The notes under the pieces were generated by a model that made no database searches, had not been told where the DNA came from, and saw only the letters and a list, made by a program, of their open reading frames with translations. The translations under genes and the position numbers were made by a program. Shown one piece after another: positions 1-64,000 of a stretch of DNA of 64,000 nucleotides (position 1 is the first letter of the stretch; each line of letters begins with the position of its first letter). This stretch comes from Theionarchaea archaeon (GTDB lineage: Archaea > Methanobacteriota_B > Thermococci > Methanofastidiosales > SZ-28-30), in NCBI GenBank assembly GCA_018992685.1, contig JACVGT010000018.1:248001-312000 (forward strand). The letters run 5' to 3'.

Positions 1-2
1 GA

Positions 3-3000
3 CTTAGCATTTCTGCAGATTCTTCAGGTGATGAAGAAAGAGTTGTAAGAGCCCGTATGGCTACGTCAACCGGAAGAATTCCTGTCGATGTCCGGATAAA
101 ACCCCTGTGCAATGGCACGGGATGTGTCGGGGCTGTCCTCATGATAAGAGGGAGAACCAGAGGGTTCGAGTTTTTAAGCTCCTTTGAGACAATGGGTGCA
201 ATCCTTCAGAGACATTCTGACATAGAGCAGATTTACGAGACTCTGGGGGGGGAACTATCCCGCCTCCACATCAAAGTACTCCTGCTTGGCTACGAGAAAG
301 AGTATTGCACCGTGGAATTCCATACACTGAGCAGCAAAAGAATGCGCATTATGGAGTTTATTGGAAGAGTGGTTTTCTCCACAATCAAGTTGAAAATAAC
401 AGAAGAGGCATTCAGGAAAATGATGATCCAAAAAGCCCTCTTTTTCAATAATGTTTCTTCCATTGTGGAAAGTGCATCCCTGGACTATACAAGTGACGAC
501 CTTAGGCAATTCCTCTCTTCAATTGGGATTTCCAGGGGGATCGCCGTGCCCCTACTGGCAGAAGATAAGGTATCGGGCATCCTCATGGTGTTTTCGTCTG
601 AATTTATACCTGATGATACTCCTTCGGCATCCACGCTAGGGATTCAGGTATCTGTTGCCCTTGAACGGGCCCACCACTTCCAGCGGCTGGTTACCGATCT
701 TAAAGCCCTGGAAGGACAGATTGCCATCAGAACTCAGGAACTGGTCCGGGTGAAGAATCAAATGGAAAGTATCGTGCAGAGCTCAGCAGATGCAATCGTT
801 GCTACTGACTTGGAGGGAACGATAACCTTCGTTAACAGAGGGGCTGAAAGTATGTTTGGATTCCCCAAATCAGTCATTTTAGGGCAGCCCATTACCAATT
901 TCTTTGCTGAAGGAAAGAAAGCAGCAAAGAGCTTGAGAAAGATTGTGTTAGAAAGGGGACGCATTGAGAATGCAGAGCTGTCTTTTAAAGTGAGTGGGGG
1001 AAGGTTGGCACCCGCACTGGCTTCTTTTTCTCTACTAAAAGATGAGAAAAGCAACGTCACTGGCATAATGGCCGTGTTGAGAGACGTCACCGAGCAGAAG
1101 AGGCTGCAGGAAACTCTCGAATCCCTGAATAGTGCAGCCAACCGTATCCAAAAATGCAGAACCCTGGAAGAGATCTTAAAGATCACTGCTGAGGAATTGA
1201 AGCGATTCAATTTTCACGTCGTATTCATGCTGTTCAACAATGACCACAGAAGAGGGAGAATCTCCCACATGACATCGAAGGAAAGACTGCAGCCAGTCGA
1301 GAGGAAAATGGGGAAACCCCTGAATGATATTGATTTTTCTCTTGAGAATCCACTGTATGACCAGCTGATCAGAAAAAAGGAAGCCATCTTCATTCAAGAT
1401 CTGCGATCCTTCTCCAGGTTACTTGTACCGTTCCCCATCACGAAGGTCTTTGATGAAGGATTTGATTTGCTGGAAATCTCGGACAAGAAAGCAATAGCAG
1501 TTCCTCTCATCCTTCATGACGAGGCAGTTGGGCTGCTGGGCGTACTGTCTGATGTGATCACTGCTCACGATATCCCCTCTATGACAGCTTTTGCCAACCA
1601 AGTATCCACAGCTCTGGAAAATGCCAGGCTGCTGGAAGAGAGTCAGCAGAGAGCAAGTGAGCTGACCAGGAACCTAAAGGAACAGGAAATGCTGCGAGAA
1701 CTGAATACGCGGCTGTTCCAGGCACGTTCCAGGAAAGTGGTGTTTGATGCAGCTTTTGAACGTATCCAGCAGATGGGATATCCCCTGTGTGTCCTTGTCA
1801 TGTTAAATGAAGAGAGGGATCGTGCCATGGTGGTCAGACTGGAAATGGACGATTTTTTGGTGGAATCCGTTCAGGATATGATTAGAACTGTGATCCCAGG
1901 ATTTACTATTAATGACTTTGCTGTTCCTGTTGAGAAGAACACTGTCCTTAGCTTGTTTTTTGAGAAGGAAATACCCCTGGTTACCTCTGACATCAGACAG
2001 AGCTCAGGCACAGTTTCCTGTGTTGAGCTCACAACCCTGTATGAAGCATTTACCTGTGGAGCATCCGCACGTGAACCCCTTATAGCAGAAGTAGCAGACC
2101 TCTTGCCCTACCGTTCGTGCATGGTATTTCCCATCAGGGTTGGGGGGCAGACCGTGGGAGCTATGGCTGTGGCCAGCAGTACCACGTTTTCTGAGAAGGA
2201 ATTTGCACTGATGAATACAGCAGGAGAAATGGTATCCAGCGCTCTGGAACGGATTACTCAGTCTGAGAAACTGGCCGAAACGCTGAGCGAACTGCGGGCC
2301 GTGCAGAGAATCAACACGCTACTGAACATGGGGGCGCCCCTAGAACAGATTCTCTCCCAGATATCCACTAGCATTGAACGGGTATACCGATACCAGTTTG
2401 CCTATCCTCTGCTTCTCGATCCTTCTCGAAGATACCTCACCTTTAACCACATACAAGTCCCTCCCCCCATGTCAGAGAAAATCGTGGCTGCGTTTGGAGT
2501 GAACCTTGACAAATTCAGGTATCCTGTCACTGAAGATGCCGTGTTGCTGGATGTGGTCGTCAAACAAAAGAAATGCATCATTCGAAACGGATTTGAGGAT
2601 TTAGCTGCGGCGATCCCCATATCCGCAATAAGTCGTGCAATTGAGATGTTATCCAGCGATTTCTCTCACAACCTTGGATTGAAAGAAGGGGGCAGCATCA
2701 TGATCGCCCCTCTGCCTTATGGAGATGAGGTTATTGGAATCTTGCTTCTGGGGCACAATAAAGTCCTGACTGAAGAAGATTTCAACCGACTGGAATATTT
2801 CCTGGACCAGGTGGGAATCGCAATGGCGAAATCAGAGGTGGAGCACCGACTGAGACAGTCTCTCCAAGAGCTGAGGGAACTGGACCAGATGAAATCAGAG
2901 TTCATTGATATTGCTTCCCACGAACTGAGAACTCCTCTCACCACGTTGAAGCTGTATCTGGAGATGATGGCCCTGGAACAATACGGGAGAGTTACTGATC

Positions 3001-3590
3001 AATTGAGGGAACGCATCCGAGTCATGGAAGAGGGGGTCAACAGACTTGAAGACATTATCAATCAAACCCTGGTGGCATCCAGGCTCATCAAGAACAAACT
3101 AACTCTGGAAAATGAGGCAGTTTCTCTCCTGGATGTGACTACAGAAGTTGTCCGCCAGCTGCGTCCACTGTGGAATTCCAAACACCAGAACATTTTCCTG
3201 GAGAGTCCTCCTGACCTTCCTCTCATAGAAGGAGATAGAAACGCATTGTTTACTGCAGTGAACAACCTGGTGGACAACGCGATCCGCTATTCTCCTGAAA
3301 ATACAGAGATACTGATCAGATTCATCGTATATCCTGGCGAAATAGAATGTGTGGTGATAGACCATGGATGTGGCATCCCCGCAGAGCACACTGAGAAGAT
3401 CTTTGATGAGTTCTATATTGTGCCGAGCGAGACCGAATATGCAAGAATGGACGGAAGAACTGGACTGGGGCTGTTCATTGCAAAAGGGATTGTAGAGAGA
3501 CATAATGGAAGAATCTGGGTGGAAAGCGTTCTGAACGAGGGCTCAGCATTCCACGTTGTACTGCCCAGCCCACAACCGCGAAGCACATAG
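3..3590 (+). CDS. Large multi-PAS/GAF sensor histidine kinase (5' partial)
   Basis: The frame is open to the left edge: 18 codons before the first ATG (57) read as coding, and the first ~40 residues look like the end of a PAS domain, so the gene begins outside the window. Counting from ATG 57: a GAF-like region (~45-215), a PAS domain (~236-350, IVATDLEGTITFVNRGAESM), three more GAF-like regions (~360-525, 545-735, 770-935), then a HisKA domain with the H-box SHELRTP (His ~955) and an HATPase_c domain with N, G1 and G2 boxes (NLVDNAIRYSP, VIDHGCGIP, GRTGLGLFIAK). No transmembrane helices are seen, so it is probably a cytosolic sensor. It should autophosphorylate on the H-box histidine. No response regulator lies next to it. 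Confidence in the class is high; the signal sensed is unknown. Confidence 0.93.
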   Translation, partial: LSISADSSGDEERVVRARMATSTGRIPVDVRIKPLCNGTGCVGAVLMIRGRTRGFEFLSSFETMGAILQRHSDIEQIYETLGGELSRLHIKVLLLGYEKEYCTVEFHTLSSKRMRIMEFIGRVVFSTIKLKITEEAFRKMMIQKALFFNNVSSIVESASLDYTSDDLRQFLSSIGISRGIAVPLLAEDKVSGILMVFSSEFIPDDTPSASTLGIQVSVALERAHHFQRLVTDLKALEGQIAIRTQELVRVKNQMESIVQSSADAIVATDLEGTITFVNRGAESMFGFPKSVILGQPITNFFAEGKKAAKSLRKIVLERGRIENAELSFKVSGGRLAPALASFSLLKDEKSNVTGIMAVLRDVTEQKRLQETLESLNSAANRIQKCRTLEEILKITAEELKRFNFHVVFMLFNNDHRRGRISHMTSKERLQPVERKMGKPLNDIDFSLENPLYDQLIRKKEAIFIQDLRSFSRLLVPFPITKVFDEGFDLLEISDKKAIAVPLILHDEAVGLLGVLSDVITAHDIPSMTAFANQVSTALENARLLEESQQRASELTRNLKEQEMLRELNTRLFQARSRKVVFDAAFERIQQMGYPLCVLVMLNEERDRAMVVRLEMDDFLVESVQDMIRTVIPGFTINDFAVPVEKNTVLSLFFEKEIPLVTSDIRQSSGTVSCVELTTLYEAFTCGASAREPLIAEVADLLPYRSCMVFPIRVGGQTVGAMAVASSTTFSEKEFALMNTAGEMVSSALERITQSEKLAETLSELRAVQRINTLLNMGAPLEQILSQISTSIERVYRYQFAYPLLLDPSRRYLTFNHIQVPPPMSEKIVAAFGVNLDKFRYPVTEDAVLLDVVVKQKKCIIRNGFEDLAAAIPISAISRAIEMLSSDFSHNLGLKEGGSIMIAPLPYGDEVIGILLLGHNKVLTEEDFNRLEYFLDQVGIAMAKSEVEHRLRQSLQELRELDQMKSEFIDIASHELRTPLTTLKLYLEMMALEQYGRVTDQLRERIRVMEEGVNRLEDIINQTLVASRLIKNKLTLENEAVSLLDVTTEVVRQLRPLWNSKHQNIFLESPPDLPLIEGDRNALFTAVNNLVDNAIRYSPENTEILIRFIVYPGEIECVVIDHGCGIPAEHTEKIFDEFYIVPSETEYARMDGRTGLGLFIAKGIVERHNGRIWVESVLNEGSAFHVVLPSPQPRST

Positions 3591-3659
3591 GTCAATACCA
3601 CTCCTGCAGCCAGACCATTCTTGAAAAGGGAAGAAAAAAAGAAAAAGGTGAGAGGGGGG

Positions 3660-3673
3660 AACACTTTTAAGTC
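3660..3673 (+). promoter_or_regulatory. TATA box for leaderless PQQ/PEGA gene
   Basis: ACACTTTTAAG is centred about 25 nt before ATG 3692, and no SD lies between. This is the usual archaeal leaderless layout. The same spacing recurs at many first genes in this window (6523, 19846, 22201, 36511, 37825, 39304, 42688, 49689). Confidence 0.6.
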
Positions 3674-3691
3674 AGGCAATCATCTCACCTT

Positions 3692-5068
3692 ATGGATAAG
3701 ATAATCTGCATCTCCCTTGCTGTAATCCTGGCATCAGTGGGGGTGTGTGGTTCTGTACATGCTCCTGGCGTCGTCTTCTCCCATATGTCTGGAGAGGATA
3801 CGCCATCTGAATCCAGTCCACCTGACGTTGTATGGAGATACTATACTGATCGTTGTATCACTTCTTCCCCTCTCGTTTACGAGAACATGGTTCTCTTCGG
3901 GTCAAGAGATTGGTCGGTCCACTGTCTTGATGCTAACACAGGCACCGAGATCTGGAGTTATCGAACCAGTGGACAGGTAGATTCCTCTCCCAGAGTCTAC
4001 GAGAATAAGGTGTACATCGGCTCACGAGATGACAGCGTGTACTGTCTGGATTTAGCTACAGGGGAAAAGATCTGGTCTTTCAAAACGGAAAATGATATAG
4101 CTTCCTCCCCAGCTCTCTTTGAAGGGAAGCTGTATATTGGGAGTAAGGACGCAATCCTCTATTGCCTGGAGGCTGAGACGGGAACTGAGATATGGCGGTT
4201 CCAGGCGGGAGCATATGTTTTCTCGTCTCCTGTTGTAGAAGACGGCCGGGTTGTTTTTGGCTCCATAGATCAGAATATATACTGCATTGATGCTGAAACA
4301 GGTGACGTGCTGTGGAAGGTTTATACAGGCGACAAGGTGTACGCTTCCGCCCTCATTGAGGGAGGAAATGTCTACATTGGGTCTTGGGATGATTACATGT
4401 ACTGTCTGGATCTGGAAACGGGTAAAGAAATCTGGAAATATAAGACCATGCACAACATTTACTCTTCTGCAGCTTTGTATAAGGGGTATGTCTACTTCGG
4501 ATCAGTCGACTATAACATATATTGTGTGGAAGCAGACACGGGCAGGTTTGTCTGGCGGATCTTCACGGGGAATTATGTCACCTCCTCACCGACGGTAGTC
4601 GATGACAGAGTGTATGTGGGTTCTGTCGATTTCAACCTATACTGCCTCAATTACAAAACGGGTGGGATTTACTGGACGTTTCTCACTCATGGAGATATTG
4701 AATGCAAGCCGGCAGTAACCCCTGATTATATCTATATCACATCCTGTGATGGCCATCTATACTGCCTGAAACGAAAATTAAGCACGCTCAAGGTTGTGTC
4801 TGAGCCTGAAGGAAGTGATGTGTACATTGATGGAGAGTATCAGGGGAAGACTCCTCTGGAACAGGTGATGCCTCCCAACGAGTACTTGGTTACAGTGGAA
4901 TCAAAAACCGGAGTAAGAACCAAGAAGATCATACTGCAGGAGGAGGAAACAGAGGAAATCACATTCGACCTTCAGAAGAACCCCTACTGGTACATCGGGC
5001 TAGGGGGAGGTTGTGTTGCGATTATTCTTTTCCTTGTAATCTATAAAGTCAGTCAAAGAAAAATCTAG
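3692..5068 (+). CDS. Surface-anchored PQQ-like beta-propeller protein with PEGA domain
   Basis: 458 residues. An N-terminal signal peptide (residues 1-24, ending VHA) is followed by eight ~40-residue repeats, each with a W at the start and a Y/H-C-L/I-x-x-x-T-G motif (YCLDLATG, YCIDAETG), typical of PQQ/WD40-like beta-propeller blades. A PEGA domain follows (~365-430, VVSEPEGSDVYIDGEYQGKTPLE). One C-terminal transmembrane helix (~436-452) with a basic RKI tail would leave the propeller outside the cell. The gene stands alone with a leaderless TATA promoter. The function is unknown; propeller plus PEGA suggests binding or adhesion rather than a dehydrogenase, since no catalytic PQQ residues can be assigned. 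Confidence in the architecture is high. Confidence 0.88.
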   Translation: MDKIICISLAVILASVGVCGSVHAPGVVFSHMSGEDTPSESSPPDVVWRYYTDRCITSSPLVYENMVLFGSRDWSVHCLDANTGTEIWSYRTSGQVDSSPRVYENKVYIGSRDDSVYCLDLATGEKIWSFKTENDIASSPALFEGKLYIGSKDAILYCLEAETGTEIWRFQAGAYVFSSPVVEDGRVVFGSIDQNIYCIDAETGDVLWKVYTGDKVYASALIEGGNVYIGSWDDYMYCLDLETGKEIWKYKTMHNIYSSAALYKGYVYFGSVDYNIYCVEADTGRFVWRIFTGNYVTSSPTVVDDRVYVGSVDFNLYCLNYKTGGIYWTFLTHGDIECKPAVTPDYIYITSCDGHLYCLKRKLSTLKVVSEPEGSDVYIDGEYQGKTPLEQVMPPNEYLVTVESKTGVRTKKIILQEEETEEITFDLQKNPYWYIGLGGGCVAIILFLVIYKVSQRKI

Positions 5069-5345
5069 GGATTGCATTTGACTGAGGAAGAAACAGAAAA
5101 CCTTATATGGTATACATTTTCATAAGACACATATCCTGATAGCTGGATGTGAGAATCGTGTCAAGAGCCATGCGTGCACTGGTCGTCTATTCTGATGGAA
5201 TTTGGGTGCTTTGTACATTTTGCATGAAGATTCTACGGGATCAATTCTTGAGAATGGGTACAGAAATCCCAGTTACGGGACTATCGTCTGCAATTTCTCA
5301 AACAGCACGTCTAGAACTGCATTGTAGCTGAACGGAGGGACAGAA
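5069..5345. other. Intergenic region with TATA box, no convincing gene
   Basis: A TATA-like element (CCTTATATGG, about 5100-5110) could drive the next gene with a leader of roughly 200 nt. A 60-codon GTG-started frame (5149-5331) lies in the leader, but its composition is not protein-like and I do not call it. An SD (GGAGGGA, 5334-5340) precedes ATG 5346. Confidence 0.4.
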
Positions 5346-6428
5346 ATGATGGAGATTGTTCACAGAACGAGGGACATCGACAGGGAAGAGTGGAACGCCC
5401 TGACAAGGGGAGCGAGACCCGAGACCCACTATAACTGGTTCCTGTTTTGTGAGGATATTGGCCAGAGGCGAAATCTGACATACTGTCATGTTATCTATAA
5501 AGACAGCCAGGGGACTATCAGGGGGATGCTGCCAGCATACTCCCTTCATATTTGCTTGAGAGATTTTCTGGTTTCATTTGGTCTTCTCTCTCTGGCCCGG
5601 CTGACACCCGTACTGAAAACGCCCTTCAAGATCACAGAAGTTCACATCCCCTATTCTGTCGATTCCTTGTACCTTGGAGACCCACTGTACTTCAATCAAT
5701 GTCTACGGTTCCTGGAGGAGTTTTCAAGAGAACGCCGCCACGCTTTTCTCTTTGTCAAGGATTGCAGCAGTCACCTGGATCTTCCTCAGTACACATGTGT
5801 GGAACAGTTTCCTGAAGTGTGCATGACACCCTATCCTTCCTGGGACGCGTATTGCGGCAGCCAGCAGGGGCGGCGGGCAAAGAACATACGATATGAATAC
5901 AGGAAGAGTGTTGAACACGGAACAAAAACCTACATGGTGGAGGATTTGGGAGGATACAGCACTCTCCTGGAGACTATGGAAACGAATGTGTGGGAGAAGA
6001 ACAAGAGCTACTCAGAGCCTATTAAAGGGTATTTCAAGAAGATTGAGGAATATGTTCCTGACTTGACCAAATGTATTTTTGCGGAAAATGGAGGAGAAAT
6101 CGCGGGATATTTATTTCTTCTGGAAAATGACTCATCAATAACGTGCAAACATGCAGGAAGAAATTATTCATGCTCAGATCCCTATGTTTATTTTCGATTA
6201 TTGTATGAACTCATCAAATACTCAATCAAACAGAAGAAGCCAGTGTCCATTGAAAAAGCCAGTTACGATGCTAAATTGCGAAGAGGATTTAAACTAGTCG
6301 AGAAAAGGAGCTATCTTAAGTCGAACCTCCTTGCATTAGGAGATCTCTATCTCAGGTTGATCAAGAGGGCCAATAGAAGGGTAGCGACCCAGGTAGAAGA
6401 GATACGATCCCTCCAAGACGCAACATAA
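5346..6428 (+). CDS. FemAB/BioF2-like GNAT acyltransferase
   Basis: 360 residues with a duplicated GNAT-like layout, as in the FemAB/CelD/DUF482 group. The second half carries the recognisable pattern: RAKNIRYEYRKSVEHG (~174-190), a tetrapeptide-like GEIAGYLFLLENDSSI strand region (~246-261) and SDPYVYFRLLYELIKYSIKQ (~273-292). Such proteins transfer acyl or aminoacyl groups to cell-surface polymers, lipids or small molecules. The substrate cannot be inferred here. It is preceded by an SD (GGAGGGA), and ATG 5346 is followed directly by a second ATG. No signal peptide is seen. It appears to be transcribed alone. Confidence is moderate to high for the superfamily and low for the substrate. Confidence 0.72.
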   Translation: MMEIVHRTRDIDREEWNALTRGARPETHYNWFLFCEDIGQRRNLTYCHVIYKDSQGTIRGMLPAYSLHICLRDFLVSFGLLSLARLTPVLKTPFKITEVHIPYSVDSLYLGDPLYFNQCLRFLEEFSRERRHAFLFVKDCSSHLDLPQYTCVEQFPEVCMTPYPSWDAYCGSQQGRRAKNIRYEYRKSVEHGTKTYMVEDLGGYSTLLETMETNVWEKNKSYSEPIKGYFKKIEEYVPDLTKCIFAENGGEIAGYLFLLENDSSITCKHAGRNYSCSDPYVYFRLLYELIKYSIKQKKPVSIEKASYDAKLRRGFKLVEKRSYLKSNLLALGDLYLRLIKRANRRVATQVEEIRSLQDAT

Positions 6429-6489
6429 TAGTACTCACGATGAGGTCAGGATACAGGACAAATGTGAATTGACTCTTTCATGAACCAAA

Positions 6490-6502
6490 AACCCTTTTAA
6501 AA
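6490..6502 (+). promoter_or_regulatory. TATA box for prenyl diphosphate synthase
   Basis: CCCTTTTAAAAT lies about 26 nt before ATG 6523 with no SD between, consistent with a leaderless transcript. Confidence 0.6.
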
Positions 6503-6522
6503 TCGACGTCTCTAGTAGACGT

Positions 6523-7626
6523 ATGGATTTTCATTTACAGTTCAATATACTCAAGAATGAAGTGGAAGAGCGAATTGCTTCATTCCTGGATGCAAGGAAA
6601 GATAGTCCAATATTAAGAGGATTCTACGACGACATGAGGAGCCAGGTTCTAAAGGGGGGAAAAAGGTTGAGACCAATAGTCATGATCCAGACCTACGCGG
6701 GGTTCAAAGAAAAGGATCAATCTATTCTCACTGCGTGTCTCTCCTGTGAATTTGTCCATTCTGCTTCTTTGATACTTGATGATGCAATGGATGAAGATAT
6801 TCTGAGACATGGCAAGAAAACGTTCAATGCCATCTATGCAGATAAGATTTTTGACTCTATGAACTTTTCCTTTCAAAAATATGGGAGAGGTTCCTCCTGG
6901 ATTCAAAAGGAGGGGCTTTTTGACCTATTATATGTGCAGAGAGCATTATCACGGTATTCCTATGCTATGTCCTCCCTGGCCTCTAACTTGCTGTACTCCT
7001 TATCAGTGAAATGTCTCAGTGAAGCAGGATTCGATAAGCAGGTTACGCTAAGGGCTCTGGCCCTTCACAATGAGATGTTCAGGCAGCTCAACGAGGGGCA
7101 GCTCCTGGATATGTTCATGGAAAAGAGGCAGTGTACTGAACAGGACTACTTGGCCATGATCGACAAGAAGTCGGGGCTCCTGTTTGCCTTCCCTATGCGG
7201 ATCGCAGCCATCCTGGCTGGAAATGATACTCCTGCCCTGGATCAGTACAGCTTCCCCATGGCCAGAGGGTTCCAGATACATGACGATATTCTGGGGACTT
7301 TCGGAGGAAAAGAAACAGGGAAACCTTCCGATTCAGATATCAAGAAAGGAAAAAGGACACTCCTGGTAATCACGGCAGTGAAGGAGGCTACAGAAGAACA
7401 GAAAGAGGCTATGGATGCAACCTTGGGAAAACCTGATGCCACTGAGGAAGAAGTGGACAATGTGAGAACGATTCTGAGGGAAACCGGGGCACTGGAATAC
7501 TGCCAGGAGAAAGCACGCAGTTTCACAGAACAGGCCCGGAAGGCACTGGAACCAATTCCCCTGAAGGAGGAGCAGAATGTGTTCCTGGGGGATCTCGCTG
7601 ATTTCGTTGTGGAGAGAGATTTCTGA
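6523..7626 (+). CDS. Polyprenyl diphosphate synthase (GGPP synthase type)
   Basis: 367 residues. It condenses isopentenyl diphosphate with allylic diphosphates to make the C20 (or C15-C25) chain of archaeal ether lipids. Visible motifs: KGGKRLRP near residue 45, the first Asp-rich motif DDAMD near 88, GQLLDM, and the second Asp-rich motif HDDILGTFG followed by GKPSDSDIKKGKRTLL. An insertion of about 30 residues follows the first Asp-rich motif (DKIFDSMNFSFQKYGRG region), making the protein longer than the usual 310-330. UbiA prenyltransferase and CTP-dependent lipid kinase genes elsewhere in the window belong to the same lipid pathway. Family confidence is high; chain length is not predictable. 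Confidence 0.93.
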   Translation: MDFHLQFNILKNEVEERIASFLDARKDSPILRGFYDDMRSQVLKGGKRLRPIVMIQTYAGFKEKDQSILTACLSCEFVHSASLILDDAMDEDILRHGKKTFNAIYADKIFDSMNFSFQKYGRGSSWIQKEGLFDLLYVQRALSRYSYAMSSLASNLLYSLSVKCLSEAGFDKQVTLRALALHNEMFRQLNEGQLLDMFMEKRQCTEQDYLAMIDKKSGLLFAFPMRIAAILAGNDTPALDQYSFPMARGFQIHDDILGTFGGKETGKPSDSDIKKGKRTLLVITAVKEATEEQKEAMDATLGKPDATEEEVDNVRTILRETGALEYCQEKARSFTEQARKALEPIPLKEEQNVFLGDLADFVVERDF

Positions 7627-7670
7627 ACAAAATCATCATCCAAAGACAAGCACGTGCAGGCATAGGTATT

Positions 7671-8225
7671 CTACTTCCACAGACTGACTCTGTCCTCAGC
7701 CCCTCTTTTCCTCTTAAGCTCTTCCAGAAACTTGTACACTGTGGCATGCATACAACCCTGCATCAACATGTCTACCGCTCTCTTGGCATCTGCCACGTTC
7801 TCAAATTCCCCCAGAATGGACACAGTTCTCCCGTACACACTGACATATGTTCCTGTCATGTTCTCAATGATCTTCCTTGTCATTCCATTCTTTCCAATAA
7901 TTCGGCCTCTCACTCTCCGTAAGGAATTTTCGGATTTTCCAAAATAATCTTCCAGGTCAATTACCTCCAGAGCTGTATTATCGTCCAGAAGGCGCAAAGC
8001 CTTCCGAGGTGAAAACCCTCGGGCAACAGCCTTGATGATGTCTCTCCCCTTCCAGACAGCAAGTGGGTCTTCCGTCTCCTGTTCACCCTGTATGTGGACC
8101 TCCCCTGTCTCTGTATTAATATCCAGTTTGACCTGTAATCGTTCCTCAATTCTGCGTTTCGTTTCTCCATCTTTGCCAATGACGACCCCAATTCTGGCCT
8201 GTGGGACTCTCACATATTCTTCCAT
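7671..8225 (-). CDS. Dim2/Pno1-like double KH-domain RNA-binding protein
   Basis: 184 residues with two KH domains: residues ~3-50 (GVVIGKDGETKRRIEE) and ~100-155 (RIIGKNGMTRKIIENMTG), each with the GxxG loop. This is the archaeal homologue of eukaryal Pno1/Dim2/Krr1, which binds pre-16S/18S rRNA and the 3'-end region during small-subunit maturation. Its start overlaps the end of the RIO1 gene by 16 nt and is preceded by GGAGGTGA seven bases upstream, so it is translationally coupled. Pairing with RIO1 kinase and aIF1A is a conserved archaeal arrangement, consistent with a role in 30S assembly. Confidence 0.93.
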   Translation of the reverse strand: MEEYVRVPQARIGVVIGKDGETKRRIEERLQVKLDINTETGEVHIQGEQETEDPLAVWKGRDIIKAVARGFSPRKALRLLDDNTALEVIDLEDYFGKSENSLRRVRGRIIGKNGMTRKIIENMTGTYVSVYGRTVSILGEFENVADAKRAVDMLMQGCMHATVYKFLEELKRKRGAEDRVSLWK

Positions 8226-8938
8226 TCCTTCACCTCCCTTAGAAGGTCCTCTGTTTCTGGAACATCACAATACCTTGAAAAAAAATGACGCACATTCTCT
8301 AAATCTCTGAGGAGAAACTCCTCAGCCCGGGGATCATCCAGGATGGCGGCCTGGGCAAAATCAATGAAATACAGCGTATCATACACCAGGATATTATACT
8401 CACTCAAGTCAGCATGTACAATTCCCTCTCTGTACATGGTCTTAACGGTATTCATGACAACTTCAAAGTCCTTTTCTGGATCTTCAGGTCCCGTGTCTTT
8501 CAAAAGGGGATACGAAAGTCCATTCTTGCCCAGAAACTCCATGACGACCACATTGTTAAGAACAACAAATGGTTCGGGCAGCTTTATTTTAGGGAATAAA
8601 GATTTCAAGGTGGAAAATTCCCGCTGCGCCCACATGTGGACTACCTTTCGCGGGTTCTTCGTTACGTGACGATACCTTGGATCAGAAATCAAGTACGACC
8701 ACTTGGTCCTGAATTCTGAAGTAGCGACCCTGTAAATCTTGACGGCAATCTCCCTGTTGTCTTCATTTATGCCGTGAAACACATTAGCCTCTTTGCCCGT
8801 GGAGATGGCTCCATGAACTTCATCTATGTACCCCTTGTTGATGAGGGTGTACAGAGTGAGCAGGGTAGAACGATCAAACACTTCCTTGTATATCTTGAAC
8901 GCTTCCTGCCCTTTCTTCAATCTCTTTTCTTCTGCCAC
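8210..8938 (-). CDS. rio1: RIO1-type serine protein kinase
   Basis: 242 residues. The nucleotide-binding loop STGKEANVFHG (~42-52), the ATP lysine in IAVKIYRV (~60), the catalytic loop IVHADLSEYNILV (~170-182) and the metal-binding YFIDFAQAA (~187-195) are all intact. RIO1 associates with pre-small-subunit particles and uses its kinase/ATPase activity in late 30S/40S maturation. The start is GTG 8938. The gene follows aIF1A by 12 nt and overlaps the KH gene, so all three should be on one mRNA. The residues chosen distinguish RIO1 (STGKEA) from RIO2. Confidence is high. Confidence 0.95.
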   Translation of the reverse strand: MAEEKRLKKGQEAFKIYKEVFDRSTLLTLYTLINKGYIDEVHGAISTGKEANVFHGINEDNREIAVKIYRVATSEFRTKWSYLISDPRYRHVTKNPRKVVHMWAQREFSTLKSLFPKIKLPEPFVVLNNVVVMEFLGKNGLSYPLLKDTGPEDPEKDFEVVMNTVKTMYREGIVHADLSEYNILVYDTLYFIDFAQAAILDDPRAEEFLLRDLENVRHFFSRYCDVPETEDLLREVKEWKNM

Positions 8939-8950
8939 ATAACCACCGGG

Positions 8951-9256
8951 CTACAGACGAATTTTCTTTTTCTTTTCAAGCCATTGAGCCTGGGCTCTCG
9001 AATATCGATAAATAATATCCCCTCGTTCATCTTCAGCAAGCTCCCAGGGCTTCACCAGGACTATGTTGTTTACCCGTATCCACAGCCTGTTTCGAAACCG
9101 CCCTGGAATCCTGCATAATCGCACCTTTCCATCTGTGCATTTCACAGTCATTTTTCCGTAGCCCATCATCTGGACTACCTTGCCAATGACTTCATCTCCC
9201 TTGGGGAGTCTGATTCTCCCAATCTGTTCAGATTCCGATTGTTGATTCTTTGCCAG
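8951..9256 (-). CDS. Translation initiation factor aIF1A with CTG start
   Basis: An OB-fold factor that binds the 30S A site and promotes initiator tRNA binding. The classic block is RLPKGDEVIGKVVQMMGYG, then CTDGKVRLCRIPGRFRNRLWI, VLVKPWE and a basic tail. There is no ATG, GTG or TTG in frame between the stop codon at 9269-9271 and ATG 9169. Starting at ATG would delete 29 residues including the first OB strand. GAGG of GAGGTGA lies exactly 7 nt before CTG 9256, giving 101 residues, a normal family length. CTG is therefore chosen. The SD overlaps the end of the TyrRS gene (stop 9261-9263). Family confidence is very high; the start codon is a strong inference. Confidence 0.9.
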   Translation of the reverse strand: MAKNQQSESEQIGRIRLPKGDEVIGKVVQMMGYGKMTVKCTDGKVRLCRIPGRFRNRLWIRVNNIVLVKPWELAEDERGDIIYRYSRAQAQWLEKKKKIRL

Positions 9257-9260
9257 ATTC

Positions 9261-10343
9261 TCACCTCGTTACAGTCTGTTCTCGGAATACCTCCAGGTAT
9301 TCAGGATGATCCTCAAAGTATCTCCTGCACGGAGCAATCAGGGAATTGAGCTCTGCTGATACCTTGTTCTTCAAATCCTGGGGGTGCAAATTACTCTCTG
9401 CGAAATCCTTTTTCAATTCTTCATACCGCCAGTAGGTTACGTCCCCACCGAACTTTGCAGGACGTTCAATGGTGAACTCCCGCTCAATGCCTCTAAAGAG
9501 TATGTGGTCCACAATCTCCATGACAGGATTTCCCTCCACTTCTCCTGCAGGGCAGTACGCCTTCTGTATTTTCTCCTTTAGCTCTTTTTCCGAATCATGG
9601 GCGAAGACGCAGGTTTCCGGGTGTGACTTGGCCATTTTGGACGAAATCTCCAGGTCGATTGTCTCGTCCTCGTCAAATCCACCCATTTTGATGGGTCCTT
9701 GCAGCCCTGCAAGCAAGTGATAGTGGACCGCCACCGGCTTGGGAAGCCCCAGTTTGGGCCCCACATCCCTGGCCAGCATGTGTGCTTTTCTCTGGTCCAT
9801 TCCTGAACAGGCAATATCAAGTCCCATCTGGTAGATATCAGATACCTGCATGGCGGGGTAGATATACTGGGCAGCTTCTTGCAGTTCAGCTTCTTTTCTA
9901 CCCATGATGGTGAGACAGCGAGTAATCCTAGCCACGGTTGACTCTTTCAGCACTTTGATGATTCTTCCCCAGTAGTCAGAATCATCAACGAATTCGCTGC
10001 TCCACACGAACTCGACTGTATCAGGGACTCCAAGAGATAGCCATACCTTCTGGAAATACTCGCCTACCTTCCGAATAGCCTCAAGGTCACCGCCCATCTT
10101 GTTGTTGATCCACGCATGCCATTCAGCCAGGAACAACTTGAATTCTATCCCCGCTTCCATGAGATCCTTAGTTTTCAGCGCAGCCACTATCCCTGTTCCC
10201 AGGTGGGCCTTCCCTGAGGGTTCGAATCCCTGATAAGCTACAGGATGTTCCTTTGTCTCCAAGAGGTTGCGTAGCTCATCTCGGGTCACGATTTCCTCCG
10301 CAGGTTTCCTGCAGATCAGGTCGAGTCTTTCTTCTATGTCCAT
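9261..10343 (-). CDS. tyrS: Archaeal-type tyrosyl-tRNA synthetase
   Basis: 360 residues, class I synthetase that charges tRNA-Tyr. Visible: AYQGFEPSGKAHLGT (HIGH-equivalent HLGT, ~35-50), the tyrosine-pocket region YPAMQVSDIYQMGLDIACSG (~165-184) and the KMSKS-equivalent KMAKS (~225). The start is placed at ATG 10343, matching the usual MDIEERL N-terminus, with GTGATATC before it, 4 nt after the NMD3 stop. The longer reading upstream runs through the NMD3 end and lacks family resemblance. The gene sits between NMD3 and aIF1A in a translation operon. Confidence is high. Confidence 0.95.
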   Translation of the reverse strand: MDIEERLDLICRKPAEEIVTRDELRNLLETKEHPVAYQGFEPSGKAHLGTGIVAALKTKDLMEAGIEFKLFLAEWHAWINNKMGGDLEAIRKVGEYFQKVWLSLGVPDTVEFVWSSEFVDDSDYWGRIIKVLKESTVARITRCLTIMGRKEAELQEAAQYIYPAMQVSDIYQMGLDIACSGMDQRKAHMLARDVGPKLGLPKPVAVHYHLLAGLQGPIKMGGFDEDETIDLEISSKMAKSHPETCVFAHDSEKELKEKIQKAYCPAGEVEGNPVMEIVDHILFRGIEREFTIERPAKFGGDVTYWRYEELKKDFAESNLHPQDLKNKVSAELNSLIAPCRRYFEDHPEYLEVFREQTVTR

Positions 10344-10347
10344 GATA

Positions 10348-11337
10348 TCACATCCAGTAGGCGTATTCCTGAAAGAAAAGGATACTGTACCAGTTTCCAA
10401 CTTTTACTTTTATATCTTTTGGTCTTTTCAAATATCTCGTTTCAAAGTCGGGAAGCATAACCAGAACCTGAGAGGGGGTGACATCAATAACCTGGCAGTC
10501 TTTCACTGTGTACTTGGAAGAGGACAGTGCCTGGAGTTGGTTCTCACTTTCCAGGTACTCCACTTTCTTCCAAGGGAATACCTTTTCTGAATAACCATTC
10601 TTGAGGTGCAGTTTCTGTGAGGAACTTATCACTTTAAAAACCTCATTCTGGCACAGCAGTATGTCACCCGGCTTATACTTGTGCAGTAAGAAGAGAATAG
10701 TCCCTCTCTTTATGTCAGTCCCTTTCTGCCTGTCCATGCCCACAGTCGTGTATGATTCCTTCACAACTCCGCCCAGTTGCTTTCTCAGGATGTGAGCCGC
10801 CCTTAAGGCAGCTTTAGACGTTGAAAAGTAGAAATCTGTTCCTTCTTTTCGTTCTTTGATCTGTGATATAAAGTCCTTCTCTCTCAAATTTGAGACCACG
10901 ATAGAATCGATGAGTGCTCTTTCCTCTTCAGTAAGGAGGTGGTCTTGCCGTCTCACCTGGAGAACAGCCTGGTAGTATCCAGATAGCATCTTTGAGCACT
11001 GGTCACACAATGAGGGTCTCACATGGATTGTAAACTGGGTCTGCTGGACGAAAGCATGAGTCTGGTTCTCGTGGAACCACTGTCTGGCTACCACAGAGAC
11101 GGTGACTACCATGTCACGTTGTTCAATACGGTAGTCGAAATCATCCACAGGAACATGCTCTTCAACCACCTTCTCCAGGGAAATATCCCTCCACGAACCA
11201 TAGTGTAGAGCACCGCATTCCTTGCACTTTGAGAGTTTCAAATTTCTGATGAATAGAGGAGGCTGTCCTTCCAGAAAACATGGTTCGCACAGTCCCTCGA
11301 TGCGGGCCTTCCTCTTACCACACTGAAAGCACATCAT
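10348..11337 (-). CDS. NMD3 homologue, 60S/50S ribosome export/assembly family
   Basis: 329 residues. The N-terminus carries the NMD3 zinc-binding Cys pairs: CFQCGKR (3-6), LCEPCF (17-20), CKECGALHYGSW (~37-48) and a further LCDQCSKM (~110). In eukaryotes NMD3 binds the large subunit and adapts it to Crm1; the archaeal protein is inferred to act in late 50S maturation. The start ATG overlaps the DUF424 stop (ATGA). Cotranscription with aIF2beta, DUF424 and TyrRS supports the translation role. Confidence in the family is high; the archaeal role is inferred from homologues. Confidence 0.93.
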   Translation of the reverse strand: MMCFQCGKRKARIEGLCEPCFLEGQPPLFIRNLKLSKCKECGALHYGSWRDISLEKVVEEHVPVDDFDYRIEQRDMVVTVSVVARQWFHENQTHAFVQQTQFTIHVRPSLCDQCSKMLSGYYQAVLQVRRQDHLLTEEERALIDSIVVSNLREKDFISQIKERKEGTDFYFSTSKAALRAAHILRKQLGGVVKESYTTVGMDRQKGTDIKRGTILFLLHKYKPGDILLCQNEVFKVISSSQKLHLKNGYSEKVFPWKKVEYLESENQLQALSSSKYTVKDCQVIDVTPSQVLVMLPDFETRYLKRPKDIKVKVGNWYSILFFQEYAYWM

Positions 11338-11630
11338 AGTCTGACCATTTGGGCGTGCACAGTCTCTCCAATTTGAAGGACATTTTCTGGGTCAACAAGT
11401 CCCAGCTCAACAGCTTTTCCCACAATTTTCTCACCCACTAAATTCAGAATGGTGGCCCTAAGCAGGAAAGCTCCGGAAGCATCCAGTGTTATGCACTCAC
11501 CGCAGTAGAAATCCTCCTTCACCTCCAGATACAGATCATCTTCCTGGAATGTTCTTCCTGCAAGCTCAGCATCACACCCTGCCACCAGTGTTTCGGTGCC
11601 TGTCCTGAACATTCTCACGAAGACATCCAT
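11334..11630 (-). CDS. DUF424 conserved archaeal protein
   Basis: About 98 residues. The pattern matches DUF424: MDVFVRMFRTGTETLVAGCD, then GRTFQEDDLYLEV, and a conserved ATILNLVGEKIVGKAVELGLVDPENVL ending HAQMVRL. The function is unknown, but the family is very often placed next to aIF2beta and NMD3 in archaea, suggesting a link to translation or ribosome assembly. The start is ATG 11630, which overlaps the aIF2beta stop by one base (TAATG); the longer upstream reading runs inside aIF2beta and has no family support. Confidence 0.9.
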   Translation of the reverse strand: MDVFVRMFRTGTETLVAGCDAELAGRTFQEDDLYLEVKEDFYCGECITLDASGAFLLRATILNLVGEKIVGKAVELGLVDPENVLQIGETVHAQMVRL

Positions 11631-12046
11631 TAGATCGACCTGACAGAGTGCCTGGCACCACATGCTTCACACTGCAAGAACACAATTCTGCCTTCCCTGA
11701 AGAGACGGGTATCAGGTTTTCCACACTCGTGACACAGCACATAAATGGCAGCATACTTCTCTACTTTTTCATTGATCTGATAACTGGAGAACCGCCCCTG
11801 AAATACAGCACCCCTGCTCTCGAAGTTACCTGATGTAGCCAGTTCGCCAGAGAGGAATTTCATGAGATGGCTGGGATCGCGGCTCATTCTCTGAGCAATC
11901 TCCTGGAAATTCTTGATAATTGTCCGATTACCCATGGTGAAGGAATCAGATTTAGGTATCTCAAACCTGCTCTTCTCAAAGACTTTTTCCGGCAGTTTGG
12001 AAAGAGCACGATCCAGCATATTTTCATAAGCATACGTGAATTCCAT
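11630..12046 (-). CDS. Translation initiation factor aIF2, beta subunit
   Basis: 138 residues, the usual length. The N-terminal helix (YENMLDRALSKLP), the alpha/beta core with NRTIIKNFQEIAQRMSRDPSHLMKFL and the C-terminal C4 zinc ribbon (CHECGKPDTRL...FLQCEACGAR) are all present. With aIF2alpha and gamma it delivers Met-tRNAi to the 30S subunit. It is the first gene of the minus-strand translation operon aIF2beta-DUF424-NMD3-TyrRS-aIF1A-RIO1-KH; junctions are overlaps or gaps of 12 nt or less. A TATA box (GTTTATAAAC, 12063-12072) lies about 22 nt before ATG 12046, so the mRNA is probably leaderless. Confidence is very high. Confidence 0.97.
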   Translation of the reverse strand: MEFTYAYENMLDRALSKLPEKVFEKSRFEIPKSDSFTMGNRTIIKNFQEIAQRMSRDPSHLMKFLSGELATSGNFESRGAVFQGRFSSYQINEKVEKYAAIYVLCHECGKPDTRLFREGRIVFLQCEACGARHSVRSI

Positions 12047-12061
12047 GAAGTGATTTCATTT

Positions 12062-12073
12062 GTATGTTTATAA
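12062..12073 (-). promoter_or_regulatory. TATA box of the translation operon
   Basis: GTTTATAAAC sits about 22 nt before the aIF2beta ATG with no SD, consistent with a leaderless operon mRNA. Confidence 0.6.
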
Positions 12074-12600
12074 ACCTGGTGGTAGATTGTCGCTTGCTAG
12101 AAGCGAATTTTCAGACAGGAGAAGTGATCTCATTGAGGTAAGACACCCATGCCCGCCACTTTTTGAGAGATAACTTCCACACCAAACAAAACAGAGGCAA
12201 AAGGAGAAAAAAGATTCACCGGAAGAATGAATATCTCAGGGAGGTGGGTCATCTGGCGCGAATCCCAAGAGGTCCCAGAACATCATCGCATTCAACGCAC
12301 CTCCGGGCACCAGACGTTCTGTGCTGCGCTGTGGTGCTGCTCATAGCCACAATGCTGATGGTTTCTCTACTTGCAGAACATCTTTCTCTATTTGCCTTTT
12401 CCACCCTTACCCAGTTCAGTGGACACTGAGCACTGTCTTCTCAGTTCCACCAGATGACCCATGGGTGGTAATGTCCACTACTTATTTGGAGGTCAGGATT
12501 AATAAAGATTTCCCTTGTATCACATAAGCAGGTTTAGACCTCGATGGTGTGGATGACTTTCTTCTCATTTTTCCTGATTCATAGATACAACACCATGAGT
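12074..12600. other. About 525 bp with no convincing gene
   Basis: Both strands have only short, low-quality reading frames. On the minus strand, short Cys-containing stretches in different frames (around 12250-12380) are faintly like a broken zinc-ribbon protein, but no frame carries a full CxxC pair set and I do not call a pseudogene. Confidence 0.3.
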
Positions 12601-13926
12601 CTAGAGTACTTGAATTCTCTTCCACCCGCCTCTCTTGAACCTGAGCGCTACAAAGAAGGCCCTTGCAGCATATTCCACGACCATGGCAATCCAGGCTCCA
12701 ACAACTCCCCAACCGAGGCTAAACCCAAGTGCCATGGCAAGAGGGATTCTAAACCCGTACAACCCTACTGTGGACGCATATAATGGCCACTTCGTATCCC
12801 CTGCACCCCGCAATGCACCTCCAAGAGTAAAATGAGTTGCTATTCCCGGCATTCCGAAAGCAAGAAGCCTGATGAATATCACCGCCCTGTCAATGACCGC
12901 TTCCTCTCTCACAAATATCACGGCAATGTCCCTGGCAAAGATGAAAATGAGAATACCCACAATTCCCATGAGCACCAAGGAAAGTCTACATGCTTCCCAT
13001 CCACTTTTCTCTGCTTCTGCGGGCTTTCCTGCGCCCAGATTCTGACCCACCAGCGCAGTTGCAGCAATTGCAAATCCAAATCCAGGCATGAAGGCAAAGC
13101 TTTGTATCCTGATTCCAATCTGGTGAGCAGCAATACTTTCTGTCCCGAAAGATGTGATGATCACCATGTACGCCAGAAACCCTATCTGAATCACCAGTTG
13201 TTCCAAGGCTGCGGGAGTGCCAACATTCAGGACTTTTCTAACCGTGGAAGAATCCAGTGAAAATCTCCTGAAAGACACGTATAGTTTCAGCTTTCTCTGC
13301 TTGAGGAGCACCAAATATATGCTGGCACCCACGACGAAAGAAATCGTTGTCCCCAATGCAGCCCCCTTCACACCCATGGGCTCAAATCCCAATTTCCCGA
13401 AGATCAGTATGTAGTTCAATCCTACATTGGTCACATTGATGAGGGAACTAATGATCAGAGGGGTCTTCGTGTCACCTGCTCCTCTCAGAGCCTGAGCTGA
13501 AGCAAGACATATAAAAATAAACCCGATACCCAAGGCAGCGATCTCAAGATACTGGGAACCCAGAGCCAGGACTTCTTTTTCTGCCTGATATATCTGCAGG
13601 AGACCACCTGCAAAGAAGTACAGGAAAGGTGTTAGGAGGAAGGCTCCCGCGGCACCTGAAACCAGTGATTGTTCCAGAACGTGCCTGGCCTGTTCTATGT
13701 TTTCTTCTCCAATACTCCTGGCCACCATGGCTACAGTCCCTGCTGTCACTGCAATCATCAGGGATTGAAAGATAAACACAACCTGGCCGCCCAGCCCGAC
13801 GGAAGCAAGGTAGTCTGCTCCCAGACTTCCCACCATAATCATGTCTGCTGTAAGGGTTAACGTGTGAAGAAGATTGTCAATGACTGCGGGCCATGCAAGT
13901 GCCAGAATATCTCTCCTTGTTTGCAT
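12601..13926 (-). CDS. MATE-family multidrug/toxin efflux transporter
   Basis: 441 residues, about 12 hydrophobic segments in two related halves. Typical features: LALAWPAVIDNLLHTLTLTADMIMVG in TM1, ALRGAGDTKTPLIIS at the end of TM6, AAHQIGIRIQSFAFMPGFGFAIAATALVGQNLGAG in TM8-9 and GGALRGAGDTKWPLY near TM11. MATE proteins export cationic drugs or metabolites by H+ or Na+ antiport across the cytoplasmic membrane. It is a single gene with a TATA box (CTTTATAAGC, ~13947) before ATG 13926. The substrate is unknown. Family confidence is high. Confidence 0.93.
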   Translation of the reverse strand: MQTRRDILALAWPAVIDNLLHTLTLTADMIMVGSLGADYLASVGLGGQVVFIFQSLMIAVTAGTVAMVARSIGEENIEQARHVLEQSLVSGAAGAFLLTPFLYFFAGGLLQIYQAEKEVLALGSQYLEIAALGIGFIFICLASAQALRGAGDTKTPLIISSLINVTNVGLNYILIFGKLGFEPMGVKGAALGTTISFVVGASIYLVLLKQRKLKLYVSFRRFSLDSSTVRKVLNVGTPAALEQLVIQIGFLAYMVIITSFGTESIAAHQIGIRIQSFAFMPGFGFAIAATALVGQNLGAGKPAEAEKSGWEACRLSLVLMGIVGILIFIFARDIAVIFVREEAVIDRAVIFIRLLAFGMPGIATHFTLGGALRGAGDTKWPLYASTVGLYGFRIPLAMALGFSLGWGVVGAWIAMVVEYAARAFFVALRFKRGGWKRIQVL

Positions 13927-14201
13927 TATGGTGCAGATATACCATCAGCTTATAAAGACTTCGGTCTCGCATGGGAAAAGACGCTGGAAAGACAAATTCC
14001 TATGTTTAGAGGAGAAAGCAGCTAGGTTTCCGCATTAAAACTTTGAACAAGAGGGTACACCAAGAAATCCGGTTTTGAATAAATGAGGAAAAATATTTAA
14101 AGATCACAACTATTGTATCTTTGGCAAGAACCTGGAAATAGTAAGTCCTTCATGTCATCAGGACGTATCCATTCCAGAACAATACTAAAGGAGGTATTAT
14201 T
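13927..14201. promoter_or_regulatory. Divergent promoter region, oxygen-defence operon promoter
   Basis: On the plus strand AAAATATTTAAAG (~14090-14102) is a TATA box for the rubredoxin operon, giving a leader of roughly 75-80 nt that ends in the SD AAAGGAGG (14187-14194), 7 nt before ATG 14202. On the minus strand CTTTATAAGC (~13947) serves the MATE gene. No ORF is seen. Confidence 0.55.
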
Positions 14202-14363
14202 ATGGATAAATACGAGTGTAGTGTGTGTGGCTATGTCTATGATCCAGAAAAAGGTGATCCTGATTCTGGTATAGACCCTGGAACACCTTTTGAAGACCTG
14301 CCTGAAGACTGGGTGTGCCCTGTATGTGGGGCACCACGAGAGGTCTTTAAGAAGGTGAACTAA
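14202..14363 (+). CDS. Rubredoxin
   Basis: 53 residues. The two CxxCG knuckles ([19 protein letters not shown] near residues 6-9 and CPVCGAP near 39-42) coordinate a single Fe(Cys)4. The protein is a one-electron carrier and most likely feeds the flavodiiron protein (adjacent) and superoxide reductase or rubrerythrin downstream. It has a strong SD 7 nt upstream. Its TAA stop overlaps the next gene's ATG (TAATG), so electron donor and acceptor are translationally coupled. Confidence is very high. Confidence 0.97.
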
Positions 14364-15538
14364 TGACAATAAGGAAAATAAAAGAAGGCATATACTGGGC
14401 TGGGTCCCTGGATTGGGATCGCAGGCTTTTCGATGAATTGATCCCTCTTCCGGATGGTACTACCTACAATTCGTATATTGTAGAAGGTGAGAAGACTGCG
14501 CTCATTGATACTGTCGATCCAACCAAAGGGCAAGAGCTGGTGGACAACCTCACTGCATGGGGAGGTTCCATCGATTTCGTTGTGGCAAACCATGCAGAAC
14601 AGGACCATTCAGGGTCTATACCAAGAGTACTGACGCTTTTCCCCCACGCCAAGGTAGTAACGAATTCCAAGTGCAAGAACATGCTCATGGATCTGTTGTT
14701 AATCCCTGAGGAAAAATTCTTGACAGTCAATGATGGTGAGACGCTCTCTCTGGGGAACAGGACGCTGCAGTTCTTTATGACTCCCTGGGTCCACTGGCCA
14801 GAAACGATGGTCACTTACCTGAAGGAGGAAAGAATCTTATTCAGTTGTGATTTCCTTGGCTCCCACCTGGCAGCCAGCCACCTATTCGCTCGAGACAAGG
14901 AAAAGGTGTTTGAATCTGCCAAGAGGTACTATGCTGAGATCATGATGCCCTTCAGAACCAGCATTAGAAGTCACCTGGAGAAACTTGATGCTCTCACAGT
15001 TAATATTGTTGCGCCCAGCCACGGTCCTCTGCATGATGAACCGCACTTCATCCTGGACTGCTACAGGGAATGGGTTTCCGACACGGTGAAGAACGAAGTT
15101 GTCCTCCCTTTTGTGTCCATGCATCAGAGCACCCGGGCCATGGTGGACTATTTAGTTGACGCACTCATTGATCGAAACATCACCGTTAAACCTTTCAATC
15201 TGATCCAAACAGACATCGGAGAGCTGGCCAAGGCGCTGGTCGATGCCGCCACCCTGGTGATCGCATGCCCAACAGTCCTTGCAGGACCTCACCCTGCAGC
15301 TGTGTATGCTGCATACCTGGCCGGCGCGCTCCGGCCCAAGACCAGGATCGTAGGTATTATTGGATCCTATGGGTGGGGAGGAAAGTCAGTGGAAACCCTC
15401 AGCCAACTGATTCAGAATCTCACAGTTGAAGTCCTCGATCCTGTGCTGATAAAGGGCTATCCTGAGCAGGAGGACTTCAGATTGCTGGAAAATCTGGCAG
15501 ACGAAATCCTTAAAAAGCACAAAGCACTAAATATATGA
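14363..15538 (+). CDS. fprA: A-type flavoprotein (flavodiiron O2/NO reductase)
   Basis: 391 residues. The N-terminal metallo-beta-lactamase-like domain has the diiron ligands of NHAEQDHSGS (HxExDH, ~78-88), a further His region WVHWPETM (~145) and SHGPLHD (~224). The C-terminal flavodoxin domain (~250-391) begins VVLPFVSMHQSTRAMVDYL and carries the FMN-binding IVGIIGSYGWGGKSVE segment. It reduces O2 to water (or NO to N2O) with electrons from rubredoxin, detoxifying oxygen in anaerobes. Overlap with the rubredoxin gene supports this pairing. Confidence is high. Confidence 0.95.
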   Translation: MTIRKIKEGIYWAGSLDWDRRLFDELIPLPDGTTYNSYIVEGEKTALIDTVDPTKGQELVDNLTAWGGSIDFVVANHAEQDHSGSIPRVLTLFPHAKVVTNSKCKNMLMDLLLIPEEKFLTVNDGETLSLGNRTLQFFMTPWVHWPETMVTYLKEERILFSCDFLGSHLAASHLFARDKEKVFESAKRYYAEIMMPFRTSIRSHLEKLDALTVNIVAPSHGPLHDEPHFILDCYREWVSDTVKNEVVLPFVSMHQSTRAMVDYLVDALIDRNITVKPFNLIQTDIGELAKALVDAATLVIACPTVLAGPHPAAVYAAYLAGALRPKTRIVGIIGSYGWGGKSVETLSQLIQNLTVEVLDPVLIKGYPEQEDFRLLENLADEILKKHKALNI

Positions 15539-15550
15539 GGAGAAAAGAAT

Positions 15551-15835
15551 ATGGAAGAGAAAATGCCTTTGATTGGGGATACCTTCCCTCAGGTAGAAGT
15601 GGCGACGACACGTGGTAGAAAAACTTTACCTGATGCATATTCAGGTAGGTGGGAGGTCTTTTTCAGTCACCCTGCTGATTTTATACCAGTGTACACTGCT
15701 GAATTCGTGGCTTTTCAGAAGAAATGTAACCAGTTCAACCCTCTGAATCGTGGATTTATTGGGCTGAGAGTGAATCAGGTATTTTCTCACCTCAGATGGG
15801 TCGGATGGATCAATCAGATGAAGAAACTGCCCTGA
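15551..15835 (+). pseudogene. Decayed peroxiredoxin (1-Cys/Prx6-like), catalytic Cys lost
   Basis: 94 residues correspond to only the first half of an archaeal peroxiredoxin of about 215 residues: [57 protein letters not shown]. Where active peroxiredoxins have PADFTPVCTTEF, this reads [12 protein letters not shown], so the peroxidatic Cys is Tyr. The frame then stops (TGA) and the second half, including the conserved Arg, is absent; only 64 bp separate it from the SOR gene. It still has an SD-like GAGGAGA and sits in the operon, so a short protein may be made, but peroxidase activity is very unlikely. It could be a repurposed domain, but decay is simpler. Confidence 0.8.
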
Positions 15836-15899
15836 AGAGAACCAGGGAGTACCAGTAGCATGACTGGTCCCGCCATAAGAAGCAAAAAGGAGGTATATT

Positions 15900-16277
15900 A
15901 TGACAAAAAGACTGCAGGTGTATAAGTGTAATGTATGTGGGAATATTGTGGAAGTCCTGCACGAAGGTGTGGGACAGTTGGTCTGTTGTGGACAGCCCAT
16001 GGAGTTGATGGTACCAAAGACTGAAGACGTGGGAAAGGAAAAACACGTTCCCGTTATACAGAAAGAGAAAGACAGTATCACAGTGAAGGTGGGCTCTGTT
16101 CCTCATCCCATGGAGGAAAACCATTATATTGAGTGGATTGAGGTCATTGCGGATGGTCGGGCGTATCGTAAATTCTTAACCCCCGGTGACAGCCCAGAGG
16201 CGGAATTCACGATTACATTTGGGACTCTTGAAGTGAGGGAGTACTGTAACGTCCATGGATTGTGGAAGACCGTGTGA
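15900..16277 (+). CDS. dfx: Desulfoferrodoxin-type superoxide reductase (2Fe-SOR)
   Basis: 125 residues. The N-terminal desulforedoxin knuckle (YKCNVCG, ~9-13, and VCCGQPM, ~29-30) binds a structural Fe(Cys)4. The catalytic centre II ligands are in [13 protein letters not shown] (two His, ~68-75) and YCNVHGLW (Cys and His, ~115-119). It reduces superoxide to H2O2 using rubredoxin electrons without making O2. Preceded by AAGGAGG 7 nt before ATG. It is part of the rubredoxin-fprA-ferritin-rubrerythrin operon. H2O2 produced would be passed to rubrerythrin, since the operon's peroxiredoxin is broken. Confidence 0.96.
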
Positions 16278-16286
16278 GGTGCTGTC

Positions 16287-16808
16287 ATGATAGGAAAAGC
16301 GGTAGAGAAGGCCCTTAACACTCAGTTAAATGCTGAGTTGTATTCTTCGTACCTGTATCTGTCCATGTCATCCTGGTTCAGTTTTCAGAACCTAGATGGA
16401 TTCGCCAATTGGATGCGGGTGCAGGCACAGGAGGAGTTAGTTCACGCCATGAAATTCTATGACTACCTCATTCAAAGGAATGGACGAGTGCTCCTCCTTG
16501 CTGTGGATGCCCCGCCTACGGAGTGGGACTCCCCTGACGCAGTATTTGAACACACATATCAGCATGAGCAGAAGGTCACTGGACTGATCAACGAATTGGT
16601 TGACCTGTCCATTTCAGAAAAAGACCACGCCACCCACATGGTTCTCCAGTGGTTTGTGGATGAACAGGTAGAGGAAGAATCATCAGCAGCTGAAATCCTA
16701 GGAAAAATCAGGATGCTGAAAGAAAGTAAGAGCGGGATATATATTTTGGACAGAGAACTCAATCAGAGGGTATTCACACCTCCTCCTGCCCAGCAACCTG
16801 TGGAGTAG
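16287..16808 (+). CDS. ftn: Ferritin (24-mer iron storage)
   Basis: 173 residues, typical of archaeal/bacterial non-haem ferritin. Ferroxidase ligands are visible: [10 protein letters not shown] (Glu17), [16 protein letters not shown] (Glu50, His53), [12 protein letters not shown] (Glu94) and [12 protein letters not shown] (Glu/Gln near 127-130). It oxidises Fe2+ and stores it as a ferric core, keeping free iron from Fenton chemistry. It begins 9 nt after the SOR gene in the oxygen-defence operon. Confidence is high. Confidence 0.95.
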
Positions 16809-16828
16809 CACCATTGAGAGGTGTGCAA

Positions 16829-17320
16829 ATGGACCTGAGTAAGTACAGCCTGAAGGACTTGCTGCTTGCTGCACTGAAAAGCGAGGTTGAAAGCAGGACT
16901 GTGTATGAAACACTCGCTCACAGAGTGAAGAACGCATTTCTCAAAGATCGTCTCGTATTCCTGGCCAGTGAAGAAAAGAAGCATGGGACTTTTATTGAAG
17001 GAGTGTACAAGAAGATGTTCCCGCAAGATACCCTCGCTCTACCTGACGAGACTCCCGTCCCATTGCCTCTGGTAAGGATTCCCACGGAAGACATCCCCCT
17101 AAGTGTGGTCTTTGAGCAAGCCATGGAAGCAGAAAAAGCCTCCAGTCAGTTCTATCAAGGGCTAGTACATCAATTCCAGGACATCAGGATGCAGAAGACG
17201 TTGGATGCTTTTGGGGCCATGGAAATGGATCATTACAGAATTCTTGAAGCTGAACTCAAGACAGTGAAGCGGTTTGAAACCTTCGACTCAGAGTGGCCCA
17301 TGATGAACGTAGGGCCATAG
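16829..17320 (+). CDS. Ferritin-like diiron protein (rubrerythrin-like, no rubredoxin domain)
   Basis: 163 residues. Two ExxH-type helices pairs fit a diiron four-helix bundle: ALKSEVESRTVYETL (Glu), ASEEKKHGTFIEGVY (E-x-x-H), EQAMEAEKASSQFYQGL (Glu) and MEMDHYRILEAEL (E-x-x-H). It resembles the erythrin/YciE-like DUF2202-type ferritin-like group; no C-terminal rubredoxin knuckle is present. Probably a peroxidase or iron oxidase. The start is set at ATG 16829 because AGAGGTG lies 5 nt upstream; an in-frame TTG at 16814 has no SD. It lies between ferritin and rubrerythrin. Confidence 0.85.
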   Translation: MDLSKYSLKDLLLAALKSEVESRTVYETLAHRVKNAFLKDRLVFLASEEKKHGTFIEGVYKKMFPQDTLALPDETPVPLPLVRIPTEDIPLSVVFEQAMEAEKASSQFYQGLVHQFQDIRMQKTLDAFGAMEMDHYRILEAELKTVKRFETFDSEWPMMNVGP

Positions 17321-17384
17321 ATTCAAAGGAACAAGACAGGTGCAGGTCACCTACCTGATGGAATTTCCAAAAAGATGTGATATC

Positions 17385-17957
17385 ATGAATGTGAAAGGGA
17401 CTCAAACGGAAAAGAATGTGCTTATCGCCTTCGCTGGCGAATCTCAAGCACGCAATCGCTACACCTTCTTTGCCTCTCAGGCAAAGAAAGAAGGATATGA
17501 ACAGATCAATAACATTTTTCTGGAGACTGCAGATAACGAGAAAGAGCATGCAAAAAGGCTGTTCAAGTTCTTGGAAGGCGGAGAGGTGGAAATTAGTGCC
17601 TCATATCCGGCCGGAATTATTGGCAGCACCAAGGAGAACTTGAAAGCAGCAGCAGAGGGAGAGCATCACGAATACACCACCATGTACCCTCAGTTCGCTG
17701 ATATTGCCCAGAAAGAGGGGTTTCCAGAGATTGCCAATGCCATGAAATCCATAGCAGTGGCAGAAAAACAGCACGAAAAACGATATCTCGCTCTGCTTGA
17801 GAACCTGGAGAAAGGGCGGACATTCAAGAGAGGAGAGCCTGTGAAGTGGAGATGTGGGAATTGTGGATACATCCATGAAGGAACAGAGCCTCCTGAACAA
17901 TGCCCTGCCTGTGAACACAGTAAGGCATATTTTGAACTGCTTGCCGAAAATTGGTGA
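17385..17957 (+). CDS. rbr: Rubrerythrin
   Basis: 190 residues. Diiron ligands are seen in FAGESQARNRYTFFASQ (Glu), ETADNEKEHAKRLFKFL (ExxH), AAAEGEHHEYTTMYPQF (Glu) and AVAEKQHEKRYLALL (ExxH). The C-terminal rubredoxin-like domain has CGNCGYIHEG and CPACEHSKAYFE. It is an NAD(P)H/rubredoxin-linked H2O2 reductase of anaerobes. The start is ATG 17385 behind GATGTGATATC, the same initiation sequence used by TyrRS; the longer reading upstream lacks homology. It is the last gene of the operon and is followed by a T-rich terminator. Confidence 0.96.
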   Translation: MNVKGTQTEKNVLIAFAGESQARNRYTFFASQAKKEGYEQINNIFLETADNEKEHAKRLFKFLEGGEVEISASYPAGIIGSTKENLKAAAEGEHHEYTTMYPQFADIAQKEGFPEIANAMKSIAVAEKQHEKRYLALLENLEKGRTFKRGEPVKWRCGNCGYIHEGTEPPEQCPACEHSKAYFELLAENW

Positions 17958-17985
17958 ATTTTTCTTTTTTTTCTTTCTTTCTTCA
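17957..17985 (+). terminator. T-rich terminator after oxygen-defence operon
   Basis: An almost pure T/C run with nine consecutive T directly follows the rubrerythrin stop, the usual archaeal poly-U termination signal. Confidence 0.65.
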
Positions 17986-18101
17986 CGAATCTCCCACTAA
18001 CTGATAAATATATTCTGGAGTATTGAGACAAATAGGCGGAATGTGTTACCAACAATTGGGTAGATTGGCAACTTTTTTATAGGGCTTCTTGAAAGGGTAA
18101 T

Positions 18102-18965
18102 ATGCACCTTCGAGATTGGTATGACCTGACCAGACTGGATCATGGAATTCTGTGGGGGGCTGCTGTGGTGGTGGGAGAAATTCTGGCATACAGAGGGTTC
18201 CCGCCTCTGCAATACATCATTCTTGGATTTTTCGCTCCACTTCTTGTGGAAATCGGTGTGTTCTCTTTGAATGATTACATGGATAGAGAAAGTGATATTC
18301 TAAATAATCGGGTCGATCGGCCTCTTGTTCGTGGCGCAATCCCCCGGCAGTACCCACTATATATCGCAGTGGTGATGCTGCCTGGAGCAGTAATTCTGGG
18401 ATTCGTTTCCAGTCTCGCAATTCCTTTTGTTCTGGTGATCTTGTTTTCAGCACTAGGTGTTCTTTACAATGTAAAATTGAAAGGAGTACCTTGCGTCAAG
18501 AACTGTATCATGGGTGTGTGCATAGCAGCACCCCTGCTGGGAGGAAACCTGATCGTAGAGGATGAGATTCTTCCCGTGGTTGCCCTCTTTGCTACTGCAG
18601 CCTTCTTATTGGGAACTGGAAGAGAAATACTGAAGGACATGATGGACACTGCAGGAGACCAGGCTACAGGGTGTAAGACGCTCCCCCTGATGGTCGGTTC
18701 GAAAAACTCAGCCAGAATCGTCTTCTCGCTCTTCCTGGTGTCATGCATTATAATCCTGGTTCCATATGCTTATCCTCTTGACAGTCTCTATTTCCATGAC
18801 ACCGTGTACCTGATTTCTGCCTGCGCAACGTGTGGGCTCACGATCTATTGTGCACGATCTATTATGAAGGACTGGTCCAGATCCAGTGTAGCCATATTGA
18901 GAAAAAGGACATTTCACATCCTTGAACTGGGTGTTCTTACCTTCCTGGTGGGAGTGCTCTTCTGA
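18102..18965 (+). CDS. UbiA-family prenyltransferase (digeranylgeranylglyceryl phosphate synthase-like)
   Basis: 287 residues with about eight or nine hydrophobic segments. The two Asp-rich motifs of UbiA enzymes are present: NDYMDRESDILNNRVDRPL (~55-75) and EILKDMMDTAGDQATGCKTLP (~170-190). In archaea this family adds the second geranylgeranyl group to glyceryl phosphate in membrane-lipid synthesis; some members prenylate quinones or haem instead. The TATA box TTTTTATAG (~18073) fits a leaderless start at ATG 18102. It ends 2 nt from the convergent gene below. Family confidence is high; the DGGGP role is likely but not proven. Confidence 0.85.
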   Translation: MHLRDWYDLTRLDHGILWGAAVVVGEILAYRGFPPLQYIILGFFAPLLVEIGVFSLNDYMDRESDILNNRVDRPLVRGAIPRQYPLYIAVVMLPGAVILGFVSSLAIPFVLVILFSALGVLYNVKLKGVPCVKNCIMGVCIAAPLLGGNLIVEDEILPVVALFATAAFLLGTGREILKDMMDTAGDQATGCKTLPLMVGSKNSARIVFSLFLVSCIIILVPYAYPLDSLYFHDTVYLISACATCGLTIYCARSIMKDWSRSSVAILRKRTFHILELGVLTFLVGVLF

Positions 18966-18967
18966 GA

Positions 18968-19846
18968 TCACTCATTTCTGATTCGTTTTAATTTGGTGAT
19001 CATTACCACCCCGATCAAGGAGATACAGGACAGCATGATAAAGTACACATAATATCGAGACAGCGGAGGCTGGACAGAAGCTGCATTGACGTGGACCTTT
19101 CTTACCTCAAAAGCAGAATAATCGGGCTTGATGACTTCAATCGGCTTCTCCTTCTCTTCAATGAGAATTCTCACCAGAAATGTTTTTTCATATTCTCTCC
19201 CGAACCGATCTTCGTACGTTATCCTGACAGACCCTGTGTATTCTCCCGGATCTCCGTACACCAGGATTTCCTTGGATCCCCTGGTGAGCAGGTAGCCTAT
19301 ATAACTCTCATATTGCAGCTTGAGATCAGACATGATTTCAAACTGAAAATCAATGGCAACCTCATCAGAGTTCTTGAATCCAATAGTCGTTCTGTTGTCC
19401 ACAACAACCAGGGTGCCAGATTCCAAACTGATGGATGGTTCTCCATTCTTGATTCTGATATTGTAACTCTTCTTGTCCTCAAGCGTCTGACATACCCCGC
19501 CCTGACACGTCTTCGAGGTCACCAGACACGTGTACGATATGGTAACTGGGTATTCCCCATCTTCAAGGGACCTGCAATGGAATGTAAAACTCACAGTCTG
19601 CGAACCATAGGGAATGCTCTCAATCCGTGCCTTTTTGCTGTAGAACATGAGGTCAGTGCTGCTGACGCGTACTTCAATTCCTTCCACCATCTGTCCTGAG
19701 TTGTTGGTAAAGGTCACATTCATTGTTCCCTTGTCCTGCGATTCATACACTGCCTTGTCTGTCGCTACCTTGAGTGTAAGAATGTCTTCTGCCAGCACTG
19801 GTCCGAGAGATCCTAGAATCAGGATCACCAGAAGGAACCACCTCAT
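18968..19846 (-). CDS. Secreted, C-terminally anchored protein with Ig/CARDB-like domains
   Basis: 292 residues. Signal peptide at residues 1-19 (MRWFLLVILILGSLGPVLAE), then beta-rich domains (TDKAVYESQDKGTMNVTFTN, RIESIPYGSQTVSFTF) of NEW3/CARDB type, and one C-terminal transmembrane helix (~264-283) with a basic KLKRIRNE tail. Two Cys in TSKTCQGGVCQTL could form a disulphide. The start is ATG 19846 because a TATA box (TTTTAAA, ~19872) lies about 26 nt upstream and the signal peptide begins there; the reading can be extended 14 codons but without support. The function is unknown; a cell-surface structural or binding role is inferred. Confidence 0.7.
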   Translation of the reverse strand: MRWFLLVILILGSLGPVLAEDILTLKVATDKAVYESQDKGTMNVTFTNNSGQMVEGIEVRVSSTDLMFYSKKARIESIPYGSQTVSFTFHCRSLEDGEYPVTISYTCLVTSKTCQGGVCQTLEDKKSYNIRIKNGEPSISLESGTLVVVDNRTTIGFKNSDEVAIDFQFEIMSDLKLQYESYIGYLLTRGSKEILVYGDPGEYTGSVRITYEDRFGREYEKTFLVRILIEEKEKPIEVIKPDYSAFEVRKVHVNAASVQPPLSRYYVYFIMLSCISLIGVVMITKLKRIRNE

Positions 19847-19967
19847 ATTGATGGAATGGGACCCTTGGTTTAAAAGACTTGTGGTCATGATTAAAAGGTC
19901 GAATTTGCGGTTTCCTTAGAAATCAAACACCGCAAGTCTGACATGGACAAGGAGGATAAATGGTTTC

Positions 19968-20126
19968 CTAGCGAGATTCCGACCACGGAAATATCTTTCT
20001 GACCAGCCATACAATAAATGCAGGGACAGCTCCCCCATGGGCCCCAGTAAGTACTATGGGCATAATGTTGAGAATCTGTTCCTCCTCTTTTTGTTTGGAA
20101 GCAGATCGCGTCTTTTCAGACTGCAC
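19968..20126 (-). CDS. Small 52-residue membrane protein
   Basis: A GTG start at 20126 is preceded by AGAGGTGAT 5 nt upstream, a near-perfect SD. The product has a charged N-terminal half (SEKTRSASKQKEEEQ) and one hydrophobic segment (IMPIVLTG...VPAFIVWLV) followed by RKIF. It begins 11 nt after the stop of the small basic ORF and seems to form a two-gene unit with it. The layout (charged cytosolic tail, single C-terminal helix) is like tail-anchored Sec61beta-type proteins, but no sequence match is claimed. Unrecognised family. Confidence 0.5.
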   Translation of the reverse strand: MQSEKTRSASKQKEEEQILNIMPIVLTGAHGGAVPAFIVWLVRKIFPWSESR

Positions 20127-20137
20127 TAAAATCACCT

Positions 20138-20266
20138 CTATTCTTTTCTGGATTTCCTCTTCAGCCGGATTTTCTTCTTCACTCGAACCCACTTTTTCTT
20201 GGGCCTGACCTTTACATTGGGTGATTTCCTGAAAGGTCTGCGTTTTCTGTCCTTTCGTGATCCCAT
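20138..20266 (-). CDS. Small 42-residue highly basic protein
   Basis: ATG 20266 lies about 24 nt after a TATA box (CCTTTATATGG, ~20286-20296), consistent with a leaderless mRNA. The product is roughly half Lys/Arg (SRKDRKRRPFRKS, KKKWVRVKKKIRLKRKSRKE). Composition suggests an RNA-binding or ribosomal-type peptide; the end is loosely like eL41 (W, then K/R-rich), but low-complexity basic sequences resemble each other by chance. Overlapping frames exist on the same strand, so coding is inferred from promoter position and the SD-led downstream gene. Unrecognised. Confidence 0.45.
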   Translation of the reverse strand: MGSRKDRKRRPFRKSPNVKVRPKKKWVRVKKKIRLKRKSRKE

Positions 20267-20315
20267 GAACCCCCTTTTCTCGAAACCATATAAAGGTTAT
20301 GTAGACCTTTTCCAA

Positions 20316-20684
20316 AGGAGTTATATCGACTCACCCGATTGCAACCCAATAATAGAGAAGGATAGAAACGATTTGAGGAAATTACAACGATAGCAAGAAA
20401 AAACAATTTTGCAGAGCTTTACTTTCTGATTCAACCTATCTGCACGGAGATTTTCATCGTTCCATCAGTTGACGTGATGAGGGTTACACGCATGATGCCT
20501 TCAAGTCAAGGGCTAATCCATCTCGGCTGCTCCTGCTGCAATGATTCAGCATATTCTTCTGATTTTCAACGATCTCTCGTCTCTTGCCTGCTGGATTCTG
20601 GCAAATCAGTGGCGATTCTTTAATCGTCCTGAAACGTATGCAGGATGTAACTCAGAAGAAGCCTGAAATCTAATTATCCATCAC
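20316..20684. other. About 370 bp without a recognisable gene
   Basis: The region lies upstream of the small basic gene and downstream of the 20685-21158 gene, both on the minus strand. No reading frame, tRNA or clear hairpin was seen. Confidence 0.3.
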
Positions 20685-21158
20685 CTATTGCTGCTTTGCA
20701 GAGATTTCTGTCCTGCGGTTAAAGAAATCTTCCCTAAATTTCTTTGCCCTTTTGATTTCGGCAACAAATGATTCATCAGGAAAGAACCCAGACGATTTCG
20801 CTTCTGCATTTCTCGCCTCAGTCATCATCTCAGACAGTTTCACAGGCTCAAGAAGTAGATACTCACCATTGATGTCCTTGGCTATCTTCATTTCTGTTTC
20901 TGTGAAAGATCTCTGTTCCACCTCGAATCGTTCAATTTCCTGGTAGAGCATGTTATCTAGCGAACTGTCTCCCTTGATGCTATAGTAGCCTATCAAGATC
21001 CCATTCTCAAATAGAAGGAATGAGATGTTCCAGGCTGTTCCTCTTTCAAAAAAGCGTATAACACCAGAGAACTCAGAATTCACCTTGGACAGATAGTCCA
21101 GAGGTTGAGCGTGTTCCCACTCTTCAGTGCTCTCTAGCTTTCCTCGGGGCAAGTTCAT
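20685..21158 (-). CDS. DUF2226-like archaeal protein
   Basis: 157 residues, soluble. The first half reads as a small alpha/beta sensor-like domain (MNLPRGKLESTEEW, LDYLSKVNSEFSGVIRFF, NISFLLFENGILIGYYSIKG), similar in style to archaeal DUF2226/roadblock-related proteins. The C-terminal third is helical and charged. ATG 21158 with AAAGGTG 6 nt upstream is preferred over an in-frame GTG at 21191; a TATA box (CTTTATAAAG, ~21208-21217) fits a leader of about 30 nt. It is near another roadblock-like gene (21580). The function is unknown and the family call tentative. Confidence 0.55.
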   Translation of the reverse strand: MNLPRGKLESTEEWEHAQPLDYLSKVNSEFSGVIRFFERGTAWNISFLLFENGILIGYYSIKGDSSLDNMLYQEIERFEVEQRSFTETEMKIAKDINGEYLLLEPVKLSEMMTEARNAEAKSSGFFPDESFVAEIKRAKKFREDFFNRRTEISAKQQ

Positions 21159-21191
21159 GTCAACACCTTTCAGATTGAGAATTGATGTCAC

Positions 21192-21579
21192 AAATTCATT
21201 GAAAGAGAACTTTATAAAGATATGTGTTAATATAAATCTTAACTGCGAGAGTGTATCTTAATCGTTGCCCTCTTTAGAAAATCGATCCATTTTGGAAAGC
21301 CATTCTCTGATTTCCATTGACTGAAGACACGTTTCTTCACAATTCACATTTTCTCTCATGGATCAAGATAGGAGAAATACGTATTTCAGAAAGATATACT
21401 TTCTGGACTATCCCATGGACAACCTTCCTAGATGCAAGAAGAACCTTAAAAGAAGAATGACTCAATCCTTGATTTTCGGTGGATAAATGTGCCCAGAATC
21501 CAGAATATCCACAACCCTGCTCAAGAACGCTACAGCATCAGAAAAGGATATAAGGTGTTGCTAAAATATAAAGGAATTG
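21192..21579. other. Divergent intergenic region, about 390 bp
   Basis: It contains the minus-strand TATA box near 21213 and a plus-strand GGATATAAGG (~21546-21555) about 30 nt before ATG 21580. The rest shows no ORF or RNA structure that I can support. Confidence 0.4.
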
Positions 21580-22131
21580 ATGTTATTGGAAAAGCTTCAA
21601 GAGACTATAAGAGGAATTAATGGTGCTTTCATCCTAACGGATGGAACAATCGCGGAAAATAATCTAAAGGAAGATTTGAAATTTATAACTTATAATATTT
21701 CATATCTGAGGCAAGCAATAACAGAGAGAAGAACCTGTGAAGGACTTCTTATTTTCGGAGAAAGATACAATTTCGTGGTATATTTCTCTCACGATAGGAC
21801 GATTGGGATTCTCCTGGATCACACTACAAACCTTCCCCTTCTCCAATATGTGGTTCGAAGAATGCTGGAATCGCCGCCTTCACCTGAAGAAGCATTTGTA
21901 CCCCCCTCTCTGGAAGATCAGATCCCGTATCTTGACAAACCAAGAGAGCAGATCTTGCCCAATGTATCTCAGTACGCACGGCAGGTACTGCAGTTCGTGG
22001 ATGGAATCCGCACCATTAGAGAAATCATTGACAAATCAAACCTTCCACCAGAGGTAGTGATGGACGTTATCCTGGCCCACAGGCGATCATCTGTGCTCCA
22101 TTACAGAGAAAAGACGGAATCATCCAGTTAG
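21580..22131 (+). CDS. Roadblock/LC7-like regulatory protein
   Basis: 183 residues. The first ~95 residues form a roadblock/LC7-like pattern: LEKLQETIRGINGAFILTDG, TYNISYLRQAITERRTCEGLLIFGE, NFVVYFSHDRTIGILLDHTTNLPLL. The last ~60 residues (VSQYARQVLQFVDGIRTIREIIDKSNLPPEVVMDVI) look like a small winged-helix-type domain that is often fused to such modules. Roadblock proteins usually partner small GTPases or signalling NTPases. ATG 21580 is chosen over the TTG just before it because of the TATA spacing. It may be cotranscribed with the following membrane-signalling genes. Moderate confidence. Confidence 0.62.
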   Translation: MLLEKLQETIRGINGAFILTDGTIAENNLKEDLKFITYNISYLRQAITERRTCEGLLIFGERYNFVVYFSHDRTIGILLDHTTNLPLLQYVVRRMLESPPSPEEAFVPPSLEDQIPYLDKPREQILPNVSQYARQVLQFVDGIRTIREIIDKSNLPPEVVMDVILAHRRSSVLHYREKTESSS

Positions 22132-22200
22132 AGCCAAGTGTGGTCAGGAAACACTTCTCTGGGGAATAAGGTTTAAATACCCGAAAAATCACTTTTTTCT

Positions 22201-22482
22201 ATGGTACTATTTGGAGAGGTTTTTAGAATTGGGGAAATGATTGCCCTACTCACCATGATTTTTTCCCTCTTGTTCATCTACAGAATGTGCTGGAAAAGGA
22301 AAGCCTTCCGAAAAATGGTGTTTGCATACTTTTTCTTCCTGCTTTCTGCTGGGTTTGCCGTCCTGAGAGAATACCTGTTGTATGACCTCATGAGGGAGAT
22401 AGAACACCTTTCACTGGTCATCTCATCTTCCATGTTCCTGTATATCGCCTATGTGGCGTACAAGAATCTGGGAGGTGGATGA
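22201..22482 (+). CDS. Small 93-residue membrane protein
   Basis: Three hydrophobic segments (~9-27, 36-54, 67-84) separated by short basic loops (RMCWKRKAFRK). A TATA box (GGTTTAAATAC, ~22169-22179) lies about 26 nt before ATG 22201 with no SD, hence leaderless. The stop overlaps the ATG of the DUF835 gene. The N-terminal half of the DUF835 protein has similar short helices, so the two may form one membrane sensor. No family is recognised. Confidence 0.65.
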   Translation: MVLFGEVFRIGEMIALLTMIFSLLFIYRMCWKRKAFRKMVFAYFFFLLSAGFAVLREYLLYDLMREIEHLSLVISSSMFLYIAYVAYKNLGGG

Positions 22483-23510
22483 TGGACATCCTGGTAGTCG
22501 TTCTGAAAGGTATTATTACTGTGAATTTTCTCGGGGCTCTATACTTTGGGGTGAAAAACTACAGGATGACACGGTCCTACAGCTGGCTCTTCCTGGGTCT
22601 TGCGCTGGGTTCAGCATTCACCCTCTCTCTGGTTCGATTGGTCAAGGAATTCTTTTACACAGACTTTCAGCAGTTTGAATCCGTTATTGTGGTCCTGGAA
22701 GTGATAAAAGTAAACCTGATACCTTTTGTCACGGCGTTCTTACTGGCATCTGCCATTGCCATTAGGAGAGAACGGATATCTGCTGTGATGCCCATTGGGA
22801 AGGAAGAGGAGATACGTCCCCGATGCGGGATAGAAAGGGGGATTACCTACCTGGTAACAAAGGAGACTCCCATGCAAGGATATCAGGTCTTTCTGGATCT
22901 ATTGTCTAGAGGATACCGTGGACTGCTCATATTGAGGACCCACCCAGATGAGGTGCGGAAGGAATATGATATTGATGTTCCCATTCTATGGATGAGCAGG
23001 CTTCAGGTGGGAGACAATGCAGTCTATCCTAATGTAACAGTCATTGAGCAGATAATTGAGGAATTCCTGGAATGCAAGGGAGACCACGTAGTTTTTATTG
23101 AGCGGCTGGACTATCTCATTTCCCAGCAGGGATTTGAAAAGACTCTCCAGTTCATTCAGAAACTGTCCAGCCTGGTGTATATTACCAAGTCCGTGGCCAT
23201 TGTACACATCGACTCTCTGACTATTGGTGAAAGGGAGCTGATGCTCATAGAAAAGGAAACCAGACAGTTCAAGGAGAAGGCGGAGGATCTGGAAGAAGAA
23301 CTTGCAGAGATGCTACTTTACTTCTATGAAAAAAACAGGCGGGGCAGAAAGCCCAACCTCACAGAGGTCACCCAGGATCTGGGATTGAGCAGAAACACCG
23401 CCAAGAAAAGGATGAATATGTTACGACTGAAAAGTCTCATTATCTTGAAGAAAAAAGGCAGGGAAAAGGTGGTGGAAATTACCCGATGGGGAGAGGATTT
23501 AGTCCGCTAA
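22482..23510 (+). CDS. Membrane-bound DUF835 regulator with C-terminal winged helix
   Basis: 342 residues. Three to four transmembrane helices (residues ~5-95), then a DUF835 domain (~118-260: YLVTKETPMQGYQVFLDLLSRGYRGLLILRTHP, ILWMSRLQVGDNAVYPNVTVIEQII, HVVFIERLDYLISQQGFEKTLQFIQKL), a coiled-coil-like linker (EKETRQFKEKAEDLEEELAEM) and a C-terminal winged helix (NLTEVTQDLGLSRNTAKKRMNMLRLKSLI). DUF835 is an archaeal RecA-like signalling domain. The fusion suggests a membrane sensor that controls transcription. The second of two tandem ATGs (22482) is used because it has the better distance from GGGAGG. Confidence 0.8.
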   Translation: MDILVVVLKGIITVNFLGALYFGVKNYRMTRSYSWLFLGLALGSAFTLSLVRLVKEFFYTDFQQFESVIVVLEVIKVNLIPFVTAFLLASAIAIRRERISAVMPIGKEEEIRPRCGIERGITYLVTKETPMQGYQVFLDLLSRGYRGLLILRTHPDEVRKEYDIDVPILWMSRLQVGDNAVYPNVTVIEQIIEEFLECKGDHVVFIERLDYLISQQGFEKTLQFIQKLSSLVYITKSVAIVHIDSLTIGERELMLIEKETRQFKEKAEDLEEELAEMLLYFYEKNRRGRKPNLTEVTQDLGLSRNTAKKRMNMLRLKSLIILKKKGREKVVEITRWGEDLVR

Positions 23511-23665
23511 TTGTATTTGACAATAGTTGACAGGTTGTGACACTTTTTTTCACACAATCCACTTAAGCAGTGATCACAAGATGCAGGTAATGCAACAGAA
23601 CAGAAAACTGCCGCAGTTTGCAGGATATGAATCTGGCGATTCGATTGCGGGAAAAGGTGGTTCTC
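23511..23665. other. Intergenic region before the phosphate operon
   Basis: GTGACACTTTTTTTCACAC (~23537-23555) contains a T7 run with short flanking inverted repeats and may end the DUF835 transcript. CCACTTAAGC (~23570) is a weak TATA candidate for the downstream genes. Confidence 0.35.
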
Positions 23666-23818
23666 ATGTGGATTGCAGTTAGGGTAGGTGAGGATACTGT
23701 CTTGTTCAATAGTGGCAGTGAAGAAACTCTGTCTTGGCTCAAAGAAACTCATGGGATTGGCCAGACAAGGGAAGAAGCAATCATTGATCTGGAAAGGAGG
23801 TTATCTCACGAAAAGTAG
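23666..23818 (+). CDS. Small HicB-like protein overlapping pstS
   Basis: 50 residues from ATG 23666 (GGTGG five nt upstream). The end GIGQTREEAIIDLERRL is like the C-terminal part of HicB-fold antitoxins (T-x-x-EA-x-x-x-L). No HicA toxin is nearby. It overlaps the pstS start by 11 nt and carries the pstS SD inside its last codons, so ribosomes finishing here could reinitiate on pstS. An alternative upstream start exists at 23627. Coding status is plausible but not certain. Confidence 0.45.
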   Translation: MWIAVRVGEDTVLFNSGSEETLSWLKETHGIGQTREEAIIDLERRLSHEK

Positions 23819-24752
23819 AACAGCAAGAATCTTCTCTTCAGTAGTTGTGATAGCTGCTTTGGTTTCGTCGTGCTGTATTACGCAAGAGAGTGAAACCATA
23901 AATGTCTCAGGTGCATGGGCTTTGTATCCGCTCATGGTTAAATGGTCAGAAGAATATACCAAGCTCCATCCTGACATAAGGATAGATGTCTCTGCGGGAG
24001 GAGCTGGGAAAGGGATGGCAGATGTTTTGGGAGGCCTGGTTGATATTGGAATGGTATCAAGAGAGATATATCCTGAAGAAATCGAGAAAGGGGCCTTCTG
24101 GATTGCCGTGGCAAAAGATGCTGTTGTTCCAGTTTTCAACAAGGACAACCCCTACGCTGAGGATATTCTCAATCATGGAGTTAGCCGTCAGGTGTTCACA
24201 GACATTTTCATAACAGGAAAGGTAACAACCTGGGGAGAAGTTCTCGGAAAGCCTGAAATCACAGAGAAACTTCATGTTTATACCCGCAGTGATGCCTGTG
24301 GGGCTGCTCAAACCTGGGCCCAGTATCTGGGATTTGCCCAAGAAGACTTGCTGGGAGTTGGTGTGTATGGTGATCCGGGGATTGTGGAAGCAGTGGGCAG
24401 CGATGAGGTTGGCATTGGGTACGGAAATCTGAACTTTGTATATGATGCGAGCACAGGTGTACCCTCACCGGGAGTATTTGCACTGCCCCTTGATCTCGAT
24501 GGGAATGGTGCAATTGAATCCCGCGAGAGGGTGTATGACACGAAATCTGATGTCATTGTGGCCATTGAGCAGGGAATCTACCCCTCACCGCCAGCACGGG
24601 CACTGCATCTGGTGACCAAAGGGTCTCCTGAAGGTGTAGTGAAAGAGTTCATGATATGGATTCTCACCGAAGGACAACAATATGTGTCTGAAACCGGGTA
24701 CATAGGGTTGGGGGAAAGGATCCAGGAGGAACTCAAGAACCTGGAGGGATAA
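23808..24752 (+). CDS. pstS: Phosphate ABC transporter substrate-binding lipoprotein, ACG start
   Basis: 314 residues. A basic start (KSRTAR), hydrophobic core and lipobox LVSSC show a lipid-anchored extracellular protein. The mature part is PstS-like: INVSGAWALYPLMVKWSEEY, DVSAGGAGKGMADVLGGLVDIGMVSR, TRSDACGAAQTW and IGYGNLNF. No ATG, GTG or TTG in frame starts just before the signal peptide; AAAGGAGG is exactly 7 nt before ACG 23808, one base from ATG. An in-frame TTG at 23784 has no SD and would add WKGGYL before the signal peptide. It binds phosphate for PstCAB, encoded directly downstream. Confidence 0.88.
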   Translation, partial: TKSRTARIFSSVVVIAALVSSCCITQESETINVSGAWALYPLMVKWSEEYTKLHPDIRIDVSAGGAGKGMADVLGGLVDIGMVSREIYPEEIEKGAFWIAVAKDAVVPVFNKDNPYAEDILNHGVSRQVFTDIFITGKVTTWGEVLGKPEITEKLHVYTRSDACGAAQTWAQYLGFAQEDLLGVGVYGDPGIVEAVGSDEVGIGYGNLNFVYDASTGVPSPGVFALPLDLDGNGAIESRERVYDTKSDVIVAIEQGIYPSPPARALHLVTKGSPEGVVKEFMIWILTEGQQYVSETGYIGLGERIQEELKNLEG

Positions 24753-24753
24753 C

Positions 24754-25632
24754 GTGAGGGTGAGGAAGGTCATCGACGGGGTTTCTGAAAAGGTGATGTG
24801 CTCTGTCACCGCTGCTGTCTCATTCCTGGTGGTACTTATTGCAGCAGGACTCTATCTCAAAGCACGACCCATCATGGAGATTACCCCAATAAAGGAGTTA
24901 CTGACCTCCTCATCTTGGCATCCTCTCAAGGGCGAATTTGGATTCTACCCTTTCTTGATGGGCACCTTCTGGGTAACATTCCTGGCCATGATCTTTGCCA
25001 TTCCTATCTGCTTGTTGTGCTCAATCTATATATCAGAATATGCACCCCGGAAGATGAGAGATGTAATAAAGCCGTTGATTGATCTTCTAGCGGGAATACC
25101 GTCTGTGGTGTATGGAGTGTTTGGTGTTCTGGCAGTGGTCCCCCTCATACGGGATACTGCCCACAGGATCAACATTTCCACCACAGGATATTCAGTTCTG
25201 GCAGGTGGAATTGTTCTTGCCATCATGGTGTTTCCTATTATAATATCTGTATCTGTGGAGGTGATTCAAAGTGTGCCCTATGAGGCACGAGAATCGTCTC
25301 TTTCGCTGGGAGCTACTCAATGGCAAACAGTGAAGAAGGTAGTGCTCAAGAAAGCTTTCCCGGGAATTGTAGCAGCCATTATACTGGGGTTTTCGCGGGC
25401 TTTCGGGGAGACTATGGCAGTTTTGATGGTAGTGGGGAACGTTCCTCAAGTTCCCCACTCCATTTTTGAAGAAGCATATCCTCTCACTGCCTTGATCGCC
25501 AACAACTACGGCGAAATGCTGTCTGTTCCACTCTATGATTCAGCCCTGTTGCTTGGTGCTCTCATTTTACTTCTTATAGTACTGCTGTTCAGCATGGCAG
25601 CCAGGCTCATACTCATGAGGGGGGGTAGATAG
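24754..25632 (+). CDS. pstC: Phosphate ABC transporter permease PstC
   Basis: 292 residues with six hydrophobic segments. The EAA-loop region is clear: YEARESSLSLGATQWQTVKKVVLKKAFPGI, with conserved IPSVVYGVFG (~112-121) and FSRAFGETMAVLMVVGN (~210-226). With PstA it forms the membrane channel. Start GTG 24754 follows GGAGGGATAAC, 1 nt after the pstS stop. The end overlaps pstA. Confidence is high. Confidence 0.95.
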   Translation: MRVRKVIDGVSEKVMCSVTAAVSFLVVLIAAGLYLKARPIMEITPIKELLTSSSWHPLKGEFGFYPFLMGTFWVTFLAMIFAIPICLLCSIYISEYAPRKMRDVIKPLIDLLAGIPSVVYGVFGVLAVVPLIRDTAHRINISTTGYSVLAGGIVLAIMVFPIIISVSVEVIQSVPYEARESSLSLGATQWQTVKKVVLKKAFPGIVAAIILGFSRAFGETMAVLMVVGNVPQVPHSIFEEAYPLTALIANNYGEMLSVPLYDSALLLGALILLLIVLLFSMAARLILMRGGR

Positions 25633-26480
25633 TGAACCTGCGTCACGTTGAAGAGAGATGCTTCAAGGTGCTCATGATAGCTGCCACCTTCATCATTCTG
25701 GGGAGTCTCTTTGCTGTAATCGGTGTGATCCTGGTAAAGGGAGCTGGAGCCTTAAGCCTCTCAATGATCACCCAGACTTCCAAAGGCGGGTACTACCTGG
25801 GCAAGGAAGGAGGTGTTCTCAACGCCATTGTGGGTTCTCTGTACCTCGCTTTTGGTGCCACTGCAACTTCTCTCTTGGTTTCTCTCCCAATTGCCTTCTG
25901 TCTGCAGAGAGAGTATGTGAAGGCACGCACAGCAAATGTGGTTCGCTTATCTCTAGATGTCCTGTGGGGCGTTCCTTCAATTATATATGGTGTATTCGGG
26001 TTCACCATTATGCTCTTGTTGGGATTGAGAGCCTCGCTTCTGGGAGGTATCGTGGCTCTGACCCTCCTGGAATTGCCCATCATGGTGAGAGCCATCGATG
26101 AGGTTCTGCAGATGGTTCCCAGAGAGCTGAAAGAAGCCTCCTACACCTTGGGGGCTACCCGGTACGAAACCATGTTTAAAGTCGTTACCAGACAGATACT
26201 GCCTGGCATCATCAGTGCCATTATCCTGGCCTTTGGAAGAGGCATTGGAGACGCAGCCTCAATCCTGTTCACTGCGGGGTACACTGATCACATTCCGAGT
26301 TCGTTGCTTGACCCTGTGGCTTCCTTGCCACTTGCCGTCTTCTTCCAGATGGGCACTCCCTTCCCGGAGGTCCAGGAACGTGCATACGCTTCTGCACTGA
26401 TTCTTCTGATCATCGTTCTTCTCTTGACTGTATCATCCCGTCTTTTCAGTAGAAGATTCGCAAAATTCGTGATAAGGTGA
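25632..26480 (+). CDS. pstA: Phosphate ABC transporter permease PstA
   Basis: 282 residues with six hydrophobic segments. Typical motifs: WGVPSIIYGVFGF (~111-123), MVPRELKEASYTLGATRYETMFKVVTRQILPGI (EAA loop, ~163-195) and FGRGIGDAASILFTAGYTDHIPSSL. It pairs with PstC. Start GTG 25632 overlaps the pstC stop (TAGTGA). Confidence is high. Confidence 0.95.
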   Translation: MNLRHVEERCFKVLMIAATFIILGSLFAVIGVILVKGAGALSLSMITQTSKGGYYLGKEGGVLNAIVGSLYLAFGATATSLLVSLPIAFCLQREYVKARTANVVRLSLDVLWGVPSIIYGVFGFTIMLLLGLRASLLGGIVALTLLELPIMVRAIDEVLQMVPRELKEASYTLGATRYETMFKVVTRQILPGIISAIILAFGRGIGDAASILFTAGYTDHIPSSLLDPVASLPLAVFFQMGTPFPEVQERAYASALILLIIVLLLTVSSRLFSRRFAKFVIR

Positions 26481-26484
26481 TATG

Positions 26485-27240
26485 ATGTACCACATAACTA
26501 TCAAGGGATTGAATGTCTCATATGGAAATCATCACGTTCTCAAGAACGTCAGCCTGGAAATTCCTCGCAACAAGATAACGGTCATCATTGGCCCTTCTGG
26601 ATGTGGAAAGACAACGCTCTTGAAAAGTCTCAATCGACTGCTGGAACTGCAAGAAGGAGTCCGGATATCTGGATCTGTATTGGTGGATGATGAATCAGTG
26701 TATGATCCCAAAGTTGATGTAACAGAACTGCGAAAGAAAATGGGACTGCTTTCTCAAAGACCATATCCTCTCCCCATGTCTATTTTCGATAATGTGGCCT
26801 ATGGTCCTCGTATTCACGGGACAAGAAAAAGGAAGAAACTGAATGAAATTGTAGAAAAGAACTTGAGAGCTGCTGGACTGTGGGAAGAAGTGAAAGACAG
26901 GCTCAAAAGTCCTGCGGCTTCCCTGTCCATTGGGCAGCAGCAACGGCTGTGCCTGGCAAGGTGCCTGGCAGTTTCCCCCGAAATCATCTTGTGTGATGAA
27001 CCAACCTCTGCTCTGGACCCTTTTTCTGCCCAGAAAATCGAGGAAACCCTGTCCGAATTGAAAACTGACTATACCATCGTCGTGGTGACTCATAATCTGA
27101 GGAGAGCTCGCAGATTGGCTGATTATGTGGGATTCATCTTCCTCGGAGAGTTGATTGAACACGGGGGGAAGAAGGACATATTCGAGAACCCAAAAGACGA
27201 AAGAACCAGACGATACATCTCTGGGGAAAGCTACCTGTGA
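26485..27240 (+). CDS. pstB: Phosphate ABC transporter ATPase PstB
   Basis: 251 residues. Walker A GPSGCGKTT (~33-41), Q-loop GLLSQRPYPLPMSIFDN, ABC signature LSIGQQQRLCLARCLA, Walker B IILCDEPTSALDP and the switch His in VVVTHN. It powers phosphate import. Two tandem ATGs: the second (26485) sits 7 nt after AGG of AAGGTGAT and is preferred. No phoU gene follows, so control of the operon is not visible. Confidence is high. Confidence 0.95.
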   Translation: MYHITIKGLNVSYGNHHVLKNVSLEIPRNKITVIIGPSGCGKTTLLKSLNRLLELQEGVRISGSVLVDDESVYDPKVDVTELRKKMGLLSQRPYPLPMSIFDNVAYGPRIHGTRKRKKLNEIVEKNLRAAGLWEEVKDRLKSPAASLSIGQQQRLCLARCLAVSPEIILCDEPTSALDPFSAQKIEETLSELKTDYTIVVVTHNLRRARRLADYVGFIFLGELIEHGGKKDIFENPKDERTRRYISGESYL

Positions 27241-27380
27241 AGGATTCCTGGAATTCATGCTGCCTGTGAATTCTCAATCTTTCTGGTGCAGCAACGTAAG
27301 AAATGTCCAAGGAAAACTATTTAAGGCGATTTGTATGGGAAGTGGTAGACCCCAACGTCTAATCAATGAGGAGGATTACT

Positions 27381-29318
27381 ATGGATGATAAAACTGATAC
27401 AGTGATGGTGCCCCCCCAGGTAAAGGCTTTCCTAAAGCGGGGGGAAGATTTCGAATCATTCTGGGAACATGCTGCTGTCGCAGCCCAGGATGAGGTTCAC
27501 TGGTTCAAGCCATGGGACAAGGTAATCGACTGGACTGGACCCACTTTTTCCTGGTACCCTGGCGGAATTACCAACATCTGCTACAACTGTGTGGATGTGA
27601 ATGTGCTCAAAGGAAGGGCAGGGAGAGCTGCTTTTATCTATGAGAGTGGAGAAAAGAATGAGACCTGTGTAATCACCTATGGGCAGCTTTTGAAGATGGT
27701 TAACCAGTATGCTGCGTGTCTCCGGGGAATGGGTGTGAAAAAAGGTGACCCTGTTGCCATCTACATGCCCATGCGTCTTGAATCCGTGGTTTCCATGCTG
27801 GCATGCGCTCGCATAGGTGCCATTCATGTGGTGATCTTTGCTGGGTTTTCTGCCAAGGCGGTGGCCGATCGGATCAAGATCTCTGACACAAAATATGTCT
27901 TGACCCAGGATGAAGGATCCCGGAGAGGAAACCCTGTTCCTTTGAAGCCCACGGTTGATGAGGCTTTGAGACAGGTATCTGATCAGGTCGAAAAGGTTGT
28001 GGTGCTGCGAGCGAATCCTGATAACGGATACTCCATGAAAAAGGGAAGAGACATTTCATGGGAGGAGTTTCTCGCCCTTGGAGACGGTTCAAAAGGTGAT
28101 GTGGAGTATATGGAGGCAAATGAACCTCTTTTCATGCTGCCGACTTCGGGGACCACAGCTCTGCCAAAGGTCACTGTCCAGAATCATGGTGGATACCAGG
28201 TATATGTGTATTCCATGGGGAAATGGATCTACAAAATGAGAGAGAATGACGTGTGGTTCTGCACGTCGGATATCGGCTGGATTGTGGGCCACAGTTACAA
28301 TGTCTATGGCCCGCTGCTAGCAGGGTGCACTTCTGTCTTATACGAGGGAACCCCAGATTATCCCAAAAAGGACATGTGGTGGGACGTGCTTGACAGAAAC
28401 AAAGCAACAGCCTGGTGGGTCTCACCTACTGGAGTCAGAGGACTAATGCGATTGGGCAATGAACACGCCATTGCTCATGATATTTCCAGTGTAGAACGGG
28501 TCTTTTGTGCAGGTGAAGTGCTCAACCCTGCGGCATGGAGATGGCTGCAGGAGGAAGTGTTCCATGGAGAGATCCCGGTTATCGACCATATGTGGCAGAC
28601 AGAGACCTCAGGCCCCTTGATTGCCAATCCTTATGGACTAGGAATGTTACCCATAAAATCAGGATCTTCGGGGCTTCCTGTTCCGGGTGTAACGGTGGAC
28701 ATTGTTGATGAAATGACAGGAGAGTCGCTTCCTCGCGGGACCAAGGGAGTTCTGGTGGCCAAGAACCCGTTTCCTGGATTAACCCCCACGTTGTGGAGAA
28801 ACGAGGAAAGATATCTGGAAGAATACTGGAAAAAATTCGACCAGAAAAAGGTGTACTACTCGGGCGACGCTGCCTATGTTGACGAGGATGGGTACATCTG
28901 GTTTGTGGGTCGATCTGACGAGGTCATCAAGATCGCGTCTCACCGGATTGGAACAATTGAAATTGAGAATGCCTTGATATCCCACCCTGCAGTGGTGGAA
29001 GTTGGTGTCAGCGGCGTTCCTGATGAACTGCGGGGAGAGGTGGCCTGTGCTTTTGTGGTGCTGAGAAATGATGTGGATCCCCGTGAAGACCTGAAGAAAG
29101 AGCTTATTCAGCATGTCCGAAATACTATGGGTCCTATTGTAGTAATAAAGGATATTGAATTTGTTAATCAGCTACCCAAGACACGGAGCGGTAAGATTTT
29201 GCGGAGGGTCATGAAAGCACTATGGGTTTCCAAAGACCTGGGTGACTTGTCCACAATAGAAGAAGAAGCCTCTATCAAGGAAATTCGAGAAGCTGTAGAG
29301 AAAATGAGAGATCTCTAG
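27381..29318 (+). CDS. acs: AMP-forming acetyl-CoA synthetase (acyl-CoA synthetase)
   Basis: 645 residues. It activates acetate (or propionate) through acyl-AMP. Core motifs: P-loop LPTSGTTALPK (~255), WQTETSG (A5, ~402), YYSGDAAYVDEDGYIWFVGRSDEVIK (A7-A8, ~490-515) and the catalytic lysine in PKTRSGKILRR (A10, ~608). The A8 loop reads KIASHRIGTIEIE where most Acs have KVSGHRIGTAEIE, a mild variation. The start is ATG 27381 after GAGGA at the right distance; TATA CTATTTAAGG (~27317) gives a leader of about 40 nt. It converges with the CHAT gene; the stops share CTAG. Substrate preference is uncertain. Confidence 0.93.
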   Translation: MDDKTDTVMVPPQVKAFLKRGEDFESFWEHAAVAAQDEVHWFKPWDKVIDWTGPTFSWYPGGITNICYNCVDVNVLKGRAGRAAFIYESGEKNETCVITYGQLLKMVNQYAACLRGMGVKKGDPVAIYMPMRLESVVSMLACARIGAIHVVIFAGFSAKAVADRIKISDTKYVLTQDEGSRRGNPVPLKPTVDEALRQVSDQVEKVVVLRANPDNGYSMKKGRDISWEEFLALGDGSKGDVEYMEANEPLFMLPTSGTTALPKVTVQNHGGYQVYVYSMGKWIYKMRENDVWFCTSDIGWIVGHSYNVYGPLLAGCTSVLYEGTPDYPKKDMWWDVLDRNKATAWWVSPTGVRGLMRLGNEHAIAHDISSVERVFCAGEVLNPAAWRWLQEEVFHGEIPVIDHMWQTETSGPLIANPYGLGMLPIKSGSSGLPVPGVTVDIVDEMTGESLPRGTKGVLVAKNPFPGLTPTLWRNEERYLEEYWKKFDQKKVYYSGDAAYVDEDGYIWFVGRSDEVIKIASHRIGTIEIENALISHPAVVEVGVSGVPDELRGEVACAFVVLRNDVDPREDLKKELIQHVRNTMGPIVVIKDIEFVNQLPKTRSGKILRRVMKALWVSKDLGDLSTIEEEASIKEIREAVEKMRDL

Positions 29319-32300
29319 CTTTCCTTTTTCCCTGATTGTTCATCTTCAGGGTGACTGGAAAGGAAGTGATCTGCACCTTGTAAAGCTACTAGGAGTTCCC
29401 TCACCACTGCGGTACGGGGATGTTCCTCACCAAGAACTCCTTTGAAGATACGATATGCCTCTTGAAAACATTCATGTGCCGCCCCGGGATTGCCCAGATC
29501 TCCGTAGACCATTCCAAAGTTTCTCAGATCTCGTGCTACCTTTGGATGTGTCTCTCCGTAGATCCTCTTATCAATGGACAGTGCTTCTTCGATATACTCT
29601 CGAGCCTTCTGAAGATCACCAAGATCACGCCAAACAGAGCCCATGTTGCTGAGCCTTAGAGCAACCTTTGGATGATTCTCACCGTATGTCACTCGGTCAA
29701 TGGCGAGGGCTTTCTCACCGCACGCAATTGCTTCCTCCAATTTCCCCACATCCTTCCAGACTGACCCTATGTTATTGAAAGCCGTCGCAATCCTAGGATG
29801 ATCTTCTCCATATACCTCTTTAGTAATAGACAGGGACTCTTCAAAGTAGTGTAGAGCTTTCTGCGGATTGCCAAGGCTTCTCCAGGCAAGGCCGAGACTG
29901 TTGAGTGCAAGGGCAATACTGGGATGCCTCTCATGGTATGTCTCTTGAACAATTGATAGTGCTCTTTCGTAGTATTCGAGGGCTCTTTTTGGATTGCCAA
30001 GATCTCTCAAAGCTCCTCCAATGTTATTGAGCCTTGATGCCACCCTGGGATGCTTCTTCCCGTAAACCTCTTCATCAATTGACAGTGCTCTTTCGTAGTA
30101 TTCGAGGGCTCTTTTTGGATTGCCAAGATCTCTCAAAGCTCCTCCAATGTTATTGAGCCTTGATGCCACCCTTGGATGCTTCTTACCATATATTGCTTCA
30201 TCGATTGATAGAGCGCTCTCGAAGTAGTGTAGAGCTTTCTGTGGATTGCCAAGGCTTCTCCATGCAAGGCCGAGATTGTTGAGTGCATGGGCAATAGCGG
30301 GATGCCTCTCATAGTATGTCTCTTGAACAATTGACAGAGCCTTTTCATGGTATTCGAGGGCTCTTTTTGGATTGCCAAGATCTCTCAAAGCTCCTCCAAT
30401 GTTATTGAACCTCAGAGCTACCCTGGGATGCTTCTTCCCGTAAACCTCTTCATCAATTGACAGTGCTCTTTCGTAGTATTCGAGGGCTCTTTTTGGATTG
30501 CCAAGACCCTTCAAAGCTCCTCCAATGTTATTGAGCCTTGATGCCACCCTTGGATGCTTCTTACCATATATTGCTTCATCGATTGATAGAGCCTTTTCGT
30601 AATACTCAAGGGCTTTCTGCTGATTGCCGAGGCTCTTCAAAGCTGCACCAATGTTGTTGATGAGTGTTGCTACTTTGGGATGCCTTTCCCCGTACATCTC
30701 TCTATCGATTTCCAGTGCCTTCTCATAATACTCAAGGGCTTTCCTCGAGTCACCCAAGATCCTCCAGATCAGTCCCAAGCTATTATAAAGTGATGGAATC
30801 TGTTCTTTTCCCGCTTCACCTTCTTCTTCTGCGATGGAGAGCGCTTCTACTAGATACAGGAGAGCTTTCTGTGACCTACCAAGATTTCTCCAGACAGAGG
30901 CCAAGTCCTGAAGGTCTTTTCCCACTTCAAGATGCCTTTCTCCATATATCTCTTTGTCAATGGAGAGAGCTTTTTCATAGTATTCAAGGGCTTTTTTCAG
31001 ATTGCCGAGATCCATCCAAGCTCCTCCAAGACCACTGTATGCAAGAGCCGTTTCTGAGTGCTTTTCTCCATATAGCCCAAGGGCAATGGCAAGAGCTTGT
31101 TCAAAATGCTCAATCGCCTTTTTCGGGTTCCCCGTATCTCCATATACCTCGCCGAGTTCGCACAAGAAAACTGCAAAGTGACCGTCTCTTTTTGGTGATG
31201 ACAGTCCAGAGAGAATAGAAGTCCCTTCACTGAGGGCTTTCTCAAAGGCAAAGGAGTCTCTCAACTGTGATAAGAGTTTCCCTCCCTCTTCAACAGCAAT
31301 GTCCTGCATCCCACTTTCAAGAGCATGATGAACGAGTTCTGAAGCGCATATTGCATCAAAATGGTCTCTTGATGACAGAATCTTCTTGTAGTATTCTACA
31401 GCAAGCTGATGACAGGATCTTCTTTCCTGGTTCGAGATATCAGAAAAAATCCTGCCACGGAGAAGAGGTGACACCCAGTAGTACAGTGAGTCTTCAGCCC
31501 CCCGTCTATCTTGCTCCATCAGACTGAGTTCGACGCCTAACCTCAAAAACGAATCCCATCCGCTTATGCTCCTGCACACAATCCCTATCCCTTCCTTTGT
31601 AACAGGGACACCATACACGGATGAATATTTCACTGTTTGCTGGAATCCTTCGGACTGCTTGTTCATTATTTCCTCCAAGAGTAATCCCTGGACAAATTCG
31701 TCTTCCTTGTCTTTGACTGCCAAAAGCAGGGGTTCCACATCCAGGTTTTTCTCTACTTCCAGTAGCATGTCCAAAGCTTCCATGAGTCGGGGGTTTCCTC
31801 TTCCGGTTTCTATTAGCATTTCACGGGTTTTCAGATCAGGATAACTGGCTATGGACTTTAGTCCTGCGATCTTCTTTTTCTCGTCAGCTCCCCTGAAACT
31901 TGTCAATCCAATCAGCTCCAGCTGTTCCTGTACCAGGTCTCGGTCATTGTCCACCAAAGGGAACACGTATCGACAGGTGATGACGATCTGACTCATTTTG
32001 GAAGCATACGGCAGATTCCTGAGCAGCGCCCTCAGAATAGGAGCTGCTTCGCAGGAAATGACAGCTCCTTGTCCAATCCTTTTCAGATTCTTCTCAAAGT
32101 CGTCGAGCAATATGAAGTAATTATTGTCCTGAAAAGAAGAAAAGCACAGTCTCATGACCTTGTCCAGAAAGTCCTCTTTTTCTCGTAATATTTTCAGCCC
32201 ATTCTTGTCTTCTGCTCTCATGAAGCCATGTTTCACAGCTTCCAGAAAAGTCAATTCGTTGAGGTTCCCATGGACAACGATGAGGACGTGATCTTTGAGC

Positions 32301-33529
32301 CTTTCGCACAACTTGCCTGCGAGGCAGCTCTTTCCCAATCCCCCAGTCCCATGCAGCAAGAGCCCAATTTTTTCCTCATTCTCCCTCAAACATCTGATTC
32401 CTCTCTGGATTTGTCTCCTCCTTCCAATGAACCCTTTTTTCAGGACTCTTACTTGACTGTTCTCCAGATACCTGTACTGAATCTCCCGTTTTCTCGTTCT
32501 TCGCTTTTGGCCCTTTTTCACTACTGGAATATCCAGTGGAGTTCCGTCAGAAAAGAGCCTAAGCAAAGGCCAATCCGGCAATCCCCGTCGGAACAGCTCA
32601 CGACGAATAGAAAATGCTGCATCAAGGACAGATCTTCCTCTGGACAATTCAAAGTACAATTTCTCTGCAGCAAGAATTGCCCCAGCATCTGACACTGGTC
32701 GTGCCCAGCCCAGAACAAGTGAACTGTGATCCAGGACAAGTTGATGAGCAAAAGATGCACTTGTATAATATGACATCTCTGCTGTATGACATGCAGAAAG
32801 AAAAATCAATCGAGGCTGGCTGAAACTCTGGGACAGCGCATTCCATAAATCCGAGGGGTACACCTTGTCCGGGCATCCCACTTCATCCTCCATCCAGAAA
32901 AAAGGCCCTCTGTCATCAATTCCGGCATGTCCAGAGAGATGGATGACGTCATACTCGGTTCTGCTGCAACACTCCCTGAATCCTTCCAGAGAGCCTGTAT
33001 CCTCCACATCCATGACAATGGGGAGCATCTTGGTAACTTCAAAGATCGTTTCCTCCTCTTTCTCAAATTCCAGGACAGGCAGTATGCCATCAGGAGAACA
33101 CGCCATGAATAAAGTCCTGAGAGGACGATTCTGTGACCTCAGTCTCTTCTTTTTTCCCCAATCTGAAACTCTATAGACGAGGTCGATCTTGGAAGGAACC
33201 AGGAATTCAGAATCATACAACAACTCAAAGGGTAATCGGGGAAGATCTCCTGTCCTCACAGAAAGCTGAAGATGCTCGCCACGAGCATCTGCATCATCTA
33301 GAGCACATTCCAGTGTGTTGTCACAGTTCAGAAGACTGAACATGGCCTCACCCAACTCGCGGGAAACACGTTCAGATTCGTGCCACGCGGTGTACTGACA
33401 CAGACTTTCGATGTGAGAAATCTCTTCCAAATCAAGAGGGATTGTTGAATGGCTGCTGTCAGGCAGACCCCAGGTTAAGAACAGGTTCCCATTCTCACGA
33501 TGAAAGACAGCTTCATATCCTATGACTAT
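29315..33529 (-). CDS. CHAT protease-NTPase-TPR signalling protein
   Basis: About 1,400 residues. Order: N-terminal beta-rich piece; CHAT (caspase-like) domain with His in DVIHLSGHAG (~201) and Cys in LIFLSACHTAE (~247); basic linker KKGQKRRTRKREIQYR; STAND/NB-ARC-type NTPase with Walker A GTGGLGKS (~394-401) and Walker B YFILLDDFE (~476); helical linker; 14 TPRs of 42 residues (kinesin-light-chain type, ALEYYEKALSIDEEVYGKKHPRV); acidic tail. Both catalytic residues and the P-loop are intact. Such proteins act as peptidase switches in prokaryotic immunity or cell death. No ATG/GTG start fits: coding similarity continues upstream of TTG 33430 to an SD (GGAGGAGGGG) followed by ATA 33529/33523. 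Domain calls are strong, the role inferred. Confidence 0.88.
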   Translation of the reverse strand: MVIGYEAVFHRENGNLFLTWGLPDSSHSTIPLDLEEISHIESLCQYTAWHESERVSRELGEAMFSLLNCDNTLECALDDADARGEHLQLSVRTGDLPRLPFELLYDSEFLVPSKIDLVYRVSDWGKKKRLRSQNRPLRTLFMACSPDGILPVLEFEKEEETIFEVTKMLPIVMDVEDTGSLEGFRECCSRTEYDVIHLSGHAGIDDRGPFFWMEDEVGCPDKVYPSDLWNALSQSFSQPRLIFLSACHTAEMSYYTSASFAHQLVLDHSSLVLGWARPVSDAGAILAAEKLYFELSRGRSVLDAAFSIRRELFRRGLPDWPLLRLFSDGTPLDIPVVKKGQKRRTRKREIQYRYLENSQVRVLKKGFIGRRRQIQRGIRCLRENEEKIGLLLHGTGGLGKSCLAGKLCERLKDHVLIVVHGNLNELTFLEAVKHGFMRAEDKNGLKILREKEDFLDKVMRLCFSSFQDNNYFILLDDFEKNLKRIGQGAVISCEAAPILRALLRNLPYASKMSQIVITCRYVFPLVDNDRDLVQEQLELIGLTSFRGADEKKKIAGLKSIASYPDLKTREMLIETGRGNPRLMEALDMLLEVEKNLDVEPLLLAVKDKEDEFVQGLLLEEIMNKQSEGFQQTVKYSSVYGVPVTKEGIGIVCRSISGWDSFLRLGVELSLMEQDRRGAEDSLYYWVSPLLRGRIFSDISNQERRSCHQLAVEYYKKILSSRDHFDAICASELVHHALESGMQDIAVEEGGKLLSQLRDSFAFEKALSEGTSILSGLSSPKRDGHFAVFLCELGEVYGDTGNPKKAIEHFEQALAIALGLYGEKHSETALAYSGLGGAWMDLGNLKKALEYYEKALSIDKEIYGERHLEVGKDLQDLASVWRNLGRSQKALLYLVEALSIAEEEGEAGKEQIPSLYNSLGLIWRILGDSRKALEYYEKALEIDREMYGERHPKVATLINNIGAALKSLGNQQKALEYYEKALSIDEAIYGKKHPRVASRLNNIGGALKGLGNPKRALEYYERALSIDEEVYGKKHPRVALRFNNIGGALRDLGNPKRALEYHEKALSIVQETYYERHPAIAHALNNLGLAWRSLGNPQKALHYFESALSIDEAIYGKKHPRVASRLNNIGGALRDLGNPKRALEYYERALSIDEEVYGKKHPRVASRLNNIGGALRDLGNPKRALEYYERALSIVQETYHERHPSIALALNSLGLAWRSLGNPQKALHYFEESLSITKEVYGEDHPRIATAFNNIGSVWKDVGKLEEAIACGEKALAIDRVTYGENHPKVALRLSNMGSVWRDLGDLQKAREYIEEALSIDKRIYGETHPKVARDLRNFGMVYGDLGNPGAAHECFQEAYRIFKGVLGEEHPRTAVVRELLVALQGADHFLSSHPEDEQSGKKES
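29792..30673 (-). repeat. Near-identical 126-bp TPR units with a 378-bp super-repeat
   Basis: TPR units 5-11 of the CHAT protein are very similar at DNA level. Units 6-8 and 9-11 form two copies of a three-unit block (378 bp): the same 126-bp unit phrase recurs near 29980, 30106, 30360 and 30486. This indicates recent tandem duplication or gene conversion, in contrast to the divergent outer repeats. Confidence 0.85.
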
Positions 33530-33776
33530 CCCCTCCTCCTACCGATACTATTCGTTCAGGTCGTCCTCTGCGGCTCTATTTTCCTAAAATCGCTCCGCAA
33601 GTCTCTGTATTTCGCTGCACATTGAATATTGTGATTATAGTAAGAACGTGTCTTTTAAGGTTTATGGAAGAGAAAGAACAGGGACAGAGATGTGCTTCTC
33701 TCTCCCGGTGCGGAACCTACGTTGTTTGCGAACATTCAGATGAAGAGTACAGGTCAGATTCATACAGGACGAAGTA
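33530..33776. promoter_or_regulatory. CHAT gene promoter and leader
   Basis: On the minus strand CCTTAAAAGA (33651-33660) is a TATA box; the predicted leader of about 100 nt ends in GGAGGAGGGG immediately before the ATA start region. No ORF is seen in the remainder. Confidence 0.5.
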
Positions 33777-34934
33777 TCATAACCCTCTTTCTTTGTAGAT
33801 TTCCCTCTGTATCAGGAAGCGAAGAATCTCAGCAGTTCCTCCTCCAATCATCATCAATCGGGAATCTCTCAGGAACTGTTCTGTTCGGTAGTTCTTGGTG
33901 TACCCATTTCCGCCCAGAACCTGCAATGCCTTGTGTGCAACCTCAAAAGAGGCTTCCGTTGCAAAGATCTTGGCCATTGCAGCCTCCTTGGTGATTTTCA
34001 TGCCCCTATCATACATGCGGGCAGCTTTCAGTGTCAGCAAGCGGGCAGCCTCAATCACCGTGGCCATCTCTGCAATCTTGAAGGAAACACCTTCAAAGTA
34101 CTTTATTGGCCTGTCAAACTGGATTCGTTCAGTGGACCACTTCACTGATTCTTCAAAAGGAACTCTACAGTATCCCACAGCCTCTGCAGCTATTGCTGTC
34201 CTTTCAGAGTCCAGTTCATCCATCAACACTCTGAATCCTCTGTTTTCTTCGCCTATCAGGTTCTCTGCAGGAATCCGGCAGTTTTCAAACTTCAACTGAG
34301 AAACTCTGGCGCCTGCCATTCCCAGCATCCAGTGGTCCTCAACTACACTGAACCCTGTTGTATCTGTGGGAAACAGAAAAGCCGACATGCCATCCTTGGG
34401 ATGCACATCAGGGTTTGTGATGGCAAATAAGCAGATGTAGTCTGCCTGGGAACCATTAGTTATGAACTTCTTCTGTCCATTGATGACATACTCATCCCCT
34501 TCTTTCACCGCCCTGGTTTTCATTCCTGCAGTATCTGATCCCACGTCAGGCTCTGTAATGCCAATTGCACCGATCTTCTCACCTCTGATCACAGGTGCCA
34601 GGTATGTCTGCTTCTGTTCTTCTGTGGCAAATCGTCTCATGGGCGCACCAAACAAGGTTACAGATGCCATCCTGCCCATATCCATGGCAGGACTGACGGC
34701 CGAAAGCTCTTCGCAGACTATAATCTCCGTTGATAGTCCCTTGCCGGAACCACCATATTCAGGAGGATGAAAAACAGCCAGATATCCAGCATCGCCCATT
34801 TTCTTGATTAAATCCCTAGGATACCGATTATTCTCTTCGATATCTCGCGCATGAGGGGCAATTTCCGCATCGATAAATTCTCTCAACTCCTTGCGGAATG
34901 CATTTTCTTCTTCAGTGAAAAAGACGTCATTCAT
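33777..34934 (-). CDS. Acyl-CoA dehydrogenase (isovaleryl/long-chain type active site)
   Basis: 385 residues, FAD enzyme oxidising acyl-CoA to enoyl-CoA. Visible: AIGITEPDVGSDTAGMKT and FITNGSQADY (FAD/substrate region), GGNGYTKNYRTEQFLRDSR near the C-terminus. The usual catalytic Glu of the EGT motif is absent (IGGGTAEI), as in isovaleryl- and long-chain enzymes, where the base lies in an earlier helix; here LDSERTAIAA supplies a matching Glu. Start ATG 34934 follows GGTGAGATT; TATA CTATTTAAGG (~34968). An electron-transfer flavoprotein is not encoded here. Confidence 0.92.
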   Translation of the reverse strand: MNDVFFTEEENAFRKELREFIDAEIAPHARDIEENNRYPRDLIKKMGDAGYLAVFHPPEYGGSGKGLSTEIIVCEELSAVSPAMDMGRMASVTLFGAPMRRFATEEQKQTYLAPVIRGEKIGAIGITEPDVGSDTAGMKTRAVKEGDEYVINGQKKFITNGSQADYICLFAITNPDVHPKDGMSAFLFPTDTTGFSVVEDHWMLGMAGARVSQLKFENCRIPAENLIGEENRGFRVLMDELDSERTAIAAEAVGYCRVPFEESVKWSTERIQFDRPIKYFEGVSFKIAEMATVIEAARLLTLKAARMYDRGMKITKEAAMAKIFATEASFEVAHKALQVLGGNGYTKNYRTEQFLRDSRLMMIGGGTAEILRFLIQREIYKERGL

Positions 34935-35054
34935 AATCTCACCCATTCTTCCTGTTGAAATCGCCTTAAATAGGTTTGGGATACTCTGTCTACAGTAGAA
35001 ATTCATCCGATGTCGCTCGCTACACACCCTTCCACACCACAAGGGGCACAGTCA

Positions 35055-35798
35055 TCATTTTTTCCCGATAAAAATAGCATATCCAACTTTTTTCTCCTCA
35101 ATCAACCGTTCTCCTTCTTTAATCAGATCAGTAAACTCCTTCTCGTCCACGATAGTATCCTGCAGAAATATCTTTGAAAAAAATCTCAACTTAGACCATT
35201 TCTTCTTCAACTTGTCGTATTGTTCCTCTGCAATCTCTGATCTATCAATACCTTTGACTGATTTAAATCCTGCTTCCTGGAATAATTCTACATATTCAGG
35301 GATCGAAGGGGAACTGAACAAACAGGTTAATTCTCGAAATTTCCTCTCCGTCTGCTTAGGAATATCATGAATAATCACTCCAGAGAAAACCACTGTCCCA
35401 TGGGGACGCAACACTCGATACACTTCTTTCAACACGTTCAGTCGATCAGGAAAAAGACAGATGGTCATCTCGCACAGGACAACATCAAACATGTCTTCCA
35501 GAAAGGGTAGGTCATAGGCAGAGGCATTCTTGAAGAAGACCCTTTTCAGCAGACGGAGCTTTCGGGCCTTTTTTGTGCCTTCCCTTATTTTTTCGGGGGA
35601 AATGTCTACAGCGTACACCTTGGCCCCAGATTCTTGAGCCAGGAAAATGACACTGTCTCCTTCTTCGCATGCCAAGATTAGAACATCAGTATCCCTGTCA
35701 ATGCCTGCCAGTTGAGCAAGTTCAGATGTGAGTTTCAACCCGCCTGGATGGAACACATCTCCGAGCACCTTGTCTATGAATCCTTTTCCTACACCCAT
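35055..35798 (-). CDS. Class I SAM-dependent methyltransferase
   Basis: 247 residues. Motif I is atypical (VLILACEEGDSV instead of VLDxGCGxG), followed by an acidic residue in VYAVDISPEKI (motif II), NASAYDLPF (motif III) and VLKEVYRVLRPHGTVVFSG (motif post-III), all in the UbiE/Methyltransf_11 order. The methyl acceptor is unknown. SD AAGGAGATC precedes ATG 35798 and a TATA-like TTAATATAG is further upstream. A single gene; the C-terminal ~80 residues are unusual for the family. Moderate to high confidence in the fold. Confidence 0.82.
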   Translation of the reverse strand: MGVGKGFIDKVLGDVFHPGGLKLTSELAQLAGIDRDTDVLILACEEGDSVIFLAQESGAKVYAVDISPEKIREGTKKARKLRLLKRVFFKNASAYDLPFLEDMFDVVLCEMTICLFPDRLNVLKEVYRVLRPHGTVVFSGVIIHDIPKQTERKFRELTCLFSSPSIPEYVELFQEAGFKSVKGIDRSEIAEEQYDKLKKKWSKLRFFSKIFLQDTIVDEKEFTDLIKEGERLIEEKKVGYAIFIGKK

Positions 35799-35863
35799 GA
35801 CGATCTCCTTCCTATTAGAATATAACTATATTAACCTTTTCCCTCATTTTAGGTTTCTTGTGT

Positions 35864-36511
35864 CTACCATTGCTCTCTTCGTCTCTTTCTAAAGACAAAC
35901 ACCAGAATTGCTCCTGCAACAAAGCCTCCAATATGAGCAAAGAACGCTACCCCACCTGAGCTGGTATCTCCCAGAGATAAGACTCCACTGAAAAATTGGA
36001 GCACAAACCAGGAAACCAGGACAAGGACAGCGGGCACTCTCACATACATGTACCCCAGTAAAGCATCAATACGTTCACGGGGATACAGCACCAGGTAGGC
36101 TCCCAGTACGCCAGCGATGGCACCCGAAGCTCCCAGGTTGGGGATCTGAGAAGAGGGATCCCTAAGAATCTGGGCAAAAGAAGCTATCAACCCACATAAG
36201 ACGTAGAATCCAATAAACCGCATGTGTCCTATACTGTCTTCCACATTGTTCCCGAAAATATGAAGGTACAGCATATTGAACAGAATGTGGGCAACCCCTC
36301 CATGTATGAACATGGCTGTCAGCAGGGTATACAACCTGTCTCCCCTCACGATATAGTACGGTACAATGGCGAAATTCTCATAGAACCATTCAAGATTCCC
36401 GGTAAAATCCAGGTACAGTTCCAGGATGAAGACCACAATATTCACAGCAATTATGCCATACGTAATGGCAGGAAAAATTCTCGTAGGGCGAAAATCGCGA
36501 ATCGGGAGCAT
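35864..36511 (-). CDS. Rhomboid-family intramembrane serine protease
   Basis: 215 residues with six hydrophobic segments. Catalytic Ser in LGASGAIAGVLGAY (GASG, TM4) and His in FFAHIGGFVAG (TM6) form the rhomboid dyad; the HGGVAHILFNMLYLHIFG loop/TM2 pattern is also present. It cleaves transmembrane substrates within the bilayer. ATG 36511 lies about 25 nt after TATA GTTTAAATAG, hence leaderless; an in-frame TTG 18 nt upstream is not needed. Confidence is high. Confidence 0.92.
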   Translation of the reverse strand: MLPIRDFRPTRIFPAITYGIIAVNIVVFILELYLDFTGNLEWFYENFAIVPYYIVRGDRLYTLLTAMFIHGGVAHILFNMLYLHIFGNNVEDSIGHMRFIGFYVLCGLIASFAQILRDPSSQIPNLGASGAIAGVLGAYLVLYPRERIDALLGYMYVRVPAVLVLVSWFVLQFFSGVLSLGDTSSGGVAFFAHIGGFVAGAILVFVFRKRRREQW

Positions 36512-36530
36512 ACGATACTTTGGCGACAAC

Positions 36531-37184
36531 CTATTTAAACATTTTGGATTCCAATATCCTACGAGAAAACTGGAAAAGACTTATATGGACTCCACCGGTT
36601 GCACAGACTCCTTCCCTGATTCTGGCTATAACTTCGTGTGGGGTAGAGGCTTCAACCTCGGTATAAGCCTTTCCCACGAAGTTGATGGTATGGGCATCGC
36701 TCCCCCCGATTCCGGGAATGTGTAATGTTGCAGCTGCAGCATGTGCGCTCCTGTTGGCAAAGGGGAACACAGTAGACCCGTTGAAGGTCTCAACGGCAGT
36801 CCAGGTGTAGTCAAAGACATGATCACCTATCCCGTGCCTGAAATGATCAAAGGGGTGGGCGGGCGAAAGTACAACATCTGCGGATTGAGCTTTGGAGATG
36901 TAGTATGACAGCGGCTTGAGAATATCGAACTCTCCCAGTACGGTGCTGTTTTCAGGCGTTGTATACATGAGCAAGTGGCCCACCTGGGACGTAACCTCAA
37001 TTCCAGGAATATATACCATCCCATATTTTCCTGCAAGTGTTTCATAATCTTCAGCACTGCCAGGTGTATCATGGTCTGTTATGGAAAATCCGTCCATCCC
37101 TCGTCGAGACATGACAGCCACCATCTCTTCAGGAGATGCTGTGCCATCACTGACAGTAGTATGAACGTGAAGATCAAGCTTCAT
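36531..37184 (-). CDS. PHP-domain metal-dependent phosphoesterase
   Basis: 217 residues. Metal ligands typical of PHP proteins: LDLHVHTTVSDG (HxH, 5-7), ITDHDTPG (~40), IPGIEVTS (Glu ~63), SPAHPFDHF (His ~113) and GGSDAHTIN (DxH, ~170). Standalone PHP proteins of this length include RNase AM/YciV-like nucleotide phosphoesterases. ATGA overlap with the preceding lipid-kinase gene indicates coupling, with GTGATC as SD. The substrate is unknown. Confidence 0.85.
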   Translation of the reverse strand: MKLDLHVHTTVSDGTASPEEMVAVMSRRGMDGFSITDHDTPGSAEDYETLAGKYGMVYIPGIEVTSQVGHLLMYTTPENSTVLGEFDILKPLSYYISKAQSADVVLSPAHPFDHFRHGIGDHVFDYTWTAVETFNGSTVFPFANRSAHAAAATLHIPGIGGSDAHTINFVGKAYTEVEASTPHEVIARIREGVCATGGVHISLFQFSRRILESKMFK

Positions 37185-37825
37185 GAGATCACGAAGATTG
37201 TCATTATCAGCCCTGAAAGCACGGGTACAAAGAAATTGTCATCTATGATGGCTCTCCTGACAATGGAACCCCCTCTTGACTTTTCAAACGGTAGCGTCTC
37301 AACGAGTGCGCCACAGACACACCCCAGGAGCGCAATGGTACCCAGGTACCCGGGAGCAGTACTTTTCAATCCGGTAAAGGTTATATAGTGAGTAAGGATC
37401 ATCAGGACAACGAGCGTGCTCAGGAAACTGCATGCGATAAACCCTGCAGTACCTTCAATGGATTTTTCTGAGAACGGGTACTTGTGCCTTCCCACATTTC
37501 TACCCACAATAGTTGCAAATCCATCGCCAAAAGCCATGATAGCAAAGGAAGCTGCCGCGATATACGGTGGATAAAACCCTACACACACCATTACTGACAG
37601 AATGTAGATCAAGGGTCCCATCAAATATCCGTGGGTGTAGTCTTCCTGTCTGGCCATGGCATCGAAAGCAGCTTTCCATCGATGCTCTCTGAATACAAAG
37701 AGAACCAGTAACAGGAAAATCAGACAGATGAACAGAGCAGAATAGCGGGTGACAACCAGGGGGAAAAATGCCCATAGACCCATGCAAATGTGGATGGCTT
37801 TCCTCTTGTATTCTTCTCGTTCCAT
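37181..37825 (-). CDS. CTP-dependent lipid/dolichol kinase-like membrane protein
   Basis: 214 residues with about seven hydrophobic segments. The motif set of the dolichol kinase/DGK1/VTE5 family is clear: KRKAIHICMGLWAFF at the N-terminus, MAFGDGFATIVGRNVGRHKYPFSEKSIEGTAGF in the centre and ALVETLPF with AIIDDNFFVPVLSG near the end. These enzymes phosphorylate polyprenols or geranylgeraniol/diacylglycerol-like lipids with CTP. ATG 37825 lies about 24 nt after TATA CACTTAAATAG (leaderless). It may salvage isoprenoid alcohols. The exact substrate is unknown. Confidence 0.85.
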   Translation of the reverse strand: MEREEYKRKAIHICMGLWAFFPLVVTRYSALFICLIFLLLVLFVFREHRWKAAFDAMARQEDYTHGYLMGPLIYILSVMVCVGFYPPYIAAASFAIMAFGDGFATIVGRNVGRHKYPFSEKSIEGTAGFIACSFLSTLVVLMILTHYITFTGLKSTAPGYLGTIALLGCVCGALVETLPFEKSRGGSIVRRAIIDDNFFVPVLSGLIMTIFVIS

Positions 37826-38005
37826 GCATGGAAATTTCAAATGGCTATTTAAGTGTTATGGGTGTCAAACATGGTAATAGGTCAATCGAAGTGAAATGAG
37901 GGGGTAAATAATTCTTTCTCTAAAAAATGACTGAGGAGGAAATAAGTACAAAGTTTCATGGGCCTTTGAAAGGTCATCTTTCTCAAGAGTGAGTGTGAGA
38001 AAAGG

Positions 38006-39304
38006 TCATACCTCTACGCGTTTCCACTTTTTCTCCATGAGGGAAAGATCAAGGTTACGCCACGCTGAATAGCGCCTGGTTCTCAGGTAGGGTGTCACCT
38101 GCTCATTCCCTGTAGAGATGGCCCACTGGATAAATCCACTTCTGGCAGGAGGGCCTGAAAACCGAATACGATTCTTCAAGTAGGACAACGCCTTCTCCAC
38201 TGTCTTTGTACTATATTCATGGTCCGCACACGGAGTGTGTGGTTTGGGAACAAAGGGAGAAATTGTGACCTTGGTACGCATTATCCTGGAAACCTGACGG
38301 GTCAGATCTACGATGTCTTGCAGGTCCCGGGATGTTTCTCCAGGCAGGCCCACCATGAAGTACAGCTTTATCCAGTGAGCATGCTCTGAACACAATCGAA
38401 CCTTTTTCAGGATTTCTTCATCTGTTATTCTCTTTCCCAGTGAGATTCGCAGCCTTTCACTCGATTCAGGAGCTATCGTCACTGTCCTCAAATCCGCAGA
38501 TCTGAGAATCTCTTCAGAAATCTGTTCAATTCTCAAAGAGGGGAGACTTATCCGATAGGGATGGCATATGTCTATGATTTCCAGAAGGTTGGAATGAGAG
38601 TCTGGTCCAATCAGTGACACTGTTTCAAACTTGGTGCACGTCTCAGCCTCCTCCAGAATCCCCTGTATATGGTCCAGGGGACGCTCCCTCTTCCTTCCTA
38701 TGCAATGGGAGACCATGCAGAATGAACACTGTCTCGAACATCCTCGCGACACCTCAAGTAAGAAGCTTCTGTAAAAAGCTTGAGTATATTCGCCCCACTG
38801 GATAGGTTGGTGCACAGGGTGATACTCCAGCTGAGAGAATCCTGCCTTCACTCTGTCTTCACATCCGGTAAACACCCCCTCAATATCTGAGAGCTCACCG
38901 TCCCTGTACTGATTCAAAAACTCTTCCAGGGACTGCTCAGCATCCCCCACAAATATATAGTCAATCACTCCCTTCAGTGGGAACGGGTTGTACGCAGACC
39001 TCCCTCCCAATATCTTCATCTTGTCTGGAAATTTCTGTGCTATCTCATAAACAGTAAAATAGTCCATTTCAAAACTGCAGGAAAAAGCAATAATATCAAA
39101 ATCAGCCAGAATAGAGTTAGATTCAATACTTTTCGGGAAATCCGTAAAAAATCGCTCACACTGGAATCCTTCCTGTTCATTGATAAAATTGTAGGCGAAG
39201 AGGAATCCTAGATTGCTGTTACCTGCTTTGTACACATTAGGATATACGAGAGCTATTCGGTGCTCTCCCTTCTTCCTTATGACACCGTACTCCAGAAAGT
39301 GCAT
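38006..39304 (-). CDS. B12-binding-domain radical SAM protein
   Basis: 432 residues. The N-terminal ~140 residues resemble a cobalamin-binding-like Rossmann domain (IALVYPNVYKAGNSNLGF, ADFDIIAFSCSFEMDYF, ILGGRSAYNPFPLKGVIDYIFVGDAE). The radical SAM cluster motif is LLEVSRGCSRQCSFC (CxxxCxxC, ~188-195). The family is the YgiQ-like/archaeal radical SAM group of unknown reaction. The start is ATG 39304, about 25 nt after TATA TTTTTATGG; an in-frame ATG three codons earlier is too close to the TATA box. A single gene. Class confidence is high. Confidence 0.87.
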   Translation of the reverse strand: MHFLEYGVIRKKGEHRIALVYPNVYKAGNSNLGFLFAYNFINEQEGFQCERFFTDFPKSIESNSILADFDIIAFSCSFEMDYFTVYEIAQKFPDKMKILGGRSAYNPFPLKGVIDYIFVGDAEQSLEEFLNQYRDGELSDIEGVFTGCEDRVKAGFSQLEYHPVHQPIQWGEYTQAFYRSFLLEVSRGCSRQCSFCMVSHCIGRKRERPLDHIQGILEEAETCTKFETVSLIGPDSHSNLLEIIDICHPYRISLPSLRIEQISEEILRSADLRTVTIAPESSERLRISLGKRITDEEILKKVRLCSEHAHWIKLYFMVGLPGETSRDLQDIVDLTRQVSRIMRTKVTISPFVPKPHTPCADHEYSTKTVEKALSYLKNRIRFSGPPARSGFIQWAISTGNEQVTPYLRTRRYSAWRNLDLSLMEKKWKRVEV

Positions 39305-39360
39305 GCTCCACATGTGCCTCTATCCATAAAAACTCCCCTGTTGCAATATCGATTACCGAA

Positions 39361-39372
39361 AAGTTTATATAC
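39361..39372 (+). promoter_or_regulatory. Strong TATA box for ncRNA candidate
   Basis: AAGTTTATATAC is centred about 28 nt before G39395, where the first predicted stem begins; the box is a near-consensus archaeal element. Confidence 0.55.
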
Positions 39373-39394
39373 TATTGATTAGCAATATTGATTA

Positions 39395-39484
39395 GACCTC
39401 AGTTGTCTCCTACCTCAGGGGTCTTGCCGGGGCTTCGGCCCCGGTTCACACTCTCCAAGAGCATCACTCTCTTTTTTCTTTTTG
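39395..39484 (+). ncRNA. Candidate structured small RNA with UUCG-capped stem
   Basis: About 85-90 nt with no ORF. Two helices can be drawn: GACCTC (39395-39400) with GGGGTC (39418-39423), closing a 17-nt loop, and GCCGGGGC-UUCG-GCCCCGGU (39426-39445), an eight-pair GC stem with an extra-stable UUCG tetraloop. A T-rich tract (CTCTTTTTTCTTTTT, ~39469-39483) ends it. The TATA position places the start exactly at the first helix. The sequence is GC-rich against AT-rich flanks, as with archaeal structured RNAs. No C/D boxes were found; ACA occurs after the second stem (TTCACA), but an H/ACA assignment is not supported. Confidence 0.5.
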
Positions 39485-39550
39485 AAGAAAAGAAGAACTA
39501 GATTCTCCTGGATCCGCGTCACTGACCTCTTGAAGAAGGCGCGAATTCTC

Positions 39551-39991
39551 TCACCTCTTCTTTCTGAAGAAAAGCCAATTCTTGTCCGGTCTGAAAGCGA
39601 TGAGGCAGTACAGCCCTTTCAGCTTTTCACCCATGATGTTAATAACGATTTCCTTTTCTTCCCATTTCTCAGTGATATATGTACCGCTATCCCAGATTAC
39701 CACTGTTCCTGCCCCGTATTCTCCTTCAGTTATCGTTCCTTGAAATGTTGCATATGCTACAGGATGGTCCTCTGTTTGTACAGCCAATCGTCTGACACCT
39801 GATACGAGAGGCGGTTCCTTGGGGATGGCCCAGCTCTTGAGGACACCCTCCTTTTCCAGCCGCAAATCGTAATGGAGATGAGAAGCCTCGTGTCTTTGAA
39901 TGACGTACGTATTCCCTCTCCGTGCAGAGTTCCCTAAAGGTTCAGGCGTTTTCCTGAAATCCCGTTTTCTCTTGTGCTCTTCTAGACTCAT
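39551..39991 (-). CDS. Standalone LigD-type 3'-phosphoesterase
   Basis: 146 residues, equal to the PE domain of bacterial LigD. Conserved metal/phosphate residues: [18 protein letters not shown] (His, His, Asp, Arg, ~30-46), [21 protein letters not shown] and [13 protein letters not shown] (Glu/Tyr). It removes 3'-phosphates and 3'-ribonucleotides from DNA ends to leave 3'-OH for repair. No ligase or primase partner is nearby, as in other archaeal stand-alone PE proteins. Confidence is high. Confidence 0.93.
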
Positions 39992-40407
39992 GTGATCACA
40001 GCGTTCTCACTTCTTGTTCAGGTACACTCTCATGGGCACCCAAGTATTTACACGTTTTGAATGTCATACAACAAATGAGCTGGGAGGGAGCGTTCCTGAA
40101 CAGGTTCTTTGAGGGGGGCTGCTGTGTCATTGCAGCGCAGCTTCTGCAGTCGGGACATGAGAGAACCTCGTCCAGTTTTCAATCATATTGAAAATACTGG
40201 AATCCATACAGAAGTTCTACAATCTGACGCTAGAGCAATGAATGATTCCTTACCGAGACTCTCAATGACATTACGTTGTGCAGAAGTGGAAGAAAACCCT
40301 TATAAAGTACTTTCTGCATTAAAAACACGAGGAAAAGGATGAGAGACGGGTGTCTTCAGAATGTGAGACTGGAGACGCTTCTGCCTCTCCTCAAGGGAGG
40401 TGTGAAG
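39992..40407. other. Intergenic region with promoter of a small gene
   Basis: AACCCTTATAAAG (~40296-40308) is a good TATA box; the predicted start near 40330 leads to an SD (AAGGGAGGTG, 40393-40402) before ATG 40408. The upstream 300 bp show no gene I can support. Confidence 0.45.
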
Positions 40408-40506
40408 ATGAGTAAAAGAGAACACAACCCGGGCATGAAGCACTTTCTGATCGAAGTGCTTGTCATTGTTCTGGCGTTATGGCGTGGGAATACACATTTA
40501 GCCTGA
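40408..40506 (+). CDS. 32-residue single-helix membrane peptide
   Basis: The frame has a complete transcription unit around it: TATA near 40302, SD AAGGGAGGTG 5 nt upstream of ATG and a T-rich terminator directly after the stop. The product has a basic N-terminus (SKREHNPGMKH) and one hydrophobic stretch (FLIEVLVIVLALW) followed by RGNTHLA. It could be a membrane-active small protein, leader peptide or toxin-like peptide. Unrecognised; support comes from signals, not homology. Confidence 0.5.
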   Translation: MSKREHNPGMKHFLIEVLVIVLALWRGNTHLA

Positions 40507-40512
40507 TGGCTA

Positions 40513-40532
40513 GGTGTTTTCTTTTTTTTTAT
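40513..40532 (+). terminator. T-rich terminator after small membrane peptide gene
   Basis: TGTTTTC followed by nine T, 8 bp after the TGA stop. Confidence 0.6.
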
Positions 40533-41023
40533 ATTGATGATTCTTCAGAGGTTTCTTGCAGCTCATGAAAAGGCTGCGCCAGGTTCAGGAGAGAATGCCC
40601 CTCTTACACCCTCCCAGCAAGACAAATAAAACCCCGTAACCAATTCTGCAGCTTCATATTGTACAAGAATAAGCAAGACTGAGAAAACACAACAAATTCG
40701 AAAGAATGTGTATAAAAATCTCATTCTCAAGCCCGTTTTAACATGGTTATAAAATTCGCACATGAAAACATTTATATGAGGGAGGAGGTATGCAGCAGTA
40801 GAAAGTGCATCGTGTCGCAAGAGGGCATAATCAACAGATCGAATTCCGAGAACATGAAGAAAGATCGTTTTTTCGATCCGGATGTAAAAGGAGAGGGTAC
40901 AAGGAAGGGGATTTTGTCAGGAAAAGCTTAAGGATGGTAGGGAGGTGACGTTCCACTTCCCTATCAACAAGCTGCTGCAGGAACTTCCACTCTCACTAGC
41001 CCCGTGCGTGCCTGGATCAACAG
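40533..41023. other. About 490 bp without a supported gene
   Basis: ACATTTATATGAG (~40768-40780) with GGGAGGAGGT downstream looks like a promoter plus SD, but the ATG after it opens only a three-codon frame. Longer frames on both strands lack starts or protein-like composition. An untranslated RNA is possible but unsupported. Confidence 0.3.
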
Positions 41024-41818
41024 TTATTCAGCCTTAATCTCAACCCTGATTTCTTCCCGGTCGAGGACAATTTCATATCCATCTGTCCTCCAAACGAGCT
41101 TTATCACCAGTACAAAAGTGACCTCGTTGGCCCCCTGGGGAAGCGCAGCATCCAGAGTGAATCCCTTTGCCAGCAGGTCATTCAACCACAGTACGTCAGT
41201 TATTGCATATTCAAAACAGTTCCCCACTGGTTCGATATCCACCCTGTAAACTTCAACATGTTCATAATCTGTGCAGAATAGAATGTAGAGATTTTCCATC
41301 TTTCTGCTTTCTTCATTTTTTATGTATACACTGATAGGGACTTTTTCATGCTCCTTTGCAGAAATCTTGCCTGGGAGCAGCCCCGCCTCTATTTTGTCAA
41401 TGTTCACCACAGGCTTTCGCAGGACAAATTGAAATGAGGTCTTGGCTGTCTTCTGATTCTCATCTGCATCGAAGTACTTCACCTTTATCACCGCCTCTAC
41501 CTCATCATAGGTTCGCGTTTCTTTGAGGATATCGACAGCCTCAAGAGTCGCCTTAATCTCCTTAGCCATGCCCTTCTTTATTTCGGACAGTTCTTGCTGC
41601 TCAAAGGTGAGCATGGCAGGTATGTTGCTCTCCAGTTTCACCTGGAAAGCCGTGGCACTTCCTTCATTGGTTACAGTTATTGAGAGCTCATAAACATCTG
41701 AGACAATGAGCTCTTCAGGGGGACTTTCCACACTGACAGCGATTTCGGGGGAATCTCCCTGGAACACACACCCTGACAAGAGGACTGCAATGATGAGTGT
41801 AACACCTAGCCATTTCAT
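41024..41818 (-). CDS. Lipoprotein with CARDB/Ig-like domains
   Basis: 264 residues. A short signal peptide ends in the lipobox LLSGC (Cys ~17), so the protein is probably lipid-anchored outside. Two beta-rich domains follow: VSDVYELSITVTNEGSATAFQVKLESN (CARDB pattern) and KVPISVYIKNEESRKMENLYILF. TATA TTTTTATAC lies about 25 nt before ATG 41818 (leaderless). It shares style with the anchored secreted protein at 18968-19846. Function unknown; a surface-binding role is inferred. Confidence 0.7.
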   Translation of the reverse strand: MKWLGVTLIIAVLLSGCVFQGDSPEIAVSVESPPEELIVSDVYELSITVTNEGSATAFQVKLESNIPAMLTFEQQELSEIKKGMAKEIKATLEAVDILKETRTYDEVEAVIKVKYFDADENQKTAKTSFQFVLRKPVVNIDKIEAGLLPGKISAKEHEKVPISVYIKNEESRKMENLYILFCTDYEHVEVYRVDIEPVGNCFEYAITDVLWLNDLLAKGFTLDAALPQGANEVTFVLVIKLVWRTDGYEIVLDREEIRVEIKAE

Positions 41819-41936
41819 GTCCCGTAGTATGCTGGAACGTATAAAAAGCTTTCACCCGTCAGTCCACCCACCGGAGGTAGCATCTGCTCTCAGAGTCCAT
41901 GACAAATGATTTAAAGCATGACCCATCCACCATACT

Positions 41937-42617
41937 GTGACAGAAACAGTCCTGGGCGTCGTGGCCCATCCAGATGATGAAATCGGAATGGTAGGCACGT
42001 TGAAAAATCATGCAGACCGTGGAGACACTGTGGTCCTGGCCTGGATGACAGCAGGAGAGAACACCACCATGCTAAAAGGGACACCTGAAGAAAAGGCTGC
42101 AATTCGAAAAGACCAGGCAGCACGTGTCTCTTCTATTCTGGGAGTACGAACACGCTTTCTGGGATTCCCAGACTCGCAGGTTCCCCATACGGTGGAGGCT
42201 TCCAAGCAAGTCGCAGAGTTTATCAGGGAGATTAGGCCCTCTATCGTCATAACCTGGAACGATTTCTGGCAGTCAGGAGCTGGACATCCGGATCACCGGA
42301 ATACCTGTTGTGTGGTGAGAGATGCAATTACCTATGCACGATTCCCCGGCCAGCAGGACGCGTACAGGGATTTTATCAGCCTGTACCTGTACTACAGTCC
42401 ACGGTGTCCTCTTCCAGAAGTTTATGTAGATGTCACCCGCCAGGAAGGAATCTTTGAACAGGTAGTGGATGTATACTCCAACGTATATGGGGGGTGGCCA
42501 GTCACAGAATGGAAATACCTCAACCTAAAATTCTTTGGCATTCAGGCAGGATGCATGCTGGCTGAAGTATTCAATGTAGTGCAGAACAGGAAGTCTGCTT
42601 CAGAATACCTTGAGTAA
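41937..42617 (+). CDS. PIG-L/LmbE-family deacetylase
   Basis: 226 residues. The zinc motif AHPDDEIG (residues 10-17, AHPDDE) and the second motif GAGHPDHRNT (~115) are those of LmbE/PIG-L N-acetylglucosaminyl deacetylases, which remove acetyl from GlcNAc-inositol-type or related small molecules and glycans. GTG 41937 lies about 25 nt after TATA GATTTAAAGC, so a leaderless GTG start is likely. A single gene. The substrate in this archaeon is unknown. Confidence 0.9.
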   Translation: MTETVLGVVAHPDDEIGMVGTLKNHADRGDTVVLAWMTAGENTTMLKGTPEEKAAIRKDQAARVSSILGVRTRFLGFPDSQVPHTVEASKQVAEFIREIRPSIVITWNDFWQSGAGHPDHRNTCCVVRDAITYARFPGQQDAYRDFISLYLYYSPRCPLPEVYVDVTRQEGIFEQVVDVYSNVYGGWPVTEWKYLNLKFFGIQAGCMLAEVFNVVQNRKSASEYLE

Positions 42618-42687
42618 TCAACAGATCACATCCCGGAGTCTCTCTGGTTCATGAATAACCTTTAAAATGTCCAGTGGAAACCCTACT

Positions 42688-43917
42688 ATGGAGACAGTCC
42701 GTCGTGTGGGAAAGGATGAGACTCTGCAAGTTGCAGGCCCAGCGCGAGTCACCGTAAGAACAGGCAGGATTCGCATCAATGGGGCCGAAAGAAGTAAGTA
42801 CATCGTGAGAGAGGGCCGTTCCTGTGTCGTGGAAGGCGTTCTGGAATCAGAAGTTAGTATTGTACTGGGTTCGGGGGCACGGGTGGAAAGATGTAGTCCC
42901 ACGGCAGCTCCTCGCATCTGGCTCAAACATGCTCATGAGATACTCCAAAGAAAAGGAGTAGTCATGATTATAGGAGCTCCTGACACCGGCAAAACTACAT
43001 TTGCCTCTTTTCTGGCCAATCAAGCACTGGAAAAGGGGATATCAGTCGCTGTCATTGATTCTGATATTGGCCAGTCTGACATTGGTCCTCCCTCAACGAT
43101 TGGGCTGGCCTTTGTAAGAGCCAGCATTACTCACCTTTCAGATGTTCCCGCTGATGAATTCTACTTCGTGGGTACCACATCAGTGAAGAACGTCTGTGAC
43201 ATGGTTGTGGGGCTACAAAGAATGGTGGAAAAGGCCAGGAGGGAGGCTGATGTGGTGGTCATCGATACCTGTGGATATGTTTCTGGTGACACGGGAAGAC
43301 GGCTCAAGGACCTGAAGCTTCAGGCCATCTGTCCAGACTTTGTAGTTGCACTGCAGCGAAACAGAGAGTTGCACCCAATCCTGAGGAGCTGGAGAGGGAG
43401 TGTGATAGAGGCAGAAATCCCCAGAGAAGTACGAAGAGTTCCCAGACACATTCGAAAGGAGATAAGAGAATCCAAATGGAAAACAGCATTTGAAGGCGCC
43501 CAGGAACGCAACATTGACCTGGAAGAAAAGATGTTGCACAACACGTATTTGCTGTCAGGGACCCCCACCGACACCAGGATATTCCAGAAACTGCTGCAGT
43601 GTCAGGTCATTCATGCAGAAGAGATTCCTGAGGGGTTCTTGATCGTCAAGGAGGATATGTTCCATGAGTATCAATCACCTTCCGTGTCGGTGACAGCTGA
43701 CACGCTGCGTGTCCTGGACGCTGGATGGGAAGAAAACCTGGTAGTGGGGCTGATGGATAGAGGGAGATTTGTAGATTTAGGCATTATGAAAAAGATCAAC
43801 TACAAGACCATGATGGCAGTCATTTCCTGCAGGGAACACTCATTCGATGCTATTAAATTCGGCAGAATAAAGGTGGATGAATCGGGACGTGAAATAGGGT
43901 TTATACCCTGGTGTTAG
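42688..43917 (+). CDS. Clp1/Grc3-family polynucleotide 5'-hydroxyl kinase
   Basis: 409 residues. Walker A GAPDTGKTTFASFLAN (~95-110), Walker B-like VAVIDSDIGQSDIGPPSTIGL (~125-145) and a lid-type VVIDTCGYVSGDTGRRLKDLKL (~190-210) match the Clp1/Grc3 kinases. Archaeal members phosphorylate 5'-OH ends of RNA (and DNA), acting in tRNA splicing or RNA repair. ATG 42688 is about 25 nt after TATA CTTTAAAATG; the ATG at 42667 lies within the TATA region, so it is rejected. A C-terminal beta domain is also present. High family confidence. Confidence 0.9.
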   Translation: METVRRVGKDETLQVAGPARVTVRTGRIRINGAERSKYIVREGRSCVVEGVLESEVSIVLGSGARVERCSPTAAPRIWLKHAHEILQRKGVVMIIGAPDTGKTTFASFLANQALEKGISVAVIDSDIGQSDIGPPSTIGLAFVRASITHLSDVPADEFYFVGTTSVKNVCDMVVGLQRMVEKARREADVVVIDTCGYVSGDTGRRLKDLKLQAICPDFVVALQRNRELHPILRSWRGSVIEAEIPREVRRVPRHIRKEIRESKWKTAFEGAQERNIDLEEKMLHNTYLLSGTPTDTRIFQKLLQCQVIHAEEIPEGFLIVKEDMFHEYQSPSVSVTADTLRVLDAGWEENLVVGLMDRGRFVDLGIMKKINYKTMMAVISCREHSFDAIKFGRIKVDESGREIGFIPWC

Positions 43918-43924
43918 AGAGTCT

Positions 43925-44983
43925 TTATGCAGAATTGGAGACCTGCTGCATCCTGCTGCTGACCTCATCCAGTTCAGCTACGTCTGTCCTGGTAAGACTC
44001 CATCCCAGAGCTCCTGCGTTTTCTAGAGCCTGCTTTTCGTTCTTTACGCCTACAATGGGGACTGCTCCCTTGCATATGACCCAGTTCAAAGCCACTTGTG
44101 CAGGCGTCTTGTGATGTGCTGCGGCAATGTCCCTCAGCACGTCCACGAGATGTTGAATCTGAATGATCTCGTGAGGTCCATACTGGCATGCCTTTGCTGC
44201 AGAACACGATGGCATGGCCAGAGAATATGCGTAAAGGGCCAGGCGCTCTCTCAGACTGAACTTGTGCACAGGAGGGTTTTCTGCAGTATATTTGCCTGTC
44301 AAGACTCCCATTGCCAAAGGACTGTAAGCGATGAGAGTGATACCCTGCCGGCGGGCCACGTTGAGCAACTCCGTGTACTCTGGCTCACGACTGAGGAGGC
44401 TGAATTCCACCTGGTTCGAAGAAAGACTCATTCCTCGTTCTGAGAACAAATCTGCAGCCTGGAGCATCTGATGCTGGCCACAGTTAGAAATGCCCACGGC
44501 TCTGGCTTTTCCCATCTCCAGAGCCTCAATCAGTGAATCCATCCAGGCCTCAAAAGAAACTGGAGGAAAGTGTTTATGAAACTGATAGAGATCAACCCTC
44601 TCCATATCTAATCGATTCAGACTATTCTCCAGGGCCGCAAGCAGGCTGGACCTTCGCAATCGCCAGGGAGATGGCAAGAACTTTGTACCAATCACTAGTG
44701 GCTCAGGACATGTGTGTGCGAACTGTCCCAGCAGCCGTTCTGCCTGTCCCCATCCATAGGCTTCTGCTGTATCAAAGAAGGTAATACCCTTTTCCACACA
44801 CACCCTGAATGCAGTCTCCAGGTCCTGTCTGGTATAGCTCTGGCCGTATCCCCAGATCATGTGGTCACCCCAGGACCAGGTTCCAATGCCCAGTGGAGAC
44901 ATTACAATGTCAGTCCTACCGAGCTGGACACAAGGAACGTCTGGTTTCCCAGGTTGACTCCTTTCGGCTGGTGTCGTCCTCAT
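43925..44983 (-). CDS. Aldo/keto reductase
   Basis: 352 residues, (beta/alpha)8 NADPH oxidoreductase. The catalytic tetrad is visible: FFDTAEAYGWG (Asp, Tyr), VIGTKF (Lys) and DLYQFHKH (His). NADP-binding SPLAMGVLTGKY and VPIVGVKNEKQALENAGALG are near the C-terminus. Start ATG 44983 follows AGGAGGGAC. It lies 8 bp from the convergent Clp1 gene. The substrate is unknown. Confidence 0.92.
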   Translation of the reverse strand: MRTTPAERSQPGKPDVPCVQLGRTDIVMSPLGIGTWSWGDHMIWGYGQSYTRQDLETAFRVCVEKGITFFDTAEAYGWGQAERLLGQFAHTCPEPLVIGTKFLPSPWRLRRSSLLAALENSLNRLDMERVDLYQFHKHFPPVSFEAWMDSLIEALEMGKARAVGISNCGQHQMLQAADLFSERGMSLSSNQVEFSLLSREPEYTELLNVARRQGITLIAYSPLAMGVLTGKYTAENPPVHKFSLRERLALYAYSLAMPSCSAAKACQYGPHEIIQIQHLVDVLRDIAAAHHKTPAQVALNWVICKGAVPIVGVKNEKQALENAGALGWSLTRTDVAELDEVSSRMQQVSNSA

Positions 44984-45014
44984 TTCTTGTCCCTCCTTCT
45001 AACAGGATCTCTTC

Positions 45015-45653
45015 CTAGGTTCTTTCAACAGGGACTTTGGGAACTCTGAACACGTCGAACTTGTCTCCCATGGCCCGACACTCGATTTCCTGTATATCAA
45101 AGGTGTGTCCAGTAATCCACTCCATAAGGTACTGAAGTCTTCCCACACACGTTGCACACATGGGTGTATCAGACGTAATCCCTTTGCTCTCAAAATTGTC
45201 CTTATCGATGAGCAGGAAGCAGGTTTCCTCTTCTCTGACCTCCATACGGGGGCTGTACTCTGGAGAAGGCTGCCTTCGATCATATTCCTCTGCGAATTTT
45301 CCCAGGGCAAGACTGATACGCTTCTTCCCAGGGACAAAGCGAGTGGAAAGTTTGAGTGCTTTCGAAATGGTGGGGCGTTTTGTGACACCGATACGAATGA
45401 ATTCTTTCCCGATACGCAGCTGAAGGCTGCGGGCACCTTTTCGACCAAAGAGTTCAAGAAGAGCAAGATATAATCCGTGAAGATCCTCAAGAGGAATCTC
45501 AAGGTTGTCATTGTCCGGTGGAGGAGATGTAATATACTGTTCCAGGTGGGCAAAGTTCAATAATGATTTTACCCCATTGACTCCAATAACACTCTCCAGC
45601 GTTTCCAGCCACAGCTTTAGAGTTATGTTATCAGTTTTTGCTTCTTCGGGCAC
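45015..45653 (-). CDS. V4R-like small-ligand-binding protein
   Basis: 212 residues. The C-terminal half resembles the V4R/4-vinyl-reductase fold: EETCFLLIDKDNFESKG, PMCATCVGRLQYLMEWITGHTFDIQEIECRAMGDKFDVFRV, with Cys in the place of the usual metal or ligand Cys. V4R proteins bind hydrocarbons or tetrapyrroles and act as sensors, or as BchJ-like chaperones. The start is GTG 45653 after GAGGTGAAAATCT. The TATA box is probably AACCTTTTATG (~45795), giving a leader of about 115 nt. Function is not established. Confidence 0.6.
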   Translation of the reverse strand: MPEEAKTDNITLKLWLETLESVIGVNGVKSLLNFAHLEQYITSPPPDNDNLEIPLEDLHGLYLALLELFGRKGARSLQLRIGKEFIRIGVTKRPTISKALKLSTRFVPGKKRISLALGKFAEEYDRRQPSPEYSPRMEVREEETCFLLIDKDNFESKGITSDTPMCATCVGRLQYLMEWITGHTFDIQEIECRAMGDKFDVFRVPKVPVERT

Positions 45654-46072
45654 AGATTTTCACCTCGTTAATGCTTCTGGCTCATGACCCTGTTGAAGAG
45701 ATGAGCTCCTATTCCGTCTGACCGCTCGTCCCATGTCCTTCCTCCTCCCAAGATGACCAAGCGATCGACCTGTGCTATTGTTACGCAATAACATAAAAGG
45801 TTATCTATCAAACGACAGGTTGATGCTAAGATTTCGTCCTCTTGCCGTAGATATCTGAGCTACACGAAAGAAAATCCAGTTTCTCCGGAAACTCATGGAA
45901 CTACGACGATTTCTGATCTGTTCACTTCATTGCCTGAAATATTGCCCGGAATTCAACAGGGAGATGGCCCTAGTTCATCAGTGTTCCCCCTCAGGGATAC
46001 GATGTCACCTGAGCTTCACGTTCAGAGCAGTCTTATGACATTACGTGCATCTCATGAAGATCAAGAACTGGA
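45654..46072. other. About 420 bp intergenic
   Basis: It contains the probable minus-strand TATA box near 45795 and a short inverted repeat ATTG-TTACG-CAAT (~45777-45789). A 60-codon plus-strand frame (45930-46112) runs into the Fe-ADH gene from the opposite side and is not called. Confidence 0.35.
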
Positions 46073-47206
46073 CTACTGGCTTGCAGCAGTCAAGATCTCC
46101 AGGCACCCTTGAATATCAACTTTTCGAGGATTTGAATCATTAGAATTGTTTTGAACAGATCTCCGGGCAATCTCTGGAAAATCATCCTCGGGAATATGCA
46201 GACTGGAAAAGGGAGGAATACACAATTCCTGTGACAGGGATTGTATCTTCTGGACAAGAGCTCTTGCAGCACGTGTGTCATTGGGATCTGTGACTCCTAA
46301 TGCTCGAGCAATAGATGCATATCTTTCTTCTGAGACAGAAAGGTTGTATCCCATTACCACAGGGAGGAACATGGAATTCGCCACACCATGAGGTACATCA
46401 TACAGCCCGCCAATTGTTTCAGCTATGCAGTGTACTGCTCCCACGTCACTGTTCCCGAAGGCCATCCCTGCCAGCGTACTTCCCATCATCATGGATTCTC
46501 GTCCTTCTCTCTGAGATTGGTTCCTGTAGACAGCAAGAAGAGAACCAGAGATGAGAGTTATGGCTTCCAAGGCCAACGCATCTGTGATTACCGTCCGCGG
46601 AATCACTGTGTACGCTTCCACCGCATGGGTTAGGGCATCCATTCCAGTGGAGGCAATGAGTGGCTGAGGGAGAGAACACAGCACGTCAGGATCAACAAGG
46701 GCTATCCCGGGATACATGTCAGGACCCTTTATGCTCATTTTGAACCGTCTCCTGACGTCAGTGATAACAGATACCCATGTCACTTCGCTTCCTGTGCCGC
46801 AGGTTGTGGGAATGGCTATCATGGGGAGAGGAGGATTCTTGTATTTCTGTCTGCCTTCATAGTCTTCAATTGAACCAGGGTTGGTACCAAGCAGAGCAAC
46901 AGCTTTGGCTGCATCCAGGGAACTTCCTCCGCCCATTCCAATGACAAGGTCAGGGTGGAGCGAGCGGACTACTTCACCTCCTGCGTTGATGGTGGTGGAT
47001 TTGGGATTCGGTTCTACAGAGTCGAATGTATCCACATGAAAGGAATTCTCGAGTTGGGAAAAGACGGGTTCTGCAATGCCAGAGGAGATTATTCCTTTGT
47101 CTGTCACAATCAGAAGAGTAGAAGCACTCATATCTTTGATAATGGCGTTCAGTTGAGAAAGAACTCCACATCCGAACACAATCTTTGTTGGCATATGGAA
47201 CTGCAT
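46073..47206 (-). CDS. Iron-containing alcohol dehydrogenase (group III)
   Basis: 377 residues. NAD(P)-binding GMGGGSSLDAAKAVALL (~90-106), and metal ligands in IASTGMDALTHAVEAY (Asp, His), GAVHCIAETIGGLYDVPHG (two His). It interconverts alcohols and aldehydes/ketones. Start ATG 47206 sits after GAGGTGACGCGC; an in-frame GTG three codons earlier overlaps the SD and is rejected. A single gene. The substrate is unknown. Confidence 0.93.
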   Translation of the reverse strand: MQFHMPTKIVFGCGVLSQLNAIIKDMSASTLLIVTDKGIISSGIAEPVFSQLENSFHVDTFDSVEPNPKSTTINAGGEVVRSLHPDLVIGMGGGSSLDAAKAVALLGTNPGSIEDYEGRQKYKNPPLPMIAIPTTCGTGSEVTWVSVITDVRRRFKMSIKGPDMYPGIALVDPDVLCSLPQPLIASTGMDALTHAVEAYTVIPRTVITDALALEAITLISGSLLAVYRNQSQREGRESMMMGSTLAGMAFGNSDVGAVHCIAETIGGLYDVPHGVANSMFLPVVMGYNLSVSEERYASIARALGVTDPNDTRAARALVQKIQSLSQELCIPPFSSLHIPEDDFPEIARRSVQNNSNDSNPRKVDIQGCLEILTAASQ

Positions 47207-47380
47207 GCGCGTCACCTCATCTAGTAACCCTGGGATACTAAAGAAAGTTTCTCTCCACTACAGGAATGAACGAGAAAGGGGTGCCCGGTTGGATAGTGTA
47301 GGGAGTCATAGAAGTGAATAAGGAAAAAAAAGGATCAGCAGGTTGAGTGCTGGTGGTTTCCCAAGAACACCAGAATCCTG

Positions 47381-47782
47381 CTAGGTTCCCTTTTTCAGAA
47401 ATTTCGACCTTTTGAGATACAGGAAGCCAATCGATATGACAGGCACAACGAAGCCGATGGCTGCTGTTTTCTGTATTGTGTAACCCCAGATATCAAAGAC
47501 GATCGTTACAGCACCGATCAAGAGGATCGCCCAGAATCCCCACTTTTTTCCCCGCCACAGTCCATATGCTGCAAAAAGCCCTGAAATTCCCAAAAAGAAG
47601 AACATCGCATGGAGCACAAGAGCTGTCGCCGCAGAAACAGGTACATCCAGAAATTGGTCAATTCCTCCTGAGAGACCGGCACCTGCAAATAGGAGCCTGC
47701 CGCAAGCCTGCAGAAAATTGAGAAGAGAGACCAAGAGACGGCTTTTCCCTGTGTTTTCAACGTTTTTCACATTTGTTTTCAT
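47381..47782 (-). CDS. Small four-helix membrane protein
   Basis: 133 residues with four hydrophobic segments (~14-36, 52-72, 82-100, 108-124). GLWRGKKWGFWAILLIG between helices 2 and 3 is like DoxX/DUF2127-type membrane proteins. A basic tail follows (KRSKFLKKGT). Function unknown. The single gene starts at ATG 47782; no clear SD. Confidence 0.65.
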   Translation of the reverse strand: MKTNVKNVENTGKSRLLVSLLNFLQACGRLLFAGAGLSGGIDQFLDVPVSAATALVLHAMFFFLGISGLFAAYGLWRGKKWGFWAILLIGAVTIVFDIWGYTIQKTAAIGFVVPVISIGFLYLKRSKFLKKGT

Positions 47783-48060
47783 TCACGTCACCCTGTGTGT
47801 CTTTCAACAGTAGGTGTAAGGGAATCCATCTTTAAAAGGATTCGTGGAACGGGGGTCGGCGACGATTTCTTGTACAGGAGAACCCTCCTTCATGATATCA
47901 CGACTTTGGGCAGCCCGAGATAAGAAAGAAAAGGGAAAATAGTGAAAGAGAACAAGGCGGCTCTAGTCGATCTAGTGGCTGCTTCTGCCTCGGACTGGAA
48001 CCCTGCAGCGGTCTGAACGTAGCTGAACCCCACAGCGTAAGATCAGCTCTGGAGGGACTG
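47783..48060. other. About 280 bp with no gene seen
   Basis: The region lies between two minus-strand genes. No ORF with a plausible start, no tRNA and no clear hairpin were found. Confidence 0.3.
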
Positions 48061-49689
48061 TCAGGTGAGCATTTTGATCTTGTTGTCAAATACTTCTTCA
48101 AAAAAGGCAAGTGGCATGGTTCCTTCGTACAACATAGTGTCATGGAAGAACTTGTCAGTAAATGATGAACCCATCTTGGCTTTCACTCGTCCTTTCAGGT
48201 CCTTCAAAAGGTTCTTTCCAAGGAGGTACGATAAGGGATACGTGGGTAACATTGAGTACCATGTGACTTCACCCTGCGCTGCTGGCCGTTCCATACCAAA
48301 GTCCATCAGAAAAGCTACTGCCTCATCAAATCCCATCTCACCACGTGACAGGCTCACATCAACAATGATGCGGACAGCCCTCCACAGGACATCCCTCGAC
48401 TGAATGAATTGGAGTTCTAGTGTGTCACAGAATCCCAGGTTCATCATCAATTCTTCACAATAGTGTGCCCAACCCTCAACCATTTCAGGACCGCTACATA
48501 CCATTTTTGCATCGAACCCTGAAATCAGGGCCCATCTTACTTTGTCAGGATGCGTGCAGCTGGAAAACAGCTGGACATGATGGCCAGGATATCCCTCATG
48601 GACACACCCATTAACTATGAATGGTTCATTATGCTCTCTCAGAAACGCTGGATCATCATGAGGGGTAACACGCAGATATCCCACGCGTTCATCTCCAACC
48701 ACAGGAGCCGGGAAACATGCTGCCAAAGGAAGGATGTGTCTCATATGGACAGGCATGACATCGACTTCGTATTGTTCGCCTTCAGGAAGGGTTAGAACGT
48801 CATTATCGACAATGAACTGTCTGCTCTTTTTCACGTACGTACGGTACAGTTCCAGGATATCCTCGAACGTGGGAGGATGTCCCTCTTTTATGAAATTCGT
48901 TACATATTCACTGGATTCTCCTGGAGCGATTCTTGATGCCAGTTCAGCCAGTCTGTTCTTCTCCTCGTGGTACCATTTCCAGCCGAGGGCTAGAATTTGA
49001 TCTCCTGTATAAGGCAGCTTCCGCAGTGATAATAGGGTATCATAGTCTTTCCTACTGATAACCCAGGATGCTCCTGATGGCGACAATCCTTTCAGGAAGG
49101 CACTGTGTTCTCCGATATGTTCTTCAACGGTACGTGCCCGTTCTTCTATCTCTTCAGCATCTCGTGAAGGAATTTCTTTTGAGGCTGCCTCGATAATATT
49201 CTGTAAGAGTAGGATGAGTCTTTCTGCTGACTTAACGGCCACATCCTGCCAGAAGGGGACGGGCGTAATGACACGCGTTCTGAATTCGGTTATGAACTGA
49301 GGAGATCTCTCTAACCTGGCCAGTATGGGGTAGAACCGGTCGGGGGTTCTCCTTGTGAACAGAGCAGTCAGGGCATCAGAGACCTGAAGGGCACAATCGG
49401 GATTTTTCTTGTAGTGCTGTAACACTTCATCTATGAAAAGAGATATCTTCAGTTGATGAATAGCCAATCTCCTGGTTATTCTGTCATCAAAGCTCATCTG
49501 AGACTCATTAAGATCCTCAAATTGATGTAAAAATTCTCTATCCTGTTCAATATGTTTCTCATAGTCAGTAAGTGTTCCAGAAGGCATTAGTGTATCGTAT
49601 TCAGTATATCCCAGGAGGGATGCTGAGAAGGGAAATCGCTCAAGGCGGGTCTTGAAAAAACCTTCCTCGATTTCTTTGAGATGATTCAT
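48061..49689 (-). CDS. DUF885-family metallopeptidase-like protein
   Basis: 542 residues. The HExxxGHH motif CVHEGYPGHHVQLF (~345-358) and the downstream Glu region MVEGWAHYCEELM (~385-397) are the zinc-site signature of DUF885, which is related to M32/M3-like carboxy- and oligopeptidases. No signal peptide, so cytosolic. TATA CCTTTAAATG (~49716) is about 27 nt before ATG 49689, hence leaderless. The peptide substrate is unknown. High family confidence. Confidence 0.88.
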   Translation of the reverse strand: MNHLKEIEEGFFKTRLERFPFSASLLGYTEYDTLMPSGTLTDYEKHIEQDREFLHQFEDLNESQMSFDDRITRRLAIHQLKISLFIDEVLQHYKKNPDCALQVSDALTALFTRRTPDRFYPILARLERSPQFITEFRTRVITPVPFWQDVAVKSAERLILLLQNIIEAASKEIPSRDAEEIEERARTVEEHIGEHSAFLKGLSPSGASWVISRKDYDTLLSLRKLPYTGDQILALGWKWYHEEKNRLAELASRIAPGESSEYVTNFIKEGHPPTFEDILELYRTYVKKSRQFIVDNDVLTLPEGEQYEVDVMPVHMRHILPLAACFPAPVVGDERVGYLRVTPHDDPAFLREHNEPFIVNGCVHEGYPGHHVQLFSSCTHPDKVRWALISGFDAKMVCSGPEMVEGWAHYCEELMMNLGFCDTLELQFIQSRDVLWRAVRIIVDVSLSRGEMGFDEAVAFLMDFGMERPAAQGEVTWYSMLPTYPLSYLLGKNLLKDLKGRVKAKMGSSFTDKFFHDTMLYEGTMPLAFFEEVFDNKIKMLT

Positions 49690-50188
49690 GCTTCTGTGTG
49701 CCTTGTTTCAACATTTAAAGGTACCTTTTGAGATTCATGTAATTCCAGTTGCAGGAGAATATCTCAAAGACACTCTTGAACCTTTACGTTTGATGAACGT
49801 TAAACCCAAAGTCTTTTTCAATCTGAACCTCGTATCAACCACGTGTACCCCTCTATTTTGACATCTCCATGCACGATCTAACGATATGAAAAGCACGGAA
49901 TGTGGCTATCCGATCGATGTAGCTTAAGAATATCGGTCATTCAAACGCTTTCGGGTGAGATACTGCAAGACCGAGCGAATATACTAATACAATCTAATGA
50001 AAGAGCTCGCTGAACGCGGTTTACTTCTAAATCAATGCAATGCATCTTTTTGGAGAAGGTTACAAAAATTCTCATCCCAAATTACTTATAATTTGCCACA
50101 AGAGAAAAGGATGACAATCCAGAAGCGAAATTGTCCCAAGAGATGAAGAGAACGTGAAATAGTGAGATCACATGAGCAGGTGAGTCAA
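49690..50188. other. Divergent intergenic region, about 500 bp
   Basis: It holds the minus-strand TATA for DUF885 and a plus-strand ATTACTTATAAT (~50082-50093) for the permease, with SD AGGTGAG before ATG 50189. The middle 300 bp contains no gene I can support. Confidence 0.4.
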
Positions 50189-51172
50189 ATGGGAATGAAG
50201 GAATATATCATAAAAAGGATACTATTGGTAATTCCCATTGTGATGGGAATCTCATTCATCGTTTTTGTGTTAATGTATTCTTTGCCGGGAGATCCCATCG
50301 ATGTCATTTATGGGATAACACGTGGAATGAGTCGTGAGCAGATACTTCATATCAAGGAAATCTACGGATTTGATAGACCATGGTATATCCAGTATTTGTG
50401 CTGGCTCAGGGAATTTGCATCAGGAAACCTCGGGTTCTCACTCTTATCGGGAAGACCTGCCTCTGAAGAAATCATGATGAGAATCCCCAATACTTTAGCA
50501 TATCAAGTGAGTGCTTTGATTCTTTCTATAGCTCTGGCTGTACCAGCAGGTGTTGTATCTGCGGTTAAGCAGTACTCGAAAATCGACAACGTTGTCATGA
50601 CAGGTGCTCTGCTGGGTGTTTCATTTCCCATATTCTTTTTGGGGTTGCTGCTGATCTTTCTGTTTGCCTTGGTACTGAAATGGTTTCCCAGTGGAGGGGC
50701 GCACTCGGTACAATACCTGGGAAAAGACGTTCCACAGACTTTCAGCTACTATCTCGACTACCTCAAACACATGACATTACCCACCCTTACACTAGCTGTT
50801 GCGACAACTGCATATACTGCACGACTGGTGAGGTCCTCAATGCTCAGCGTCTTACGGGAGGATTACATAATAACGGCACGCTCAAAAGGGCTGAAAGAAC
50901 GAATAGTAATCTATAAGCATGCATTGAAAAATGCAATGCTTCCGGTCATCACTGTCATTGGATTGAGGCTTGCATTTACCATTGCTGGAGCACCCATAAC
51001 TGAAACAGTGTTTTCCTGGCCTGGGCTCGGCAAGTATTTTGTCTACGCTATACAGCGCAGAGAGTACTTCATCGTTATTGGAGTGACTATTGTCTTGGCA
51101 ATTCTTATCATGGTGGCGAACATTCTAATTGACATCTCCTATAGATGGTTGGACCCGAGGGTAACGCTTTAG
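50189..51172 (+). CDS. dppB: Dipeptide/oligopeptide ABC transporter permease (orphan)
   Basis: 327 residues with six hydrophobic segments. It matches DppB/OppB: KRILLVIPIVMGISFIVFVLMYSLPGDP at the N-terminus, YTARLVRSSMLSVLREDYIITARSKGLKERIVIYKHALKNAMLPVI (EAA loop) and APITETVFSWPGLGKYFVYAI. Start ATG 50189 is placed 8 nt after AGG of AGGTGAG; the GTG at 50162 lacks an SD. The partner permease, binding protein and ATPases that usually follow are missing, and the next gene is on the opposite strand, so this gene is isolated or the operon was lost. Confidence 0.92.
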   Translation: MGMKEYIIKRILLVIPIVMGISFIVFVLMYSLPGDPIDVIYGITRGMSREQILHIKEIYGFDRPWYIQYLCWLREFASGNLGFSLLSGRPASEEIMMRIPNTLAYQVSALILSIALAVPAGVVSAVKQYSKIDNVVMTGALLGVSFPIFFLGLLLIFLFALVLKWFPSGGAHSVQYLGKDVPQTFSYYLDYLKHMTLPTLTLAVATTAYTARLVRSSMLSVLREDYIITARSKGLKERIVIYKHALKNAMLPVITVIGLRLAFTIAGAPITETVFSWPGLGKYFVYAIQRREYFIVIGVTIVLAILIMVANILIDISYRWLDPRVTL

Positions 51173-51214
51173 ATACAGATGCTGACTCCTCAAAATGTTG
51201 GTTTCATGAGGTGT

Positions 51215-52156
51215 TCACCTGTCTATATAGTCAATGGGGCAGTAGAAAATGCCATGTCCATCATGGTAATCACTGATAATTCCCTGTTCTTTCAAATAGG
51301 ACATTATTTTAAACATTCTAAATTCTTTTGCAGGGTCTTTTGGATATCTGACATCTGCCAATAGGTAGTTTCCTATTTTGAAGAAAAGCGTAGAAGTAGG
51401 GAGATGAGAAAACAGGCCTACGATGTATTTTTCGTAGTGCGTTTGAAAACACATGGTAATGCTGCTGTAAATATCATATCCTCGGGGATAATAGCATGAC
51501 AGTATGGTACAATAGTCTCTTAGAGTTTTTTTCCATTCCAAATATTTTCTCCAGCTTATCGGAAATCTCTTTCTCAGGTTGCTGAAATTCTTCCTCAAGT
51601 CTTCGTAGAAGTAATGATACAGAATCCAATCTTCTTCATCCCATTGAGGGGATTGGGGTGTCACATCTAGGCAGGATCTTTCGATAGTTCCTCTCTGCTT
51701 CAATAGGGTGTCGATTGAATGAAAGGATTTTTCCCATGTAGTATTTTTGATGATGGGCGTAAAGATTTGTCCCAGGAGCCCTTCTCCTACTGTTCGTATG
51801 TATCCGGGGAATTCTCTAAAATCTGTTGGTTCATCGTATAGTGCAAGAACGTTCCAATCCCCCTGATAGACGGATAGATACGTTAATCCGGGATAGTCTG
51901 AACATTCGTTGAAGATTCTGTATTTGTCTTCGAACAAGAGAAGTGCCCCTCTTTTTTCTGAACTAGGCTTCAGGCGCGGTTTTGAGGGTGTGATCACCCC
52001 TTCTTCTTCAGCCTTGTGTGCATAGTTACTCACTGAGGTTACTGGACGGTTAACGAGCTTTGCCACTCTCTTGTTGGAAATCCAGGGATCATCGTATCTC
52101 AACTGGTAGATCTGATGCTTCAGATTTTGTATTTCCTCTTCGGAGAGTCTCGTCAT
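51215..52156 (-). CDS. HTH protein of unknown family
   Basis: 313 residues. An N-terminal helix-turn-helix (residues ~5-60: LKHQIYQLRYDDPWISNKRVAKLVNRPVTSVSNYAHKAEEEGVI) suggests DNA binding. The rest (~75-313) is unrecognised and mixed alpha/beta, rich in Tyr, Phe and Trp, with a late EFRMFKIMSYLKEQGII that may be a second winged helix. A degraded paralogue of its second half lies at 53652-53937 on the other strand, so the family is expanded locally. Base composition is AT-richer than neighbours. Function unknown, probably a regulator. Confidence 0.6.
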   Translation of the reverse strand: MTRLSEEEIQNLKHQIYQLRYDDPWISNKRVAKLVNRPVTSVSNYAHKAEEEGVITPSKPRLKPSSEKRGALLLFEDKYRIFNECSDYPGLTYLSVYQGDWNVLALYDEPTDFREFPGYIRTVGEGLLGQIFTPIIKNTTWEKSFHSIDTLLKQRGTIERSCLDVTPQSPQWDEEDWILYHYFYEDLRKNFSNLRKRFPISWRKYLEWKKTLRDYCTILSCYYPRGYDIYSSITMCFQTHYEKYIVGLFSHLPTSTLFFKIGNYLLADVRYPKDPAKEFRMFKIMSYLKEQGIISDYHDGHGIFYCPIDYIDR

Positions 52157-52445
52157 AATATCACCATGTAAGGTTGTGATGAGTTCCTAATCAAGTATTC
52201 TACAGCAAAAGGTAAAAAAGGGTTTGGTAAATCCCACTTGATGTGCCACACACTCTCATGCAATAGCGAATCTGGCTGATGTAGTTCCATCACTCTATTT
52301 CTTGAACTCTCATTCTGGTAAGATGTAATTCTCGAGCGACGTTAGAACTAAAGACTCATGAACTACAACCTGACTTTGAAGCAGGTCCATTTCTCACAGC
52401 AGGAGTACGTCTGATCACTAATACATCACGCTTCTCAAGCTGTGG
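52157..52445. other. About 290 bp with no gene seen
   Basis: AT-rich spacer upstream of the HTH gene (minus strand) and downstream of the DUF4367 gene. No convincing ORF, tRNA or repeat. Confidence 0.3.
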
Positions 52446-53006
52446 TTAGCACTGCATAGACTCCGCAATCTTGATCATCTCAACCATTACTGCTTCTTTA
52501 CCGCCCGAAAGATCAGCAATGAGAGAGATGGCCACGTTATCACAGTCCCAGCGAAGACTGTATGGGCCGGGAATTGAAAACCAGCCTTTGATCCCGTTCA
52601 CAGTGACTACTGTTTCGCCCGGATAAGGGTGATGCTCCTGTTCATCATTGTGCCATTCCGATAAGGTGATCCTTCTTCCATTCGAATCTTCATATATCAA
52701 TGTTATCTTGTCTTTACTCACATGAGCGCCCAGAAATGTGAAATCAGCGGGCAGATATTCTGGTTCAATTATTTCAAATGGAATCCCTTCCTGGGCCCTT
52801 TCGACACTTATGAGTTCATCCCGCATGACCAGCGATGGAGACGGTGTGTAACATGGCGCCAGAGAAGACTCTGGCATTCTCTTCACCAGTAAAGAGATAC
52901 TCACGATCAGGAAAATGCTAATTAGTCCAACGAACATCCATTTTACTTTCATGTCATACATCTCATGTCTTGATAACTCTTTGCTGCCGGTGGCTTCCAC
53001 ATGCAA
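52446..53006 (-). CDS. Membrane-anchored DUF4367-like protein
   Basis: 186 residues (or 168-171 if the internal ATGs at 52961/52952 are used). One N-terminal transmembrane helix (~24-42) followed by an extracytoplasmic DUF4367-like domain: FEIIEPEYLPADFTFLGAHV, ITLIYEDSNGRRITLSEW, VTVNGIKGWFSI and SLIADLSGGKEAVMVEMIKIAESM. DUF4367 occurs in anti-sigma-like and spore/surface proteins; here the role is unknown. It follows the frameshifted Cys-rich gene by 10 nt and is likely cotranscribed. The start is uncertain. Confidence 0.6.
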   Translation of the reverse strand: MHVEATGSKELSRHEMYDMKVKWMFVGLISIFLIVSISLLVKRMPESSLAPCYTPSPSLVMRDELISVERAQEGIPFEIIEPEYLPADFTFLGAHVSKDKITLIYEDSNGRRITLSEWHNDEQEHHPYPGETVVTVNGIKGWFSIPGPYSLRWDCDNVAISLIADLSGGKEAVMVEMIKIAESMQC

Positions 53007-53015
53007 GAAGGCATG

Positions 53016-53583
53016 TCAGTAAGGCCAATAAACGACCACTGCTTGTCCTTCCACATCATATCGTTGACCTACACAGTCGTTAAAGCCAGAATAGAAATCC
53101 ACTCCACAGTAGTACCAGTCTGTTGACGTTGGAAAGTCGTCGTAATCTGATCGCAAGTGGAAAACTCCATCTGACGGTGGACACGTGGGAGTTGAACTGC
53201 ATTCAGCATTAAACATTATCGAAACGTATCTATCATTGGCATCATCCCAGGCGAGGTGTTCTTGGTGAATGTCCGCGTAAATGCTACAGGAGGGATTGGT
53301 TTGTGTACATCCCGTTTCAGCACAGTCGTTGTCAGGATTTAGTGCCCAGTACCATGTATAACTACCGGTCCACACGTAAAACCAGGCATAGTAAGTCCCC
53401 TTCACTTTCAGACGTTCCTTGAACTTCCGATATTCTGGATCCAGGTGCCCCCCCGCCTGGCTTCACTTTCAGAATCTCCATTCTGGGATCGAGAGGTTCT
53501 GGTACATATATTGGCTTCATTTCCATGATTCTATGAATATTTTCATGAATCAATGCCTCAGGAACTTCTGCACGGATGATCAT
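53016..53583 (-). pseudogene. Cys/Trp-rich protein gene with a frameshift in a G7 run
   Basis: Two adjacent frames join into one protein if the seven-G run (C7 on the plus strand, 53448-53454) were six: ...KVKPGGG then HLDPEYRKFKERLKVKGTYY. Frame 1 starts at ATG 53583 behind GGAGGCGAT; frame 2 runs to 53016. The joined product, about 188 residues, has no signal peptide, an acidic N-terminus, and a C-terminal half rich in Trp/Tyr and Cys (CAETGCTQTNPSC, CSSTPTC, WYYCGVDFYSGFNDC). It may be a sequencing error, real decay or a phase-variable gene. Unrecognised family; it is followed by DUF4367. Confidence 0.65.
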
Positions 53584-53651
53584 TCTTATCGCCTCCATTT
53601 CTCTTATATTTATACTATTTAGTTAATGAAATATATAAACTTTGCGGATAG

Positions 53652-53937
53652 GATCTGAAATGTGGAATTCTAAAGCGGAATGATCGAGATAAGATACAGT
53701 TTCAGGAATTCAAGCATAATTTGAGGAAGTCAGTCAATCCAATTGCAAAAAAAGTATCATATGGGGGTACACAAAGCGTATGAATGGCTGGAAAGACTCC
53801 ATGAGTGCTTTACAGTGTTCACAGAATATTTCCCTAATAGGCTTCCCATGTATGATTCTTTCCTCTTCATGTTTGAAACTGATTACGAGGATTTTTTGTT
53901 GACTGTTCAACCTTCTGGGAGAGGGTATCAGTAGATG
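53652..53937 (+). pseudogene. Frameshifted remnant of an HTH-protein paralogue
   Basis: Two frames together resemble residues ~190-270 of the protein at 51215-52156. First frame: FKHNLRKSVNPIAKK (cf. YEDLRKNFSNLRKRF). After a frameshift near 53743: HKAYEWLERLHECFTVF and YFPNRLPMYDSFLFMFETDYEDFLL (cf. RKYLEWKKTLRDYCTIL and YYPRGYDIYSSITMCFQTHYEKYIV). It has no HTH half, no start and stops early. This is a degraded copy, opposite in direction to the intact gene. Confidence 0.65.
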
Positions 53938-53952
53938 GCTCAAAAATTGTAA

Positions 53953-54069
53953 TGGCACGGTGCCACTCATTGAGTAATTTCACATCAAAATGAGCCCAAA
54001 TTCCAAGAAAATACAGCCAAGTGAATGGCACTGTGCCAAAATATACACAAAATCAATGGCACTGTGCCA
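53953..54069. repeat. Three copies of a 13-bp palindrome TGGCAC-N-GTGCCA
   Basis: Copies at 53953-53965 (centre G), 54026-54038 (centre T) and 54057-54069 (centre T), each preceded by AA. Perfect dyads of this length three times in 117 bp are not expected by chance. Spacing is uneven (73 and 31 bp), so it is not a CRISPR. They could be operator sites or short hairpins; they lie between the HTH remnant and tRNA-Thr. Confidence 0.75.
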
Positions 54070-54204
54070 ATCAAAATTCTTTAGATAACTGAATTCAAAA
54101 GTTTTAACAATTCAAATTATCGTGCGAGCTTTTGCAGGAGCAGAGTTACTGAAAGTGAGAATGAAAAGAGGAAAAGTTGTTAGGGATCAAAACAAGTTAA
54201 ATGG

Positions 54205-54278
54205 AGCCCCGAGCGGGATCCGAACCCGCGACCTCCCGCTTACCAAGCGGGCGCTATACCAGGCTAAGCCATCGGGGC
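54205..54278 (-). tRNA. tRNA-Thr (GGT anticodon)
   Basis: A full cloverleaf: acceptor GCCCCGA/TCGGGGC, D arm with GCCTGGTA, anticodon stem CCCGC/GCGGG enclosing the loop TTGGTAA (anticodon GGT), and T arm CGCGGGTTCGGATCCCGC. The discriminator base is T and no CCA is encoded. The stems are GC-rich. The gene reads ACC/ACT Thr codons. No intron. An accessory region adjoins its 3' side. Confidence 0.96.
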
Positions 54279-54383
54279 GTATCTCCTTCTTCACCTAAAG
54301 ACTATTTAAACATTGTGTTCCGAAAGCAAGTATCGTATGGAGCTCACCTCAAGCAATAGGCATCAAACCCCAATCACCATTTC

Positions 54384-55655
54384 TCAATGGCCCATTCTCT
54401 CTCTGATCTCATCGATATACAACTGCAGTTTTCTGTACTGGAGTGGTTCCAGCGGTTTCGGATGAGCCAGATCATTTCTGATCTCGTTCATTTCTATTAA
54501 TCGTCCCTTTATCCATCCAATGCTGACAAAATATTGCTCAAATAAATCCCAATTGTTAAATCTCTGAGCCCGGTGTAAGATTATAGACAAGTAATTAGGA
54601 AAATCAGTGTAGTGCAGCAGCGAATAAACTGTTTTTTTCCTGATTCGAGCATCATGCTGACGTGCCTTTAACCGTTCTAGAGTATCAGGTGGAATGCGCT
54701 CCTCCCATTGTTCAGATCCTTTCTGCAGCACGTTTTCCAGAAATGCCCTGAATTCTTCCTCAAACTCGGCCAGAACAGTATAGGCCTGCGGGTTGCTGTG
54801 AATACCCTGCTGCACATTCTCAGCAAACTCCTCTAGAACCGGAGCCAAAACATATTCCCGTAAGAATCGCTTGTACGCCTTTCTATCCTCAACGGTAAAG
54901 TGAAGTGGATCTCTATAATACTTGATGATGCTTTTTTCCTTCATTTCTTCCAGGATCCCGGAAATATCTTCCAAGGATATACCGCATTCCCTCAACTTGC
55001 GGAAAAAGATCCTCTCCTCCCTGGGTTCATGCAGCAGCAGTACCCGAAATATGTTCAACTCCTTGGAAATACCTCCCAGATACTTATCAAAGGACAGAAT
55101 ACGTTCTTCATTCATGTAATACTTCTCAAAATAAACATACACGTCAGGTGGAGTGACCACCGCCCAGTTCACGGGACCTGAAGCTGTATATTGATGGACC
55201 TTCCTGGCAAATCCAGCGTCCATCAGGAGAGACTTTAAGACCACCACGAGGTCTTGGATCACAGGAAGCGGTGCCACCAGTCTAACCTCTGGATGAACTG
55301 AAGGAAGATGCCTCCCCTGTGATAGCAGGTGTCCCAGGTATTTCAGGACCACATATGAGCCTTCCACGTTGAGCTTCTTGCAGTGCTCAAAAATGTCCCC
55401 AGCCCTCTCATGCAGCAGGTCAGCTGCGATCTGCTCCCCCTTTGCCGTACATCTCAGTACCTGTACTTTCCCCCACGTGTCCTTCTCCAGCAAATCATAG
55501 CCGTGCAGTATGCCTGTTGGCCCTGAAACATCTGCAGCGAGGACGCCTTTTCCAGATACATTCTGTTTAACAAACACATCTACCAGGCAGTCAAGCACCT
55601 TATCAGTATCAAACCCGTACCTGTCGAGCGTCTTCCGCAGCGTTCTGAGGTTCAC
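54384..55655 (-). CDS. Protein with C-terminal Swt1-like HEPN domain
   Basis: 423 residues. The C-terminal ~110 residues (YTDFPNYLSIILHRAQRFNNWDLFEQYF, then LIEMNEIRNDLAHPKPL) match the Swt1/HEPN pattern with an intact R-x4-H motif (RNDLAH), typical of HEPN ribonucleases and their inactive relatives. The N-terminal part has winged-helix-like segments (VLRCTAKGEQIAADLLHERAGDIFEH, EPREERIFFRKLRECGISLEDISGILEEMKEKSIIKYY). HEPN RNases act in toxin-antitoxin and phage-defence systems. Leaderless GTG 55655 is about 25 nt after TATA CCTTATAACC. No MNT antitoxin is adjacent. Function inferred. Confidence 0.65.
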   Translation of the reverse strand: MNLRTLRKTLDRYGFDTDKVLDCLVDVFVKQNVSGKGVLAADVSGPTGILHGYDLLEKDTWGKVQVLRCTAKGEQIAADLLHERAGDIFEHCKKLNVEGSYVVLKYLGHLLSQGRHLPSVHPEVRLVAPLPVIQDLVVVLKSLLMDAGFARKVHQYTASGPVNWAVVTPPDVYVYFEKYYMNEERILSFDKYLGGISKELNIFRVLLLHEPREERIFFRKLRECGISLEDISGILEEMKEKSIIKYYRDPLHFTVEDRKAYKRFLREYVLAPVLEEFAENVQQGIHSNPQAYTVLAEFEEEFRAFLENVLQKGSEQWEERIPPDTLERLKARQHDARIRKKTVYSLLHYTDFPNYLSIILHRAQRFNNWDLFEQYFVSIGWIKGRLIEMNEIRNDLAHPKPLEPLQYRKLQLYIDEIRERMGH

Positions 55656-55821
55656 GGACTGGAAACTGAATCACAGGTTATAAGGATTTCCCTGTACGCC
55701 TCCCGATTACACCTTTACTTGTAAACTGCCTGCAAAACCTCTGCCATGACAAATTTTTTTGTCAAAAAATCAGAGAAATTAGTCAAAAAAGCTTTTATTC
55801 TTCCATTTCGTACTGGATACC

Positions 55822-56370
55822 ATGAAAGATAGAGAGGACATCATGCTGAATTCCCTGAATCACCGTGTGAGAAGAGATATTCTTCGACTCATCAAAGGCA
55901 AAGGGAGTGCCACCTACACGCAAATCCTGGACAGAGTGGAATCACCCACAGGAAAGCTCAATTATCATCTCAAACAGCTGGCAGGGCTCATTGAAAAGAC
56001 AGCATCTGACGAATATGAACTGACACCACTCGGGGAGAAAGCAGTGGAAATCCTGGAGGCCATCCAGACAGACGGGCTGGATGAATACTTCAGCGAGGTC
56101 AGTGAGGCACAGACCCAGAGCATATCTCCTCTGATGAAGGGATTGTTCAGGGGAGGTATTGCAGTAGCTGTCTTCTTACTGGGATTCTGGACGTTCATGG
56201 GGTACCTCATGTATACCACAGGTGCACCGCTTGCAGTGTGGGTTATCCTGGTCATTCTGTATGCCCTGGGAGTTGCACTGCTCTTGTTCTTGGTTACCGT
56301 GTACAAGACTGCTCCTGAATACATTGAACGGGTAGAATCCCGTATATTCAGGGGAAACCATGAGAAATAG
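55822..56370 (+). CDS. Membrane-tethered winged-helix transcription regulator
   Basis: 182 residues. N-terminal ArsR/DUF-type winged helix (residues ~5-75: LNHRVRRDILRLIKGKGSATYTQILDRVESPTGKLNYHLKQLAGLIEKTASDEYELTPLGEKAVEI), then two C-terminal transmembrane helices (~110-132, 138-160) and a charged tail. The DNA-binding domain would face the cytosol. TATA GCTTTTATTC is about 26 nt before ATG 55822 (leaderless). It overlaps the next gene by 11 nt, so both should be made together. A role in membrane-stress or signal-responsive transcription is inferred. Confidence 0.78.
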   Translation: MKDREDIMLNSLNHRVRRDILRLIKGKGSATYTQILDRVESPTGKLNYHLKQLAGLIEKTASDEYELTPLGEKAVEILEAIQTDGLDEYFSEVSEAQTQSISPLMKGLFRGGIAVAVFLLGFWTFMGYLMYTTGAPLAVWVILVILYALGVALLLFLVTVYKTAPEYIERVESRIFRGNHEK

Positions 56371-57070
56371 CTCTCTTTTCAATATGGTTGTAGTACTGGT
56401 AATGGTCACAGCAGCAGCTCCTGGGTTGACCTTCATCACGGTATTTGCACATGAAGGAGGACATGGACTCCTCATAGTTCCTGCCATCATACTCAATGGT
56501 CAGATACCTGATATACCAGCAGAAGAAAGTGAGCAGAACTGGAATCCTTTTCTAAATTTCCCGGCAGGAGTACTCTTGTTCCTCCTGAGTTTTCCTCTTG
56601 GGGTTGTGGCAAATGGGCTCATTTCGTGGCGTGCTTATGAGAATGCCCGCCCTTTCAGGATTCTGAGTCAATCTTTGCCCAGGACTCTTGTCATGGGTGT
56701 TTTCCTTTCTTTGTGCATCATGAACTTCAAGAGCGTGCTCAGCAATGTCTTTGGACAGGATTTTTCCTTCGTGTGGGAATTCCTTCACGTCCCCTATCAG
56801 GAGGATGTATTCAGATTCTTCCTCAAAGCAGGAGCATTTCTGGGGCTTCCAGCATACATGGTGATAAAAGAGAAGGCTAACAGTACGTTTGTGACAGCTG
56901 TATCTGCAGGCACGTTTTCTGGGTCATATCTAACTGGCAGACTGCTCTTTGAACCGTTGCAGGACGAGATGATGGCCCATTTCTGGTGGTTGTTTATTGC
57001 AGGGCTGCCCGTATTCGTGGTAACGGCTATCGTCCTGTGGATTCGGATCAGGACCCAGAGGTGTCCTTAA
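56360..57070 (+). CDS. HEGGH-motif membrane protein, possible intramembrane protease
   Basis: 236 residues with about six hydrophobic segments. VFAHEGGHGLLIVPAI (~30-45) places an HExxH motif in or at a hydrophobic segment, as in M50/S2P-type intramembrane metalloproteases. A second metal motif (NPDG/LDG-like) is not clear; NFPAGVLLFLL (~70) is only loosely similar. It overlaps the tethered HTH regulator by 11 nt, so the pair could work as substrate and protease. Its 3' end overlaps uvrC convergently by 23 nt. Function tentative. Confidence 0.55.
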   Translation: MRNSSLFNMVVVLVMVTAAAPGLTFITVFAHEGGHGLLIVPAIILNGQIPDIPAEESEQNWNPFLNFPAGVLLFLLSFPLGVVANGLISWRAYENARPFRILSQSLPRTLVMGVFLSLCIMNFKSVLSNVFGQDFSFVWEFLHVPYQEDVFRFFLKAGAFLGLPAYMVIKEKANSTFVTAVSAGTFSGSYLTGRLLFEPLQDEMMAHFWWLFIAGLPVFVVTAIVLWIRIRTQRCP

Positions 57071-58706
57071 GGAATTCATGAACTCTCAAAGCCATGTTCC
57101 TGTTTCTCAGGACAGCCTGCAGTTCCTCCACCGAAGATGTTCTCATGTTCTCCACAGAGCCGAAGTGCTTCATCAACATTTTCTTTCTCTTTTCTCCAAT
57201 TCCTTTGATATCATCCAGGATGGATCTTTTCATCTTCTTTCGCCGTAGCGTCTTGTGATAGGTGATGGCAAATCGATGCGCTTCATCTCGCACCTTTATC
57301 AGCAGTTTCTTGGACACCTGTGACACTTTCCCCTGGGGAGTGAATACCTCCTCTTCCTTCTTGGCCAGAGCCACCACAGGAATGTCCAGTCCCAGGTCTC
57401 TCAGGGTCCTCAACGCGACACTCAGATGCCCCTTCCCTCCATCTATCAACAGTAAGTCCGGCAGAACTGTGGTATCCTTGAACCGTCTCTGCAGCACTTC
57501 CTCAATCATGGCATAATCATCAATCCCTGGAACCTGGATTTTGTAATGCCGGTAGTCCTTCTTTGACGGGTTCCCATTCAAAAAGCATACCTGAGACGCT
57601 GTGGCCTCCTGTCCCATAATGTTGGAAACATCATACCCCTCAATTCGCTCAGGAACCTTACTCAGTCCCAGTTCGTCCCGCAGAAGTTCAAGTTCGCCAT
57701 ACACGTACTTCAGATGGATTTCAGCATCCTTTTCCACCATTCGTAATAGCCTCTTTCTTTTCCCCCTCTTGGGTGTAAGAATCCTCACTCTTTTACCTCT
57801 CTTCCTTTCAAGAAAGTCCACGAAAGCCGGGTCCAGTCCTGTCTGCAGCACGATCTCGTCGGGGACGAGCCTGCTGGCATAAAACTCACTCAGGAACTCT
57901 TCAATGTCTGATTCCAGAACATACTGGTGCTTACCAATAATTCTCCCTTTTCTCATAACCATGACAGTGAAACATTTCGTCTTTTCACCTCTGACTGCAA
58001 TGACATCAATGTCTCCCAGAAAAGGATGGTTGATGTACTGGGTCAGCCGGGATTTCTCCAGAGCAGAAATTCTGTCTCTGATCAGGGCGGCCTTCTCAAA
58101 GTCCAATTCCTGGGAAGCATGTTGCATCTCTATTTCCAGTTCTGCTGTCAAATCGTCGATTCGCCCTTCTAAGAACATGATCAACCGCTTGACGTTCTGA
58201 GCATATTCCTCACGAGTGATTTTGTTTGTGCAGGGGGCAGGACACAGCCCAAGGTGATATTCAAGACATTCTCTCTTCTTGTGGGTCTTGCACGTTTTTA
58301 ATGGAAAGAGCCTTCTCATGAACTTCATGGTCTTCCGCAAGGCCTTGGCACTCTGAAACGGCCCAAACACTTTCCCATCGGTGACATCCCTGGTCACCAT
58401 GACGCGGGGGAATTCTTCATTGGTGACCTTCAGGTAGGGATACATAGTGTCATCTTTTAGTCTAATGTTAAACCGCGGTTTATACTCCTTTATGAGGTTG
58501 GCTTCCAGAAGCAGGGCATCTACCTCGTTTTCGCAGACTATGAACTCAGTGGCTGTGGTGTGGGCGACGATGTCTTGTGTTCTGGTGTCCGGGTTCTTCT
58601 GGGAGTACATGGTGAGTCTGTTCTTCAATGATTTGGCCTTCCCGATATAGATGACTGTGTCCTTCTCTTTCATCAGGTACACGCCCGGCCTGTCTGGATA
58701 ATCCAT
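57048..58706 (-). CDS. uvrC: Excinuclease ABC subunit C (UvrC)
   Basis: 552 residues. N-terminal GIY-YIG nuclease (GVYLMKEKDTVIYIGKAKSLKNRL), Cys-rich piece (CLEYHLGLCPAPC), UVR motif (HASQELDFEKAALIRDRISAL), RNase H-like C-terminal nuclease (IEGYDVSNIMGQEATAS, LLIDGGKGHLSVAL) and helix-hairpin-helix (ILDDIKGIGEKRKKMLMKHFGSVENM). It makes both incisions in nucleotide excision repair with UvrAB, here a bacterial-type gene acquired by many archaea. Start ATG 58706 lies about 27 nt after TATA GTATTTATC (leaderless); GTG 58727 is too close. uvrA and uvrB are not in the window. Confidence 0.96.
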   Translation of the reverse strand: MDYPDRPGVYLMKEKDTVIYIGKAKSLKNRLTMYSQKNPDTRTQDIVAHTTATEFIVCENEVDALLLEANLIKEYKPRFNIRLKDDTMYPYLKVTNEEFPRVMVTRDVTDGKVFGPFQSAKALRKTMKFMRRLFPLKTCKTHKKRECLEYHLGLCPAPCTNKITREEYAQNVKRLIMFLEGRIDDLTAELEIEMQHASQELDFEKAALIRDRISALEKSRLTQYINHPFLGDIDVIAVRGEKTKCFTVMVMRKGRIIGKHQYVLESDIEEFLSEFYASRLVPDEIVLQTGLDPAFVDFLERKRGKRVRILTPKRGKRKRLLRMVEKDAEIHLKYVYGELELLRDELGLSKVPERIEGYDVSNIMGQEATASQVCFLNGNPSKKDYRHYKIQVPGIDDYAMIEEVLQRRFKDTTVLPDLLLIDGGKGHLSVALRTLRDLGLDIPVVALAKKEEEVFTPQGKVSQVSKKLLIKVRDEAHRFAITYHKTLRRKKMKRSILDDIKGIGEKRKKMLMKHFGSVENMRTSSVEELQAVLRNRNMALRVHEFLKDTSGS

Positions 58707-58779
58707 GTGATATGCTTTGCTTTGCACCAGATAAATACTCGGTTGTCAGCGCATGAACCCTGAGAAATTCAAACGGCAG

Positions 58780-59556
58780 CTACAGTTCTTTCTGCTGACA
58801 GCATTCAACAAGTGTTTCAGCTGCCTGCATAGGATTGTCTGTCCTGAATTCTGACGAAAAGAGTCGGAACAAAAGCTGTACATACCTTTCCATTTCTGTG
58901 AGTTGCTCTTGCTCAGATATATCCTGATTGAGCTGAGGGATCTGAAAATCTGTCTTTAAAGAATGGGAGACAATCCAGGAGGCTGCAACAAAAATGAAGG
59001 CGTGCTGGATGAGGAACCTGCTCTGGGAAGACAGTCTCTGTATGGTGAAAACGATGCTTAGATATCGCCATATGGATTGAGGATTGTCACTCTCCGTGGT
59101 GCGGTGCAGTATTTCATGGGTGAGGAGTTCCAGCACCTTCTGATCAGATTGGTGCCCAAGTGGAATGCTGAGTGGAGTGCTTCTGGGCCATGGACGAAAG
59201 AAGGACATCACAGGAAACACGTCCAGAATCCCATCATAGAAGATCCACAACTCTTCCATCAAGGAAATGATTCTCTTCTGGTTGGAATCCCACACTCGTT
59301 CAAGGTGTTGTTTGAATTCACGCAACTCTTCACTGAAGGCAGGCCACTCTGCAGAAAAAGAGTCCCGAAAAGAGGTTACTTCCCGTCGGATGGGAAGGGA
59401 AATGCTGGAGAGCACAGCATCCAGGGATGTGCTGGAGACGAAAAGGCTTTCTACCTCTCTTGACCACAGATGGGATTTCTCTGATGAGAGCTGGTTTCTG
59501 GCATATCCCAGAAAATTGAGTGGTTCTGATACGTGAAAGATCAGTCGTAGTGTCAT
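58780..59556 (-). CDS. HExxH-containing protein at end of RiPP cluster
   Basis: 258 residues from ATG 59556, which has GTGATGATACC before it; an upstream reading would overlap the methyltransferase by 59 nt and is disfavoured. VLELLTHEILHRTTE (~125-139) has an HExxH zinc motif in a helical context; the rest is mostly helical (RREVTSFRDSFSAEWPAFSEELREFKQHLERVW). No family is recognised. Being last in the radical SAM/PqqD/methyltransferase operon, it may be the peptidase that removes the leader peptide, or an unrelated metal protein. Moderate to low confidence in function. Confidence 0.55.
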   Translation of the reverse strand: MTLRLIFHVSEPLNFLGYARNQLSSEKSHLWSREVESLFVSSTSLDAVLSSISLPIRREVTSFRDSFSAEWPAFSEELREFKQHLERVWDSNQKRIISLMEELWIFYDGILDVFPVMSFFRPWPRSTPLSIPLGHQSDQKVLELLTHEILHRTTESDNPQSIWRYLSIVFTIQRLSSQSRFLIQHAFIFVAASWIVSHSLKTDFQIPQLNQDISEQEQLTEMERYVQLLFRLFSSEFRTDNPMQAAETLVECCQQKEL

Positions 59557-59611
59557 GGTATCATCACATTGGAGGTACGAACTGAACCCTCGTCTTTGTT
59601 GTTGGGCCAGT

Positions 59612-60406
59612 CTATCGTTTTCGAGCAATGGCCTGTAGATGGTTTCCAACTGGACCGAACCCTTCTTCATTCAGGGTGATCTCGTAGGTCAGGATCTTTC
59701 TCCTGAATTCTGCATCGGTTTCAAGTCTCTCTCCCAAGTCTTCAAAATACGCTGCCCCGAGCGTGAGAAACACAGGTTTTCCCACCACTTTTACGAGATC
59801 CGCACCTGCTCTGTCAAATTCCTCCTTGAAAACTCGTGGAGTAAAGGTATACGTGCGCGTACCCCTCTTATCCACTGCAACTCCTTTGTCCAGAATGGTT
59901 TCTCCTTCACCAAAGCCATGGAGAACAGATTGTCTCATGAAAAACATATATCTATTGTCTACCCCAATTTCAATGTAGGAACCGGGCCTGGCCACTCTCA
60001 CCAGCTCTTTTATTGCCTGGAAGTGATTTTCTGCACAGTAGGAGACAGGGTCACCCTCTGACAACACGAAGTCAAAGTGGTCTGAAGGGAAGTCCAGAGC
60101 CGTGATGTCCCCTTCTGTTACAAAGATGCGGTCAGTCAGTCCTTCCTTCTCGATTTTTTCAGAGGCTTCTGAAAGCATTTCCGGAGAAACGTCCACCAGG
60201 TACACAGTATATCCTTCCCTGGCAAGCTGTATACTCCATTTGCCCGTTCCTCCTCCTGCATCAAGAATAACACCCTGTTCGGGAAGATAGTCCGTGATGT
60301 ACTTCCAGGTAAGGGCATCATAGATCCCCCAGGATCCTCCAGAAAACATCTTGTCATATGACTCGGCCAGTCGACTGTAGGTTTCTCTTGCATTCTCTCC
60401 TTTCAT
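59612..60406 (-). CDS. SAM-dependent methyltransferase of RiPP cluster
   Basis: 264 residues. Motif I VILDAGGGTGKWSIQLA (~46-62), acidic motif II YLVDVSPEMLSEA (~70), motif III GDITALDFPSDHFDFVLSEGDPVSYC (~98-123) and KELVRVARPGSYIEIGVDN (~135) are typical of UbiE/Methyltransf_25 enzymes. It starts 4 nt after the PqqD-like gene with a GGAGTGAT SD, so it is coexpressed with the maturase. In this context the substrate may be the modified peptide, but a small molecule cannot be excluded. Confidence 0.85.
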   Translation of the reverse strand: MKGENARETYSRLAESYDKMFSGGSWGIYDALTWKYITDYLPEQGVILDAGGGTGKWSIQLAREGYTVYLVDVSPEMLSEASEKIEKEGLTDRIFVTEGDITALDFPSDHFDFVLSEGDPVSYCAENHFQAIKELVRVARPGSYIEIGVDNRYMFFMRQSVLHGFGEGETILDKGVAVDKRGTRTYTFTPRVFKEEFDRAGADLVKVVGKPVFLTLGAAYFEDLGERLETDAEFRRKILTYEITLNEEGFGPVGNHLQAIARKR

Positions 60407-60410
60407 GCCA

Positions 60411-60665
60411 TCACTCCAAGAGCTTTAACTCCCTGAATCTGGACAACGTTTTCTCGACGTCCTCCTCCACAGTACTTCTGTCACTCTCCTCATCTGTGAG
60501 CATGTCCAGAAGGTCTCCTTCTGTCATCCCTTGCTGACAGGCTTCCATGATGGCAAGAGCTGTCTCATTAAATCTGTAGATTTTACCTGTTCCCATGTGA
60601 ATGATGTATGTCTCATCAGGTTCCTGCCTGATCAACACCTGGGAACTAACCTTGGGCAGACTCAT
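60411..60665 (-). CDS. PqqD-like RiPP precursor recognition protein (RRE)
   Basis: 84 residues, the size of PqqD. Sequence SLPKVSSQVLIRQEPDETYIIHMGTGKIYRFNETALAIMEACQQGMTEGDLLDML ends in VEEDVEKTLSRFRELKLL; the I/V-Y-R-F-N-E-T-A-L-x-I-M-E pattern is diagnostic of PqqD. These wing-helix RRE proteins bind leader peptides and present them to the radical SAM enzyme. Start ATG 60665 lies 7 nt after GGAGG; the earlier ATGs at 60683 and 60671 are nearer or inside the SD. It overlaps the maturase by 20 nt, so the two are translationally coupled. Confidence 0.88.
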   Translation of the reverse strand: MSLPKVSSQVLIRQEPDETYIIHMGTGKIYRFNETALAIMEACQQGMTEGDLLDMLTDEESDRSTVEEDVEKTLSRFRELKLLE

Positions 60666-61956
60666 GGGCATTCCTCCTTTCATACATATACTCTAAATAG
60701 GGCGTCACAAGTTGCTTTATGTCAATACATGCCGGAGTAGAGAGATCCTCATTGACCAGCAGTGATTGATATCCGCAACCGCCTCCGCAGACCAGTGCCA
60801 GTTCACATTCCCTGCAGGTATCCATAGAGAAGATTGTCCTGTCTCTCCATTTCTGCATGTTCCCATTGAATGACAATTCCGGCGTATACACTCCAATACG
60901 ATGTTCTTTCCAGCCCAGCATGGCTCGACAGGGGTACACATCTCCAAACGGGTCGAATACGTACCGGTTGGTTACTGCAGCGCAATTCCAGAAGGATGGC
61001 CAAAACCGGGGGCGCTCAGTGTACAGAGACGCCAGTTTCACATAAGGTGACGCCTCGAAAAACTGGAGGTCTTCCTGCAGTGCCACATCCAAGACCTGCC
61101 TGTAAATCGAAAACAGCTTCTCAGAATTCTCAATATCCGGAATCTGATCACACAAGTGGATCATGGCAAAGTGGACGGTGGGGTCATCAATCCACCCCCT
61201 CTCTCTGTAAAAGAGGGCAAGCTCGTGTATCTGTGATAGAACCTCTGGATCGCTGTTGGTTCGAAGTAGTAATGTGATCCCCATATCCCTGGCTTTCTCT
61301 ATGTTCCTGACAATAATGTCGAAAGTCCCCTTTCCACTTCTTGAAATGCGTCGCCCATCATGAACAGATCGAGGGCCATCCAGCGTGATCTGAACAAATT
61401 CTATGTTCAATGACGAAATCTCGGGGAGAAAAGAATGTAACTCCACACCATTGGTGAAAAGTGTGAACTTATACCCCAGATCATCCCCTTTGCGTAATAT
61501 GTATTTTACAATATCAGCATTCTTCATCATCAGGGGCTCTCCCCCTGTCAGGGTCAGAGGTTTCTCCCGTGAACATTGTGCATTCAGCTCTTCCATGGCG
61601 GTAAATGCCTTGTCCACTGTGGATTCATCTATCACCGTGTTCATCATCTGAGGGCTCTTTACCCATACTTCATAGCAGTAGGGGCACCGTAGATTACAGT
61701 CATATGTTACCGCAATCGTGCTGTCTGCACACAGGGCTGTCTTCTTCATCAAGAAACTGCAAAAAGCCTGGGCTTTCTCTGCCTCCTCTTCCGGACGTAA
61801 ATTCGTAAAAAAGGGTTTCAACTCCTCAGTGACTGTACCTTCAAGTAATTGTTCTCCAGTTTTCTTATCCACAAAAAAGACTGCACCTGACAATCCATTG
61901 AGCAGTACGTACTTGTCCTTCACTGCAAATACCATGGTATACTGGCTCTTTCTGAT
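60646..61956 (-). CDS. Radical SAM/SPASM peptide maturase, ATC start
   Basis: About 436 residues. N-terminal RRE-like/leader segment (RKSQYTMVFAVKDKYVLLNGLSGAVFFVD), radical SAM motif AVTYDCNLRCPYCYE (CxxxCxxC) and a C-terminal SPASM region (FWNCAAV, VYPCRAML, CRECELALVCGGGCGYQ, CIDI) for auxiliary [4Fe-4S] clusters. This architecture modifies ribosomal peptides (thioether, C-C or epimerisation chemistry). ATG 61935 lacks an SD, while AAGGAGGTGA is 7 nt before ATC 61956, and the family begins MKxSxY-like there. Directly downstream of two short Cys-rich peptide genes. Family confidence is high; the reaction is inferred. Confidence 0.88.
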   Translation of the reverse strand: MRKSQYTMVFAVKDKYVLLNGLSGAVFFVDKKTGEQLLEGTVTEELKPFFTNLRPEEEAEKAQAFCSFLMKKTALCADSTIAVTYDCNLRCPYCYEVWVKSPQMMNTVIDESTVDKAFTAMEELNAQCSREKPLTLTGGEPLMMKNADIVKYILRKGDDLGYKFTLFTNGVELHSFLPEISSLNIEFVQITLDGPRSVHDGRRISRSGKGTFDIIVRNIEKARDMGITLLLRTNSDPEVLSQIHELALFYRERGWIDDPTVHFAMIHLCDQIPDIENSEKLFSIYRQVLDVALQEDLQFFEASPYVKLASLYTERPRFWPSFWNCAAVTNRYVFDPFGDVYPCRAMLGWKEHRIGVYTPELSFNGNMQKWRDRTIFSMDTCRECELALVCGGGCGYQSLLVNEDLSTPACIDIKQLVTPYLEYMYERRNAHESAQG

Positions 61957-62096
61957 GGACTCACCTCCTTTCTGTTCTGGCAGCCCGTCTTAAAAAGGTT
62001 TTCTCAATCCCTCAATTCCTGTCGCGTCCTCCATGACTGCGACTGCCACAGAGACTGCTTCCACCACGAGTCCACGTTTAATAGTCCAAAAATCTC

Positions 62097-62116
62097 TTCA
62101 AAAAAAGTAAAAAGAA
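62097..62116 (-). terminator. T-rich terminator after precursor peptide 1
   Basis: On the minus strand TTCTTTTTACTTTTTTTGAA follows the peptide 1 stop by about 40 nt, separating it from the maturase gene. Confidence 0.5.
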
Positions 62117-62153
62117 TAGGAAATGTTTGCGCCTTTGTAGTGCTGTATCACGC

Positions 62154-62231
62154 CTAATCTGCGATGAAAGCGCAGCACATGCACTGGTCGATCTCTACAG
62201 AAATCTCTTCAATCTTAGCGTTCGTGTACAT
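62154..62231 (-). CDS. RiPP precursor peptide 1 (25 residues, CxCC)
   Basis: Short peptide MYT-N-A-K-I-E-EIS-V-EIDQCMCCAFIAD. A TATA box (AAAGTTTATAAG, ~62264-62275) about 26 nt before the predicted start and SD AGGTGATATCC before ATG 62231 make a complete gene. The paralogue at 62538-62636 shares 16 or so residues across the leader-like N-terminus and the CMCCA core. It is 200 bp upstream of the radical SAM maturase on the same strand. Role inferred: substrate of the adjacent SPASM enzyme, with Cys as thioether or metal-binding sites. Confidence 0.8.
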   Translation of the reverse strand: MYTNAKIEEISVEIDQCMCCAFIAD

Positions 62232-62275
62232 GGATATCACCTGCTCTCCCTATTTTTTCTTTTCTTATAAACTTT
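62232..62275 (-). promoter_or_regulatory. Promoter and SD of peptide 1
   Basis: TATA AAAGTTTATAAG and SD AGGTGATATCC are arranged as at peptide 2, leaving a leader of roughly 12 nt; the SD is identical in both genes. Confidence 0.65.
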
Positions 62276-62473
62276 TCGGATAAGAATAGATAGGCTAAAG
62301 GACGCATAAGACACTTTGAATTTTCCAAGAGATATATAATCCAGGCCCAGAATAGCCTAAAAGGCAGTACAATATCCTGATAGCGTAACTGTCTGGCTTT
62401 GCCCCACTTGAACATCACGTCCGTTGACTTTCATCAGCTTGCCCTGACAGTACCGATCATTGAACTTGGAACC
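62276..62473. other. Spacer between peptide genes
   Basis: About 200 bp. A 25-codon minus-strand frame (start ATG 62432, end 62357) would encode KVNGRDVQVGQSQTVTLSG and a Cys, but it lacks an SD, TATA box and similarity to the two peptides; not called. Confidence 0.3.
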
Positions 62474-62520
62474 ACAAAAAAGAAAGAAGGAAAGAGAAAG
62501 AAAGAGAAAGAAAAAAAGTG
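62474..62520 (-). terminator. Long T/C-rich terminator after precursor peptide 2
   Basis: On the minus strand a run of about 45 nt is nearly all T and C, with runs of six or seven T, 18 nt after the peptide 2 stop. Confidence 0.6.
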
Positions 62521-62537
62521 AAGAAAATCGGAAAAGC

Positions 62538-62636
62538 TTATGCAACGACTCCGATGTTGTCTATGGGGGCAGCAGCGCAGCACATGCACTGGTCGATCTC
62601 CATAGAAATCTCTTTGATTTCAGCTTTTGTGTACAT
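62538..62636 (-). CDS. RiPP precursor peptide 2 (32 residues, CxCC)
   Basis: Short peptide MYT-K-A-E-I-K-EIS-M-EIDQCMCCA, then a tail AAPIDNIGVVA. Own TATA (GATTTATAAG, ~62668-62678), SD AGGTGATATCC identical to peptide 1 and ATG 62636. The conserved part is the N-terminal leader-like EIS-x-EID and the CMCCA core; the tails differ. The tail resembles a RiPP follower, and the E/I-S-x-x-ID-x-C layout is faintly like mycofactocin precursors, but that is only a resemblance. Likely substrate of the SPASM maturase. Confidence 0.8.
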   Translation of the reverse strand: MYTKAEIKEISMEIDQCMCCAAAPIDNIGVVA

Positions 62637-62680
62637 GGATATCACCTACTCCCTTTTCCCCCTTGAGACTTATAAATCTT
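62637..62680 (-). promoter_or_regulatory. Promoter and SD of peptide 2
   Basis: GATTTATAAG TATA box, about 12-nt leader and SD AGGTGATATCC, matching the peptide 1 promoter. Confidence 0.65.
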
Positions 62681-62843
62681 TCGCTTAAGTTTAACGAAGG
62701 CGAGTGGTGTAGCAGTAGATGGTAATATGAATACGGATATTTCATTTGAGGTTATACCACGCTGATTCCCAGACACATTCTCCTTTTCAATCTGGACAAG
62801 GCTTCTAGTGGCGTAAAAACTCTTGAAAGGGTTGCCAGAAAAG

Positions 62844-64000
62844 TTATTCTCCGATCTTCATGCCCTCTTTTATCAAGAGCATGGCTGCCAATACTGCTGC
62901 AACAAGGCACACTGACGTGATCTGGAAAGTCATCCTTATGTTGAATAACTCTGCAGCATACCCATAAATCAAAGGAGCCACGATGCTGGCCACCCCTCGC
63001 ACTGATCCCAGTGTCCCGAAATATGTGCCGCGCAGTTCTGCTGGAACGATATCCACAATCAAAGCGCTCATGACCGGGCGAAACATCCCATCACCAACTC
63101 CAATCAAGGCCCACAGGACTATCATCCAAATCAGTGTGGGAGAATACGCCATGGCCGTGTTGAAGACAATGATGAGCGTCAATCCTAGACCGATGAAAGC
63201 TTTTCTTTTCCCCAGCTTGTCTGAAATCCATCCTCCAAAAGGCTGGACGACGGCAAAGGTAATCCAGGAAACGGCAACGATGGGCCCCAGCAGTTCATTT
63301 CCCGCCCCAAACACCTGGGTCGCAAACAGGGGAACATACACAGGGTAGACACGCAGGGCAAACGTAAAGAAGAATGAGTAAACCATCAATCCTAGGGTGC
63401 TTTTCTGTAATGCCATGGTACGGGCGCTCTTTATGAATCTTTGAAATCTGGTTGCAGATGAGGCAGGCAGTGGTTTTTCCTCTTTTCGTTCAACAGTTTC
63501 CTTGAGGAAGAATGCAAGCACCAAAGAGGAGACAAAGAAGCACGCAGATGTAATGTAGAACAGCTCTCTGAACCCAAATCCCCACGATATGATCGCGCCT
63601 CCTCCAAAGAGAGCTGCAGAATACACAATGCTCTCTACTGAGGAATAGAACCCAAACAGGGTTGCTCGCCCCTTTTCAGGAGCAACATCTCCCAGCATAG
63701 CACTGAGAACAGGCTGAGAGCTTTCAGAAACAACCGTACGAGCAGAATGAATGACTGCCAGTCCCAGAGCATTACGAATGGCAAGATAAAACGGGGTCAG
63801 AAAACTCACCAGGAAAGACAGGCCTACAATGAGCTTTTTCCTTCCATATCGGTCTGACGTATGTCCCATGAAGGGGCGCAATACCAGCGAACCCAGGCTG
63901 GCCAGCGAGAAAATGATTCCCAAGTTTCGGAAGCTGATACCTTGCTCCACAAAATAGACTGCGAATATTGGATTCAAGAACCCTGCGCCAACCATGGAAA
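62844..64000 (-). CDS. MFS transporter (5' partial)
   Basis: 383 residues from ATG 63995, and the frame is open to the right edge: TM1 (MVGAGFLNPIFAVYFVEQG) lacks its first half. Twelve-helix pattern with the MFS loop motif FMGHTSDRYGRKKLIVG after TM2 and a second half with QPFGGWISDKLGKRKAFIGLG. It resembles tetracycline/multidrug H+ antiporters. Same strand as, and upstream of, the peptide genes, so it may export the modified peptide. The linkage is positional only. Confidence 0.88.
   Translation of the reverse strand, partial: SMVGAGFLNPIFAVYFVEQGISFRNLGIIFSLASLGSLVLRPFMGHTSDRYGRKKLIVGLSFLVSFLTPFYLAIRNALGLAVIHSARTVVSESSQPVLSAMLGDVAPEKGRATLFGFYSSVESIVYSAALFGGGAIISWGFGFRELFYITSACFFVSSLVLAFFLKETVERKEEKPLPASSATRFQRFIKSARTMALQKSTLGLMVYSFFFTFALRVYPVYVPLFATQVFGAGNELLGPIVAVSWITFAVVQPFGGWISDKLGKRKAFIGLGLTLIIVFNTAMAYSPTLIWMIVLWALIGVGDGMFRPVMSALIVDIVPAELRGTYFGTLGSVRGVASIVAPLIYGYAAELFNIRMTFQITSVCLVAAVLAAMLLIKEGMKIGE

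What the first reader, a model, noticed from the sequence alone, without database searches (positions are those of the whole stretch)
8951..9263. aIF1A starting at CTG: possible initiation-factor autoregulation
A translation initiation factor with a non-ATG start echoes bacterial infC, whose AUU start lets IF3 repress itself, and eukaryal eIF1 with its poor start context. aIF1A influences start-codon selection with aIF1, so low aIF1A could raise CTG use and restore the factor. The next ATG would cut off the first OB strand, and the SD at 7 nt is intact.
Basis: partly seen in the sequence, partly recalled or inferred. Interest (0 to 1): 0.62.

Follow-up and report, generated by a model that had tools for sequence, protein, structure and literature searches.

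The report
Archaeal initiation-factor gene with CTG start

Summary
Confirmed, on the minus strand. The only aIF1A gene of this Theionarchaea-like genome starts at CTG (9256-9254), 7 nt after a strong Shine-Dalgarno, with no ATG/GTG/TTG before codon 30, inside the OB fold. It is not a read error: the congener has the same SD and CTG. In the order, 18 of 18 main-type copies lack ATG or GTG: CTG in 11 (f1 2/2, f3 9/9), TTG in 4 (f2), ATA in 3 (f4), each after an SD. Three divergent f4 copies start with ATG. A sister family uses ATG in 86 of 86 readable loci. aIF1 in the same order is ATG in 20 of 20. So the start stays weak while its codon changes, as in bacterial infC. But weak starts are not private to aIF1A here: APRT uses ACG in 5 of 8, and a nucleotidyltransferase uses ATA/ATC/ATT/ACG in 8 of 9 f3 genomes. 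CTG invariance within f3 alone is only mildly unusual (17 of 121 fourfold sites are also invariant). Autoregulation is plausible but untested; the sign of aIF1A's effect is unsettled, and the main fidelity factor, aIF1, has a normal start. Constant throttling and clade-wide tolerance remain live rivals.

The parts
8951..9256 (-). aIF1A coding sequence, CTG start, 101 codons plus TAG stop
   Evidence: Open frame; PF01176 80.1 bits; NF003084 128.4 bits; 5jb3 alignment
9254..9256 (-). CTG start codon
   Evidence: Only SD-linked start candidate upstream of the conserved domain; conserved in the congener and CTG in 9 of 9 f3 genomes
9261..9267 (-). Shine-Dalgarno GAGGTGA, overlapping the TyrRS stop TGA (9263-9261)
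   Evidence: Sequence; identical in L003
9164..9169 (-). First in-frame ATG codons (ATG ATG), codons 30-31, inside the OB fold
9261..10400 (-). Upstream tyrosyl-tRNA synthetase; its stop lies 4 nt before the CTG
   Evidence: NF006330 425.5 bits; same order TyrRS-aIF1A-RIO1-KH in f1 and f3
8210..8938 (-). Downstream RIO1-type kinase, GTG start
   Evidence: GTG in f1
7671..8225 (-). Downstream archaeal KH-domain protein, ATG start
   Evidence: TIGR03665 226.3 bits; ATG at all 19 loci where it was aligned

Best explanation
aIF1A is translated from a near-cognate CTG, presumably read by the ordinary initiator Met-tRNA, after a strong Shine-Dalgarno. Shown: the CTG is the only SD-linked start, the gene is the sole aIF1A copy found, and its start has been kept below ATG/GTG strength in all four families of the order while the codon itself changed. 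Inferred: this weakness is selected because it ties aIF1A synthesis to the stringency of start-codon selection. When aIF1A (acting with aIF1) is plentiful, pairing at CUG is rejected more often and less aIF1A is made; when it is scarce, CUG is accepted and the level recovers. This works like infC/IF3, but on a different, non-homologous factor.
For: 18 of 18 main-type copies lack ATG/GTG: CTG 11, TTG 4, ATA 3, each SD-linked. The N-terminal tail after the CTG varies between f3 species while CTG stays. Controls in the same order: aIF1 ATG 20/20; aIF5B ATG or GTG at 19 of 21 loci, 2 not readable; KH ATG at 19 of 19 aligned loci. Sister family f5: ATG in 86 of 88 fetched loci, 2 not recognised by the script. 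Among 474 gene instances with a cross-family homologue, 28 had no canonical start at or before the aligned start and, by my reading, about 8 of these had an SD-linked near-cognate; 3 of those are aIF1A, the only gene flagged in two families. P. abyssi toeprints: with aIF1 present, aIF1A makes the complex more dynamic (PMC6237735), the sign needed for negative feedback.
Against: Near-cognate starts are used by unrelated genes here (APRT ACG 5 of 8, nucleotidyltransferase 8 of 9 non-ATG), so a weak start alone does not mean feedback. aIF1, the known discriminator, has ATG. f2 uses TTG, which is an accepted start in these genomes. Invariance of CTG within f3 is matched by about 14% of free sites (17 of 121 fourfold sites invariant). 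Without aIF1, aIF1A stabilises P-site tRNA, and yeast eIF1A's N-terminal tail favours near-cognates, which would give positive feedback. No expression data exist.
Confidence: 0.38

Rival explanations
1. Constant throttle: the weak start simply sets a low, fixed translation rate for aIF1A relative to its operon neighbours (TyrRS, RIO1, KH). The SD keeps it from being too low; there is no feedback.
For: The CTG lies 4 nt after the TyrRS stop in a TyrRS-aIF1A-RIO1-KH order shared by f1 and f3. Other genes pair near-cognate starts with GGTGAT-type SDs and have ATG where the SD is poorer, e.g. APRT: ACG after GGTGAT in five, ATG after AGTGAT or no clear SD in three.
Against: A constant rate could be set by many SD and context changes, yet no main-type copy in four families settled on ATG or GTG, including f2 and f4, where TyrRS was not found upstream.
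Confidence: 0.32
2. Clade-wide tolerance: these archaea accept near-cognate codons after a good SD, so start codons drift among ATG, TTG, CTG, ATA, ATC, ATT and ACG without selection for weakness.
For: The nucleotidyltransferase start is ATA, ATC, ATT, ACG or ATG in nine f3 genomes; 13 SD-linked near-cognate candidates, some doubtful, in about 1.54 Mb.
Against: ATG still dominates SD-linked starts (172 ATG, 27 TTG, 17 GTG sites; CTG and ATA near or slightly above background). aIF1, aIF5B and KH did not drift to near-cognates. CTG to TTG or ATG is one base change, yet main-type aIF1A never shows ATG.
Confidence: 0.25
3. Wrong start: the true start is elsewhere (an upstream or internal codon), or the sequence is in error.
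For: MAG data; no protein evidence.
Against: CTG and SD conserved in a second genome and CTG in f3; no ATG/GTG/TTG upstream; N-terminal length matches P. abyssi aIF1A.
Confidence: 0.05

Closest known systems
Bacterial infC (IF3), ATT or ATC start with negative autoregulation (PMC5472188, passages seen)
   Same: Initiation-factor gene with a weak start kept across relatives while the codon varies
   Different: aIF1A is the homologue of IF1/eIF1A, not of IF3; feedback untested; archaeal 30S; SD-led, directly behind TyrRS
Eukaryotic eIF1 (SUI1): AUG in poor context, negative autoregulation (PMC6237735 and PMC5756025, passages seen)
   Same: Start-selection factor with a poor start of its own
   Different: There the factor is eIF1 and the codon is AUG; here aIF1 has ATG (20 of 20) and aIF1A has the weak start
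Streptomyces sigR GTC start, repressed by IF3 (PMC5472188, passages seen)
   Same: Non-factor genes with near-cognate starts can be read out by initiation stringency; compare APRT and the nucleotidyltransferase here
   Different: Shown by experiment there; only sequence here

Membership tests
aIF1A (eIF-1A family) | OB-fold eIF-1a domain over the curated cut-off | tested here: met
   PF01176 80.1 bits, cut-off 30.2; NF003084 128.4, cut-off 91; TIGR00523 102.2 against 102.9, just below
aIF1A (eIF-1A family) | Sole copy in the genome, at the RIO1-KH locus | tested here: met
   One match; neighbours
Initiation-factor genes autoregulated through a weak start (infC type) | Start codon other than ATG/GTG/TTG, conserved as weak | tested here: met
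   CTG or ATA in 14 of 18, TTG in 4 of 18 main-type copies; the TTG family meets it only in part
Initiation-factor genes autoregulated through a weak start (infC type) | The factor itself lowers initiation at that codon | not testable with these tools
   Literature on P. abyssi is mixed
Initiation-factor genes autoregulated through a weak start (infC type) | Changing the start to ATG abolishes the feedback | not testable with these tools
   Needs reporters
infC (IF3) family | IF3 homology | tested here: not met
   The protein is eIF-1A family; works-like only
eIF1/SUI1 type autoregulation | Poor start on the eIF1 homologue | tested here: not met
   aIF1 starts with ATG in 20 of 20 matches in the order

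The most novel reading that the evidence does not exclude
This archaeal order has a start-codon-stringency circuit: a set of SD-led genes with near-cognate starts (aIF1A, the eIF2B-epsilon-like nucleotidyltransferase, APRT, catalase, ThiF and others) is tuned together by how strictly the 30S complex rejects imperfect codons, and aIF1A, itself started at CTG/ATA/TTG, is the feedback node that sets that strictness. It would be an infC-like loop reinvented in archaea on the IF1-type factor.
Probability: 0.2. Interest if true: 0.82.

Novelty: new variant of a known kind. Interest (0 to 1): 0.6.

Why it matters
Weak start codons on initiation-factor genes are known from bacteria (IF3) and, as poor context, from eukaryotes (eIF1). 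A conserved weak start on an archaeal initiation factor would fill the third domain and put the loop on aIF1A, whose own role in codon stringency is unsettled. It gives a natural, codon-swappable substrate to measure that role. It also warns that start-codon callers limited to ATG/GTG/TTG will truncate or miss essential genes in this order.

Tried and rejected
Read error: rejected by the congener and f3. Internal ATG 9169: it would remove the N-terminal tail and the first OB strand. RNA structure masking the start: the fold of 9316-9207 has z -0.26, nothing unusual. Altered initiator tRNA: a tRNA-Met with anticodon CAT lies at one pattern locus each of G000, G007 and G012 (3 of the 6 loci scanned, of 7 found), nothing unusual; G003 and G016 had no pattern match. 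Anti-SD: TGGATCACCTCCT was not found in any of 7 MAGs, perhaps because rRNA is missing; the one loose hit, L116, does not look like a 16S end, so the anti-SD is not confirmed here. Claim that CTG is enriched genome-wide: rejected; SD-linked CTG is near background (9 against 5.1 expected in G000; 1 against 0.3, 0 against 0.2 and 1 against 0.5 in G007, G012 and G020). The first homology screen was confounded by close f3 pairs and was replaced by the cross-family one. Literature: searches listed no report of a non-AUG aIF1A start or of aIF1A autoregulation; only the listings and the passages named were seen.

Full report
Observation. On the minus strand, the frame 9268-8951 encodes aIF1A without any ATG, GTG or TTG before ATG 9169. 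The only SD-linked start candidate is CTG 9256-9254: the SD GAGGTGA overlaps the TyrRS stop, and its GAGG ends 7 nt upstream. The protein is aIF1A and the only PF01176 match in this 3.03-Mb, 91%-complete genome. It aligns with P. abyssi aIF1A (5jb3) from our residue 3 to its residue 4, without gaps, so a start at the CTG gives a normal N terminus.

Where it is. The nearest named relative is the MAG 'Theionarchaea archaeon SZ_28-30'. Handles f1-f5 below are families as numbered by the tool; names are not given. I take f5 to be Thermococci from its P. abyssi-like aIF1A (inference).

Conservation. PF01176 was searched in all 21 genomes that the tool holds for the order: 19 have a match, 21 matches in all. 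Two genomes (G011, G018) had none. Eighteen matches are main-type copies. Their starts, each behind an SD, are: f1 CTG 2 of 2 (G000, G001; L003 is the same contig as G001's and is not counted again); f3 CTG 9 of 9 (mostly AGGAGG-GATTAT-CTG); f2 TTG 4 of 4 (G003 has two adjacent TTGs, so which is used is open); f4 ATA 3 of 3 (GGAGG(G/T)-AATT(C/T)C-ATA). The other three matches (L020, L021, L022, f4) are divergent copies at the RIO1-KH locus that start with ATG; they form a separate, long-branched clade, and no RIO1 was found beside the f4 ATA copies. In f5, 93 genomes have a match and 88 of these loci were fetched; the script read 86, and in all 86 the start with the best SD is ATG; L193 and L234 were not recognised.

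Controls. Same order: aIF1 (SUI1) ATG in 20 of 20 matches, one genome without a match. aIF5B: 16 loci ATG, 3 GTG, 2 not readable, of 21. KH: ATG at all 19 loci with an alignment (L002 and L003 are the same contig). RIO1: GTG in f1, ATG in f3, TTG or CTG-like in f2 (ambiguous), mixed in f4. An SD-anchored census over 1.54 Mb of four genomes found 172 ATG, 27 TTG and 17 GTG sites with an SD of 6 or more bases, CTG and ATA near or slightly above background. In 474 gene instances with a homologue in another family, 28 lack any canonical start at or before the aligned start; roughly 8 of those have an SD of 5 or more bases before a near-cognate, by my reading, and three of them are aIF1A. This screen did not flag the f4 aIF1A, probably because an unrelated in-frame ATG lies upstream of it in G020.

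Results against a factor-specific reading. Near-cognate starts occur in other genes. Thirteen SD-linked candidates were listed, the window's aIF1A among them; others are catalase, a ThiF protein, a DUF460 protein and a YdjM protein (Pfam). Some of the thirteen are doubtful because an ATG follows closely. APRT in f3 is ACG in 5 of 8 matched genomes and ATG in 3 (matched in 8 of 21 genomes searched). A nucleotidyltransferase in f3 is ATA in 2, ATC in 4, ATT in 1, ACG in 1 and ATG in 1 of 9. So this order tolerates near-cognates, and in at least one other gene the weakness is mostly kept while the codon drifts. Within f3, CTG invariance alone is weak evidence: 17 of 121 fourfold sites in aIF1A, KH and RIO1 are also invariant in the nine genomes.

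Mechanism. Shown by sequence: CTG start, strong SD, conserved weakness across four families. Inferred: the start makes aIF1A output depend on initiation stringency. Reported for P. abyssi: aIF1 impairs stable tRNA accommodation; [quoted passage not shown] without aIF1 it stabilises the tRNA (PMC6237735, passages). The first would give negative feedback, the second positive. Yeast eIF1A's N-terminal tail favours near-cognate initiation while its C-terminal tail opposes it (PMC5756025, passages), and aIF1A lacks the C-terminal extension (PMC7531240, passages). The direction therefore has to be measured. My odds: feedback 0.38, constant throttle 0.32, tolerance without function 0.25, wrong start 0.05.

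Comparison. The closest working model is infC, whose ATT (ATC in Streptomyces) start lets IF3 repress itself (PMC5472188, passages). The gene is not a member of the IF3 family, and it is not the eIF1 case, because aIF1 here starts with ATG. In the searches listed under Tried and rejected I saw no report of a non-AUG aIF1A start; subscription journals are mostly absent from that library.

Verdict. A real, conserved, unusual start on a core initiation factor, with an attractive but unproven regulatory meaning.

Noticed in passing
L240-L248 (f3 genomes): A nucleotidyltransferase with an eIF2B-epsilon-like LbH domain starts at ATA, ATC, ATT or ACG in 8 of 9 f3 genomes, ATG in one, mostly after GGTGAT-type SDs: weak start kept while the codon drifts.
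   Followed up: partly
L151-L158 (f3 genomes): APRT-like gene starts at ACG after GGTGAT in 5 and at ATG with a poorer SD in 3 of 8 genomes, as if SD and start strength trade off.
   Followed up: partly
L017-L022 (f4): f4 genomes can carry two aIF1A-like genes: an ATA-start copy away from RIO1 and a divergent ATG-start copy at the RIO1-KH locus.
   Followed up: partly
window 61956-61954 (-): Radical SAM gene with GGAGGTGA four nt before an in-frame ATC; the first ATG is 7 codons further on: possible ATC start.
   Followed up: partly
window 10400 (-): TyrRS is listed from TTG 10400, but f3 homologues align only from about residue 19-20, where this gene has an ATG, so the true start is probably that ATG.
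   Followed up: no
L072:14166-15434 (-), own genome: DUF460 protein with AGGTGAT before ATA and no ATG/GTG/TTG for 14 codons: possible ATA start in the window's own genome.
   Followed up: partly

Follow-up and report, generated by a model that had tools for sequence, protein, structure and literature searches.

The DNA analysed here, a 64,000-nt stretch from a Theionarchaea archaeon (the window), which belongs to a class of uncultured archaea, ends in a series of minus-strand genes. In order of transcription, these encode an MFS transporter, two short peptides (A and B), a radical SAM/SPASM enzyme, a PqqD-domain protein, a methyltransferase, an HExxH protein and uvrC; all features described below lie on the minus strand. 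An earlier, sequence-only reading of positions 58780-64000 had listed the peptides, SPASM enzyme, PqqD protein, methyltransferase, HExxH protein and transporter, and all are present there on that strand. Its SPASM and PqqD assignments also hold, with the domain models concerned (Radical_SAM, TIGR04085 and PF05402) passing their own cut-offs. The MFS gene (62844..64000, its start lying 86 bases beyond the window end; PF07690, 162 bits) encodes a candidate exporter that resembles drug-efflux transporters at scores below the curated NCBIfam cut-offs.

Peptide A (MYTKAEIKEISMEIDQCMCCAAAPIDNIGVVA, 32 aa, 62538..62636) is the proposed precursor and peptide B (MYTNAKIEEISVEIDQCMCCAFIAD, 25 aa, 62154..62231) a proposed second one. 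They have in common the motif MYxxxxIxEISxEIDQCMCCA, so that an N-terminal part and the CMCCA are duplicated between them, followed by differing tails. Each peptide has three cysteines, and the stretch from the first cysteine onward comprises 16 residues in peptide A and 9 in peptide B. Only five residues follow the last cysteine of peptide B, which limits the thioethers that could be formed towards the C terminus.

The same locus, with identical gene order and both peptides, occurs in Theionarchaea archaeon SZ_28-30 (contig JACVGW010000063), the only congener compared. Identity between the two species is 78% for the maturase, 81% for the PqqD protein, 87% for the methyltransferase, 63% for the HExxH protein and 86% for the MFS protein; the intergenic DNA around these genes has mostly diverged. 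The sister-species peptides are MYIKSEIEEISMEIDQCMCCAAAPIDNIGVVA (A) and MYIRSEIEEISMEIDQCMCCAVIVD (B); 15 positions, including the EIDQCMCCA block, are invariant across all four peptides, and from its first cysteine onward peptide A shows no difference between the species. Peptide A differs between species by 8 synonymous and 3 nonsynonymous changes (dN 0.040, dS 0.645, dN/dS 0.06) and peptide B by 7.7 and 9.3 (dN 0.169, dS 1.123, dN/dS 0.15). Third codon positions account for 8/11 of the differences in peptide A and 10/18 in peptide B (pooled 18/29, p = 0.0014, in a test that treats sites as independent). Because they are conserved in the sister species, show this third-position bias and low dN/dS, and stand amid diverged intergenic DNA, the peptides are more than chance reading frames: both are real coding sequences under purifying selection, which confirms the two short paralogous genes of 25 and 32 codons that had been proposed. 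As the locus is carried by no more than two species, comparison puts weak constraints on the residues of the tails and on the linkage to the genes upstream, described below.

The case that the sequence-only reading had named as contrary to it, homologous maturases without a conserved peptide, did not occur when examined in one orthologue across two species. The search for CMCC peptides that it had suggested for archaeal genomes returned the sister-species locus with both peptides and none further among 115 genomes of the phylum, where a profile of the peptides detects only these two species, with one additional match at E 0.1 that we take as chance. A scan of genome contigs with two rare motifs returned the sister species only, which supports absence elsewhere weakly, and a scan of viral contigs by DNA pattern and peptide alignment found no relative of the CMCC peptide.

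A BRE/TATA-like box (CGAAAGATTTATAAG or similar) is kept between the two species before each peptide gene, the maturase gene, the MFS gene and the upstream gene for a further SPASM enzyme, S3. The box of peptide A (CGAAAGATTTATAAG, 62669..62683) is identical in both species and lies at the same distance from the start; that of peptide B (CGAAAAGTTTATAAG, 62264..62278) is likewise conserved at the same distance. In both peptide genes, the box is followed by a conserved Shine-Dalgarno element in the form AGGTGATATCC-ATG, and T-rich stretches lie downstream. Within the window, the BRE/TATA pattern by itself is no more frequent than expected by chance, and the promoter argument rests on its conservation before genes. 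With a conserved box, Shine-Dalgarno element and T-rich stretch around each, the two peptide genes appear to be transcribed separately.

The maturase gene (60646..61956) probably starts at an AUC codon (61956-61954), 21 bases or 7 codons before the first ATG (61935). This start is proposed because the Shine-Dalgarno site, AAAGGAGGTGAGTCC, fits the AUC codon; because the residues it adds, IRKSQYT, are similar to the N-terminal sequences of paralogues (RKSSYT, LRRSRYV); and because the 5′ extension contains no in-frame ATG, GTG or TTG and is identical in both species. The encoded enzyme scores 57.9 bits against the Pfam Radical_SAM model (cut-off 29.5) and 52.9 against the SPASM model TIGR04085 (cut-off 27). 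Its CX3CX2C motif (C80, C84 and C87) and seven SPASM cysteines (C318, C336, C374, C377, C383, C387 and C403) are invariant in both species, and the maturases of this pair together form their own long-branched lineage in a tree.

An AlphaFold2 model of the maturase, built from 34 aligned archaeal relatives, reaches a pLDDT of 87.5 and a pTM of 0.88. The closest solved structure, by profile (E 4.5e-41) and by fold (E 1.4e-20), is CteB, a thioether-forming SCIFF maturase, with a TM score of 0.69-0.70 at an rmsd near 9, which indicates that the domains are probably placed differently. Other PDB matches are SkfB and, by fold, SuiB and ChlB. At the N terminus, strands and helices can be aligned to the RRE-bearing part of CteB; this region of the maturase seems RRE-like, and we propose that the leader may bind there.

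Between the first two conserved SPASM cysteines, the maturase and CteB both have a C-x17-C spacing with no cysteine within, whereas anSME has extra cysteine there, one of which we take to be the fourth ligand of auxiliary cluster I. With ligands assigned by alignment, the maturase appears to have the three-cysteine auxiliary-cluster I pattern of CteB, unlike anSME. The open cluster coordination in CteB is thought to bind a substrate cysteine (PMC8326336). Since CteB is the closest match, apparently has the same three-cysteine pattern and offers this open coordination, the maturase probably forms cysteine thioethers. An alternative is that the peptides are RiPP precursors in which the maturase introduces a C-C or C-O cross-link or else epimerises or oxidises a residue, while the cysteines serve otherwise, for example as metallophore ligands. 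Known SPASM maturase families differ in the chemistry that they catalyse, SuiB and ChlB are among the fold matches and CMCC could bind metal, all in keeping with such an enzyme; nevertheless, CteB is the best match by both profile and fold and the auxiliary-cluster I cysteines follow its pattern, so that we consider the alternative unlikely.

The end of the maturase gene is overlapped by the gene for the PqqD-domain protein (60411..60683), which scores 43.7 bits against PF05402 (Pfam cut-off 23.4) and appears to be a discrete RRE protein with a role in leader recognition. The methyltransferase (59612..60406; PF13649, 74.6 bits) is of the generic class I SAM-dependent type, and more distant methyltransferases recur near paralogous maturases. 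The orphan HExxH protein (58780..59670; the true start may be later) has its motif residues H185, E186 and H189 (~59104-59118) conserved in both species. It matches no Pfam or NCBIfam family, gave chance matches only in a sequence search of the PDB and belongs to a family present in only two of 115 genomes of the phylum. Its AlphaFold model, built from two sequences, is unusable (pLDDT 43.3), and the protein can be called no more than a candidate peptidase.

Directly upstream, beyond the window (~C1:312369-315314), lie genes for a SPASM enzyme, a 293-residue protein and a second SPASM enzyme (S3), all conserved in the sister species. The 293-residue protein has no Pfam match, and a PDB sequence search gave chance matches only. 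It aligns with a Thermococcaceae protein (hhalign E 3.5e-7) that we judged by eye to be S16/Lon-like, and its Ser86 and Lys132, which could correspond to the Ser-Lys dyad of S16 proteases, are invariant; together this makes it a candidate leader peptidase. In the two genomes, a focal-family maturase stands no more than ~5 kb from 9/11 S3-type genes (counted at >200 bits), an argument for joint action of S3 enzymes and these maturases, and the upstream genes are likely to share a pathway with the CMCC locus.

Maturases of the focal family number 13 and 29 per genome in the two genomes (matches >190 bits), PqqD domains are numerous in both and relatives of the maturase also occur in Thermococcaceae. 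Likely precursors near other maturases include Cys-rich peptides with an NKKLW leader, tandem CALEVQPTF repeats and FCATLP repeats. At these other SPASM loci, in the same two genomes and Thermococcaceae, the maturases are 25-36% identical, often stand in tandem and have the same SPASM cysteine pattern, and at several of them short Cys-rich peptides adjoin the maturases; the leaders (several NKKLW) and cores differ, and neither a CMCC peptide nor an HExxH homologue was found. That paralogous maturases also have short Cys-rich peptides alongside argues against peptides A and B being unmodified small proteins, such as CxCC metal or redox peptides, whose place beside the maturase is incidental. 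CxCC can bind metals and both peptides have promoter-like elements of their own, as such proteins might, but the duplicated N-terminal part and CMCCA with different tails, and the location of the peptides, in each species, next to the maturase and the PqqD protein, count further against this explanation, and we judge it improbable.

The maturase reaches none of the NCBIfam cut-offs for named RiPP maturases among the matches listed. Its top model is CefB (NF038107; 145.6 bits, cut-off 600), followed by TIGR04463 (124.4, cut-off 525), and the Cys-every-fifth precursor of CefB and TIGR04463 is absent here. Against the PapB/freyrasin model (NF047865), it scores 105.7 bits (cut-off 340), and neither CMCC peptide has any of the CX3D or CX3E repeats of freyrasin PapA/PapB precursors. 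Against the SCIFF model (TIGR03974), it scores 94.3 bits (cut-off 425), and the SCIFF precursor has six cysteines in ~45 residues, compared with three in 25 or 32 here. The ranthipeptide systems CteA/CteB and PapA/PapB are alike in having a SPASM maturase and a Cys-containing ribosomal precursor, with CteB the nearest in structure and apparently alike in auxiliary-cluster I pattern, but the present locus, unlike them, has a discrete PqqD protein. Sactipeptides of the SkfB and AlbA type would share the thioether chemistry proposed here; the sactipeptide cores covered in a review have 26-44 residues and are mostly hairpins (PMC8326336), compared with just 9 and 16 residues from the first cysteine in our peptides.

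PQQ and mycofactocin systems also combine a discrete PqqD-domain protein, a SPASM enzyme and a short precursor. Here, however, the maturase is not of the PqqE or MftC kind, the precursor features differ and no cofactor genes were recognised. The PqqD-domain protein scores 20.6 bits against the PqqD model TIGR03859 (cut-off 46), the PqqE model is not among the best 25 matches listed for the maturase, and the upstream SPASM enzymes score 83-100 bits against it (cut-off 381). A peptide that serves as scaffold for a small cofactor and is mostly discarded, as in PQQ or mycofactocin, would suit the very short precursors, the discrete PqqD protein, the several SPASM enzymes, the HExxH protein and the scores, all below cut-off, of the upstream enzymes against mycofactocin and PqqE models. 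It fits poorly with two precursors bearing different tails, a maturase nearer to CteB than to PqqE or MftC types and an MFS exporter-like gene, and we give it very little credence.

Membership of SCIFF, PapB, CefB and PQQ was thus rejected on cut-offs or precursor features, and for this reason the locus is filed as a variant within the SPASM RiPP kind. The general kind of pathway is known; in the libraries searched, no described family corresponds to this peptide family or to this combination of enzymes. PADLOC gave generic matches (viperin-type radical SAM and the MT domain of mad2), which lend no support to a defence system.

Two features by which RiPP pathways are recognised are found here: short precursor genes stand beside modifying enzymes, and the RRE domain scores above its cut-off. 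The conserved precursors, the SPASM maturase nearest to CteB, the discrete PqqD/RRE protein and the synteny in a second species support the RiPP pathway that had been proposed from the letters alone, and the absence of a named class also stands, no NCBIfam maturase cut-off having been reached; thioether formation is made more likely by the auxiliary-cluster I cysteine pattern. We favour, with reasonable confidence, a radical SAM/SPASM RiPP pathway that acts on two precursors and in which the maturase probably generates cysteine thioethers.

In such a pathway, each peptide would be transcribed on its own, and its N-terminal half, MYxxxxIxEISxEIDQ, would act as a leader bound by the PqqD protein, the RRE-like N terminus of the maturase or both. 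The open iron of auxiliary cluster I would hold a cysteine of the CMCC core while the 5′-deoxyadenosyl radical abstracts hydrogen from a neighbouring residue; one or more S-C thioethers would result, each with a loss of 2 Da. The methyltransferase may methylate the peptide; the HExxH protein, the upstream Lon-like protein or both may cut off the leader in the region of EIDQ/CMCC; and export could fall to the MFS protein. Both additional SPASM enzymes encoded upstream would probably act in the same pathway. More tentatively, and in our view doubtfully, the locus may represent a RiPP class of its own, in which two ultra-short CMCC precursors, acted on by as many as three SPASM enzymes together with a methyltransferase and two candidate peptidases of unusual type (the orphan HExxH protein and the Lon-like protein), would yield a small, perhaps metal-binding or signalling, pair of thioether peptides.

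Genome mining has revealed many rSAM-type RiPP clusters in archaea, including those of ranthipeptides and sactipeptides, and identified archaeal RiPP products are scarce (PMC12144867). Our literature search found no paper joining Theionarchaea with RiPP biosynthetic gene clusters. The locus adds two proposed candidates for leader peptidases, HExxH and Lon-like, neither matched to a RiPP family here, and draws attention to a genus, apparently undescribed in this respect, whose two genomes hold 13 and 29 such maturases. With substrates of 25 and 32 residues, a CteB-like maturase and a discrete RRE protein, it provides a compact set that could be tested in vitro.

The radical SAM/SPASM maturase beside the CMCC peptides belongs to a family with 13 members in the genome containing the window (G000) and 29 in that of the sister species, Theionarchaea archaeon SZ_28-30 (G001; whole genomes, >190 bits), an unusually high density of such enzymes. 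The gene for the focal maturase probably begins with an AUC, a rare start codon, within window 61935-61956, and this AUC is kept in both species.

Several short reading frames lie next to SPASM maturases elsewhere in these genomes. Tandem CALEVQPTF repeats, more numerous in G000 (contig C2, locus L013:9883-10110) than in G001 (contig C128, L046:10549-10725), make up a short ORF that looks like a multi-core precursor; in both species a maturase pair directly follows it. Another possible multi-core precursor, with three FCATLP repeats and a maturase immediately after it, is found on G001 contig C132 (L047:956-1195). Six Cys-rich short peptides with adjoining SPASM maturases form one family through a common NKKLW or NKKxW leader (L012:9931-10089, L044:7270-7422, L041:10109-10273 and 16243-16410, L043:6233-6355 and L040:7637-7777), with those of L012 and L044 being orthologues (73%).

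Just past the window end, two SPASM genes flank that of a 293-residue protein (L009:9397-10278), a candidate RiPP leader peptidase that weakly resembles Lon/S16 proteases. On G000 contig C10, three consecutive maturases precede a gene for a SPASM enzyme resembling S3, the second upstream SPASM enzyme beyond the window end, with a fused N-terminal PqqD domain (L011:10302-12152).

In the Thermococcaceae, a family with complete genomes, three radical SAM relatives of the focal maturase adjoin a 60-residue Cys- and Gly-rich ORF in genome G099 (L093:13202-13384), a possible RiPP precursor.
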